A DNA stretch of 40,297 nucleotides, taken from positions 1 to 40,297 of the forward strand of contig JAJHPN010000086.1 of assembly GCA_020890855.1 (NCBI GenBank), written 5' to 3'. The notes under the pieces were generated by a model that did not search any database, was not told the origin of the DNA, and saw only the letters and a program-made list of their open reading frames with translations. Numbering within the stretch: position 1 is the first letter of the stretch; each line of letters begins with the position of its first letter. The position numbers and the translations under genes are program-made. The DNA comes from Candidatus Contendibacter sp. (GTDB taxonomy: Bacteria > Pseudomonadota > Gammaproteobacteria > Competibacterales > Competibacteraceae). Positions 1 through 40,297 of the stretch are shown in pieces.

Positions 1-870
1 CAACTGAATGCGCTGTCCTCCGACTGGAATGCGGTGGCGGGATGGTGCAAAACCGAACAGCCCCACCAGTTAGTGCTGCGGTTTCCGGCGGAGCAGGCGC
101 TGGTCCGGATGGTGACGCTGCCCCTGGTTGCTGAAAAAAACCTGCGCCAAGTTGCTGGCTTTGAGCTGGATCGACTGACGCCCTTTACCGTCGCCCAGGT
201 GTATTACGATGTTGTGGTGCTGGAGCGCCGGCCTGACCAGCGCCGGTTACGGGTTGAATTGACCGCATTGCCGCGATCCGGCGTGGAGCCGGTGCTGGTT
301 CAATTGCAGCAGCGCGGCTTGGCGGCGGATGTGCTGGATGTGGTCGGCGGCCGGCCCGAACTGAACCTGTTGCCGCCAGAACAGCGCCCACACCGTGGGT
401 TGTGGCGAAAACGGCTGCAAATGCTCACCATGGTCATCAGTCTAGCGCTGGTCGCGGTGGCGGTGGTGTTGCCGATCTGGCAGCAACACCGACTAGTGAT
501 TCAAACGACCGCTCGGATCAACCAGGCGCAGCAGACCGCCAACCAGGCGCTGAATCTGCGAGAGCGGCTGGATCAGGTCATTGCGGCTTCGCAAATGCCC
601 GCTCAGAAAAAACAGACGATGCCCGCCCGGATTGACCTGCTGCGGGAACTGACTTTGCTGTTGCCGAACGACACCTGGCTGGAGCGCTGGCAGGTCAAGG
701 GCGACACCATGCAGATTGTTGGTCAGTCCGCCAAAGCTTCGGCGCTGATCGGCATCGTCGAAGCTTCACCGTTATTTGTCGACGCCGCTTTTATCTCCCC
801 GGTGACGACCGATCCACGAACCAACAAGGAACGCTTTGTGCTAAGCGCCCGGATTGGCAGAGAACCCTGA
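1..870 (+). CDS. gspL: Type II secretion inner-membrane platform protein GspL (PilN-like), 5' partial
   Basis: The reading frame is open from the first base, so the true start lies upstream; 289 residues are visible. The visible part matches the end of the GspL cytoplasmic domain (a PilM-like fold in the family). It is followed by one hydrophobic membrane segment at about visible residues 141-160, preceded by the basic stretch LWRKRL, and then a periplasmic PilN-type domain with a predicted coiled region. In the family, GspL binds the ATPase GspE on the cytoplasmic side and GspM in the periplasm, passing ATPase work to pseudopilus assembly. The stop codon TGA overlaps the ATG of the next gene by one base (TGATG), so the two are translationally coupled. 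A PilN-type pilus protein is the alternative, but the gspM-gspC-gspD neighbours favour type II secretion. Confidence 0.85.
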   Translation, partial: QLNALSSDWNAVAGWCKTEQPHQLVLRFPAEQALVRMVTLPLVAEKNLRQVAGFELDRLTPFTVAQVYYDVVVLERRPDQRRLRVELTALPRSGVEPVLVQLQQRGLAADVLDVVGGRPELNLLPPEQRPHRGLWRKRLQMLTMVISLALVAVAVVLPIWQQHRLVIQTTARINQAQQTANQALNLRERLDQVIAASQMPAQKKQTMPARIDLLRELTLLLPNDTWLERWQVKGDTMQIVGQSAKASALIGIVEASPLFVDAAFISPVTTDPRTNKERFVLSARIGREP

Positions 871-1475
871 TGATCAGCGCTACGGCTGAGGTTAAACCGG
901 GTTGGGGGCAGCGGTTGGCGGCGCTGGCGTTGCTAGTCCTGCTGGGAGGCGTATTTTACCTGCTGGTGGATCAGGGCCTGCTCGTCCGCTATCGCTACTA
1001 CCGGGACTACCTGGAGCAGCAGCAGAATCGGTTGGCGCAGATGGGGCGGCTGGCCGCCAGCCGGGAACCCATCCAGCAACAGATCGATAAAATACAGCAT
1101 GATCAAGCGATTATCGGCCAGTATCTGCCGCAGCCCGCTCCGGCGCTGGCGGCTGCCGAGTTGCAGCAGCGCGTCCGGGCGGTTGTCGAAGCGGCCGGCG
1201 GCACTTTGCGCAGCACCCAGTCGTTGCCGCCGGTCGAGGAAGGCAGCGCAGTGAGGGTCGCCGTCAGCGTCGCCCTGACCGGCGATACCGGCAACCTGGA
1301 AAAGATCCTTTATGATCTGGAGTCGCAGACCCCGTTGCTGTTTGTGGATAATCTGGAAATCTCGGCCCGAGAGAACCGGCCGCGCCTGCCCGGCGGACGA
1401 ATGGCCAGCTACACCCGGATCCAGTTGAATGTGCAGTTCGAGGTCTGGGGCTATCTGCGCAAGGAGGGCGGCTAG
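870..1475 (+). CDS. gspM: Type II secretion protein GspM (GspMb/PilO-like family)
   Basis: The protein has 201 residues. A short cytoplasmic N-terminus is followed by one membrane helix at about residues 15-35, a coiled-coil stretch rich in Gln and Arg at about 43-80, and a compact periplasmic ferredoxin-like domain. The stretch RYRYYRDYLEQQQNRL and the RNA-helix-like spacing after it are typical of the T2SSM_b family as I know it. GspM stabilises GspL and couples the inner-membrane platform to the pseudopilus. The start overlaps the gspL stop by one base, and gspC-like follows directly with no gap. The length is normal for the family. PilO of type IV pili is a structural relative, and assignment to type II secretion rests on the secretin two genes downstream. 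Confidence 0.85.
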   Translation: MISATAEVKPGWGQRLAALALLVLLGGVFYLLVDQGLLVRYRYYRDYLEQQQNRLAQMGRLAASREPIQQQIDKIQHDQAIIGQYLPQPAPALAAAELQQRVRAVVEAAGGTLRSTQSLPPVEEGSAVRVAVSVALTGDTGNLEKILYDLESQTPLLFVDNLEISARENRPRLPGGRMASYTRIQLNVQFEVWGYLRKEGG

Positions 1476-2072
1476 ATGAAGGCCTGGATGGCCGGCTTGG
1501 CCTTATCGCTGCTGATTGGCGGACTGGCGGCGGGAACGGTGTTCTGGCGATTGACACACCCGTCCCAGGCTCCGGCGCCAGTGGCGGCCGGGCAGACGCT
1601 GGAGCTGCCGCCGTCGCCCGCGTTACCGATATTTCAGTTGCCGCCGCTGGAAGGCTACAGCGACATCGTCGCTCATCCCGTGTTCATCGCCACTCGTCTG
1701 CCCGAACCGCCGCCGGAAGATGCGCCGATAGAGAAACCGCCGGCCAACCCGGAACCGGCGCCGGCGCTGCTGGGCGTCATCATCATGCCGCAGGTCACTG
1801 TGGCGCTGTTGCGGCCGGAACAGGCCGGCGCCAAAGCAGTGCGGCTCAGGGTTGGCGAAATGGTGGGAGAGTGGCGTCTGGAAGCAGTGTTTCCCAACCG
1901 GGTGGTGCTGAGCAAGGGACCGACCAAGCAGGAACTGGCGCTGGCGCGTTCAAAACCGCCCGCAGTGAAACGGATCGGCGCCAAGCCGCCAAACCCGGCA
2001 ACTCCGCCCAAAGCACCGCGCGCCCAGCGGCCCGATCCTCAGCCGTCGATCGCGCCGCCCAATCCGCCATAA
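1476..2072 (+). CDS. GspC/PulC-like type II secretion linker protein
   Basis: The protein has 198 residues. An N-terminal membrane anchor at about residues 5-26 is followed by a Pro/Ala-rich linker (about 28-95) and a small beta-rich domain at about 96-155. That domain contains LLGVIIMPQVTVALL and a VRLRVGEMVGEWRLEAV stretch, the pattern of the HR domain of GspC and PilP. The C-terminal 45 residues are a Pro/Ala/Lys-rich tail. In the family this domain binds the N0 domain of the secretin and so links the inner-membrane platform to the outer-membrane pore. The ATG follows the gspM stop immediately. There is no PDZ or coiled-coil substrate domain, so this is a short version compared with enterobacterial GspC. 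The name GspN is also used for such genes, so I leave the symbol empty. Confidence 0.7.
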   Translation: MKAWMAGLALSLLIGGLAAGTVFWRLTHPSQAPAPVAAGQTLELPPSPALPIFQLPPLEGYSDIVAHPVFIATRLPEPPPEDAPIEKPPANPEPAPALLGVIIMPQVTVALLRPEQAGAKAVRLRVGEMVGEWRLEAVFPNRVVLSKGPTKQELALARSKPPAVKRIGAKPPNPATPPKAPRAQRPDPQPSIAPPNPP

Positions 2073-2101
2073 GTAATGAACGCAACAAGGCTGGCTACTT
2101 C

Positions 2102-4420
2102 ATGAGCAAGACGCTTTCTCGATCAACCTCTGGCATGGCGCTGGCGGCATTACTGAGCGCGTGCGCGACGGCGCCGCCGCCATCCGACGCAAACCTGCCG
2201 GAAGCAGCGCCCAGCGGTTCGTCAGTCGCCGCGCCGCGCCTGACTGCCCAACCGCTGGTCACAACTTCATCTAGCGGAGATAGCGCAGTGAAGCCTATAC
2301 CCGCGATGATTCTGCCCGGCACCGGCAATTTCATTGACCTGAAAGCCGCCGCCAAACCGGCAGCTCCGTCGACCCAAGCTGCCCCTGGTGAAGTCACGCT
2401 CAATTTCGAGGGAGTCGATATTCGCGATGTGGCCAAGGTGATTTTCGACGCCTTGAAGGAAAATTACACGGTTGACCCGCAGGTGCAAGGCGAGGTGACG
2501 GTGCAAACCAGTCGGCCGCTGGCGCAGAACCAATTGCTGCCGACCCTGGAAACGCTGCTGCGGATGAACAATGCCGTGTTGGTGCGCGAGGGCGGGTTGT
2601 ACAAGATTCTGCCGGCTGCTGGCGCGATCAAGCTGGGCGCCTTGACTCCCAAGCTGCGCGGCGCCGGCTTCGGTTATCGTGTCCAGATTACGCCGCTGCG
2701 CTATATCAGCGCCATCGAAATGCAGGCGATCATTGCGCCGTTGCTGCCTGAAGGCGCGATTCTGCGCGCCGATGTCGCCCGCAACCTGTTGATGCTGGCG
2801 GGAACGCCACAAGAGCTGGCCAGCATCCAGAGCACGATTGACACCTTCGATGTGAACTGGCTTAAGGGCATGTCGGTAGGGATGTTCCGGCTCCGGAATG
2901 TCGACGGTCAGACGATGGCCGCTAATTTGAACCAGATGCTGGGTGAAAGCTCAGGAACGCCGATTGCTGGCCTGTTGAAATTCATTCCGCTCAGCAGACT
3001 GAACGCGGTGTTGGTGATCACTCCGCAAAAGGAATATCTCAAGGAAGTGGCCTCCTGGATCGAGCGGCTGGATGGAGTCGGCGGCGAGCGGCTTTATGTC
3101 TATCAAGTGAAGAACAGCCGGGCAGACTATGTCGCCGAGTTGCTGAACGGTCTGTTCAATCTGGGAGGCAGCACGGGCGGCGGACGCGGCGGCGAACTGG
3201 CGCCGGGTCTAAAACCGGCGCAGTTGTCCGGCGGCGGATTGTCGGGCAGTTCGGGACTGGGCGGATCGGGTTCGTCGTCGATGGGAGGCTTGTCGTCTGG
3301 CGGTTCCTCTTCTCTGGGAACGTCCTCGGGAACATCGTCATCGAGCGGTTCCTCTTCCTTGGGATCTTCTGCGGCTGGCGGATCCAGTTCCTCCAGCGGC
3401 AGCCGAGTGGGAAGCCGGGCGGGAAGTGGAGGAGCAAGCGGCGGTATGAGCAGTGGCGGTGCGAGCAGCGGCGGCCCCAGCGCGGGCATGGAGGAAGTTC
3501 GCATCGTTGCTGATACCGAGAACAACTCGCTGCTGATCTGGGCTACCAGCCAAAACTACGAACGGATCCTCAACACGCTGGAAAAAATGGATGTGACTCC
3601 CCGGCAGGTGCTGATCGAGGCGACTATTGCCGAGGTGACCCTGACCGGCAAGTTGCAATATGGTCTACAGTGGTTTTTCAATAACGACATCGGCAAAGAT
3701 TATACGGGGAACGGCTCGCTGGGACTCCCGGCTGACCTTACGCTGACGAATGCGCTCAAGAGCATCCCGGCCGGCCAGTTCACCTATGCGATCACCGACA
3801 GCGCCGGGATGGTGAAGGCGCTGCTCAATGCGCTGGCCAGCGATTCCAAGGTGAAAGTGCTCTCCTCGCCGCAGGTGATGGTGGTGGATAACCAACAGGC
3901 GGCGATTCGGGTGGGCACTCAGCAGCCGACCCCAACCGGCACCAGCACCGTGAATAACGTCACCACCACCGGTGGCGTAAGTTACAAGGATACCGGCGTG
4001 TTTCTGGAAGTATTGCCCCGGATCAATTCTGGCGGCATGGTGAACATGGAGATCAAGCAGGAGGTCATCGATGTGGGGCCGTTGGTGGATGTGAGCACCG
4101 CCGGCTCAGTGGCCTTGCAACAGCGTGCATTTTTGCAGCGCAGCGTGACCAGCAAAGTGGCGATCAAGAGTGGCCAGACCGTGGTGCTGGGCGGCTTGAT
4201 CCGCGATAACCGCAGCGAAGGGCAAAGCGGTTTTCCGGTGCTGTACCAGATTCCGGTGCTGGGGGCGCTGTTCGGCAAAACGGAAGAGGTGGTGGACCGC
4301 ACCGAACTGATCATCCTGATCACGCCGCGGGTGGTGGGAGACAGCCAGCAGGCCGAGCAGGTGACCGATGAGATCAAGCGCAAGATGCAGGAAGTTGCGC
4401 CGTTGTTGCCCGCCTCCTGA
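2102..4420 (+). CDS. gspD: Type II secretion outer-membrane secretin GspD (lipoprotein form)
   Basis: From the ATG at 2102 the protein has 772 residues. This start gives a lipoprotein signal peptide with lipobox LLSAC; the frame is open further upstream but only inside the previous gene. N0 lies at about residues 95-170 (TLNFEGVDIRDVAKVIFDAL), followed by N1/N2-type repeats with FRLRNVDGQTMAANL and VYQVKNSRADYVAELLNG. A Ser/Gly-rich insert occupies about 355-461. The secretin core follows and includes VLSSPQVMVVDNQQAAIRVG and a closing strand with VVLGGLIRDN. GspD multimers form the outer-membrane channel through which folded exoproteins leave. The gene sits 29 bases behind the gspC-like gene and ends the operon. 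The lipobox suggests it may reach the outer membrane through the Lol pathway without a separate pilotin, which is an inference. Confidence 0.92.
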   Translation: MSKTLSRSTSGMALAALLSACATAPPPSDANLPEAAPSGSSVAAPRLTAQPLVTTSSSGDSAVKPIPAMILPGTGNFIDLKAAAKPAAPSTQAAPGEVTLNFEGVDIRDVAKVIFDALKENYTVDPQVQGEVTVQTSRPLAQNQLLPTLETLLRMNNAVLVREGGLYKILPAAGAIKLGALTPKLRGAGFGYRVQITPLRYISAIEMQAIIAPLLPEGAILRADVARNLLMLAGTPQELASIQSTIDTFDVNWLKGMSVGMFRLRNVDGQTMAANLNQMLGESSGTPIAGLLKFIPLSRLNAVLVITPQKEYLKEVASWIERLDGVGGERLYVYQVKNSRADYVAELLNGLFNLGGSTGGGRGGELAPGLKPAQLSGGGLSGSSGLGGSGSSSMGGLSSGGSSSLGTSSGTSSSSGSSSLGSSAAGGSSSSSGSRVGSRAGSGGASGGMSSGGASSGGPSAGMEEVRIVADTENNSLLIWATSQNYERILNTLEKMDVTPRQVLIEATIAEVTLTGKLQYGLQWFFNNDIGKDYTGNGSLGLPADLTLTNALKSIPAGQFTYAITDSAGMVKALLNALASDSKVKVLSSPQVMVVDNQQAAIRVGTQQPTPTGTSTVNNVTTTGGVSYKDTGVFLEVLPRINSGGMVNMEIKQEVIDVGPLVDVSTAGSVALQQRAFLQRSVTSKVAIKSGQTVVLGGLIRDNRSEGQSGFPVLYQIPVLGALFGKTEEVVDRTELIILITPRVVGDSQQAEQVTDEIKRKMQEVAPLLPAS
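3166..3487 (+). repeat. Low-complexity Ser/Gly coding tract inside gspD
   Basis: About 107 codons encode almost only Ser and Gly, with a few Ala, Arg, Met and Leu. The DNA has many imperfect GGC/AGC/TCG/TCC units. The tract is flanked by clear secretin repeats and keeps the frame, so it is an in-frame flexible insert and not a frameshift. Confidence 0.8.
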
Positions 4421-4590
4421 ATCATGGAAACTGTTGTGTTTTTAATACAGAAATGTCAGCGCTAGCTCCAGGATTGGGAACTGCAAGAGAATCCTTGCAT
4501 TTCGCTCCTGTTCTATTTATAAATACTTTAATTCTTTTTTTTGTTGGATGGATAAAGCTGTTGCGCAAACAACAAAATTATGTTGTTATG

Positions 4591-4619
4591 TTGACACCAG
4601 CGAAGTTCTCATGTAGTCT
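4591..4619 (+). promoter_or_regulatory. Probable sigma70 promoter for the secreted protein at 4688
   Basis: A perfect -35 box TTGACA lies at 4591-4596. A 17-base spacer separates it from a weak -10 box TAGTCT at 4614-4619, where three of six positions match. The surrounding gap 4421-4687 is clearly A+T-rich compared with the flanking genes, and holds several TTGTT/AACAA motifs but no gene. Confidence 0.45.
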
Positions 4620-4654
4620 CTGACTGGTAGTCAAGACTCGGCTTTTGTTAAAGC

Positions 4655-4668
4655 GCTTCGTGCGAAGC
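4655..4668 (+). promoter_or_regulatory. Small hairpin in the 5' leader just before the ribosome-binding site
   Basis: GCTTCG and CGAAGC are separated by TG, giving a perfect 6-base inverted repeat (a 5-bp stem with a 4-base loop as RNA). It ends 7 bases before the Shine-Dalgarno AGGAG at 4676-4680. Such a leader hairpin may protect the mRNA or tune translation; the role is an inference. Confidence 0.35.
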
Positions 4669-4687
4669 AACCTATAGGAGTTACGAC

Positions 4688-5806
4688 ATGTTGGCGAATT
4701 TCAAGAAGTTTGGTGTGGCGGCGGCGGTTGCGGCAGCCCTTGGCGCTTCCGGCGCCGCGCAGGCGATAACCCTCGGCGAGCCTGGTGGCGCGTTGCTGAT
4801 CCCCCACGTTCTATACGATAGCAAGGCGCAGGTTAACACTATGATCGGCGTCACGGTTGGGGACTTTGTTGTTCCTGGCCAGTTCCCGACGGTGCAAGGG
4901 GATGGGAATGGATGCAGCTTGCCCACGTCATCGAGGGAGCTCCATTGGTACTTCTTTAGCCCACAAAGTAAGCATTTGGCCGATGGATCGGTGAAGATCA
5001 GTTGCAATGACTTTTCGCGGTTCGACTGGGGTTTTGTGATCACTAATCCAGCCCGCCCCTTTAAGTCCCTGGATGGTGTAACGGGTTATATTGTCCTGTC
5101 CAGCAACGATGTCCGCACCGATTCTGTTGGCAACAACTACACCCTGTACGGCAGTGCCTACCTGATCCAAGGCAACTGGGCGTCTCAAGCCTATATTCCT
5201 GTGCTGCCCCTGAGGGATACGGAAGGCAGCAATGTGGGAGACGAGGTCCACTACGATTCCAATGTGCCGAGTCAGGTGAACCCCCTGCTGGCGGGTATGC
5301 CCCTAGCGTATAATGCCAGTGTGGGGGCGCGGTTCAGTCTGCGTTACTTCCTGGATAATAGCCTGAGTGGTAAGACTCGGTTGGTGATGTGGTTCCCGGA
5401 TAACTCTGGCGACTCCCACGGTAATGGGAAGATTAACCGTGCGGATTTGCCGGTCGATGTGTATGATGCCGATGAGGTTCCTGTTTCTGCAACCATTTCC
5501 CTGCCGTATGAGCTGAACGTCATTAATGCAGCCAGCGTCGATGGGACGATCAACAATCCCACCGGTCATGCGATTCCTGATTTGGCCGCGGGTCAACCTG
5601 CCATCGATTCGGGTTTCGTGCTGTTCGAAATCGCGGATACCAGCAACACTTTGAGTGGAACCCATTACTCCCTCGGGGGCACCGATTACGACCAGTACTC
5701 CCGTGCGGGTATCTCTTTCAGCTTGATTGGTCTCGGCACTTCGGCGAGTTCGGCTCAGGTTCAGACCGATTTGGCTCATGAGCGGGGTATCCTGCCCAGG
5801 AACTAA
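4688..5806 (+). CDS. Secreted protein of unknown function, single-gene transcription unit
   Basis: The protein has 372 residues with a classical Sec signal peptide. A short basic N-terminus and an Ala-rich core end in SGAAQA, with likely cleavage after about residue 26. The mature protein starts ITLGEPGGALLIPHVLYD and is rich in Asn, Ser, Asp and Gly, with beta-strand patterns throughout and no obvious catalytic motif. Two Cys lie at about residues 78 and 106, possibly a disulfide. The start is fixed by an excellent Shine-Dalgarno (AGGAG, 7-base spacing). The gene has its own promoter and a strong terminator and lies directly after the type II secretion operon, so an exported surface or extracellular protein is likely, possibly a substrate of that system. 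I do not recognise the family. Confidence 0.8.
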   Translation: MLANFKKFGVAAAVAAALGASGAAQAITLGEPGGALLIPHVLYDSKAQVNTMIGVTVGDFVVPGQFPTVQGDGNGCSLPTSSRELHWYFFSPQSKHLADGSVKISCNDFSRFDWGFVITNPARPFKSLDGVTGYIVLSSNDVRTDSVGNNYTLYGSAYLIQGNWASQAYIPVLPLRDTEGSNVGDEVHYDSNVPSQVNPLLAGMPLAYNASVGARFSLRYFLDNSLSGKTRLVMWFPDNSGDSHGNGKINRADLPVDVYDADEVPVSATISLPYELNVINAASVDGTINNPTGHAIPDLAAGQPAIDSGFVLFEIADTSNTLSGTHYSLGGTDYDQYSRAGISFSLIGLGTSASSAQVQTDLAHERGILPRN

Positions 5807-5860
5807 AAGCAGTTATCGCGGACTGCATAGCTAAAGGGCGCTTCGGCGTCTGAAGTGGGA

Positions 5861-5888
5861 CGGCGCACTGGGTGCGCCGTTTTTTTTT
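5861..5888 (+). terminator. Strong intrinsic terminator
   Basis: A 7-bp GC-rich stem (CGGCGCA at 5861-5867 pairing with TGCGCCG at 5873-5879) has a 5-base loop and is followed at once by nine T. It ends the single-gene unit of the secreted protein and separates it from the next genes. Confidence 0.93.
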
Positions 5889-5922
5889 AACTGGCGCGTA
5901 TCGCCATATCAAGGGGGATAGA

Positions 5923-7071
5923 ATGATTCGATGGATTCTTGTTGCAACTCTGTTGATGGCAGGCATCGTGACGGCGGAGGAAGCAACCACGCTGCCTGCG
6001 GGCGCTCCTCCCGATGCCCAATCCCTGTTGCCGACCCAGGGAGTTATTCATGTGCTGGCGGACGACATCATGGGCGATGGCCGGCTTGATTTGGTATTTA
6101 CCTCGCACAGCAACAACGAAATTCAGGTGTACCAGCAGGTAGCGCCGCGCCGTTTCGAGGCCAGCAGCCCACAAGCGATAACCGGATTTCATCCGAACGA
6201 CACTATTGCATTGCCAGGAGTTCCCAGGCGGTATTTGATCAATGCCGAAGGAGAGAGCAAGTTAAAAGTGGTCAAGGCGCAGCCAGATGGCCGCCTCGAA
6301 TTGGTCAGCGAACGCCCGCAGCCAGCTCCCAGAGCGAGCACTCCTTTTTCTTGGCCCGGCTGGGATCTGAGCTTGGCAGTTGCGCCATTTTCCGGCAAGA
6401 CCTTGACCCTGTTGCGTGGCTTTAATCCTGAAACCGGCGAGGCCAAGGCAGTTTATTCCTTGGCGCTCGGTAATGAACCCAAACATGTGCGCGTGGCTGA
6501 TCTGAATGGCGATGGCATTGATGAGCTGGTGCTCTCCTCGCGTCTCAGTAATGAAATCTGGGTGATCGATTACCCTGGCTCCGATAAAGAACCAACTCCC
6601 CGTCGGCTGTGGTCTTTTGAGCAGGGCTGGCCGCGGCATGTACTTCCCTTCGATGTAGATCGGAATGGTACGGTCGATCTGTTGGCGCCCATGGCGGTGC
6701 GGCAAGAGACGGTGGTATTGTTGAATGATGGCAAAGGCCATTTTACCGAAGGCAAGCCGATCCCCTATCCCGGAAAAGTGGGTATCCATGTCATGACTAC
6801 GGGGCAAGATCGGAATGGCACACGCTATTTGCTGGCGGGAGGGGTCTATGCTCTGGTGCTCTACCGGGAGATCAAGGATACCCCCGGAGTTTTCGAGAAT
6901 ATCCAGTTACCATTGGCGAGGTGGCCTAATTGGGTGGAACTGAAAGATATCGATGGCGATGGTTGGCTGGATGCCGTAACCGCTATCCAGGGTACCGAAC
7001 CGTCAGCGGTTATCTACGGTCCTTTGTGGGAGACCTTTACAACGCTCGCCGCCAGCAAAAAGGCCGGTTAG
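5923..7071 (+). CDS. Exported FG-GAP/VCBS repeat protein
   Basis: The ATG at 5923 gives 382 residues with a signal peptide (MIRWILVATLLMAGIVTAEE). The open frame runs upstream into the terminator, so upstream starts are ruled out, and a GGGGGA ribosome-binding site precedes this ATG. At least four calcium-loop repeats of the FG-GAP type are visible: DIMGDGRLDLVF (about residue 48), DLNGDGIDELVLSS (about 195), DVDRNGTVDLL (about 245) and DIDGDGWLDAV (about 345). The family folds as a beta-propeller that binds Ca2+ and often ligands or other proteins on the cell surface. No enzymatic motif is present. It is the first of three exported-protein genes leading into the glycan cluster, so a role in surface polymer handling is possible. 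Confidence 0.8.
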   Translation: MIRWILVATLLMAGIVTAEEATTLPAGAPPDAQSLLPTQGVIHVLADDIMGDGRLDLVFTSHSNNEIQVYQQVAPRRFEASSPQAITGFHPNDTIALPGVPRRYLINAEGESKLKVVKAQPDGRLELVSERPQPAPRASTPFSWPGWDLSLAVAPFSGKTLTLLRGFNPETGEAKAVYSLALGNEPKHVRVADLNGDGIDELVLSSRLSNEIWVIDYPGSDKEPTPRRLWSFEQGWPRHVLPFDVDRNGTVDLLAPMAVRQETVVLLNDGKGHFTEGKPIPYPGKVGIHVMTTGQDRNGTRYLLAGGVYALVLYREIKDTPGVFENIQLPLARWPNWVELKDIDGDGWLDAVTAIQGTEPSAVIYGPLWETFTTLAASKKAG

Positions 7072-7133
7072 GCTGAGTAGTCGCGCCGACTTTGCACCTT
7101 AATCTATTCGATCCATCTATTTTGAAGGCTGAC

Positions 7134-8132
7134 ATGATACACAGAGTGGCGATGGGTTTCGTCCTAGCGGTTGTATTTGGGTTGGCATCGGTCTGGGGCC
7201 AGCCACAGGCATTGGCAGCGGATCAGAGTGGCGTACCGGTGGCCGGGAATGGTGCGGTCCCGCTGTCCTCCGAGGCGGCTCCACAGGCTACTGCGCCGGC
7301 GATCGGGGATGGTTCAGCGAAACCGCTTCGGCCAGAAGTGATCGTGGCGCGGGTCGGCGACCAAAAAATTACCGTTGGTGAATTGATGCAGTACATCTCC
7401 CAGGATACCCGATCCGTCAAGATGGCGACCACTGACCAAGGTAAAGCCCAGGTGCTTCGGGAGATGATCCTTGATCGCCTGCTTGAGGAAGGGATGCGTC
7501 GGGAAGGGTTTCTTCCCACGGATCATCCTCCAATTCAGGCGGATTACCTGCGTGGCTATAACCTGTTAGCTGCCAAATATTTCCCGGAGGCGAACAAAAC
7601 GCCTGATGAGGAAAAAATTCATCAATACTATTTGGATCATCAGGAAATGTTTGGCATTCCTGCCATGGTCAGAATTGGGCAAATTCAGTTTCGCATACCC
7701 ACCAACGCGGATCCTAAAGCAATCGAGGCTACCAAGGCGCGCGCTGATGAAGCATTGAAACGGCTTCGTTCGGGTGAGTCTTTTGCCGTCTTGGCGGGGG
7801 CGCTGACTGACAATCCCCAAGGGAAAGCGACTGAGGGTGATCTGGGTTTTTTGCCGGTCAATCAGGATGCCTGGTTGAAAAAAACGGTTGCTGGATTGGC
7901 GTTGGGGCAATACTCCGAAGTCATTGAATCTCCGGTTGGTTACGAAGTTATTGAATTAAAAGACAAGCGCGATGCGTTGATAACACCCTATGCAAAGGCG
8001 CGTGAAGCAGTGCTTGCGCAAATGCGTCAAGAGGCCAAGCGTCAAGGTAGTGAGGCCTATGCTTGGCGATTAGCCAAAGAGGTTGGCGTGACTGTCGAGA
8101 TCAATGAACTCAAAGGGGCATACCCGAATTAA
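7134..8132 (+). CDS. Periplasmic parvulin-type peptidyl-prolyl isomerase (PpiC/EpsD-like)
   Basis: The ATG at 7134, preceded by GAAGG at a 5-base spacing, gives 332 residues with a signal peptide ending near AQALAA. The TTG at 7092 in the same frame would only add residues before the signal peptide. After a variable Ala/Pro linker, a SurA-like N-terminal helical part spans about 75-175. The rotamase domain lies at about 185-290, with RIGQIQFRIP, GESFAVLAGALTDNP, GDLGFLPV and SPVGYEVIELKDKRDA, all typical of parvulins. The reaction is cis/trans isomerisation of Xaa-Pro bonds during folding of exported proteins. Similar isomerases (EpsD) occur in exopolysaccharide operons. The 3' end overlaps the longest version of the next frame. 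Confidence 0.85.
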   Translation: MIHRVAMGFVLAVVFGLASVWGQPQALAADQSGVPVAGNGAVPLSSEAAPQATAPAIGDGSAKPLRPEVIVARVGDQKITVGELMQYISQDTRSVKMATTDQGKAQVLREMILDRLLEEGMRREGFLPTDHPPIQADYLRGYNLLAAKYFPEANKTPDEEKIHQYYLDHQEMFGIPAMVRIGQIQFRIPTNADPKAIEATKARADEALKRLRSGESFAVLAGALTDNPQGKATEGDLGFLPVNQDAWLKKTVAGLALGQYSEVIESPVGYEVIELKDKRDALITPYAKAREAVLAQMRQEAKRQGSEAYAWRLAKEVGVTVEINELKGAYPN

Positions 8133-8175
8133 ACGGTATCTCAATCAGGCCTTCAATCCTACAGAGCAAATCATT

Positions 8176-8580
8176 ATGTTGAAAATTCAGAAGATGATCG
8201 CTGCGTTGATGTTAATCAGCGGACTGTTCGTGGTCATGAACTGTTCTGCCGCAACCGCAGAACCGATTGATGCCAAAGCAGTGCTGGAGCAACGCGTTGT
8301 CAAATACTGGGCGGCAAGACAAGCGAATGACTTTAGAACCGTGTATGAACTGGAGTCTGGTTCTCTTCCAAACGGTGGATTAACACCTGATAAAGCAATG
8401 GCCGTTTCCGGTCTTCGGGTAAAAAATGTAAAGATTGAAACGATTACCATCGATGGCGATCACGCTAAGGTGCGTCTTAACGGCAATGTCCTAATAGGTA
8501 CGATGGGTTGGGTGCCCCAGACTCTGGAAGACAATTGGGTTCTAATTGATGGACAGTGGTACCACGAGACCCGTCATTGA
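8176..8580 (+). CDS. Small exported NTF2-like protein, function unknown
   Basis: From the ATG at 8176 the protein has 134 residues with a signal peptide (KIQKMIAALMLISGLFVV, then NCSAATAEP). An in-frame ATG at 8104, overlapping the isomerase gene, would place the signal peptide 24 residues in, so 8176 is preferred; its ribosome-binding site is weak. The mature part starts with a helix (VLEQRVVKYWAARQANDFRTVYEL). Beta strands follow, ending with NWVLIDGQWYHE, a pattern common in NTF2/SnoaL-like folds. No catalytic residues can be assigned. The A+T-rich codon use resembles the second half of the isomerase gene more than the glycan genes after it. Confidence 0.65.
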   Translation: MLKIQKMIAALMLISGLFVVMNCSAATAEPIDAKAVLEQRVVKYWAARQANDFRTVYELESGSLPNGGLTPDKAMAVSGLRVKNVKIETITIDGDHAKVRLNGNVLIGTMGWVPQTLEDNWVLIDGQWYHETRH

Positions 8581-8600
8581 CCGATAGCAGAGCATCGCTG

Positions 8601-11312
8601 ATGATTGAAGCATTAATAACACAGGCAGATCGACTAGCTACTGAAGGGCAATTCGAACAAGCTAAAGATCTGTATATTCGCATCTGTCATTTCGCCCCTC
8701 ATCGTACCCACTGCTGGTTCCGCCTGGCGGAATTGCAATACACGCTTGACCGTTTCAAAGATTGCTTGCAGGCGCTCCAATATGCACTGCGGTTAGATCC
8801 GCTGAATCCCGCCTTATTGCTGCTTGCCTCGGCGGCATTACTGGAAACGGGCAGTTGCGAACAGTCCGTGCGCCTGGCTGACCAGGTCCTAAACCTGCAT
8901 GGCGGTAACCAGCTGGCTGCCCTGTTGAACAAGAGCACCGCGTTGCTGCGGTTGGGATGCTTTGCGGAGGCGCTGACGGCAGCCGATGCGGCGCTGGAGT
9001 TGGACGCGAACCAGGTAGCGGCGCATTCAAACCGGGGTTCGGCGTTATTTGGTTTGGGGCGACATGAGGAAGCGCTGGCGGCGTTCGATCAGACCTTGGC
9101 GCTGCGTCCAGCGCATGGTGTCGCGCTGATCAATCGCGCCGCTGTGTTACAGTCTCTACAGCGCCCGGCACTGGCGCTGGCGGCAGCCGACGCGGCGCTG
9201 GCAGTTCATCCCGACTCCTCAGCCGCGCTATTGAACCGGGCGGCCGCCCTGCTGGATCTGGATAGATTTGAGGAAGCCCTGGCGACCCTCGATCAGGTGC
9301 TGGTTCAGCAACCGAATCATGCCAAGGCGCTATTAAATCGATGTTTGGCGCTGCTGCGGTTAGGACGGCTCCAGGATGCCTTGGTTGCGATTCGTTCGCT
9401 ACATGCGGCTGGGCAACCGGTTGTCGAGATGATGCTGACTGCTAGCGCAGAGCTGCTCCAACACGGCCAGATAGCTCTAGCCTTAGCCGAGATTGACCAA
9501 GGCCTGGCTTGGCATTCTGATCACCCGGAGTTATTGCGTGGCCGGATCGCCATCCTGCTGGCGCAGGAACGTTATCCAGCAGCTCTGGCGACAGCGGAAC
9601 GACTTTTGCCATTGACGGGTCCGGAACAGGTAGCGGCGCGGTTAGCCATAGCTGCGGCGCTGAATGCGAATGGTCGGTTTCAGGATACGCTGACGCTGTT
9701 GGAACAGTCGCCGTCGTCCGCATGGAATGATTGGCAGTTTCACGCTAAGCGCGGGGAAGCGCTGGCCTGCCTGGACCGCTTTACGGAAGCGCGCGCGGCT
9801 TTTGCTGTCGCCGAGCGATTGGCTTCGCGGGCTTTTCGCACCAGTTACCACGATGGTCTGTTTCAACACCGGCCCGCCGATTCTCTGCCGCCACCGGTAA
9901 CCCCGGAACTGGTTCGGATTAATTTTGAATTTCGCCGCCTGGAACACGCTGACTGGAAGGATTACGACAGCCGGCTGGCCTCGATTCGGCAATGGACCGA
10001 AGACTGTTTGGCGCGTGGTGAATCATCGCCGTTGCTGCCTTTTCGCGCATTGTTCCTGCCACTGTCGAGCGAGTTGCGGTTGGCCATTGCCCGCCGCGAG
10101 GCGGAACGACTGACCGGGATGGCCGCAGGTCTGGGCATGGTTGATGCGGCTGGTCCGGGGATGACTGACCTGGAAGCGGCGCGTCTAAAAATCGGCTATG
10201 TTTCGGCGGATTTTTGTGAGCATCCGACCGCCCATCTGATGCGCGGGTTGTTCCGTTGTCATGATCGCAGCCGTTTCCAGATTTATGGCTACGCTTTGCG
10301 CGGCGACGATGGTAGCGCCTATTATCGGCAAATCAGGGATGACTGCGATCACTTCGTGGATTTATCCAACGTGGATAACACGGCTGCCGCCCGGCGGATT
10401 CGAGCCGATGGCGTTCATGTCCTCGTGGACTTGATGACTTACACCAACTTTGCCCGTCCCGAGATTTTCGCCCGGCGACTGGCTCCCGTCCAAATAGGCT
10501 GGCTGGGTTTCCCAGGCAGCAGCGGAGCAGATTATCTGGATTACCTGCTGGTCGATTCCGTAGTGCTGCCACCCGAACAGACTCGATTCTACACGGAGCA
10601 ACCGGTCTACCTGCCCGATTGCTACCAGGTCAACGACCGCTGGCAAGCGATTGCCGATACCGGTGTTCAGAGAGCCGATCAGGGACTTCCTGAGATCGGA
10701 TTCCTGTTCTGCTGTTTTAACCAGATACAGAAGATTGATCCGGTTATGTTCGCGGTCTGGATGCGCGTTCTTCATCAAGTGTCCGGTTCGGTGCTGTGGT
10801 TGTACGCGGAAAGCGAGGAAGCGCGTGATCATCTGCGGGCGGCCGTCGTTGCACACGGCATTGAGCGTGAGCGATTGGTCTTTGCTGAACGCCTGCCCAA
10901 GGCCCGGCATTTGGAACGCCTCAGGCTGGCGGACCTATTTCTCGATACGCGCCTTTATAATGCCCACACTACAGCGAGCGATGCCTTGTGGGCGGGTCTG
11001 CCCGTGTTGACTTGCATGGGTGAGACGTTTCCGGCGCGGGTGGGCGCCAGTTTACTTGAAGCGGTTGGGATGCCTGAATTGATTACCCACTCTCTCCAGG
11101 ACTATGAGGAGTTAGCGATTCGGCTGGCTACTCATCCGGTGGAATTGACTACGTTGCGGGAAAAGCTGGCTTATAACCGATTGCGAACGCCGCTATTCGA
11201 CACTGAGCGCTTCGCCCAGCATTTGGAACGCGCCTACGAGCTAATGTGGGATCGTTACTCCTGCAATTTTCCGCCCGCTTTATTGAGAGTCCCCGCTTTA
11301 GCGAGCGCCTGA
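8601..11312 (+). CDS. TPR protein with O-GlcNAc-transferase-like (GT41, SPINDLY-type) glycosyltransferase domain
   Basis: From the ATG at 8601 the protein has 903 residues; upstream GTG/TTG starts overlapping the previous gene are possible. Residues from about 10 to 430 form roughly ten to twelve TPR units (repeats such as AALLNRAAALLDLDRFEEAL). The catalytic GT41 part starts at about 527 with LKIGYVSADFCEHPTAHLM and continues with VHVLVDLMTYT, APVQIGWLGFPGSSGADYLDY, and LFLDTRLYNAHTTASDALW at about 775. The C-terminal His/Thr-rich loop binds the sugar nucleotide in the family. Such enzymes transfer a sugar, often GlcNAc, to protein Ser/Thr, and bacterial versions also occur in surface-glycan clusters. 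The gene starts a compact run in which the permease follows after three bases. The acceptor, protein or glycan, is unknown. Confidence 0.88.
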   Translation: MIEALITQADRLATEGQFEQAKDLYIRICHFAPHRTHCWFRLAELQYTLDRFKDCLQALQYALRLDPLNPALLLLASAALLETGSCEQSVRLADQVLNLHGGNQLAALLNKSTALLRLGCFAEALTAADAALELDANQVAAHSNRGSALFGLGRHEEALAAFDQTLALRPAHGVALINRAAVLQSLQRPALALAAADAALAVHPDSSAALLNRAAALLDLDRFEEALATLDQVLVQQPNHAKALLNRCLALLRLGRLQDALVAIRSLHAAGQPVVEMMLTASAELLQHGQIALALAEIDQGLAWHSDHPELLRGRIAILLAQERYPAALATAERLLPLTGPEQVAARLAIAAALNANGRFQDTLTLLEQSPSSAWNDWQFHAKRGEALACLDRFTEARAAFAVAERLASRAFRTSYHDGLFQHRPADSLPPPVTPELVRINFEFRRLEHADWKDYDSRLASIRQWTEDCLARGESSPLLPFRALFLPLSSELRLAIARREAERLTGMAAGLGMVDAAGPGMTDLEAARLKIGYVSADFCEHPTAHLMRGLFRCHDRSRFQIYGYALRGDDGSAYYRQIRDDCDHFVDLSNVDNTAAARRIRADGVHVLVDLMTYTNFARPEIFARRLAPVQIGWLGFPGSSGADYLDYLLVDSVVLPPEQTRFYTEQPVYLPDCYQVNDRWQAIADTGVQRADQGLPEIGFLFCCFNQIQKIDPVMFAVWMRVLHQVSGSVLWLYAESEEARDHLRAAVVAHGIERERLVFAERLPKARHLERLRLADLFLDTRLYNAHTTASDALWAGLPVLTCMGETFPARVGASLLEAVGMPELITHSLQDYEELAIRLATHPVELTTLREKLAYNRLRTPLFDTERFAQHLERAYELMWDRYSCNFPPALLRVPALASA

Positions 11313-11315
11313 TTG

Positions 11316-12149
11316 ATGGCTTCGACAGGTTTCAGTCAGGATTGGTTGCTTTACCGGGGGTTGCGTCAATCCTGGCTACAGCGCCAGCTGTTTCTCAAAT
11401 TATTGCGGCGCGATTTTGCCGAGCGCTACCGGGGTGCTTATCTGGGCGTATTGTGGTCGCTGCTATTGCCGTTGTTATCGCTGCTGGTATTCACTTTCTT
11501 CTTTGGCGTGATTTTTCGACTCCGGTGGACGGGAGGCAGCGGCAATTCCCTGGGCGAATTGGCGTTGATCCTATTTGTGGGTATGGCGCTCTACAATTTT
11601 CTCGGGGAATGCTTCAATCGCGCCCCTGGCCTGATTCTGGCCCACCAGAATTACGTCAAGAATGTCATCTTCCCCTTGGAAATATTGCCAGTGGTGATGG
11701 TAGCCTCCGCCTTGCTGACCCTGACGGTTACCCTGTTGGTCATTTTAGCGTTGCAGGCAATGACAGGACAGGGTTTAACATGGACAGCGCTGTTACTGCC
11801 GATAGTGGTGACGCCACTGGTGTTATTTGTATTGGGACTGAGCTGGTTTCTGGCCGCGCTGGGCGTGTACATCCGTGATATCCAGCAATTGGTCGTGCCT
11901 TTGGTGCAGCTGATGATGTTCCTCAGTCCAGTGTTTTATCCAGTCAGCGCTTTGCCGGAATCAATCCGGCCCTGGTTGCAGCTCAACCCGCTGGCATTGG
12001 TCATTGAGCAGACCCGTGGGATCGTTCTATTTGGTCAACCGCTGGACTGGACGGCTTATCTGCTTTGTTTGGGAGCTGGAGTGCTGACCGCGTTGTTGGG
12101 CGTTTACTGGTTCGCCCGCACGCGCAAGGGTTTTGCTGATGTCCTCTGA
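11316..12149 (+). CDS. ABC-2 type polysaccharide export permease (Wzm-like)
   Basis: The protein has 277 residues from the ATG at 11316; a TTG directly before it follows the previous stop. The amphipathic N-terminus contains LLRRDFAERYRGAYLGVLWSL, the hallmark of Wzm/KpsM-type permeases. About six hydrophobic segments follow, including LLPLLSLLVFTFFFGVIF, VVMVASALLTLTVTLLVIL and the near-terminal LLCLGAGVLTALLGVYWFA. A loop with LSPVFYPVSALPE lies before the fifth helix. With the ATPase encoded next, it forms the inner-membrane channel that moves an undecaprenyl-linked polysaccharide such as O-antigen or capsule across the membrane. The gene overlaps the ATPase gene by 11 bases, which implies coupled translation. 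A teichoic-acid-type TagG name would also fit this family. Confidence 0.9.
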   Translation: MASTGFSQDWLLYRGLRQSWLQRQLFLKLLRRDFAERYRGAYLGVLWSLLLPLLSLLVFTFFFGVIFRLRWTGGSGNSLGELALILFVGMALYNFLGECFNRAPGLILAHQNYVKNVIFPLEILPVVMVASALLTLTVTLLVILALQAMTGQGLTWTALLLPIVVTPLVLFVLGLSWFLAALGVYIRDIQQLVVPLVQLMMFLSPVFYPVSALPESIRPWLQLNPLALVIEQTRGIVLFGQPLDWTAYLLCLGAGVLTALLGVYWFARTRKGFADVL

Positions 12150-13530
12150 ATCCGTTATCGCACCGCTGACTGAGGCGGATATCGTGATCGAGGTGCAGGG
12201 AACCGGCAAGTGCTATCTCATTTACGATAAACCGCAGGATCGTTTGAAGCAGATGCTGTGGCGCGGTCGCCGCTGCTATTACCGCGAATTCTGGGCCTTG
12301 CGCGATGTGTCCTTTTCAGTCCGGCGCGGTGAGACTGTCGGAGTGATCGGCTGCAACGGTTCCGGCAAGTCCACCTTGCTCAAACTGCTGTGCAGCACCT
12401 TGACGCCAACAACCGGAACACTGGCCGTGCGGGGGCGGGTGGCGGCGTTGCTGGAGTTGGGAACAGGATTTAACCCGGAATTCACTGGTCGTGAAAATGT
12501 TTATCTCAACGCCGCAATCCTTGGTCTCAGCGATGAGGAGATTGAGCGCTATCTGCCTGAGATTCTGGCTTTCGCTGATATTGGCGAATTTATTGACCAG
12601 CCGGTTAAGACCTATTCCAGCGGCATGGCGGTGCGACTGGCTTTTGCTGTCGCCGCCCATGTTCGCGCCGATATCCTGGTGATCGATGAAGCATTGGCGG
12701 TCGGGGACGTGTTCTTTGTTCAGAAGTGCATGCGCTTTCTTCGCGAATTTCAGGAGCGCGGCACCCTGTTTTTCGTCAGTCATGACACCGGATCGGTGAT
12801 CAATCTCTGTGATCGCGTTTTGTGGCTGGATCATGGAACGATGCGCATGCTGGGTTCAGCCAAAGAGGTCTGTGAGCATTACCTGGAAACCATGCGTGCG
12901 ACCGTGGCGCTTGAATCAGGAGCGCGGCCGGTCAACCCGGTGGTGACGCCAACATTGCCGAGAGCGGATCACCCTCTTGACGCAGCGGATCAACGATTGG
13001 CGTTTTTGAATCAGACCCGGTTTCGCAATGATTTGGAATTATTCCGCTTCCGCCAAGAGGTTCAAGGTTATGGCGCCGGAGCGATCCAGATACTGGAAGC
13101 CGGTTTTGAGGATGAGCGGGGCCGTTCCTTGAGCTGGATCGTCGGTGGCGAGATCGTGACTCTGGTCATTCAGGCGCTGGCTCTGGCGGATCATATCGAC
13201 AGCCCGATCATCGGTTTTTTCATTAAGGACCGGTTGGGGCAAAATCTGTTCGGCGACAATACTTATCTGACGCATGTTGCCGATCCTCGTCCGGTCACGG
13301 CCGGTCAATCGCTGATCGCCCGATTCACCTTTCGGATGCCGGTGTTGCCGGTTGGCGATTATACGGTCGACATTGCGGCGGCTTCCGGGACCCAGCAGAA
13401 TCATGTCACGGATTGCTGGTGCAACGACGCGCTGAGCTTTAAATCACATGCCAGCAGCGTCCATCAGGGGTTAGTGGGCATTCCGATGCTGGATATCCAA
13501 TTAGAGAGAGTCTGGCCTAAAAACGGTTAA
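12139..13530 (+). CDS. ABC transporter ATPase with C-terminal glycan-binding domain (Wzt-like)
   Basis: The ATG at 12139 gives 463 residues. The nucleotide-binding domain shows Walker A GCNGSGKST at about residues 70-78, signature YSSGMAVRLAF at about 159, Walker B ILVIDEA at about 180, and an H-loop in FVSHD at about 213. The region from about 280 to 463 is an extra beta-sandwich-like domain (FRFRQEVQGYGAGAIQIL, IDSPIIGFFIKDRLGQNLFG, FTFRMPVLPVGDYTVDIA). This matches Wzt C-terminal domains, which in known systems recognise the modified non-reducing end of the finished polymer. The partner permease is encoded just upstream. A polymer-capping mechanism therefore fits, and the methyltransferase encoded next is a good candidate for the capping enzyme. 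Confidence 0.92.
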   Translation: MSSESVIAPLTEADIVIEVQGTGKCYLIYDKPQDRLKQMLWRGRRCYYREFWALRDVSFSVRRGETVGVIGCNGSGKSTLLKLLCSTLTPTTGTLAVRGRVAALLELGTGFNPEFTGRENVYLNAAILGLSDEEIERYLPEILAFADIGEFIDQPVKTYSSGMAVRLAFAVAAHVRADILVIDEALAVGDVFFVQKCMRFLREFQERGTLFFVSHDTGSVINLCDRVLWLDHGTMRMLGSAKEVCEHYLETMRATVALESGARPVNPVVTPTLPRADHPLDAADQRLAFLNQTRFRNDLELFRFRQEVQGYGAGAIQILEAGFEDERGRSLSWIVGGEIVTLVIQALALADHIDSPIIGFFIKDRLGQNLFGDNTYLTHVADPRPVTAGQSLIARFTFRMPVLPVGDYTVDIAAASGTQQNHVTDCWCNDALSFKSHASSVHQGLVGIPMLDIQLERVWPKNG

Positions 13531-13613
13531 TGAATGCTACAGCTACCGCATTCCTTCAAAACCGGCTGATCGGCTACTGACGCGACATCAGCAACTCATC
13601 AGGACTATAAACC

Positions 13614-15155
13614 GTGTCTGCTGCTTCCATGCCCCGCGTCTATTACCGCACCCTGGATCCAAAGGGTCAGGATTCACTGGCCAAGCTGGCTCGCCAAGTC
13701 TATCCGGGCGCTAAAGTGCTGGATTTGGGCACAGGGCCTGGAGTGCTGGGCCGCTATCTGGCCGAGGAACTCGGTTGTACGGTGGATGGCGTTGAATCCA
13801 ATCCTGTGGCGGTAGCCGAGGCTGGGCCCTGGTATCGCTATCTGGAATGCGCTGATCTTGAGTCCATGACGCTGGCTGGGTGCTTTACCGGCAGCCAATA
13901 CGATTTCATTATCTGCGCCGATATCCTGGAGCATTTGCGCCGGCCTGGCGATGTGCTTGCCCAGTTGGCCGGGTTACTGGCGCCACATGGACAGGTGTTA
14001 GCGTCGGCGCCGAATGCCGCTTATGCCGGTTTGATCGCCGAACTGCTGGATGGCGAGTTGCGCTACCGGCCCGAGGGGTTGCTTGATGAAACCCATCTGC
14101 ACTTTTTTACCCTGAAGTCGCTGAAGCGGTTATTGGAAGAACAGGGCTTGCGAGTAACCGCCGTGGATTCGGTAGTCTGTGATTTGCGTCAATCTGAATT
14201 CACTGATCGATATTTGGATGCGTTACCTCCAACCTTGACTCGCACCTTGCTGGGCCGACCTGAAGCACTGGTTTATCAGTTCATTGTCACGGCGATGGCT
14301 GCGGATCGGTTGGGTGATCGACTGTTACCCGTGCTGACGACTCCACCGCCCGAACTGCGTTTTGCCTGTCAACTGTTTTGGCGCTGGGCAGGAGTGGAGT
14401 ACCAGCGGAGCGAGAGCAGCGCCAGTTGGGGCCGCTTGGGTATGACCCACCAGACTCTGGCTTTGTCGATTCCGGCCTGTCCAGCGCCACCGGTCGCCTT
14501 GCGACTTGATTTGGCCGATCGGCCGGGTCTGCTGCGGTTGTATGGAATCACCCTGCATGATGGCGCGGGGGAGTTGCTCTGGGCCTGGGATGGCCAACGC
14601 CGCAGCCTGGCGGCGCAACCGGGCCGGCAACTGGTTTTTGCAGAACTGGCGCCGCTGGCGGAAGGGGTAACGGCGCTGCTGACCGGAGATGATCCGCAGC
14701 TGGAGTTGCCGATCCCGGTCAGCGCGCTGATGATGGTGCAAAATGGCGGCGAGTTGCGACTGGAGCTGTCCTGGCCGATGTCGCTCGATTACCTGTCTCT
14801 GGTTCAGGACTGCATCCCGCGTCGGGACGCAATCGCGGAACAAACCTTGTTGAATGCGCAGATCGCGGAACTGGAAAGTCGCCATACGGCGCTGCTGGCA
14901 AGGACGATGGCATTGGAAACCGCCATCCTGGAACAAGCGGCGAGTAAGGAATTGGAACAGCAAGTCGATGAGCTGCGGATGCAACTGACTGCGCAGGCCG
15001 CCCAGTTGGCGGGCAAAACCGCATTGGAACAGCAACGGGATATGCTGCTTGAGCAGAAGAACGCTGAGTTGACGGCATTACAGGCATCGCGCTCGTGGCG
15101 GCTGACTGCGCCGTTGCGCAACAGCGCCCGCTGGTTGCGGCGCCGGCTTCGCTGA
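13614..15155 (+). CDS. SAM-dependent methyltransferase with C-terminal coiled coil
   Basis: The GTG at 13614 has AGGA at a 9-base spacing; an in-frame ATG at 13629 is the alternative. The 513-residue protein has a class I methyltransferase domain. The SAM motif VLDLGTGPGVLG lies at about residues 35-46 and an acidic motif follows in VDGVESN. FIICADILEHLRRPGDVLAQL is typical of Methyltransf_23-type enzymes acting on sugars or small molecules. A middle region of about residues 245-400 is beta-rich and may bind a glycan. Residues from about 415 to 495 form a coiled coil (Glu/Gln/Leu/Ala-rich heptads) ending in SRSWRLTAPLR, a tail motif often seen in surface-polysaccharide enzymes. Position after Wzt suggests methylation of the growing chain end, which would terminate it and mark it for export. 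Confidence 0.82.
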   Translation: MSAASMPRVYYRTLDPKGQDSLAKLARQVYPGAKVLDLGTGPGVLGRYLAEELGCTVDGVESNPVAVAEAGPWYRYLECADLESMTLAGCFTGSQYDFIICADILEHLRRPGDVLAQLAGLLAPHGQVLASAPNAAYAGLIAELLDGELRYRPEGLLDETHLHFFTLKSLKRLLEEQGLRVTAVDSVVCDLRQSEFTDRYLDALPPTLTRTLLGRPEALVYQFIVTAMAADRLGDRLLPVLTTPPPELRFACQLFWRWAGVEYQRSESSASWGRLGMTHQTLALSIPACPAPPVALRLDLADRPGLLRLYGITLHDGAGELLWAWDGQRRSLAAQPGRQLVFAELAPLAEGVTALLTGDDPQLELPIPVSALMMVQNGGELRLELSWPMSLDYLSLVQDCIPRRDAIAEQTLLNAQIAELESRHTALLARTMALETAILEQAASKELEQQVDELRMQLTAQAAQLAGKTALEQQRDMLLEQKNAELTALQASRSWRLTAPLRNSARWLRRRLR

Positions 15156-15158
15156 ATC

Positions 15159-15980
15159 ATGGTTTCACTCTCGGCGTCCATCGTCACCTACGCGCCGGAT
15201 TTGCCTCTGCTGGCGACGGTTCTGGAGCATCTGGGCCGGGCGCTGGATCATGCCCGCCAGCGTGGTGGGTTGGACGACGCCCGGTTGATGGTGGTGGACA
15301 ACGGTCCGGGCCGGAACGGGCGAGAGTCCTTGCACCGAGTGCTGGAGGCGGCCGCGCTGCCGATGACGGTTGCGGTGCTGAGCGGGCACGGCAATGTCGG
15401 TTATGGCGCTGGTCACAACCTGGCGCTCCAGCAGAGTGATGCGGACCTGCATCTGATCCTCAATCCCGACGTTCTCCTGGACGCAGACGCCCTGAGCGCC
15501 GGGCTGGAATTTCTGGCCGCGCATCCTGAAGCCGGGCTGGTGGCTCCCGCCGCCTGGGATCAAGCCGGGCGGCGGCAATACTTGTGCAAGCGTTATCCGA
15601 CCGTGCTGGATTTGGCGCTGCGCGGATTCGCCCCGGCCCGGCTGCGGCAACGCTTCCAGTACCGGTTGGATCGTTATGAATGGCGCGATCGGGATGACGA
15701 TGCCGTGCAGTGGGATCCACCGATCGCCAGTGGCTGTTTCATGCTCTGCCGGCGGGCGGTCCTGGCGCAGGTCGGGGGGTTCCAGCCCGATTATTTTCTG
15801 TACTTCGAGGATTTCGATCTCAGCTTGCGACTGGCGACAGTGACCCGGTTGGCTTATGTCCCTGCCGTGCGGATCGTCCATCATGGCGGCCATGCGGCCC
15901 GCAAGGGGTTCCGGCATATCGGCCTGTTTCTGCGCTCGGCGATCTGGTTCTTTCGCCGGCACGGGTGGCGGTGGTGGTAG
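15159..15980 (+). CDS. Family 2 glycosyltransferase (rhamnosyltransferase-like)
   Basis: The protein has 273 residues and starts three bases after the preceding stop. The GT-A fold is recognisable from SLSASIVTYAP at the N-terminus, LMVVDNGPG, NVGYGAGHNLAL and the donor/metal motif LILNPDVLLDADAL at about residue 98. GCFMLCRRAVLAQVGGFQPDYFLYFEDFDLSLRL follows at about residues 192-225 and carries the ED(F)D acceptor-side motif. This pattern is that of WbbL/RfbN-like dTDP-rhamnosyl transferases, although the donor sugar cannot be read from sequence. The enzyme acts at the cytoplasmic face of the inner membrane. Its stop codon lies inside the probable start region of the epimerase gene, so the two are coupled. 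Confidence 0.87.
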   Translation: MVSLSASIVTYAPDLPLLATVLEHLGRALDHARQRGGLDDARLMVVDNGPGRNGRESLHRVLEAAALPMTVAVLSGHGNVGYGAGHNLALQQSDADLHLILNPDVLLDADALSAGLEFLAAHPEAGLVAPAAWDQAGRRQYLCKRYPTVLDLALRGFAPARLRQRFQYRLDRYEWRDRDDDAVQWDPPIASGCFMLCRRAVLAQVGGFQPDYFLYFEDFDLSLRLATVTRLAYVPAVRIVHHGGHAARKGFRHIGLFLRSAIWFFRRHGWRWW

Positions 15981-16984
15981 CCGCCGATTGTTATCGGGAC
16001 CGATCCGTGCTGGTGACCGGCGCGACCGGCTTTATCGGCAGCCGGTTGATCGGCGCGCTGCAAGGACGGGAAGCCCGGATTCGGGCGCTGATTCGACCCG
16101 GTCGGGCGATGCCCCCGGATTGGCGCACTGTGGAAGCCGCCACCGGCGATTTGGCGGATCCCGTCAGTCTGGGGCGAGCTTGCGCCGAGATGGAGACAGT
16201 GTTTCACCTCGCCGGTTTCGCCCATGCTGACGCCGGAGAGACCCCGGAGTTTGCCGCCCGGCACTGGGCGGTGAATGCGGAAGGAACTTTCCGGTTACTT
16301 GACGCGGCCACCGCCGCTGGAGTCAAGCAGTTTATCTTCCTCAGCAGCGTCAAGGCGGTTGGCGATCCGGGGCCATACTGCGTTGACGAGCGTTGGGACG
16401 CGCCGCCGGAGACGCCTTATGGCCGGGCCAAGCGCGCTGCTGAACAGCGGGTGTTGGCGGTGGGGCGAGCGACGGGAATGCAGGTCGTTAATTTGCGCCC
16501 GGCCCTGGTCTACGGCCCCGGAATGAAAGGCAATTTGCCGAAGTTAATCCAGGCGACGCGGCGCGGCTGGCTGCCGCCGCTCCCGGACACCGGAAACCGG
16601 CGCTCGCTGGTGTGCGTCGATGATGTGGTTCAAGCCTTGTTGCTGGCCGGCGCGCATCCGGCGGCGGCCGGTCAGACCTATCTTCTTACCGATGGTCAGC
16701 CACACTCCGGGCGTGAACTGGATCGGCTGATCCGGCGGACGCTGGGCCGGCCTGACCCACGCTGGACCATGCCAGCCCCGGTGCTGTATGGCGCAGCGGG
16801 ACTGGCGGACGGCTTGTCATGGCTGGTGGGGCGACGGGATCGCCGGTTTAGCGACGCGCTGGACAAATTGCTGGGCTGGGCCTGTTACGACTCCGCCAAA
16901 ATCAGCAAGGAATTAGGTTACTGTCCAGTCTGGACTTTGGAACAGGCGTTGCCGGAACTGACAATCGTGGGATGGCGGAAATGA
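15974..16984 (+). CDS. NAD-dependent sugar epimerase/dehydratase
   Basis: The open frame extends far upstream inside the GT2 gene. The Rossmann motif VLVTGATGFIGSRLIGAL starts at 16010, so a GTG at 15971 or 15974, overlapping the GT2 stop, is the likely start (336 residues from 15974). Visible family features are the glycine motif TGATGFIG at about residues 14-21, FLSSVKAVGD with the catalytic-site Ser, and the YxxxK pair in PYGRAKRAAE. NLRPALVYGPGMKGNL follows, and a C-terminal substrate domain contains SLVCVDDVVQALLLAG. This is the extended SDR (WcaG/GalE-like) family, which makes or interconverts nucleotide sugars. The exact substrate is not evident. Its end overlaps the next gene by four bases (ATGA). 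Confidence 0.85.
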   Translation: MVAADCYRDRSVLVTGATGFIGSRLIGALQGREARIRALIRPGRAMPPDWRTVEAATGDLADPVSLGRACAEMETVFHLAGFAHADAGETPEFAARHWAVNAEGTFRLLDAATAAGVKQFIFLSSVKAVGDPGPYCVDERWDAPPETPYGRAKRAAEQRVLAVGRATGMQVVNLRPALVYGPGMKGNLPKLIQATRRGWLPPLPDTGNRRSLVCVDDVVQALLLAGAHPAAAGQTYLLTDGQPHSGRELDRLIRRTLGRPDPRWTMPAPVLYGAAGLADGLSWLVGRRDRRFSDALDKLLGWACYDSAKISKELGYCPVWTLEQALPELTIVGWRK

Positions 16985-18171
16985 CCGAATCATGGCGGCG
17001 GAGCGGGCGGCAGGTAGGCGGCATAGTTTTGGCGCTGGCGGGCGGCGCTTTGACGACGCTGCTGATCCTGCTGCTGTTTTACCAGTTGGACGGCCTGACG
17101 GCGGTCGCGCCGTCGCTGATGCTGACCGGGACTGACTGGCAATTGACCCAGGGTCAGGGCGAAGCAACCGCCGCCGGTTTGGAAATTCGCCAGCCAGGTC
17201 CGCAGGGATGGGTGGTGGCGCAAGGTTCAGCCCGAATGATGCAAGCAAAGCTGTATCGGCGGTTGTTCTGGCAGGTGGATGGTCTTGCCCCGGACCGTGA
17301 ATTGCGGCTGGTCTGGACGACCCAGACCGAACCGCGTACCCCGCGGGAGCGGGTTTTGCCTGTGGCAGGGCCGGCTGGCGGCGCATTCGACCTGAGCGCC
17401 GAACCTTACTGGCAGGGCCGGATCGCCATGATTGGCCTGATGGCGCGTGGGCCATTGCCGCAGCCGCTGATCATCCGCCGATTGGAATTGCAGCCCGCGC
17501 GGTTAACCGCGGCTGAGCTGTGGCGCCGGGCGGTCGAGGACTGGACCTCGTTTGAGGACTGGAGCCAGCGATCCATCAATTACACCAGCGGCGCGCCGCT
17601 GGATGCGCTATTTCCGCCGGTATTGATCGTGGCGCTGTGGATCGGATTCAGCGCCGCGCTCTATGCGCTGTTCGTTCCGCCGCGCTGGCGGGTGAACGGA
17701 CTATCGCCCTACGCCGCACTGTTTCTGCTCGGCTGGCTGACGCTGGATTTGCGCTGGCAATGGGACTTGACTCAACGCCTGGAACGGACCCGGGAGCGCT
17801 TTGCCGACAAGGACGGAGTTGAACGGCGGCTGGCTGATCTCGACGGCGTCCTGTACCGGTTTTTGGGCGAGGTCCGTCAGCGCTTGCCGGAAAAACCAGC
17901 CCGGCTTTTTATCATCAGCAACGATCCACAAGGCTTCTGGGCGGGTCGCGCCCGCTATCATTTATTGCCGCATAACGGTTATGCCGGATTGTCGCAATTG
18001 CCGCCCCCCAGCCAAGCCCGTTCCGGCGATTATGTGCTGATTCTGTCACCGCTCGCAGCCGTGGCTTACAACACGGCGCAGCGGGTTCTGGAAGGGGACA
18101 AACAACGCCTGCCGGCTGAGTTGTTATACGCCGCGCCGCTGGGAGCGCTGTTCCGGGTGGGGGGAGACTGA
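16981..18171 (+). CDS. Membrane protein of unknown function with periplasmic domain (glycan cluster)
   Basis: The ATG at 16981 overlaps the epimerase stop as ATGA; an ATG at 16972 is also in frame. The 396-residue protein has a membrane helix at about residues 13-37. A beta-rich domain of about 190 residues (about 45-205), probably periplasmic, follows. Two further helices lie at about 210-235 and 243-262 (FPPVLIVALWIGFSAALYALF, SPYAALFLLGWLTLDLRW). A final soluble domain contains RLFIISNDPQGFWAGRARYHLLPHNGY. I recognise no family. It is followed without a gap by another membrane gene, and the two probably work together on the exported or lipid-linked glycan. Confidence 0.7.
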   Translation: MTESWRRSGRQVGGIVLALAGGALTTLLILLLFYQLDGLTAVAPSLMLTGTDWQLTQGQGEATAAGLEIRQPGPQGWVVAQGSARMMQAKLYRRLFWQVDGLAPDRELRLVWTTQTEPRTPRERVLPVAGPAGGAFDLSAEPYWQGRIAMIGLMARGPLPQPLIIRRLELQPARLTAAELWRRAVEDWTSFEDWSQRSINYTSGAPLDALFPPVLIVALWIGFSAALYALFVPPRWRVNGLSPYAALFLLGWLTLDLRWQWDLTQRLERTRERFADKDGVERRLADLDGVLYRFLGEVRQRLPEKPARLFIISNDPQGFWAGRARYHLLPHNGYAGLSQLPPPSQARSGDYVLILSPLAAVAYNTAQRVLEGDKQRLPAELLYAAPLGALFRVGGD

Positions 18172-19617
18172 ATGGCGATGGCAGGATGGTGGGTCGGATT
18201 GGCGCTGGCGATGCCGTGGCTGGCCGGCGCGCTCTGGGTGCGGGCATTATGGCGCGACGCCCCGGCGGGTGTCTGGTCGCTGGCGTTGGGCTATGGCTAT
18301 ATCCTCGGGCTTTTGAGCGTTACGCTGTTGCTGCGGGTGCAGGCGGCGGTGGGCTGGCCGCTGGATTTTACCGCGCCCCTGACGGTGATGACGCTGTTGG
18401 CGCTGGTGGGCGGTTGGCGAACATGGCGGCAGCGCGGAGCGAATGCCGGACAACCGCGCAATAGCGACTGGCGCGGGCAACCGCTCTGGCAATGGTTACT
18501 GTTTGCGGTATTGCTGGGCTGGTTGGGCTGGCGGTTCGCCACCTTGGCGCAGGAGGTCTGGCTGCGGCCGCTGTATCCCTGGGATGCCTGGACTACTTGG
18601 GCGGTCCGACCCCGGGTGTGGGCGGAGTTGCGTGAACTGACCCCGTTTGTCGCCCCCCATCTCTGGTTGACCGATCCCACCGGTTCGGTCTACACCATTG
18701 ACGCCTGGACCTATCCCTACACCGTTCCGCTGCTGACGTTGTGGCCGACACTGGCGTTCGGCGCCTGGAACGAAACCGCCGCCAACCTGCCCTGGATCGG
18801 CGCGGCGCTGGCGCTGGGCCTGGGCTTCTACGGACAGGCGCGGCGCTGGGGCGCAACGCCCTTGATTGCGTTGATTTTTACCTGGCTGCTGCTATCGCTG
18901 CCGCTGCTGGATACGCACGTCGCTCTGGCCGGTTATGCCGATTTATGGCTGGCGACGGTGTTTGGCCTGGCGGTGATCGCTTTTTTTCAATGGGCGCGAA
19001 CCGGGGACCGCTGGCAGGGCGTCCTGGCGGTGCTGCTGGCGCTGGCCTGTCCGTTGATCAAGCTGGAGGGAGCAGTCTGGTTGTTGTTGCTGGTTCCGGC
19101 GCTGCTGACCGCCTGGTTGCGAGGCTGGCCGTTGCGGGTTTTGGCCGCGACGGCGGCGCTGCTGGGCGTCGTCTGGTGGGCGGTGGACGGCGTGGAATTC
19201 ACCCTCCCTGGCCTCGGCGAGTTCCGGTTGAAACCGGAGCTGATTCAGGTTCCCTACTTGGGGTTATTCAACCTGGGCTACCGGGGAACCTGGGAGCCGG
19301 TGTGGAAGAACGTCCTGATCCTGGCGAACTGGCACCTCTTTGGCTATCTGGCGCTGATCGCCGCAGGATGGACCTTGCGCGCGGCGGCGGGCGGTTTGAC
19401 TGAACGCTGGCGGCGGGTGGAGCTGGCGCTGGTGATCGCCAGCTTGCTGGCGCTGTTTGTGCTGTTTTTCCTGACCGACGCCCAGCGCTGGGCTGAGCAA
19501 TACACCAGCATTAACCGGGTTTTTCTGGAGTTCATCCCGGCTTTGCTGTTCTGGACGCTGACTGTTGTGGTTCCGTCGTGTTCAACCTGCCGTCCAGTCC
19601 AGCGTTTACCCGAATAA
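18172..19617 (+). CDS. Polytopic membrane protein, possible GT-C type glycosyltransferase or ligase
   Basis: The protein has 481 residues and starts directly after the preceding stop. About ten to twelve hydrophobic segments alternate with short loops. A longer loop at about residues 125-185 contains EVWLRPLYPWDAWTTWAVRPRV and LTDPTGSVYTIDAWTYPYTVPLL, rich in Trp, Tyr, Asp and Pro. A polytopic protein with an early acidic or aromatic loop resembles GT-C enzymes (PMT/ArnT-like) that use lipid-phosphate sugars. I cannot match a specific family, so this is an inference. The C-terminus (VVVPSCSTCRPVQRLPE) is less hydrophobic and might be altered. The gene ends 21 bases before a convergent gene. 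A matching, unnamed neighbour upstream suggests a two-protein membrane unit. Confidence 0.7.
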   Translation: MAMAGWWVGLALAMPWLAGALWVRALWRDAPAGVWSLALGYGYILGLLSVTLLLRVQAAVGWPLDFTAPLTVMTLLALVGGWRTWRQRGANAGQPRNSDWRGQPLWQWLLFAVLLGWLGWRFATLAQEVWLRPLYPWDAWTTWAVRPRVWAELRELTPFVAPHLWLTDPTGSVYTIDAWTYPYTVPLLTLWPTLAFGAWNETAANLPWIGAALALGLGFYGQARRWGATPLIALIFTWLLLSLPLLDTHVALAGYADLWLATVFGLAVIAFFQWARTGDRWQGVLAVLLALACPLIKLEGAVWLLLLVPALLTAWLRGWPLRVLAATAALLGVVWWAVDGVEFTLPGLGEFRLKPELIQVPYLGLFNLGYRGTWEPVWKNVLILANWHLFGYLALIAAGWTLRAAAGGLTERWRRVELALVIASLLALFVLFFLTDAQRWAEQYTSINRVFLEFIPALLFWTLTVVVPSCSTCRPVQRLPE

Positions 19618-19638
19618 AGATCGCGCTGCGTCTTGGCC

Positions 19639-20007
19639 TCAAGCCGGCGGATCGGGCGGGACAGCGCTGGCATCCGGATCGGGCGCTTGCGCCTCCAGCA
19701 GCGCCAGCCGTTGCGCCAGTCGGCGAATCTGCCGCTCCTGACGGGACCGTTCCAGGTCCATGGTCAGGATTTTGATCAGCAGCAGTCCAAAGCCCAGCAC
19801 CAGCACCAGAATGGGCGGATAGCCAACCCCCGTGCGGATCGCCAGCCAGTCGGTCATCTGCGGGAATAGCCCCAGCAGCACCGCTACTGCCGCCGCTCCC
19901 AGCCACCACACCGCGTAAGGGCCGTGCAAATGGTCGCGGCGCACCAGAAACAGGATGCCGAAGGCGATGCCCAGCCCCAGCAGGGCGGAAGTGATCTGGT
20001 AGGTCAT
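19639..20007 (-). CDS. DUF2304 family small membrane protein
   Basis: The protein has 122 residues with three hydrophobic segments (about 5-22, 33-47 and 65-84). A charged helical tail (MDLERSRQERQIRRLAQRL) and an Ala/Pro/Asp-rich end follow. The topology, the GxLFPQMTDWLA stretch after the second helix, the ILVLVLGFGLLLIKIL helix and the heptad-like tail match DUF2304 proteins as I know them. Those are commonly encoded next to GT2 glycosyltransferases that make dolichyl- or undecaprenyl-phosphate sugars. Here it runs opposite to the glycan cluster and meets it tail to tail. The 223 bases upstream (20008-20230) hold no convincing gene on this strand and a poor ribosome-binding site. The role is unknown, perhaps assisting polyprenyl-phosphate sugar synthesis. 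Confidence 0.75.
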   Translation of the reverse strand: MTYQITSALLGLGIAFGILFLVRRDHLHGPYAVWWLGAAAVAVLLGLFPQMTDWLAIRTGVGYPPILVLVLGFGLLLIKILTMDLERSRQERQIRRLAQRLALLEAQAPDPDASAVPPDPPA

Positions 20008-20035
20008 GGCGTTGTGCTGGAGTCAGTCCGGGGCG

Positions 20036-20052
20036 TCGGCAGTGGCTGCCGA
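20036..20052. repeat. Short perfect hairpin upstream of the DUF2304 gene
   Basis: TCGGCAG and CTGCCGA form a perfect 7-bp inverted repeat with the 3-base loop TGG, between the divergent DUF2304 and RNase D genes. It could be an operator or a leader hairpin; nothing further can be said. Confidence 0.35.
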
Positions 20053-20180
20053 GGGCCTGAAAGCAATGCGGGCAATGCCGAGAATGCTGGTTTGCAACCG
20101 ATCAGGGGCCATGACGTTAATGCCGAGGATCGGGCTCATAAGCAGGACGGCGGTTGGGAGACCAAGTGATTGGGAGCGGC

Positions 20181-20186
20181 TATTAT
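20181..20186 (+). promoter_or_regulatory. Possible -10 box for the RNase D gene
   Basis: TATTAT matches the -10 consensus at five of six positions and lies 45 bases before the ATG. No good -35 hexamer is found at 16-18 bases, so the call is tentative. The rest of the gap 20008-20230 has no supported gene. Confidence 0.3.
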
Positions 20187-20230
20187 ACGCATCATGCCTC
20201 GCTCGCTGCGTTTCGCCATTGGAAACCCAC

Positions 20231-21352
20231 ATGACTGATCTGTATCTTGCCGACCAGTCGGCATTCACCGACTTCTGCGCCGGATTGCGCGGGGCAGGGT
20301 GGCTGGCGCTGGACACCGAATTTATTCGGGAACGCACCTACTACCCGCAGCTCTGCCTGATTCAGATCGCCGGTCCCGATGATCGCATCGCCTGTATTGA
20401 CCCCCTGGCGTTGCCATCGCTGGACCCGTTGCTGGACCTGCTCTACGACCCGGCCATGACCAAGATCCTGCACGCGGCCCATCAGGATTTGGAAATCTTT
20501 TTTCACCTGCGCGGGGCTGTTCCAGCGCCGATCTTCGACACCCAACTGGCGGCGCTGGCCTTGGGCCAGGGCCAGCAGATCGGTTACGCGGCGCTGGTGC
20601 AGCAAACCCTCGGCGTAGAACTGGCCAAGACCCACACCCGCGCTGACTGGCAGCGCCGCCCGCTGGTCCCGGAATGGCTGGTTTACGCGGCGGATGACGT
20701 GCGCCATCTGCCGGAACTGTACCGGCGGCAACAGGCGGCGCTGGCGGAACGGGGCTGGCTGGCGGCGCTGGCCGAAGATTTTGCCGCATTGGCCGATCCT
20801 GACCGCTATCGACCACAGCCGGTGGAGACCTGGCGGCGGGTTCGCGATCATCAACGGCTGCGCGGCGTCCATCTGGCGGTCTTGCGGGCGCTGGCGGCCT
20901 GGCGCGAAGAACAGGCTATCGCCCATGACCGGCCCCGGCGCTGGATTGTCGATGATCTTGCCTTGATTGAACTGGCCCGACGGCTGCCAAGAGTCTTGGA
21001 TGATCTGCAACGGATACCCGGCTTGGCCCCCGCCACGCGCCAGCGTCATGGCGAAACGCTGCTGGCGAGAATTGCCGCCGCCCGTCTCGAACCGCCGGAA
21101 GATTGGCCGATCCTGCCGCGCCGAACGCCACTCACGCCCGGACAAGCGGCTCAGATCGATGATCTGCTGGCCTTGATCGCGGATCAGGCGAACCAGTTCG
21201 GAATTTCGCCCGAAGCGCTGGCTGGCCGACAGGATGCAGCGCGATGGCTGGCGGGCGAGGATTCGCCGCTGCGTCATGGCTGGCGGGCGGCGGTTATTGG
21301 ACGGGAATTACAGCAACGGGTCGCGGAGGGAGTAGACCGGCTAGGAAGATAG
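20231..21352 (+). CDS. rnd: Ribonuclease D
   Basis: The ATG at 20231 gives 373 residues, the usual RNase D length. The frame is open 225 bases further upstream, but that part shows no RNase D similarity. All DEDDy exonuclease motifs are present: WLALDTEF (Asp and Glu at about residues 30 and 32), ILHAAHQDLEIF (Asp at about 86), and YAADDVRHLPELY (Asp and catalytic-site residues at about 155-160). A first HRDC domain lies at about 208-280 (RLRGVHLAVLRALAAWREEQA) and a second, divergent one up to the C-terminus. The enzyme trims the 3' ends of tRNA precursors and other stable RNAs in the cytoplasm, using two divalent metal ions. It is a stand-alone gene between the glycan cluster and the signalling locus. 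Confidence 0.93.
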   Translation: MTDLYLADQSAFTDFCAGLRGAGWLALDTEFIRERTYYPQLCLIQIAGPDDRIACIDPLALPSLDPLLDLLYDPAMTKILHAAHQDLEIFFHLRGAVPAPIFDTQLAALALGQGQQIGYAALVQQTLGVELAKTHTRADWQRRPLVPEWLVYAADDVRHLPELYRRQQAALAERGWLAALAEDFAALADPDRYRPQPVETWRRVRDHQRLRGVHLAVLRALAAWREEQAIAHDRPRRWIVDDLALIELARRLPRVLDDLQRIPGLAPATRQRHGETLLARIAAARLEPPEDWPILPRRTPLTPGQAAQIDDLLALIADQANQFGISPEALAGRQDAARWLAGEDSPLRHGWRAAVIGRELQQRVAEGVDRLGR

Positions 21353-21424
21353 GGAAGTCTTCCTGTTCACTCTCCCGCGCTCGCCCAATTCAGGCCACAT
21401 TCACCCGGTTAGCGGATACTTAAT

Positions 21425-21465
21425 GCGTCATCATTGGCAGGGGCGTCAGTGGGCCTTGATGACGC
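21425..21465. repeat. Inverted repeat between rnd and the glycine-zipper gene
   Basis: GCGTCATCA (21425-21433) and TGATGACGC (21457-21465) are perfect reverse complements with a 23-base spacer, which itself contains a GGCGTCA half-copy. It may be an rnd terminator without a T-run, or an operator for the downstream lipoprotein gene. The remaining bases of the gap 21353-21555 show nothing else. Confidence 0.4.
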
Positions 21466-21555
21466 CGCCGCCACCCAGGTTTCCCTGCGCCAGTAGCCGC
21501 AGCTATCCTTCTTCACAGTGATTTTCGACGGTTACCCACTATTAGGAGAACGCTT

Positions 21556-21906
21556 ATGCGAACGCCACTCAAACTCGCAATTCTGGCCGCAATACTGGGC
21601 TTGATCACCGCCTGCGTCCCGCCGCCGCCGGGCGCTCCTCCCAACTACTACACCACGGGCAATGCGCTGATGGGTGCAGCGGCAGGCGCAGCGATTGGTC
21701 ACGCCATTGATCCGACCGGCGGGGCTGTCACCGGCGCATTGGGCGGGGCGCTGATCGGTGGGGCCATCGGCAACCAGATGGATTACCAGGAGCAGCAACT
21801 CCAGTACTACGAGGGACGACCGCCACGCTATTACGATTACGACGACGGTTACTACTACAATCGCCCACCGTCCCGCTATTACTACAACAATCCACCGCCG
21901 TACTGA
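21556..21906 (+). CDS. Glycine-zipper outer-membrane lipoprotein with Tyr-rich tail
   Basis: The protein has 116 residues; the start has a strong AGGAG at an 8-base spacing. A lipoprotein signal peptide ends in lipobox LITAC at about residue 20, followed by a Pro-rich linker. The glycine-zipper segment spans about 36-77, with GAAAGAAIGHAI and GALGGALIGGAIGN, a GxxxG pattern that packs helices in membranes. The last 35 residues are dominated by Tyr, Pro, Asp and Asn (YYDYDDGYYYN). Family relatives such as 17-kDa-antigen-like proteins and SlyB sit in the outer membrane and affect envelope stability. The Tyr-rich tail is not standard in those and may be surface-exposed. It ends nine bases before the convergent response-regulator gene. 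Confidence 0.78.
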   Translation: MRTPLKLAILAAILGLITACVPPPPGAPPNYYTTGNALMGAAAGAAIGHAIDPTGGAVTGALGGALIGGAIGNQMDYQEQQLQYYEGRPPRYYDYDDGYYYNRPPSRYYYNNPPPY

Positions 21907-21915
21907 ATAGCGGCT

Positions 21916-23061
21916 CTATGCCGGCGGGTTCAGCACCTTCACCGTCGACTTCCGCAGGTTGGCCTGAAAGTTATAGAGCCGCGCCAGAAAGCTGTCGGTG
22001 ACTTCATGGCCGCGGGCGCACAGCAACGCCCCTGCCGCTGTGCGAATATCCTCGGCCAGCACCATCCCCGGTTTTAGCGCCAGAATCGAAATCTCCTTGA
22101 TTGCATTGCGTCGTTCCGCAGTGGGACTGCGGATCGCAGCCAGGGCCTCCAGCATGGTCGAATCGTACTGTTCACTCCGGGTGCGCAGGATGGTGAGCGT
22201 CGTTTCCGCTGCGTAGCCGTGGTTGATCAGTGTGTCGAAATCGCTGGCGAGACGCAGGATATGGCCGCCCAGTCCCGGCCAGTCCAGCGCTTTCGGATCG
22301 AATCGATAAGCCTGATCCTGATGGTTCAGGATGGCGATGACCGGTTCCAGTCGGGGAATGCCGCCGAGTAGTTGAAAGGTCATGGCCGGCAACCGCTCCA
22401 CCATCAGCTGTTCCGCTTCGCTGAGAACCCCGCCTTGATAGAGCTTGTCCAGCGTGTCTGACGGTAGGGTGATGCAGCTCAGTTGTGACAGCATGGCCGC
22501 TACGTCCAGTTGCCACCAGTCCTGTTCAACGCCCAGCTGCTTGGCCAGGTCCATGGCGTGACGGCGGATGCGGTTGGCGCGACCAAACGCAGTCGGGTTG
22601 GCCAGCGCCAGAATATCGGTCAAGGTCTTGATGGTCCCGCGCAGGGTCTGCTCCAGCAGCACCCGCTCCGCCGTGATCAACCGAGATTGTTCGGTAGCGG
22701 CTTCAAAGGCGGCCAGCAGGATTTTAGGCGGACAGGGCTTGGTCAGAAAGCGGAAGACCTGACCTTCGTTGACTGCCGCAATGGCGGAATCGAGATCGGT
22801 TTGCCCGGTCAGCAGCATCCGCACGGTATCAGGAACCCGTTGCCGCACCTGGCTGAGAAACGCCGCGCCGTCCATCCCCGGCATCCGCATATCCGACAGC
22901 ACCACCGCAAAGGGCGATTCGCTGCGCTGGATCAGGTCCAGGCCTTCGGCGGCGGTGGCGGCGGTATGCACCTCATAATGGCGATGCAGGTGCAGTTTTA
23001 GTCCCTCCAGCACTCGGGCTTCGTCATCCACGCAGAGTACATGGGGGCGATCCTGATTCAC
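21916..23061 (-). CDS. Response regulator with degenerate HD-GYP-type output domain
   Basis: The protein has 381 residues. The receiver domain (about 5-122) carries acidic pocket VDDE and phosphoacceptor Asp57 in LSDMRMPG; Thr and Lys appear in LLTGQ and FLTKPCPP. The output domain (about 150-300) is laid out like HD-GYP (RANRIRRHAMDLAKQLG, then a helix with AAMLSQLSCITLPSDTL). The HD dipeptide is replaced by SQ and no GYP follows, so cyclic-di-GMP hydrolysis is unlikely. A C-terminal stretch (about 320-375) resembles the extra domain of such regulators (LKPGMVLAEDIRTAAGALLCARG). From memory, this SQ version is shared by a whole subfamily, so it is probably not recent decay. It is the last gene of the kinase operon, five bases after the HDOD gene. 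Confidence 0.82.
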   Translation of the reverse strand: MNQDRPHVLCVDDEARVLEGLKLHLHRHYEVHTAATAAEGLDLIQRSESPFAVVLSDMRMPGMDGAAFLSQVRQRVPDTVRMLLTGQTDLDSAIAAVNEGQVFRFLTKPCPPKILLAAFEAATEQSRLITAERVLLEQTLRGTIKTLTDILALANPTAFGRANRIRRHAMDLAKQLGVEQDWWQLDVAAMLSQLSCITLPSDTLDKLYQGGVLSEAEQLMVERLPAMTFQLLGGIPRLEPVIAILNHQDQAYRFDPKALDWPGLGGHILRLASDFDTLINHGYAAETTLTILRTRSEQYDSTMLEALAAIRSPTAERRNAIKEISILALKPGMVLAEDIRTAAGALLCARGHEVTDSFLARLYNFQANLRKSTVKVLNPPA

Positions 23062-23066
23062 GGTGG

Positions 23067-24263
23067 TTACTCCTTAGGCGATTGCGTTTGTTCCAGAGCC
23101 AGACTCCGCCACTCCGCCAGTTGCGTCGGGGTGACGCCGAGCGACTCCAGATATGCCGGATCAATGGATTGGCTGCCGGGTGGATGCGGCGTGGTGGTTT
23201 CCTGCACCAACAGGTTGGCCAGATACACCGCCGCCAGCACGTCAAAGCCGCGTTGCGGCACCTTCTGCGGCTGATGATGGTTAGCGACCGCCTCAATGAT
23301 GGGATACGGCAGTCCCCACAGCCCTAGCAGATATGCGCCGATTTCGGCGTGCGACACCCCAAGGATTTGATGCTCGGCCTGATAGCGCGGGATTTGCGTC
23401 TGCGCCGCCTGCGCCTGCGCCTGCGCCATCTGGTCGGGTATTTCGGTCGCCATGATCAGGCGGCCAATATCGTGCAGCAAGCCGGCCATGAACGCATCGT
23501 CCGCCTGACTTTTATCGCCGCACAGCCGCCGGGCCAGCGCCGCCACCCGCAAAGCGTGATCCTGCAAGGCGTCCAGCGACAATCCATGCAGTGGTTGGGC
23601 GCTCTGAAACACCTCGACCGTCAACACCAGATTGCGCACCATGATGAAACCCAGGTAGCGCACGGCTTCCTCAATGTTGACGATGCGCCGCGCCAGGCGG
23701 AAAAACGCTGAGTTGACGACTTGCAGGAGTTTGGCGCAAATCGCCATATCCTTCTTTAACAACCGGGCGATGTCATCAATCCCGGCCTGATCATCAGCAA
23801 GAGCCTGCATCAGGGCATGGTAGGTCCGGGGGATTGACGGCAATCGGTCAATCCGGCCGATGATCTGGCGCAAATTGCCATCGGCGTCATCGAGCAGCGC
23901 CTGTACGAGGCAGGCCCGCTCCACCAGATTCTCCAGATATTGCGCATCGCAGGGCTTGCTGAGAAATTGATGGGCCACCGGCACCGCCTGCAAGGCCATT
24001 TTCATTTCCATGTAGCCGGACAGAATAATCCGCACCGTCTTGGGATGATGATCCTTGGCATAGCGCAGCAACTGGGCGCCATCCACGCCAGGCATGCGCA
24101 TATCAGACACCAGCACATCAAAGCTCTGGGTTTGCAGTAGCTCCAGCGCCGCCTCACCGCCGACTGCAAAGGTCATGTCCCACTTGCGGCGGTTCTTGCG
24201 GAGCAGGTTTTGCAAACCTTCCAGAATGTGCGGTTCGTCGTCGACAAACAAAATGCGCTTCAT
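23067..24263 (-). CDS. Response regulator with HDOD output domain
   Basis: The protein has 398 residues. The receiver domain spans about 1-120, with FVDDEPHILEGL, phosphoacceptor Asp54 in LVSDMRMPG, Ser in ILSGYMEM and Lys in FLSKPC. The HDOD domain spans about 135-330: LPSIPRTYHALMQAL, LLKKDMAICAKLLQVVNSAFF and VNIEEAVRYLGFIMVRNLVL. It also includes AGLLHDIGRLIM and SHAEIGAYLLGLWGLPYPIIEAV near ANHHQP. HDOD proteins resemble HD phosphohydrolases but usually act as protein-binding or signalling modules; here an HD pair is kept in LLHDIG. The start overlaps the preceding kinase gene by four bases (ATGA), so both are co-translated. It is probably phosphorylated by a neighbouring kinase. Confidence 0.88.
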   Translation of the reverse strand: MKRILFVDDEPHILEGLQNLLRKNRRKWDMTFAVGGEAALELLQTQSFDVLVSDMRMPGVDGAQLLRYAKDHHPKTVRIILSGYMEMKMALQAVPVAHQFLSKPCDAQYLENLVERACLVQALLDDADGNLRQIIGRIDRLPSIPRTYHALMQALADDQAGIDDIARLLKKDMAICAKLLQVVNSAFFRLARRIVNIEEAVRYLGFIMVRNLVLTVEVFQSAQPLHGLSLDALQDHALRVAALARRLCGDKSQADDAFMAGLLHDIGRLIMATEIPDQMAQAQAQAAQTQIPRYQAEHQILGVSHAEIGAYLLGLWGLPYPIIEAVANHHQPQKVPQRGFDVLAAVYLANLLVQETTTPHPPGSQSIDPAYLESLGVTPTQLAEWRSLALEQTQSPKE

Positions 24264-25717
24264 GGCGGGTCTCCTCCCACCACCCGGCCACTGACCGGCA
24301 GGCGGATATAAAAGGTGGTTCCCTGACCGGCGACGGTCTCGAACGTCAGTGATCCCCGGTGCTTGTCCACCACAATAGAACGGGCGATAGCCAAGCCTTG
24401 TCCAGTGCCTTTGCCGACCGGTTTGGTGGTGAAAAACGGATCGAAAATCCTCTCGCGGATCGCCTCGGGAATGCCGTTGCCGGTATCCGCAATGGTAATT
24501 TCCACCGTTTCGCCCAAATCGCGGGTGCGAACCGTGATCCGGCCCTTGTCGGCGCTGTTGCCGACCACATCGCCAATCGCATGGGCGGCGTTGACCACCA
24601 GATTGAGGAAAACCTGATTAAGATCGCTGGCATAGCACAGAATTGGCGGCAGATCGCCCAGATCGGTCTCCAAATCCGCCACATACTTGTATTCATTACG
24701 GGCGACGGTGAGGGTGTTGAGCAGAGCCTTGTTGAGATCGGCGCTGCTTTGCTCGCGCTGATCGGGGTGGGCAAATTCCCTCATGGCCCGAACGATGCCT
24801 GCAACCCGTTCCACGCCTTCCAGGGTGCGTTCAAAGGCGCGCGGCGCTTGTTCGCGCAGATAATCCAGATCGGCGGCCTCTTCGGCATCCTGCACCTTGG
24901 CTTGCCAGTCCGCGCTTTGCGGATTCTGGCGGAACTGCGGCCATAGCGCCTGATAGACCGTGATCAGTCCGGTCAGATCATCGAAGGCGCTCTGCAAAAA
25001 ATGGACGCTATCGCCAATGTACTGGATCGGGGTGTTGATCTCGTGGGCGATGCCAGCGGCCAATTGCCCGACCGCTTCCAGTTTTTGCGAGAGCCGCAAT
25101 TCCAGCTCTATTTTCTCGCGCTGCACGATCTCCTGACGCAATTGTTCATTGGCCGCCTGTAGCTCGCCGGTGCGCTGTTGCACCAGATGATCGAGCGCGT
25201 CGAGTTGTTGCTGGACCTGGCGGTGCAAAATCCACTTGCGGCTAAGCGCCGCCGCCAGTTGGCTCATTTCAATCGGGTCAAACGGTTTTTTGAGGATCAG
25301 AAACTGATCGCTGCGGCCCAGTCGGGCGATGATCTCGGTCCAGGAGTAGTCGGCATAGGCGGTGCAAATGACCGCCTGCAAGTCCGGATCGGTCTGCCAC
25401 AGGTGTTCCAGCGTTTCGATCCCATCCCAGCCGGGCGGCATCCGCACATCGATAAAAGCCACCTGATAGGGTTGATCCTCGGTCAGCGCCTGCTGCGCCA
25501 GGGCTAGCCCGTCCTGACCCTGATAGGCCGAATCAATGATAAAGACCGGGCGCGACGACGCGATGTTGGGCGTTCCAAACAGTTCGGCTTCCAGCGCTTC
25601 CAGTTTGCCTGCGTCGCTGCGCACCGCGAAAATTTTGCGGATGTCGTCGTGAATGGCGCGGTTATCATCAATGACCAGCAGGCGGCAAGGCGGGATCGGA
25701 AGGGAAAGAGGGTTCAT
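24260..25717 (-). CDS. Receiver-histidine kinase hybrid (soluble)
   Basis: The protein has 485 residues with no membrane segment. The N-terminal receiver domain (about 10-155) has VIDDN, phosphoacceptor Asp90 in FIDVRMPPGWDG and Lys in LKKPFDP. The insertion after its first helix (LEALEAELFGTPNI) is typical of kinases of this type. A coiled coil follows at about 165-210. The phosphoacceptor His225 lies in AAGIAHEINTPIQYI. The catalytic domain (about 345-480) has N-box LNLVVNAAHAI, G1 IADTGNGIP, and the F-box/G2 pair FDPFFTTKPVGKGTGQGLAI. It is a cytoplasmic kinase that probably relays phosphate within the locus, with a receiver protein encoded directly after it. The start overlaps the stop of the decayed kinase remnant by four bases. 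Confidence 0.9.
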   Translation of the reverse strand: MNPLSLPIPPCRLLVIDDNRAIHDDIRKIFAVRSDAGKLEALEAELFGTPNIASSRPVFIIDSAYQGQDGLALAQQALTEDQPYQVAFIDVRMPPGWDGIETLEHLWQTDPDLQAVICTAYADYSWTEIIARLGRSDQFLILKKPFDPIEMSQLAAALSRKWILHRQVQQQLDALDHLVQQRTGELQAANEQLRQEIVQREKIELELRLSQKLEAVGQLAAGIAHEINTPIQYIGDSVHFLQSAFDDLTGLITVYQALWPQFRQNPQSADWQAKVQDAEEAADLDYLREQAPRAFERTLEGVERVAGIVRAMREFAHPDQREQSSADLNKALLNTLTVARNEYKYVADLETDLGDLPPILCYASDLNQVFLNLVVNAAHAIGDVVGNSADKGRITVRTRDLGETVEITIADTGNGIPEAIRERIFDPFFTTKPVGKGTGQGLAIARSIVVDKHRGSLTFETVAGQGTTFYIRLPVSGRVVGGDPP

Positions 25718-26420
25718 GTAGGCGGCGCCTCCGGCGCATTCAGGGGCAGTTCCAGAATAAAGGCGGCGCCGCAGTCGGGACCAGCGCTATGACAGTAATC
25801 GTACAACAAGGCCAGCGCCTTGCTCGAAGCAGGAATCCACGACTGGTTGAGGTTATCGGAGATCCGCCCCGCTGAGACGGTGACGCCGTTGAGGACAGTG
25901 CCAATACTGTGCAGCGCTTCAGCCGCTGCTTCAGTCATGCCCACCTGGCACGAGGTTTTCAGCAGTTGCCGTTGTAGCGTCTTGTGTTCGGCTTCGATGA
26001 CTTTGCGGGCAGTGGTGTCATGAACAGGGTCAAACAGGCGGACTGATTACTCCATTCAGTACTGGTCATGCATTTAATCGGGTGATCAACGCCTGTCAGG
26101 TCGCGCCAGGCGGCTTGCCGGCAAATCGGGCGAGTCGTCCTCGACAGTAGCAGGCATTCGCTGGTGGCGTCGGGAACACTGGCAAATAGCGCCTGGGCAG
26201 TGGAATTGGCGAAGCGCTCCTGCCCGTCCGGATCGCTGATGACAATGCTGATAGGAGCCATTTCCGCCAACTGGGCGAACCGCTCTTTTTCCTGCAATAG
26301 GCGGTGATAACGATTAAGGCGAGTGATGTTATGCAAGCGGATTTCCAGCTCTACCTTGAGCGCGTGATTGATGGTGGACTCAGTAGCCGGGTGCTGAAAT
26401 CGCGGCGGCTGGCGCAGTCG
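25714..26420 (-). pseudogene. Decayed PAS sensor histidine kinase (frameshift, 5' truncation, internal deletion)
   Basis: Two frames together read as one kinase. The first frame is open from about 26420, has no ATG, and reads INHALKVELEIRLHNITRL followed by a PAS-like stretch (EMAPISIVISDPDGQERFAN). It runs out of frame at about 26010-26045. The second frame resumes with RLFDPVHDTTARKVIEAEHK and the phosphoacceptor region MTEAAAEALHSIGTVLNGV, close to the sequence of the neighbouring large kinase. It then jumps after about 25 residues to GAAFILELPLNAPEAPP, the last strand of a catalytic domain. About 190 residues of the dimerisation and ATP-binding part are therefore missing. The start overlaps the large kinase gene's end by 41 bases, and the stop still makes an ATGA overlap with the next gene. 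Expression of a useful product is unlikely, though a short regulatory peptide cannot be excluded. Confidence 0.8.
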
Positions 26421-29400
26421 TTAACAGTATTTCCGGACGGCAGGGCAGTTCCAAGGTAAACGCCGCGCCTTGCCCCAATCCGGCGCTGCGACAGGTCAGT
26501 TGACCGCCCAGTTCATGGGCCAGATTAGCGCTGATGTGCAGGCCGAAGCCGTGGCCATTTGGTTTGGTGGTGAAGCCAAACTCGAAGACCCGGTTCAGAT
26601 GCTCCGGGGCGATGCCTGCGCCGTTGTCGGCAATCTCGATGTGCAACCGTTGAGTGTCGATCGGGTGGATCCGGGCGATCAGCCGGCGGCGGCGGCTGTC
26701 CTGTTCTTTGAGCGCCTGCTTGGCGTTCTGGATCAGGTTAGTAACGATTTGCAACAATTTATGCTTGTCCAGCACTTGCGCCGGCAAAGGTGCGTACTCA
26801 CGGATAATGGCGATGGTGTGATGATCGGCGATATTCATGGCCAAGGCGTCATCCAGGAGTTGCGGTAACGGGATCGACTCGCTGACTCCGCTGCTGATGG
26901 CGTAGGTCTGCTGACGGCTGACGATCCGCTTGATGTGGTCAATCTTCCCGGTTACCGCCTGGACCTCGGCGTACAGCTGTTGTTGCTCGTCTTGCAGATG
27001 CTCGGCTAGCGCCGCCAGATAACTCAGCAGGCGCTGGCTCCGGTTGTCGTGGTCTGGCGGGCTGGCGGCCCAGCTTTCCCGCAGCAGTTGTACGGTCTTG
27101 CCGAGATTGACGAGCCGTGAGGCCCGCAGGCCGTCGCTGATCAAGTGGGCCGAGACGTTGACGCTGTTCAGGACATTGCCGACGTTATGCAGCACTCCGG
27201 TCGCCACTTCGGTCATCCCGGCCAGCCGTGAGGCGTCCACCAGTTGCCGGTGCAGCGCTTCGCGCTCGGCGGTGACCCGATTGCGGGCGGTGATGTCCTG
27301 GATAATCGAATACAGCAGGGTTTTGCCGTCTATCTCGACCGGTCCGGAATACACCTCGACATCGCGGATTTCCCCGGAAGCCAGCCGGTGCTGGAACTGG
27401 AAACAATCCCGCCCTTCGGCTATGGCGCTCTGGATTTGCCGGGCGATAACCTCCGGCGGCAGGATGTTGATATCAGAGATTTTTAATTGCTGCAACTGCT
27501 CCAGCGAATAACCATAGTAGCGTACGGCCATCCGATTGGCGTCAACAATGGCGCCGCTGTCCGGATCAATCAGTAGTCCCACTGCCTGGGTATCCATGAA
27601 CAGCCGGTGATAGTGTTCGCGGCTCTGGCGCAACTCGTCGTCCACTTTCTTGCGGCGGATGATTTTCCAGACTTCGTTAGCGACCAGGTAAAGCTGACGG
27701 GCGTCGGCTTCGTCATAGTCACCGATCTTGTTGCCGACCCCGACAATCAGCATTACCCGGTCATTGTCGAGCACCGGGGCGCTCATGTGCCGGATCAGGT
27801 GTGAATGGCCTTCGGGATAGCCTTTTTTATTAGGCAGATTCTGATAGTCATTGTGGATGACGGGCCGGCGTAGCCGGGCGCTGTCCGCCCACACCCCGGC
27901 CTGATTGATCGGGTAATGGTCGTCAACCGCGACCTGGCAGTGTTTGAGGGTCTCTTTTGACCAGGTGAACAGGCGAATGGTCTGCTGATCTTCGTTGACG
28001 AAATGAAAGTAGCCAATCTCGCTGCGGGTCAGCCGCACGGCTTCTTCCACTGCCAGATCGATGATGGCTTTTTCCGACAGACTGTGGGCTTTCTGGTTGA
28101 GGTCCAGCAATGAGTTCAGGCGCTCTTCGTTCAAGCGGAGCGCGTCCTCGGCGGCTTTGCGGGCGGTGATATTGCGGGTTACGCTCAGAACCGATTCCAG
28201 CGCGCCATCCTCGGCGCATTCCGGGGCCAGCCGCGCCTCGAAATACTGGATCTGCCCGGTGGACGAAGGCAGGCAAAAGTCCAATTGTTGCTCCTGTCCG
28301 GTAGCGAGCACCTGCTGAATCGCGGCGTCCCACTGAATAGCCAGCGCCGGATCAAATCCCAGTTCGCGGTTGGTTTTGCCGATGAACTCTGCCGGTTCCC
28401 GCCCGGTCATGGCCAGGATCAGCGGACTGATATAGAGATGCCGCAAGCTCCGATCAAAACGGGCGATCAGATCCGGGGAATGTTCGGCCAGGTTCTTGAA
28501 CTCCTGTTCGCGCCGACGCAGAGCGGCTTCGGCCTGGCGGCGCTCGGTGACATCCATGAAGAGGGCCAGCACTTCATCGCCGAGGATGACGCCGGAAATC
28601 TCCAGTTGGCGAATCTGGCCGTTTTTACTAACGATCTGGTATTCAAACGGGGCTAGATCGACCCCCAGTTGTGCCGCGTCGTCCCGGCTCTGGTCCCAGG
28701 TCGCTGCCGCCCACTGGTGATAACGCACCGTCCGTTCCCAGGTGGCTGCGGCCCATTGGCGGTAGTCGGGGTCGGGACAGACTACCCGCCACCAGTCATC
28801 AATAGTCGGCACATCGGCCAGGGTATAGCCGAAGGTCTTGATAAACCGGTCGTTGATATATAGCAGCGCACCCTCCTGGCTGAGCGAACACAACGGCAAC
28901 GGCGCAGCGTCGAGCAGCCGCTTGAACTCCTGTTCGCGGCGATGCAGAGCCGCTTCGGTCAGGCGACGTTCGGTGATATCCAGAAACATCGCCAGTAACT
29001 CGTCGCCGAGCAGAACCCCGGAAATCTCGATCAACCGGGTCTGGCCGTTCTTGCCGGTGATCTGGTATACCGCCGGCTTGATGTCGGTCCTGGTTTGCGC
29101 CGCAGTTCGTACGGCGGAGCTCCAGGCGGCGATCACCTGCTGCCGGTAATCGGGATCGGGATAGGCCGCCCGCCACCAGTCATCAATGGTCGGCACGTCG
29201 GCCAGGGTATAGCCGAAGGTCTCGGTAAACCGATAGTTGATATAGCGCAGGTTGCCGGCGGTGTTGACCGAACACAACGGCAATGGCGCAGCGTTGAGCA
29301 ACTGCTGGAATCGTTCCGCCACCGCTTGTCGTGCGGCGTTTTGCTGTTCCAGTCCGGCGGCCATTTCATTAAAGCTGACCGCTAGATCGCGCAGTTCGCC

Positions 29401-30408
29401 GGTTCCCCAGTGCAGGTGGTCTAAGCGGTCCCCGGCGCTGAAGTCGCTAGCGCCCAACTGGTGGACAGCATCGGTCAATTGTCCGATAGGCCGCACCAGC
29501 AGGACGCTGATCCCCCACCAAGCCGCCGCCAGCCCCGCCAGAGTCATCAATCCGAGCAAGGTCAGGGAAGTCAGGGTTTGGCGGAGACTATCCAGCGCTG
29601 CTTTCCGGGACAGACCGACCAGCAGATAAACACTGCCGCCGGCGGCAACCAGCGGGGCATAGGCGTAAAAGCGCTGCACCCCATCCAGGCCGGTCAGTTC
29701 GGTAAAGCCCGGCCCGGGCTGGTCACGGATCAGCCGCACCAACAGCGCATCCGGCAGGGTTTTACCGACCCAGGGCTCCGGATCGGGGAAACGGGCCAGG
29801 ATGCGGCCATCCGGGCCAATCACGGTCGCAGTGGAGCCGGCGGGCAACTGCACGGTGGACACCAGCCGTTGCAGCCAGGTGAGATTGGAGAAAGCGAACA
29901 GCACCCCGGTGAGTTCATCGTCCGGTCCCCGCAACGGGTAGCCGAAGACGATGCCCGGTTTGCCGGTGATCCGGCCAATCTGGTAATCGCTAACCAGGAA
30001 GTTGTGGCTGGCGGCGGCTTTTTGAAACCAGGCCCGGTCGCGGAAGTTGATCGGTGCAGGAGCCGGAACGCCGCTGCAATAGAGGTTGCCGGCGCGATCC
30101 GCTGCGCCAAGATTGGTGTAACCGGTGTGCTGCTGGAGCAGGGCCGCCAGCCACTGATTACAGACGGTAGCCGGCTGCGGATCACGCATGATGGGCGTCT
30201 GCGCCAGCATGCTGAGCAAGAGCCGGGTTTCGGCGGTAACGGTTTCCTGATCCTTGGCGGCCAATTGCACTAACGTGTAGGCGTCCTGTTCAATCCGGAT
30301 CATGACTTCACGGTAGAACGCCAGATAGGCGTTCAGGGTGAAGCCGAAGGCCGGCAGGGCGATCAGCAGCAACAGCAGCAATAAACGGCTACGCAGACTG
30401 GCGAACAT
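26380..30408 (-). CDS. Large membrane sensor histidine kinase (dCACHE-HAMP-PAS-PAS-PAS-GAF-PAS)
   Basis: The protein has 1342 residues. A first membrane helix spans about 9-30. A periplasmic double-CACHE sensor spans about 35-275 (RDRAWFQKAAASHNFLVSDY, GKPGIVFGYPLRGP, DGRILARFPDPEPWVG). A second helix lies at about 280-305, then a HAMP linker (DRLDHLHWGTGELRDLAVSFNEM). Two PAS domains nearly identical in part (both with LADVPTIDDWWR) follow. After them come a third PAS, a GAF-type domain at about 770-920 (ACRLTRSEIGYFHFVNEDQQ-like stretch) and a fourth PAS. The phosphoacceptor is His1074 in ATGVLHNVGNVLNSV. The catalytic domain has N-box NLIQNAKQAL, G1 IADNGAGI and G2 KPNGHGFGLHIS. The ligand is unknown; in the family, dCACHE domains bind small organic molecules. 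It heads the five-gene signalling operon. Confidence 0.92.
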   Translation of the reverse strand: MFASLRSRLLLLLLLIALPAFGFTLNAYLAFYREVMIRIEQDAYTLVQLAAKDQETVTAETRLLLSMLAQTPIMRDPQPATVCNQWLAALLQQHTGYTNLGAADRAGNLYCSGVPAPAPINFRDRAWFQKAAASHNFLVSDYQIGRITGKPGIVFGYPLRGPDDELTGVLFAFSNLTWLQRLVSTVQLPAGSTATVIGPDGRILARFPDPEPWVGKTLPDALLVRLIRDQPGPGFTELTGLDGVQRFYAYAPLVAAGGSVYLLVGLSRKAALDSLRQTLTSLTLLGLMTLAGLAAAWWGISVLLVRPIGQLTDAVHQLGASDFSAGDRLDHLHWGTGELRDLAVSFNEMAAGLEQQNAARQAVAERFQQLLNAAPLPLCSVNTAGNLRYINYRFTETFGYTLADVPTIDDWWRAAYPDPDYRQQVIAAWSSAVRTAAQTRTDIKPAVYQITGKNGQTRLIEISGVLLGDELLAMFLDITERRLTEAALHRREQEFKRLLDAAPLPLCSLSQEGALLYINDRFIKTFGYTLADVPTIDDWWRVVCPDPDYRQWAAATWERTVRYHQWAAATWDQSRDDAAQLGVDLAPFEYQIVSKNGQIRQLEISGVILGDEVLALFMDVTERRQAEAALRRREQEFKNLAEHSPDLIARFDRSLRHLYISPLILAMTGREPAEFIGKTNRELGFDPALAIQWDAAIQQVLATGQEQQLDFCLPSSTGQIQYFEARLAPECAEDGALESVLSVTRNITARKAAEDALRLNEERLNSLLDLNQKAHSLSEKAIIDLAVEEAVRLTRSEIGYFHFVNEDQQTIRLFTWSKETLKHCQVAVDDHYPINQAGVWADSARLRRPVIHNDYQNLPNKKGYPEGHSHLIRHMSAPVLDNDRVMLIVGVGNKIGDYDEADARQLYLVANEVWKIIRRKKVDDELRQSREHYHRLFMDTQAVGLLIDPDSGAIVDANRMAVRYYGYSLEQLQQLKISDINILPPEVIARQIQSAIAEGRDCFQFQHRLASGEIRDVEVYSGPVEIDGKTLLYSIIQDITARNRVTAEREALHRQLVDASRLAGMTEVATGVLHNVGNVLNSVNVSAHLISDGLRASRLVNLGKTVQLLRESWAASPPDHDNRSQRLLSYLAALAEHLQDEQQQLYAEVQAVTGKIDHIKRIVSRQQTYAISSGVSESIPLPQLLDDALAMNIADHHTIAIIREYAPLPAQVLDKHKLLQIVTNLIQNAKQALKEQDSRRRRLIARIHPIDTQRLHIEIADNGAGIAPEHLNRVFEFGFTTKPNGHGFGLHISANLAHELGGQLTCRSAGLGQGAAFTLELPCRPEILLTTAPAAAISAPGY
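28694..28759 (-). repeat. 42-bp tandem duplication inside the second PAS domain of the large kinase
   Basis: Two 24-base units (28694-28717 and 28736-28759) match at 21 of 24 positions, offset 42 bases, and encode QWAAATWER and QWAAATWDQ. The first PAS copy is exactly 14 residues shorter between DPDYRQ and YQI, so the 42-base gain is specific to the second copy. Confidence 0.8.
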
Positions 30409-30431
30409 CCGGCTGGCTCCCTCATCCCTAG

Positions 30432-30457
30432 CCCCTCGCCCGCTTGCGGGCGAGGGG
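30432..30457. repeat. GC-rich palindromic repeat (REP-like)
   Basis: CCCCTCGCCCGC and GCGGGCGAGGGG are perfect 12-base inverted arms around TT, inside the context CTCATCCCTAG. It lies 24 bases upstream of the large kinase start, in a 282-base gap (30409-30690) with no gene. Widespread intergenic repeats of this CATCCCTAGCCCCTC type are known in many proteobacteria; I recognise the style, not a named family. Confidence 0.75.
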
Positions 30458-30458
30458 A

Positions 30459-30489
30459 GTCAATAGGGGGTTATTTTATACCCGTCAAT
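30459..30489. promoter_or_regulatory. Two direct GTCAAT half-sites around a TATAAA in the kinase promoter region
   Basis: GTCAAT occurs at 30459-30464 and 30484-30489. On the kinase strand they read ATTGAC either side of a TATAAAATAA stretch. A good -35 at the right spacing is missing. The half-site equals that of the palindromes in 31573-31958, so a shared regulator is possible but unproven. Confidence 0.3.
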
Positions 30490-30690
30490 TTCCGGCGATG
30501 GGTGTTTTTCAATTCGAGCAGACTGCTGATTTGCTGATGAAGCGCAAATAGGAATGTCACCCGACCACGGTCACTTGATCAAGGCGGCTGGCATGAACAA
30601 CGGATCGTCAAGGTCGGCGAATGAGGAGACCGGGAATTGCGCCCGCGCGGCGCGTCAAGAATAGCTTGGACGACCCGGCGGCTCGAACTG

Positions 30691-31572
30691 CTATGGCAAA
30701 GCTGCCCGGCAGCAATTGCGTCCAGCTCGCTTGGCCTGATACAGGGCCTGATCGGCGCGTTTAAACACTTCTTGCGGCGTATCGCCCGCCTCAAAACTGG
30801 CCAGGCCGCAGGAAATTGTCATTGGGAAGCGATTTTCACCCTGGATAAACCCGGCTTCGGCAATTTGGCGGCGAATCTCGTTAGCCAAGCGTAAGGCGGC
30901 AGGGGCATCTGCACCCGGCAGCAACATGGCGAATTCTTCGCCGCCGTAGCGGGCGACAAAGTCAGTGTTCCGCAAGCGAACCGCCAGTTGTTGCGCAAGG
31001 TTGCGCAGTGCGTCGTCGCCGGCGGCGTGACCATGGTGGTCGTTGATCTGCTTGAAGCGGTCAATATCCCAAATCAATAACGTCAAGGGATTGCCGAACC
31101 GCTTCCAGCGTAGAAACTCCTGTTGCAACTGCTCTTCATAGGCCAGCCGGTTAGCGATGCCAGTGAGGTGGTCCTGCCGCAGACTCGCGCTTTTTTCTTC
31201 AATGAGCCGGGCCAGCGCTTCCTTCTCCTTGTGTAACTGAATGATCTGATTTTGCAGATCCGCAACCAGCCGATCCTGCCGATCGCTGGATGCAGGGGGT
31301 TGGCTGATCGACGCTGGCAGGTCACTGCGCTCCTTATTGATCGCTCGGCGCAATTTTCGCCAGCCGCGAATGCCAATATGCGTAGCAGCCACTGAGCCGA
31401 TGACCGCCAGCAGAGTCACGGGGATCGTGAACGGTTCGAGCGTAGGCAACAGCGCCAGGGGTTCATTGAGCATCGTCCCAGGGGTCACCATCGACGAAGC
31501 GCTGCGCCAGACACTCGCCAAGGCGAAAGTTTGTACGGACATTTCAAGGAAACGCATCAGGTTAGTTTCCAT
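30691..31572 (-). CDS. Diguanylate cyclase with N-terminal membrane anchor
   Basis: The protein has 293 residues. The start has AAAGG upstream at an 8-base spacing; an internal ATG five codons later is possible. A hydrophobic segment lies at about residues 48-68 (FTIPVTLLAVIGSVAATHIGI), followed by a coiled coil at about 95-130 (LVADLQNQIIQLHKEKEALARLI). The GGDEF domain spans about 132-290, with DHLTGIANR, WDIDRFKQINDHHGHAAGD and active-site GGEEF at 210-214. An RxxD inhibitory site (RNTD, 201-204) sits exactly five residues before it, so product feedback is likely. The reaction is 2 GTP to cyclic-di-GMP at the inner membrane. There is no EAL domain. The gene lies alone, tandem to the kinase operon and divergent from the glycoside hydrolase gene; it may supply c-di-GMP signals controlling surface polysaccharides. 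Confidence 0.9.
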   Translation of the reverse strand: METNLMRFLEMSVQTFALASVWRSASSMVTPGTMLNEPLALLPTLEPFTIPVTLLAVIGSVAATHIGIRGWRKLRRAINKERSDLPASISQPPASSDRQDRLVADLQNQIIQLHKEKEALARLIEEKSASLRQDHLTGIANRLAYEEQLQQEFLRWKRFGNPLTLLIWDIDRFKQINDHHGHAAGDDALRNLAQQLAVRLRNTDFVARYGGEEFAMLLPGADAPAALRLANEIRRQIAEAGFIQGENRFPMTISCGLASFEAGDTPQEVFKRADQALYQAKRAGRNCCRAALP

Positions 31573-31739
31573 CTTGATTGCCTTTGCCGTTATTCTCTGT
31601 TGCGTTGCGATCAGCTCTTGAATCCTGAAGGCTTCCCAGTTCGGTAAAACGGCATACTATGGGAACCCATTGGAAATCACGCAAAATAAATGCCATTATT
31701 AAATATTTATAATTCAATGTGTTGTAATAAAATTAACCT

Positions 31740-31753
31740 GTCAATAATTTGAC
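31740..31753. promoter_or_regulatory. Palindromic operator-like site GTCAA-N4-TTGAC, copy 1
   Basis: GTCAATAATTTGAC is a perfect 5+5 base inverted repeat with a 4-base spacer. It has the same build as copy 2, whose start lies 47 bases downstream. Together they suggest binding sites for a dimeric regulator; the protein is unknown. Confidence 0.5.
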
Positions 31754-31786
31754 CAGCGCCGCCATTACCGGATCGCCGACTGATTC

Positions 31787-31800
31787 GTCAATGGATTGAC
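31787..31800. promoter_or_regulatory. Palindromic operator-like site GTCAA-N4-TTGAC, copy 2
   Basis: GTCAATGGATTGAC is a perfect inverted repeat with the same half-sites and spacing as copy 1. It lies 158 bases before the ATG of the glycoside-hydrolase-like gene. Confidence 0.5.
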
Positions 31801-31958
31801 GCCTGGAATTAGCCAGCGCTGTCATCCTCGGCGTTGATCGGCAAGAGATCGCTTACGGGCGATAACCCGTTGAATTGCTGGCAATCAGCTTTTGTCAAAA
31901 GCCAGTGCTTATTGAGAATCGGTATCACTGCCCAGTCGCCAAACGAGCGCCTATCGCC

Positions 31959-34900
31959 ATGTCGCCTTTCCTTATCCGATCAGTAACCACTTTCCTCACG
32001 GCGATCTTCTTACTGCTCACGCTCACCGTGCGGGCGGGAGCGTCGGAAAATCCCGCAATTCTTCCGGTTATTGCCAACGAAACCGACGTTCGCCCGCCGG
32101 TTGTGCTCGACGACTTCGAGGATTTGAGCGGGTGGCGGGTGACGACCTCACCCGGCGCCCGGCTGGAGATCGCCCAGGATGCTGGACTGACCGGCCGGGC
32201 GATGCGGCTGGATTTCGAGTTTGAGGATGGGGCCGGCTATGTGGTGGCCCGCAAAGCATTCCCGTTGCGTCTGCCAGGCAATTTCGCCTTTCGCTTCCAG
32301 ATGCGGGGCGATGCGCCGCGCAGCGATGTTGAGTTCAAGCTGATCGATTCCAGGCAGAGCGTCTGGTGGTTCAAGCGTCGGGATTACGACTTTCCCGGCG
32401 ACTGGCAGCCGACCACGATCAAGAAGCGTCATCTCGGTCTGGCGTGGGGGCCGGGCGGGACGATGGATGACGTGGTCATGGTCGAATTTGCCCTGTCCGC
32501 AGGGACGCTGGGCAAGGGGTCAGTGTGGATCGACGATCTGACCTTTGAAGCGCGCGAACCGGCCTCGGACTACCTGTTGACGCCGACGGTTCGCGCCTCG
32601 ACCATGGTTGAGGGGCAGCCGCCGGAAGCGGTGCTGGATGCCGACCCGGCGACCAGCTGGCGCAGTGGGGCGCTGGCCGAGGAGCAATGGCTGTCGCTGG
32701 ATTTTCTCAAATCCCGCGAATACGGTGGGTTGGTGATTGACTGGGATGCTGACGATTACGCCACCGATTATCAGGCGCAGGTTTCGGATGACGGCGAGCG
32801 ATGGCGGACGGTGTACACGGTGCGCGAAGGCAATGGGCGGCGCGATTATCTGTATTTGCACGACGCCGAATCGCGCTATCTACGGTTGAATCTGCGACAC
32901 AGCAGCCGGGGGCGGGGTTACGGCATTGGCCGGGTGCAGGTGCAGTCCTACGAATTTTCCGCTTCACCGAACCGGTTTTTTGAAGCCATCGCCCACGATG
33001 CCCCACGCGGCTATTACCCGCGTTACTTTCAAGGCGAACAAGGTTACTGGACCGTGGTTGGGGCTGGTGGCGGCGACAGCGAGGAAGCGTTATTGAGCGA
33101 GGATGGCGCGCTGGAGGTGAATCGGGGCGGTTTCACCATTGAACCCTTTCTGTTCACGGATGGCCATCTGATCACCTGGGCTGATGTGGAGCCGGCGCAG
33201 AGTCTGGCCGAGGACTACCTGCCCATTCCGACGGTGCGTTGGGAACACCAGAATTTCTGGCTGGGCGTCACCGCCTTTGCCGCCGGCAAACCGGGCGAGT
33301 CAGCGTTGTACGCCCGCTACCGGGTGGAAAATCTCAGCGCCGAAACCCGCCACATCATCCTGTTTCTGACGGTGCGGCCCTTTCAGGTCAACCCGCCGTG
33401 GCAATCGCTGAACATGGTAGGCGGCGTCTCGCCGATCCGCGAGCTGGACTACGCCGATCAGCTGGTCCGAGTGACGCCTTCCGGCAAGCAGATTGCGGTT
33501 TTCAACGCGCCGGATCGTTTCCGCGCCGCCAGCTTCGATCAAGGACTGCTGATCAACAGTCTGGCGGAAGGCAAGCTGCCGGATCGGCCCCGGGTGATTG
33601 ATGACAGTTTCGGCTATGCCTCCGGAGCGCTGGAATACGGCTGGGATTTACGGCCCGGCGAAGCTCGTACGGTTTACCTGCAAATTCCATTTCACGCCGC
33701 TGCGCCCTTCCCCGCGTTTGCCAAGAAGAGAGGAGCCGGGGGCGATGGGGTCCCTGCCGAGACTGACACCGCAGAGCAGGTTGAACGACTGCTGGACAAA
33801 ACCCGGCGCGACTGGGCGGCGCGGCTGGATCGGGTGGGACTGGAACTGCCGCCGGTAGCCCAGCCACTGGCTCACAGCATCAAAAGCAACCTGGCCTACA
33901 TTTTCATCAATCGCGACGGTCCGGCGTTGCAACCCGGCTCCCGCGCCTATGCCCGTTCGTGGATCCGCGACGGCGCATTAACTTCAGCGGCGCTGTTAGG
34001 CATGGGCTACACCGAAGAAGTGCGGCAGTTTCTGCAATGGTACGCGACCTACCAGTTCCCGGATGGCAAGGTGCCGTGCTGCGTCGATACCCGCGGAGCC
34101 GATCCCACGGTGGAGCATGATAGCCACGGCCAGTTGATTTACGCCGTGATGGAGTATTACCGCTACACTCGCGATGTCGGATTTTTGCGCGAGATGTGGC
34201 CGTATGTGGTCAAGGCGGCGGATTATATCGAAACCTTGCGCCAGCAACGCTTGACCGAGACTTACCTGAATCTGGAATCATGCGCGTATTGCGGACTGGT
34301 TCCTGAATCGATCAGCCATGAGGGCTACGCCAACAAGCCGCGTCATTCCTACTGGGACAATTTTTTCATCCTGCGCGGGTTGAAAGATGCGGCGACGATG
34401 GCGGCGATTCTTGGTGAAGAGCAACAGGCCAAACGGTTTGCCGCGATCCGCGACGCCTTCCGCAAGGATTTGTACGCCTCAATCCGGACCACCATGCAAC
34501 TGCGCCACATTGACTACATTCCCGGCGCGGTCGAATTGGGCGATTTTGATCCGACCTCAACCACGGTGGCCCTTGATCCGGGCGGCGAGTTGGGACTGCT
34601 GCCGCAACCAGCGCTGGATCGGACTTTCGAGCGCTACGCCGAATTTTTCCGCAAGCGCCGCGCCGAGCAAACCTGGCGAGCTTATACGCCTTATGAATGG
34701 CGGGTGGTGGGCGCGATGGTCCGGTTGGGATTCCGCGATCTGGCGCTGGAGGCGCTGGCGTTCTTTTTTGAGGGCCAGCGGCCGGCCGCCTGGAATCAGT
34801 GGGCGGAAGTGGTTTGGCGCGATCCCCGGACCCCGCGTTTTATCGGCGACATGCCGCACACCTGGGTGGGTTCCGACTTCATCCGCGCCGCGCGCAGCCT

Positions 34901-35228
34901 GTTCGTTTACGAACGCGAGGCTGATCAGGCGCTGGTCATTGGGGCCGGGATTCCTGCTGCGTGGGTAGAAAACACCGAGGGCGTGACAATCAGGCGGATG
35001 CCGACCTGGCACGGAACCTTGAATTTCCGGATGGCGATGAACGGCCCGGATACGCTGCGAATGCAACTGGCGGGTGATGTCACCGTGCCGCCGGGCCGGA
35101 TTATTCTGCACTCGCCACTGAATCGGCCGATTCGGGCCATGACGGTGAATAGTCAACCGGTGACGACGTTTACCGCGAACACCGCCACCATTGACCAGTT
35201 TCCGGCAGAGGTGGAATTACGGTATTAA
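31959..35228 (+). CDS. Large exported glycoside-hydrolase-like protein with discoidin domain
   Basis: The ATG at 31959 gives 1089 residues with a signal peptide (FLIRSVTTFLTAIFLLLTLT, cleavage near AGA). A TTG at 31875 would extend it without purpose. A carbohydrate-binding-like domain lies at about 40-205 (VVLDDFEDLSGWRVTTSP). An F5/8 type C (discoidin) domain follows at about 215-335 (ADPATSWRSG, QVSDDGERWRTVYTV, YLRLNLRHSSRGRGYGIGRV). The middle holds beta-sandwich parts (about 345-610). An (alpha/alpha)6-barrel-like catalytic domain runs from about 640 to 1000, with YARSWIRDGALTSAALLGMGY, PTVEHDSHGQLIYAVMEYYRY and PRHSYWDNFFILRG. Trp and acidic residues in those motifs resemble six-hairpin glycosidases such as GH15/GH63-like enzymes. 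The substrate is unknown. An unusual Pro/Gly-rich stretch at 33704-33757 may come from an inserted repeat. Confidence 0.83.
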   Translation: MSPFLIRSVTTFLTAIFLLLTLTVRAGASENPAILPVIANETDVRPPVVLDDFEDLSGWRVTTSPGARLEIAQDAGLTGRAMRLDFEFEDGAGYVVARKAFPLRLPGNFAFRFQMRGDAPRSDVEFKLIDSRQSVWWFKRRDYDFPGDWQPTTIKKRHLGLAWGPGGTMDDVVMVEFALSAGTLGKGSVWIDDLTFEAREPASDYLLTPTVRASTMVEGQPPEAVLDADPATSWRSGALAEEQWLSLDFLKSREYGGLVIDWDADDYATDYQAQVSDDGERWRTVYTVREGNGRRDYLYLHDAESRYLRLNLRHSSRGRGYGIGRVQVQSYEFSASPNRFFEAIAHDAPRGYYPRYFQGEQGYWTVVGAGGGDSEEALLSEDGALEVNRGGFTIEPFLFTDGHLITWADVEPAQSLAEDYLPIPTVRWEHQNFWLGVTAFAAGKPGESALYARYRVENLSAETRHIILFLTVRPFQVNPPWQSLNMVGGVSPIRELDYADQLVRVTPSGKQIAVFNAPDRFRAASFDQGLLINSLAEGKLPDRPRVIDDSFGYASGALEYGWDLRPGEARTVYLQIPFHAAAPFPAFAKKRGAGGDGVPAETDTAEQVERLLDKTRRDWAARLDRVGLELPPVAQPLAHSIKSNLAYIFINRDGPALQPGSRAYARSWIRDGALTSAALLGMGYTEEVRQFLQWYATYQFPDGKVPCCVDTRGADPTVEHDSHGQLIYAVMEYYRYTRDVGFLREMWPYVVKAADYIETLRQQRLTETYLNLESCAYCGLVPESISHEGYANKPRHSYWDNFFILRGLKDAATMAAILGEEQQAKRFAAIRDAFRKDLYASIRTTMQLRHIDYIPGAVELGDFDPTSTTVALDPGGELGLLPQPALDRTFERYAEFFRKRRAEQTWRAYTPYEWRVVGAMVRLGFRDLALEALAFFFEGQRPAAWNQWAEVVWRDPRTPRFIGDMPHTWVGSDFIRAARSLFVYEREADQALVIGAGIPAAWVENTEGVTIRRMPTWHGTLNFRMAMNGPDTLRMQLAGDVTVPPGRIILHSPLNRPIRAMTVNSQPVTTFTANTATIDQFPAEVELRY
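33704..33757 (-). repeat. Probable palindromic repeat element embedded in frame in the glycoside-hydrolase gene
   Basis: Read on the - strand, this stretch gives CCCCATCGCCCCCGGCTCCTC, then TTGGCAAA, then GCGGGGAAGGG. That is the same order of motifs as the elements at 38880 and 39221. It encodes PFPAFAKKRGAGGDG, a linker unlike its surroundings. The match was made by eye and is imperfect. Confidence 0.4.
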
Positions 35229-35312
35229 AAAGGCAAAGGAGCGCGCGAAGAGGCGCGATGTTGACGGCGTCCGGTACAATAGCGGCAACTTTTCAGGAGG
35301 GATTGATTGGTC

Positions 35313-36686
35313 ATGCAGCAGCTTTCAGTCGTAATCCTTGCCGCCGGCAAGGGCAAACGGATGGTTTCGGATTTACCCAAGGTTTTGCATTCGGTGGGCG
35401 GCAAACCGTTATTGGCGCGGGTGCTGGCGACGGCGAGTGGTCTGGAAGCCGCAGTCCGGGTTGTCGTGTATGGGCATGGCGGCGACCAGGTTAAAACCGT
35501 GTTGGCCGGTGAGCCAGAGGTGTTGTGGGTCGAGCAGGCCGAGCAGTTAGGCACCGGTCATGCGATAGCGCAGGCGCTGCCGTTACTGGACGATACCGGC
35601 GTTACGCTGGTGCTGTATGGCGATGTGCCGCTCACCCGGCTGGAAACCCTGCAACCGCTGGTCGATCAGGCTCGGCAGGGCAAGCTTGCGCTGCTGACGG
35701 TAGCGCTGGCCGATCCATCCGGTTATGGCCGGATTGTCCGCAATGAGCAGGGCCAGGTGCGGCGAATTGTCGAGGAAAAGGATGCAACGCCGGCAGAACG
35801 CGGCTTGTGCGAGGTTAACACCGGGATTCTGGCGGCGGCCACAACGAAGCTGCGTGGCTGGGTGGCGGAACTGGGTAATGATAACGCGCAGGGTGAATAC
35901 TACCTGACCGATGTGGTGGCGATGGCGGTGCGCGACGGCGTCCTGGTTGAGCCGTTTACAGCAACCGAAGCGGCTGAAGTCCAGGGCGTCAACGATCGCC
36001 GGCAACTGGCGGAACTGGAGCGGTTCTATCAGGCGCGGCAAGTCGGGGCGCTGCTGGATCATGGCGCGACCTTGCTGGACCCGGCGCGGGTCGATGTACG
36101 CGGTCAAGTCACTACCGGCAAGGATGTGGTGATCGATGTCAATGTGATCTTTGAAGGCGTGGTGCAGTTGGGTGATCGAGTGAAGGTTGGAGCATTCTGC
36201 GTCCTCAAGGATGCGGTGATTGGCGATGATGTCGAAATTTTCTCGCATTCACGGATCGAGGGCGCGACGGTCGGCGCCGGATCGCAGCTTGGCCCCTTTG
36301 CCCGGTTGCGGCCCGGTTCGCAATTGGCTGCGGGCGTCCATATTGGCAATTTCGTCGAAACCAAAAAGACGAGTATCGGGCCCGGTTCCAAGGTCAATCA
36401 TCTGACTTACCTGGGTGATGCCGAGATCGGCGCGGGAGTCAACGTCGGAGCGGGCACTATCACCTGCAATTACGACGGAGCGAACAAGCACAAAACCATA
36501 GTGGATGATGGCGCATTTATCGGCTCCAACAGCGCGCTGGTGGCGCCGGTGCGAATTGGCAAGGGCGCAACGGTCGGAGCGGGTTCAGCCGTTGGCCGCG
36601 ACGTGCCGGATGGCGGCTTGTGTCTGACCCGCGCTCCACGCAAGGATGTGAGCAACTGGCAACGACCGGTCAAACCTAAATCCTGA
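35313..36686 (+). CDS. glmU: Bifunctional UDP-GlcNAc pyrophosphorylase / GlcN-1-P acetyltransferase GlmU
   Basis: The protein has 457 residues, the standard length. The N-terminal pyrophosphorylase domain (about 1-228) shows VILAAGKGKRMVSDLPKVLH, EQLGTGHAIAQ, YGDVPL and EVNTGILAA. The C-terminal left-handed beta-helix (about 250-450) shows RLRPGSQLAAGVHIGNFVE, KVNHLTYLGDAEIG and ITCNYDGANKHKT, the acetyl-CoA side. It makes UDP-GlcNAc from GlcN-1-P, acetyl-CoA and UTP for peptidoglycan, lipopolysaccharide and other glycans. A strong Shine-Dalgarno AGGAGG (35295-35300) is 12 bases from the ATG at 35313 but 6 from an in-frame TTG at 35307, so the real start may be that TTG. The gene stands between the glycoside hydrolase gene and gltX, and could supply UDP-GlcNAc to the glycan cluster. 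Confidence 0.96.
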   Translation: MQQLSVVILAAGKGKRMVSDLPKVLHSVGGKPLLARVLATASGLEAAVRVVVYGHGGDQVKTVLAGEPEVLWVEQAEQLGTGHAIAQALPLLDDTGVTLVLYGDVPLTRLETLQPLVDQARQGKLALLTVALADPSGYGRIVRNEQGQVRRIVEEKDATPAERGLCEVNTGILAAATTKLRGWVAELGNDNAQGEYYLTDVVAMAVRDGVLVEPFTATEAAEVQGVNDRRQLAELERFYQARQVGALLDHGATLLDPARVDVRGQVTTGKDVVIDVNVIFEGVVQLGDRVKVGAFCVLKDAVIGDDVEIFSHSRIEGATVGAGSQLGPFARLRPGSQLAAGVHIGNFVETKKTSIGPGSKVNHLTYLGDAEIGAGVNVGAGTITCNYDGANKHKTIVDDGAFIGSNSALVAPVRIGKGATVGAGSAVGRDVPDGGLCLTRAPRKDVSNWQRPVKPKS

Positions 36687-36804
36687 TCCACGGAAAACCC
36701 GGAAAACGCGGAAAGACAAAAAAGCGACGGTGGCCGTGGTAGTTTCCTTTCCCTGTTTCTTTATAGGGCTTCATTTTTCCGCGCTTTCCGCGCCTTCCGT
36801 GGAT
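36686..36804. repeat. Long imperfect inverted repeat between glmU and gltX
   Basis: The left arm 36686-36715 (starting ATCCACGGAA) and the right arm 36775-36804 (ending TTCCGTGGAT) are reverse complements at 25 of 30 positions. They are separated by 59 bases. Both arms are built of CGGAAA/ACGCGGAAA units, a style of dispersed intergenic repeat known in several bacterial groups. It begins within the glmU stop codon and may also terminate transcription. Confidence 0.8.
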
Positions 36805-36845
36805 AAAAGTCTTTTCTTTTTCCGTGAGCGTCGTGGACCAACTTC

Positions 36846-38240
36846 ATGATCAAAACCCGTTTCGCCCCTAGCCCGACCGGTTATCTGCACATCGGCGGCG
36901 CTCGCACCGCGCTGTTTTCCTGGCTGTACGCCCGTCGGCATGGCGGCCCTTTCGTCCTGCGGATCGAGGACACCGATCTGGAACGCTCCACCCCGGAAGC
37001 CGTGAACGCCATTCTGGAAGGCATGGCCTGGCTGGGTCTGGATTATGACGAGGGGCCGTTTTATCAGACCCACCGTTTTGATCGATACCGTGAGGCGCTG
37101 CAACAACTGCTGCAGGACGGCGGCGCTTATTACTGCTATTGCACCCGCGAGGAACTGGACGCCTTGCGTGAGGAGCAGAAAGCGCGGAAGGACAAGCCGC
37201 GTTATGACGGGCGTTACCGCGACTATAACGGGCCGCCGCGTGACGGTGTGGAGCCGGTGGTGCGGTTCCGTAATCCGCTCAATGGCGAGGTGGTGGTCGA
37301 TGATCTGATCCATGGTCGCATCGTGTTTCAGAATGCCGAACTTGATGACCTGATTATTGCCCGCGCTGACGGGACGCCGACTTACAATTTTTGCGTGGTG
37401 GTGGATGACATGGATATGGGCGTCACCCATGTCATTCGCGGCGATGATCACCTCAATAACACGCCGCGCCAGATCAACATTCTTAAAGCGCTGGGCGCCC
37501 CGGTTCCCCAGTACGGTCATGTGCCGATGATTCTGGCTCCGAACGGCCAGAAGCTATCGAAACGGACGGGCGCGGCCAGCGTGATGGAATACCGCGATCT
37601 GGGTTATCTGCCGGAAGCAGTGCTGAATTATCTGGTGCGGCTCGGCTGGTCGCATGGCGATCAGGAAGTCTTTTCCCTGGACGAGATGAGCGAGTTATTC
37701 GATCTGGCCGATTGCAACAAAGCGCCGTCGGCGATCAACCCGTCCAAGCTAATCTGGCTGAACAAGCACTATATGAAGACCTTGGACCCGGTCCATGTCG
37801 CCCGCCATTTGAGCTGGCATATCGGGCAACTGGGCATCGATCCCAGCACCGGGCCACATTTAACCGAGGTGGTCAGCGCCTTCGTCGACCGTTTCGACAC
37901 GCTCAAGGATTTGGCGCAAGCCGCCGCCTTTCTGTACCGTGAGTTTGAAAGTTATGACGAGAAAGCCGCTGGCAAGCACCTGATTGCCGCCGCGCGCGCG
38001 CCGCTGCATCAATTACGCGAGGCGATCGCGGCCTTGCCGGAGTGGCGAGCGGGACCGATTCACCAGGCCATTAAACAGGTTGCCGAAGCAGGCGGTTTGG
38101 CGCTGGGCAAGGTCGCCCAACCGCTGCGGGTGGCGGTCACGGGCGCCGCCGTGTCGCCGCCTATTGATGTCACCCTGGAACTGTTGGGGCGGGCGAAAAC
38201 GCTGGCGCGGATCGACCGGGCGCTGGTGCGGATCGGTTAA
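36846..38240 (+). CDS. gltX: Glutamyl-tRNA synthetase
   Basis: The protein has 464 residues, the normal bacterial length. The N-terminal Rossmann part has [18 protein letters not shown] with the HIGH-like motif at residues 16-19. An anticodon-facing GEDT-like loop appears as [11 protein letters not shown]. The second class I signature is [14 protein letters not shown] (KMSKS-type, about 237-241). The C-terminal helical anticodon-binding part holds [18 protein letters not shown] and the closing ALVRIG. The enzyme charges tRNA-Glu with glutamate using ATP. A Cys pair (YYCYC, about 97-101) is kept, but the later Cys/His of the E. coli zinc site is not visible in the [17 protein letters not shown] stretch. 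Zinc binding is therefore doubtful. The ribosome-binding site is weak. Confidence 0.96.
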
Positions 38241-38313
38241 ACCCGGAACCTCGGCGCGGCGTGACTACACTTTAAGATTCAAGGGAAACCCCTCTCTCGC
38301 CCGGAGCTTCGCC

Positions 38314-40297
38314 ATGCCCGTCGATCTCGCTCAACACGCCCAAGCTGCCGGTGGCTACGTTCTTGCCGGCAACCGCTACGCTACTTTTCTCACCACCGCC
38401 GGCGCTGGTTATTCAGTATGGAACGAGTTGACGCTGACCCGCTGGACGGCGGATGCGCTGGAAAGCAGCGGCGGTTTCCTGCTGTATCTGCGCGATCTCG
38501 ATGATGGCGTGTTCTGGTCGTTTGGCCAACGGCCAGCGGCGAGCCAAGAGAGCCGGTTTGACGGCGGCATTGCTGAATTTAACCGGCTGGATCAAGAGAT
38601 TAAAGCCCAGCTGGAGATCTGCGTCGCTCCAGACGCTGATCTGGAGTTGCGGCGGCTTACGCTTCGCAACGCCAGTGACCGACCCCGGCGGATCGAACTG
38701 ACCAGCTATGCCGAGCTGGTGCTTAATCACCGGGCTGCGGATACCGCTCATCCGGCGTTTTCCAAGCTGTTTATTCAGACCCAATGGGCGGCTGAACAGC
38801 AGGCCTTGCTGGCCCGGCGGCGTCCGCGCACTGCCGAAGAACCATCATGCTGGCTGGTTCATGCGCTGGTTGGCGCAAGCCCCATCCCGGTCCTTCCCCT
38901 TGCCAAAGCAGGGGGAGTCCAATACGAAACCGACCGCGCCCGCTTCATTGGCCGGGGTTACTCACTGGCCGCGCCCCGAGGTTTAGTGACAACCGAACCC
39001 CTGTCCGGCACGGTCGGCGATGTGCTCGATCCCATCGTCAGCTTGCGAGGAACCGTGGAGCTGGCGGTGGGCGGCGAAGCGCAGTGGACTTTTCTGCTTG
39101 GGGCAGCTTCGGAACGGGAAACCGCGTTGACCTTGGTCCCCCGTTATCAGTCTGTCGCGACTATTGATGCGGCATTTCAGGCAGCGGCGCGTCGTGAGGC
39201 GGACTCCTCATCGCTAACAGCTCCCCCGCCCTTTGCCAAAATTCTCTCGGTTGCGCCGCCCTCGAAAATCTCCCCGGTGGCGCCGCCCTCCTTGGCAAAA
39301 GGGAGGCAGGAGGAATTCACAACCCTGGAAGAATCAACACTCCAGTTCTGGAATGGCTTGGGTGGCTTCAGCGCTGAAGGCGGCGAATATGTGATCCGCC
39401 TTGAACCGGACGCTGAGGGTCGGCTGAAGTTGCCTCCGCAGCCCTGGGTCAACATTATCGCCAACCCGCAGTTCGGCTTTCTCAGCAGCGAAACCGGCGC
39501 CGGTTATACCTGGAGCCAGAATAGCCGCGAAAACCGGTTGACCCCGTGGTTCAACGATCCGGTTCTCGACCCGCACGGCGAGGCGCTGTATCTGCGCGAT
39601 GAAGGAGACGGCCAATTCTGGTCATTGCTGCCCGGCCCGATTCCTCAACCGACGCCTTGCGAGGTTCGGCACGGCTTCGGCTATAGCCGCCACCACCAGG
39701 TCAGTCAGGGATTGGAGCAGGAGGTCTGGTTGTTCGTCCCGCGTGAAGATCCGGTCAAAATCACCCGGATTCGGTTGCGCAATCGCCGCGATCAACCCTG
39801 TCGATTGGCGCTGTTCAGCTACGCCCGCCTGGTGTTGGGCGCGTTACCGGGCGACCATGCGGGGGAGTTGGCGATTGAACAGGACGCTGCGACGGGCGCG
39901 TTGCTGGCCGAAAATGGCAACGGCGAATTTGCTGGGCGGATCGCGTTCGCCGCCGGATCGCCGACCGACAGCATTCCGGTTCACGTTACTGGCGATCGCG
40001 CCGAATTCATTGGACTTTACGGTAGTCCCGCGCAGCCAGCGGCGCTGAATCGCGCAACCCTCAGCGGCCGGTTGGGTGCGGAGCTGGATCCCTGTTTCGC
40101 CCTGCAAGTCATCCTGATCCTGGAGCCGGGTGAATCGGTCGAATACGCTTTCTTGCTCGGTGAGGCGGCGGATCGCGACGAGGCGCGGCGGTTGATCGAC
40201 CGTTATCGTGAAGACGGCGCAATTGCAGCGGCGCTGACCGAGGTTCGGGCGTTCTGGCGGGATTGGCTGGGCGCCGTGCAGATCGAGACGCCAGACC
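38314..40297 (+). CDS. GH94-type glycan phosphorylase/synthase-like protein (cyclic-glucan-synthase C-terminal-like), 3' partial
   Basis: The frame is open from the ATG at 38314 to the window's end (661 codons), with GGAG upstream of the start. Residues from about 15 to 290 resemble the GT36-associated region of NdvB-type cyclic beta-1,2-glucan synthases: NRYATFLTTAGAGYSVWNEL, LELRRLTLRNASDRPRRIEL, HPAFSKLFIQTQ and VQYETDRARFIGRGY. From about 340 a second beta-sandwich domain begins (LPPQPWVNIIANPQFGFLSS, NSRENRLTPWFNDP). The (alpha/alpha)6 phosphorylase barrel is expected beyond the window. The membrane glycosyltransferase half of NdvB is absent at this start, so this is a soluble stand-alone version; the product is unclear. 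Two repeat-like insertions at 38880-38919 and 39221-39314 keep the frame. Confidence 0.8.
   Translation, partial: MPVDLAQHAQAAGGYVLAGNRYATFLTTAGAGYSVWNELTLTRWTADALESSGGFLLYLRDLDDGVFWSFGQRPAASQESRFDGGIAEFNRLDQEIKAQLEICVAPDADLELRRLTLRNASDRPRRIELTSYAELVLNHRAADTAHPAFSKLFIQTQWAAEQQALLARRRPRTAEEPSCWLVHALVGASPIPVLPLAKAGGVQYETDRARFIGRGYSLAAPRGLVTTEPLSGTVGDVLDPIVSLRGTVELAVGGEAQWTFLLGAASERETALTLVPRYQSVATIDAAFQAAARREADSSSLTAPPPFAKILSVAPPSKISPVAPPSLAKGRQEEFTTLEESTLQFWNGLGGFSAEGGEYVIRLEPDAEGRLKLPPQPWVNIIANPQFGFLSSETGAGYTWSQNSRENRLTPWFNDPVLDPHGEALYLRDEGDGQFWSLLPGPIPQPTPCEVRHGFGYSRHHQVSQGLEQEVWLFVPREDPVKITRIRLRNRRDQPCRLALFSYARLVLGALPGDHAGELAIEQDAATGALLAENGNGEFAGRIAFAAGSPTDSIPVHVTGDRAEFIGLYGSPAQPAALNRATLSGRLGAELDPCFALQVILILEPGESVEYAFLLGEAADRDEARRLIDRYREDGAIAAALTEVRAFWRDWLGAVQIETPD
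38880..38919 (+). repeat. Palindromic GC-rich repeat embedded in frame in the GH94-type gene, short form
   Basis: CCCCATCCCGGTCCTTCCCC is followed by TTGCCAAAGCAGGGGGAG. The second half folds as an 8-bp hairpin (CCCCTTGC with GCAGGGGG, one G-T pair). It encodes PIPVLPLAKAGG, between a strand that is usually followed almost directly by the YETDRARF motif. This implies an in-frame insertion. Confidence 0.55.
39221..39314 (+). repeat. Palindromic repeat embedded in frame in the GH94-type gene, long form
   Basis: CTCCCCCGCCCTTTGCCAAA at 39221-39240 is mirrored by TTGGCAAAAGGGAGG at 39292-39306, an inverted pair of about 12 bases with one extra A, around a 50-base centre. The centre holds two copies of GCGCCGCCCTC. 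It encodes a Pro/Ala/Ser-rich linker (VAPPSKISPVAPPSLAKG) between two structured domains. Confidence 0.6.

Follow-up and report, generated by a model that had tools for sequence, protein, structure and literature searches.

A palindromic repeat element in the interdomain linker of a GH94-family protein of Candidatus Competibacteraceae, probably an old in-frame insertion

The window, by which we mean the whole stretch of 40,297 nt analysed here, corresponds to contig C318 in a draft genome of 3.26 Mb from Candidatus Competibacteraceae (G000 in our comparisons). At its end lies a gene for the N-terminal 661 aa of a GH94-family protein, in which the Pfam domain PF06165 (GH94_b-supersand) is matched twice (E 3e-145), and homologues of this protein were present in 31 of the 59 genomes searched. 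A preliminary description of this DNA had reported two in-frame palindromic segments with a shared core in this gene. Both segments exist and keep the frame; segment A forms part of a loop in the first GH94 supersandwich domain, and segment B lies in the linker that joins this domain to the second one (Table 1). By themselves, the two segments are unremarkable. The putative core, TTGCCAAA, was rejected as a repeat signature, as this 8-mer occurs in the window at the frequency expected by chance (2 versus 1.91), and fold energy was uninformative, as neither segment beats its shuffles: the hairpin of segment A was equalled by 21 of 200 shuffles, and segment B alone folds no better than its own.

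Table 1. Positions of the host gene, its linker and the repeat-related features in the window.
Feature	Position	Strand	Basis
Host gene, GH94-family protein, N-terminal 661 aa	38314..40296	+	open frame; runs off the contig end
Segment A, short hairpin in loop of first supersandwich domain	38895..38916	+	hairpin; weak element score
Variable interdomain linker (residues 283-346), landing site	39160..39351	+	protein alignment, 24 Competibacteraceae sequences
CTTTGCCAAA flank (core of the preliminary description), adjoining the element on the left	39231..39240	+	linker DNA comparison
Tandem duplicate of the element's first half, left of the window copy	39239..39264	+	direct repeat, 81% identical, spacing 27; partial alignment to element
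Decayed copy spanning the whole palindromic element; encodes about KISPVAPPSLAKGRQEEF	39266..39317	+	ungapped 52-nt alignment to family element

The identity of segment B emerged from its relatives. Used as a query against the genome, it retrieved a second copy inside PurL, and the corresponding linker of a sister species retrieved copies in 26 of 39 family genomes; all copy counts are minimum values obtained by BLAST and pattern searches. The consensus built from the family copies reads AAATCCCCCC-GGCTTCGCCA-CCCCCCTTTGAAAAAGGGGGG-TCA-GGGGGGATTT. Full copies measure 47-64 nt, mostly 53-54 nt in coding sequences and about 60 nt in several intergenic copies; because 26 full copies are spread over all three length classes, a length in multiples of three was rejected as a property of the element. 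The outer arms AAATCCCCCC and GGGGGGATTT are 10-nt terminal inverted repeats, and the ends AAATC/GATTT are conserved across 50 copies, none of which is abutted by a direct repeat of at least 2 nt that would represent a target-site duplication; the flanks outside the ends of these 50 copies contain no conserved tag. For intact copies, taken as single-stranded DNA, the predicted structure is a three-way junction (z -4.5 and -6.1, with 0 of 200 shuffles as good): AAATCCCCCC pairs with GGGGGGATTT in the outer stem, and the other two arms are hairpins, a small one of GGC-TTC-GCC and one of C6-TTT/AAA-G6. Coding copies mostly use the frame starting IPP (a plain count, in which some open frames are possibly not genes), and their usual translation is a Pro/Gly/Lys peptide, IPPxxPPFxKGGxGGF. 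At least four of the element's six frames lack a stop codon, but this is ordinary for a 54-mer of such composition and was therefore rejected as a special property. The element has no match in Rfam; the rigid pattern CCCTTTGCCAAA...GGGNGG gave zero matches, as did a search of a plasmid collection with the 54-mer, possibly as a result of low-complexity filtering.

Aligned to this consensus, the window copy scores 60, compared with 36 for the best stretch elsewhere in the window, and none of 3,968 background stretches reaches that score; nhmmer gives an E of 0.0069 over consensus positions 1-53. It is this homology to the family element that makes segment B real. The copy is only about 77% identical to the consensus, and it has lost the three-way junction (fold z +0.3) but kept the frame, as would suit an old insertion that survives only in the protein. 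The element occupies the GH94 linker in all four species of the genus (G000 and G001-G003), and the orthologous copies of G001-G003 (E 2e-5 to 6e-8) are nearer to the consensus than the window copy is. It lies in the plus orientation in G000 and G003 and in the minus orientation in G001 and G002, and a stretch resembling the CTTTGCCAAA flank adjoins it in G001 and G002 too.

The relatives had been expected to go straight into the next motif at segment B, and here the alignment says otherwise: a linker is present at this site in every one of the 24 aligned Competibacteraceae sequences, 46-82 aa long in the relatives and 188 aa in G008. Genera that lack the element also have a hypervariable and often Pro/Ala-rich linker, which leaves the insertion in the window without a clean empty site to define it. 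At the linker position of G008 (L039, contig C176) there are about 188 aa of ordinary-looking protein; what the other genera have there as a linker may be left over from a domain that was lost. Our reading is that segment B is an old, decayed mobile palindromic repeat that was inserted in frame between the GH94 supersandwich domains before or during the divergence of the genus, and we give this a probability of about 0.86. The suggestion of an active or recently active family is not supported for the window copy, given its divergence, its lost fold and a site that is filled in all four species.

The status of segment A is weaker. Its loop comprises 29 aa in G000 and 28 aa in G002, about 6 aa more than in most relatives, where 22 aa is common. 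With an element score of 26, segment A is undecided as a copy, because 24 of the 3,968 background stretches score as well; only its orthologous stretch in G002 scores above it (36). Segment A is possibly a remnant of the same palindromic element. Elsewhere in the window, positions 33705-33745 may hold a further decayed element (score 36, the best in the rest of the window), inside a gene (31875-35228) with F5/8 C and 6-hairpin glycosidase domains. The protein is about 10 aa longer in this region in G000-G002, and the same site carries SPxxGRGxGG-type palindromic sequence in G059 and, less clearly, in G030 and G010. Direct repeats of about 190 nt lie within positions 28484-29310; they are 71-79% identical to each other and spaced 384 and 426 nt.

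Further copies in this genome, as the preliminary description had anticipated, lie in frame in linkers of three other proteins, SucB, PurL and a large NdvB-like glucan synthase, and two are intergenic; the in-frame copies also bear out its idea of a repeat family that tolerates insertion into protein linkers. In SucB, the copy lies between the E3_binding domain (92-124) and the catalytic domain (181-408), and the insert is present in G000, G003, G022 and G028 and absent from G001, G002 and most others. In PurL, it immediately precedes the glutaminase domain GATase_5 and is confined to G000 and G002 among 28 alignable loci. The NdvB-like insert occurs in five genomes, in one orientation in G000, G010 and G020 and in the opposite one in G021 and G034, and is absent from at least six relatives. 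Both orientations are thus seen at two sites, the GH94 linker and the NdvB-like protein, which suggests in-place inversion or independent insertion. Among the relatives, the element is found between the lipoyl and reductase domains of LPD in G010, and in restriction and Cas3-like proteins it precedes the helicase or methyltransferase domain. Of the intergenic copies, some lie near gene starts and some within a larger inverted repeat. The latter unit was seen around copies with a core of about 47-60 nt (L122, L056, L136, L146-L149, L163 and L014); its ends are like TATAGG...GTTGTGG / CCACAACTC...CCTATA, and it resembles a separate MITE. In G018 (contig C241, L125:980-1201), tandem units of about 42 nt encode GISSSPSFxKGxQG repeats inside a 767-aa open frame without a Pfam match.

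How such an element moves can be outlined from its structure. It would insert without target duplication, probably via a single-stranded folded intermediate; the conserved ends together with the lack of duplication would suit a single-strand mechanism. Most insertions into coding sequence would be lost, and those in disordered linkers would survive, presumably because most frames of the element are free of stops and its usual translation is a Pro/Gly/Lys peptide. The outer arms may allow flipping in place and hence both orientations. For the host, the element would amount to a tolerated linker extension.

A candidate mover that is compatible with an old insertion, and that we regard as a tentative possibility, is a single-strand transposase of the RAYT or IS200/IS605 type, such as has been proposed for GTAG REPs. 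The hairpin ends and the lack of target-site duplication would agree with it, and Y1_Tnp (PF01797) genes occur in 32 of 39 family genomes, this one included; on the other hand, none of the 20 Y1_Tnp loci examined is clearly flanked by the element, and the consensus carries neither a GTAG nor a CGTC tag. Less probable is that the repeat is kept for a role at the RNA or DNA level, such as a transcript hairpin or a protein-binding site, with coding being incidental. The predicted junction of intact copies and the intergenic copies near gene starts or in a larger inverted repeat would favour such a role, but the window copy keeps its frame without the fold, and at orthologous sites in sister species that lack the element the gene is still open. 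That segment B is part of an unremarkable low-complexity Pro/Ala linker, subject to drift under GC pressure, and that its palindrome and repeat match are coincidental, is very improbable and already largely refuted: the hypervariable linkers and a fold no better than shuffles would favour this view, but the full-length ungapped match, unequalled in the background, and the near-consensus orthologous copies in three sister species speak against it.

Outside this genus, the GH94 linker is occupied by two different palindromic families. The second family, AAACCACCCCGGCGCTTCGCGCCACCCCTCCTTATCCAAGGAGGGG, lies in the GH94 linker of G017 and, judged by flanks, also of G060. It was found in 25 of 39 family genomes; this genome has 12 copies and some have dozens, and over about 47 nt the copies are often 100% identical both within and between genera. 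Such identical copies suggest recent activity only elsewhere in Competibacteraceae. Copies of this family also lie between polyketide synthase domains and, in a radical-SAM protein, inside the Radical_SAM_N match, so insertion is not always between domains. The third family, TCTCCCCTGGCGGGAGAGGGTCGGGGTGAGGGG, was found in 27 of 39 family genomes; it occupies the GH94 linker of G010, and G020 and G024 have related stretches there. As for the main element, 4 of 398 Pseudomonadota genomes sampled, one of them the present genome, matched its strict pattern (a reversed control gave 0 matches), and its core was found in 116 stretches on viral contigs, with an outer arm at 123 of 141 cores. The element is therefore not private to Competibacteraceae. 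The viral core copies (L193-L308, IMG/VR contigs) mostly have an ATCCCCC arm. A broader proposal, which we put forward as speculative and rather doubtful, is that several unrelated palindromic families repeatedly enter the same Competibacteraceae linkers, building or rebuilding the linkers of core enzymes, and that the main element, common to distant bacteria and viral contigs, would spread horizontally by a single-strand mechanism.

The pattern shows repeat DNA extending the linkers of proteins in a lineage outside the rickettsiae. In SucB, PurL, the lipoyl-LPD fusion and the glucan synthases, orthologous sites can be compared with and without the repeat; one linker holds several repeat families, and both orientations are found at a single site. 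Together, these cases provide a comparative data set outside Rickettsia in which linker evolution through repeat insertion becomes directly testable. They are also a warning to annotators that PPxxKGGxGG-type stretches are translated repeats.

The closest parallel drawn so far is with the palindromic elements of Rickettsia (RPEs), which are described, as relayed from Ogata et al. (2000, 2002) in PMC10969869, as repeats of about 150 bp in an intracellular alphaproteobacterium. The likeness is one of mode: in both cases, palindromes lie in frame in unrelated genes and are absent from some orthologues (here PurL, SucB and NdvB). Membership among the RPEs does not follow, as the present element is 53-60 nt long (full copies 47-64 nt) and belongs to a gammaproteobacterial family. 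According to the 2024 review (PMC10969869), in-frame insertions are unusually frequent in Rickettsia, and comparable protein evolution in other prokaryotes is no more than conceivable. Intragenic GTAG/CGTC REPs have been reported in several species, free-living ones included (Di Nocera et al. 2013, PMC3733652), where different REPs occur at about the same place of recB in two Xanthomonas species and RPE-4 and RPE-6 are assigned to the CGTC group. The present element shares with these REPs the occurrence of short palindromes inside genes, but ends in AAATC/GATTT without either tag and is predicted to form a three-way junction with an A/T-tipped outer stem. GTAG REPs flank a RAYT gene; at the 20 Y1_Tnp loci examined, a subset of all such loci, the element was not found in that position. 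With MITEs, as reviewed in PMC10969869, it shares terminal inverted repeats, the lack of a transposase of its own and, for several intergenic copies, a position within a larger inverted-repeat unit, but it is much smaller than the usual MITE and shows a target-site duplication in 0 of 50 copies. Literature searches by sequence and by concept, with partial coverage that mostly left subscription papers outside, returned no description of the element. In-frame intragenic palindromes were already known outside Rickettsia; what appears to be new, within the literature covered, is the element itself, which is without either tag and unlike the RPEs in size.
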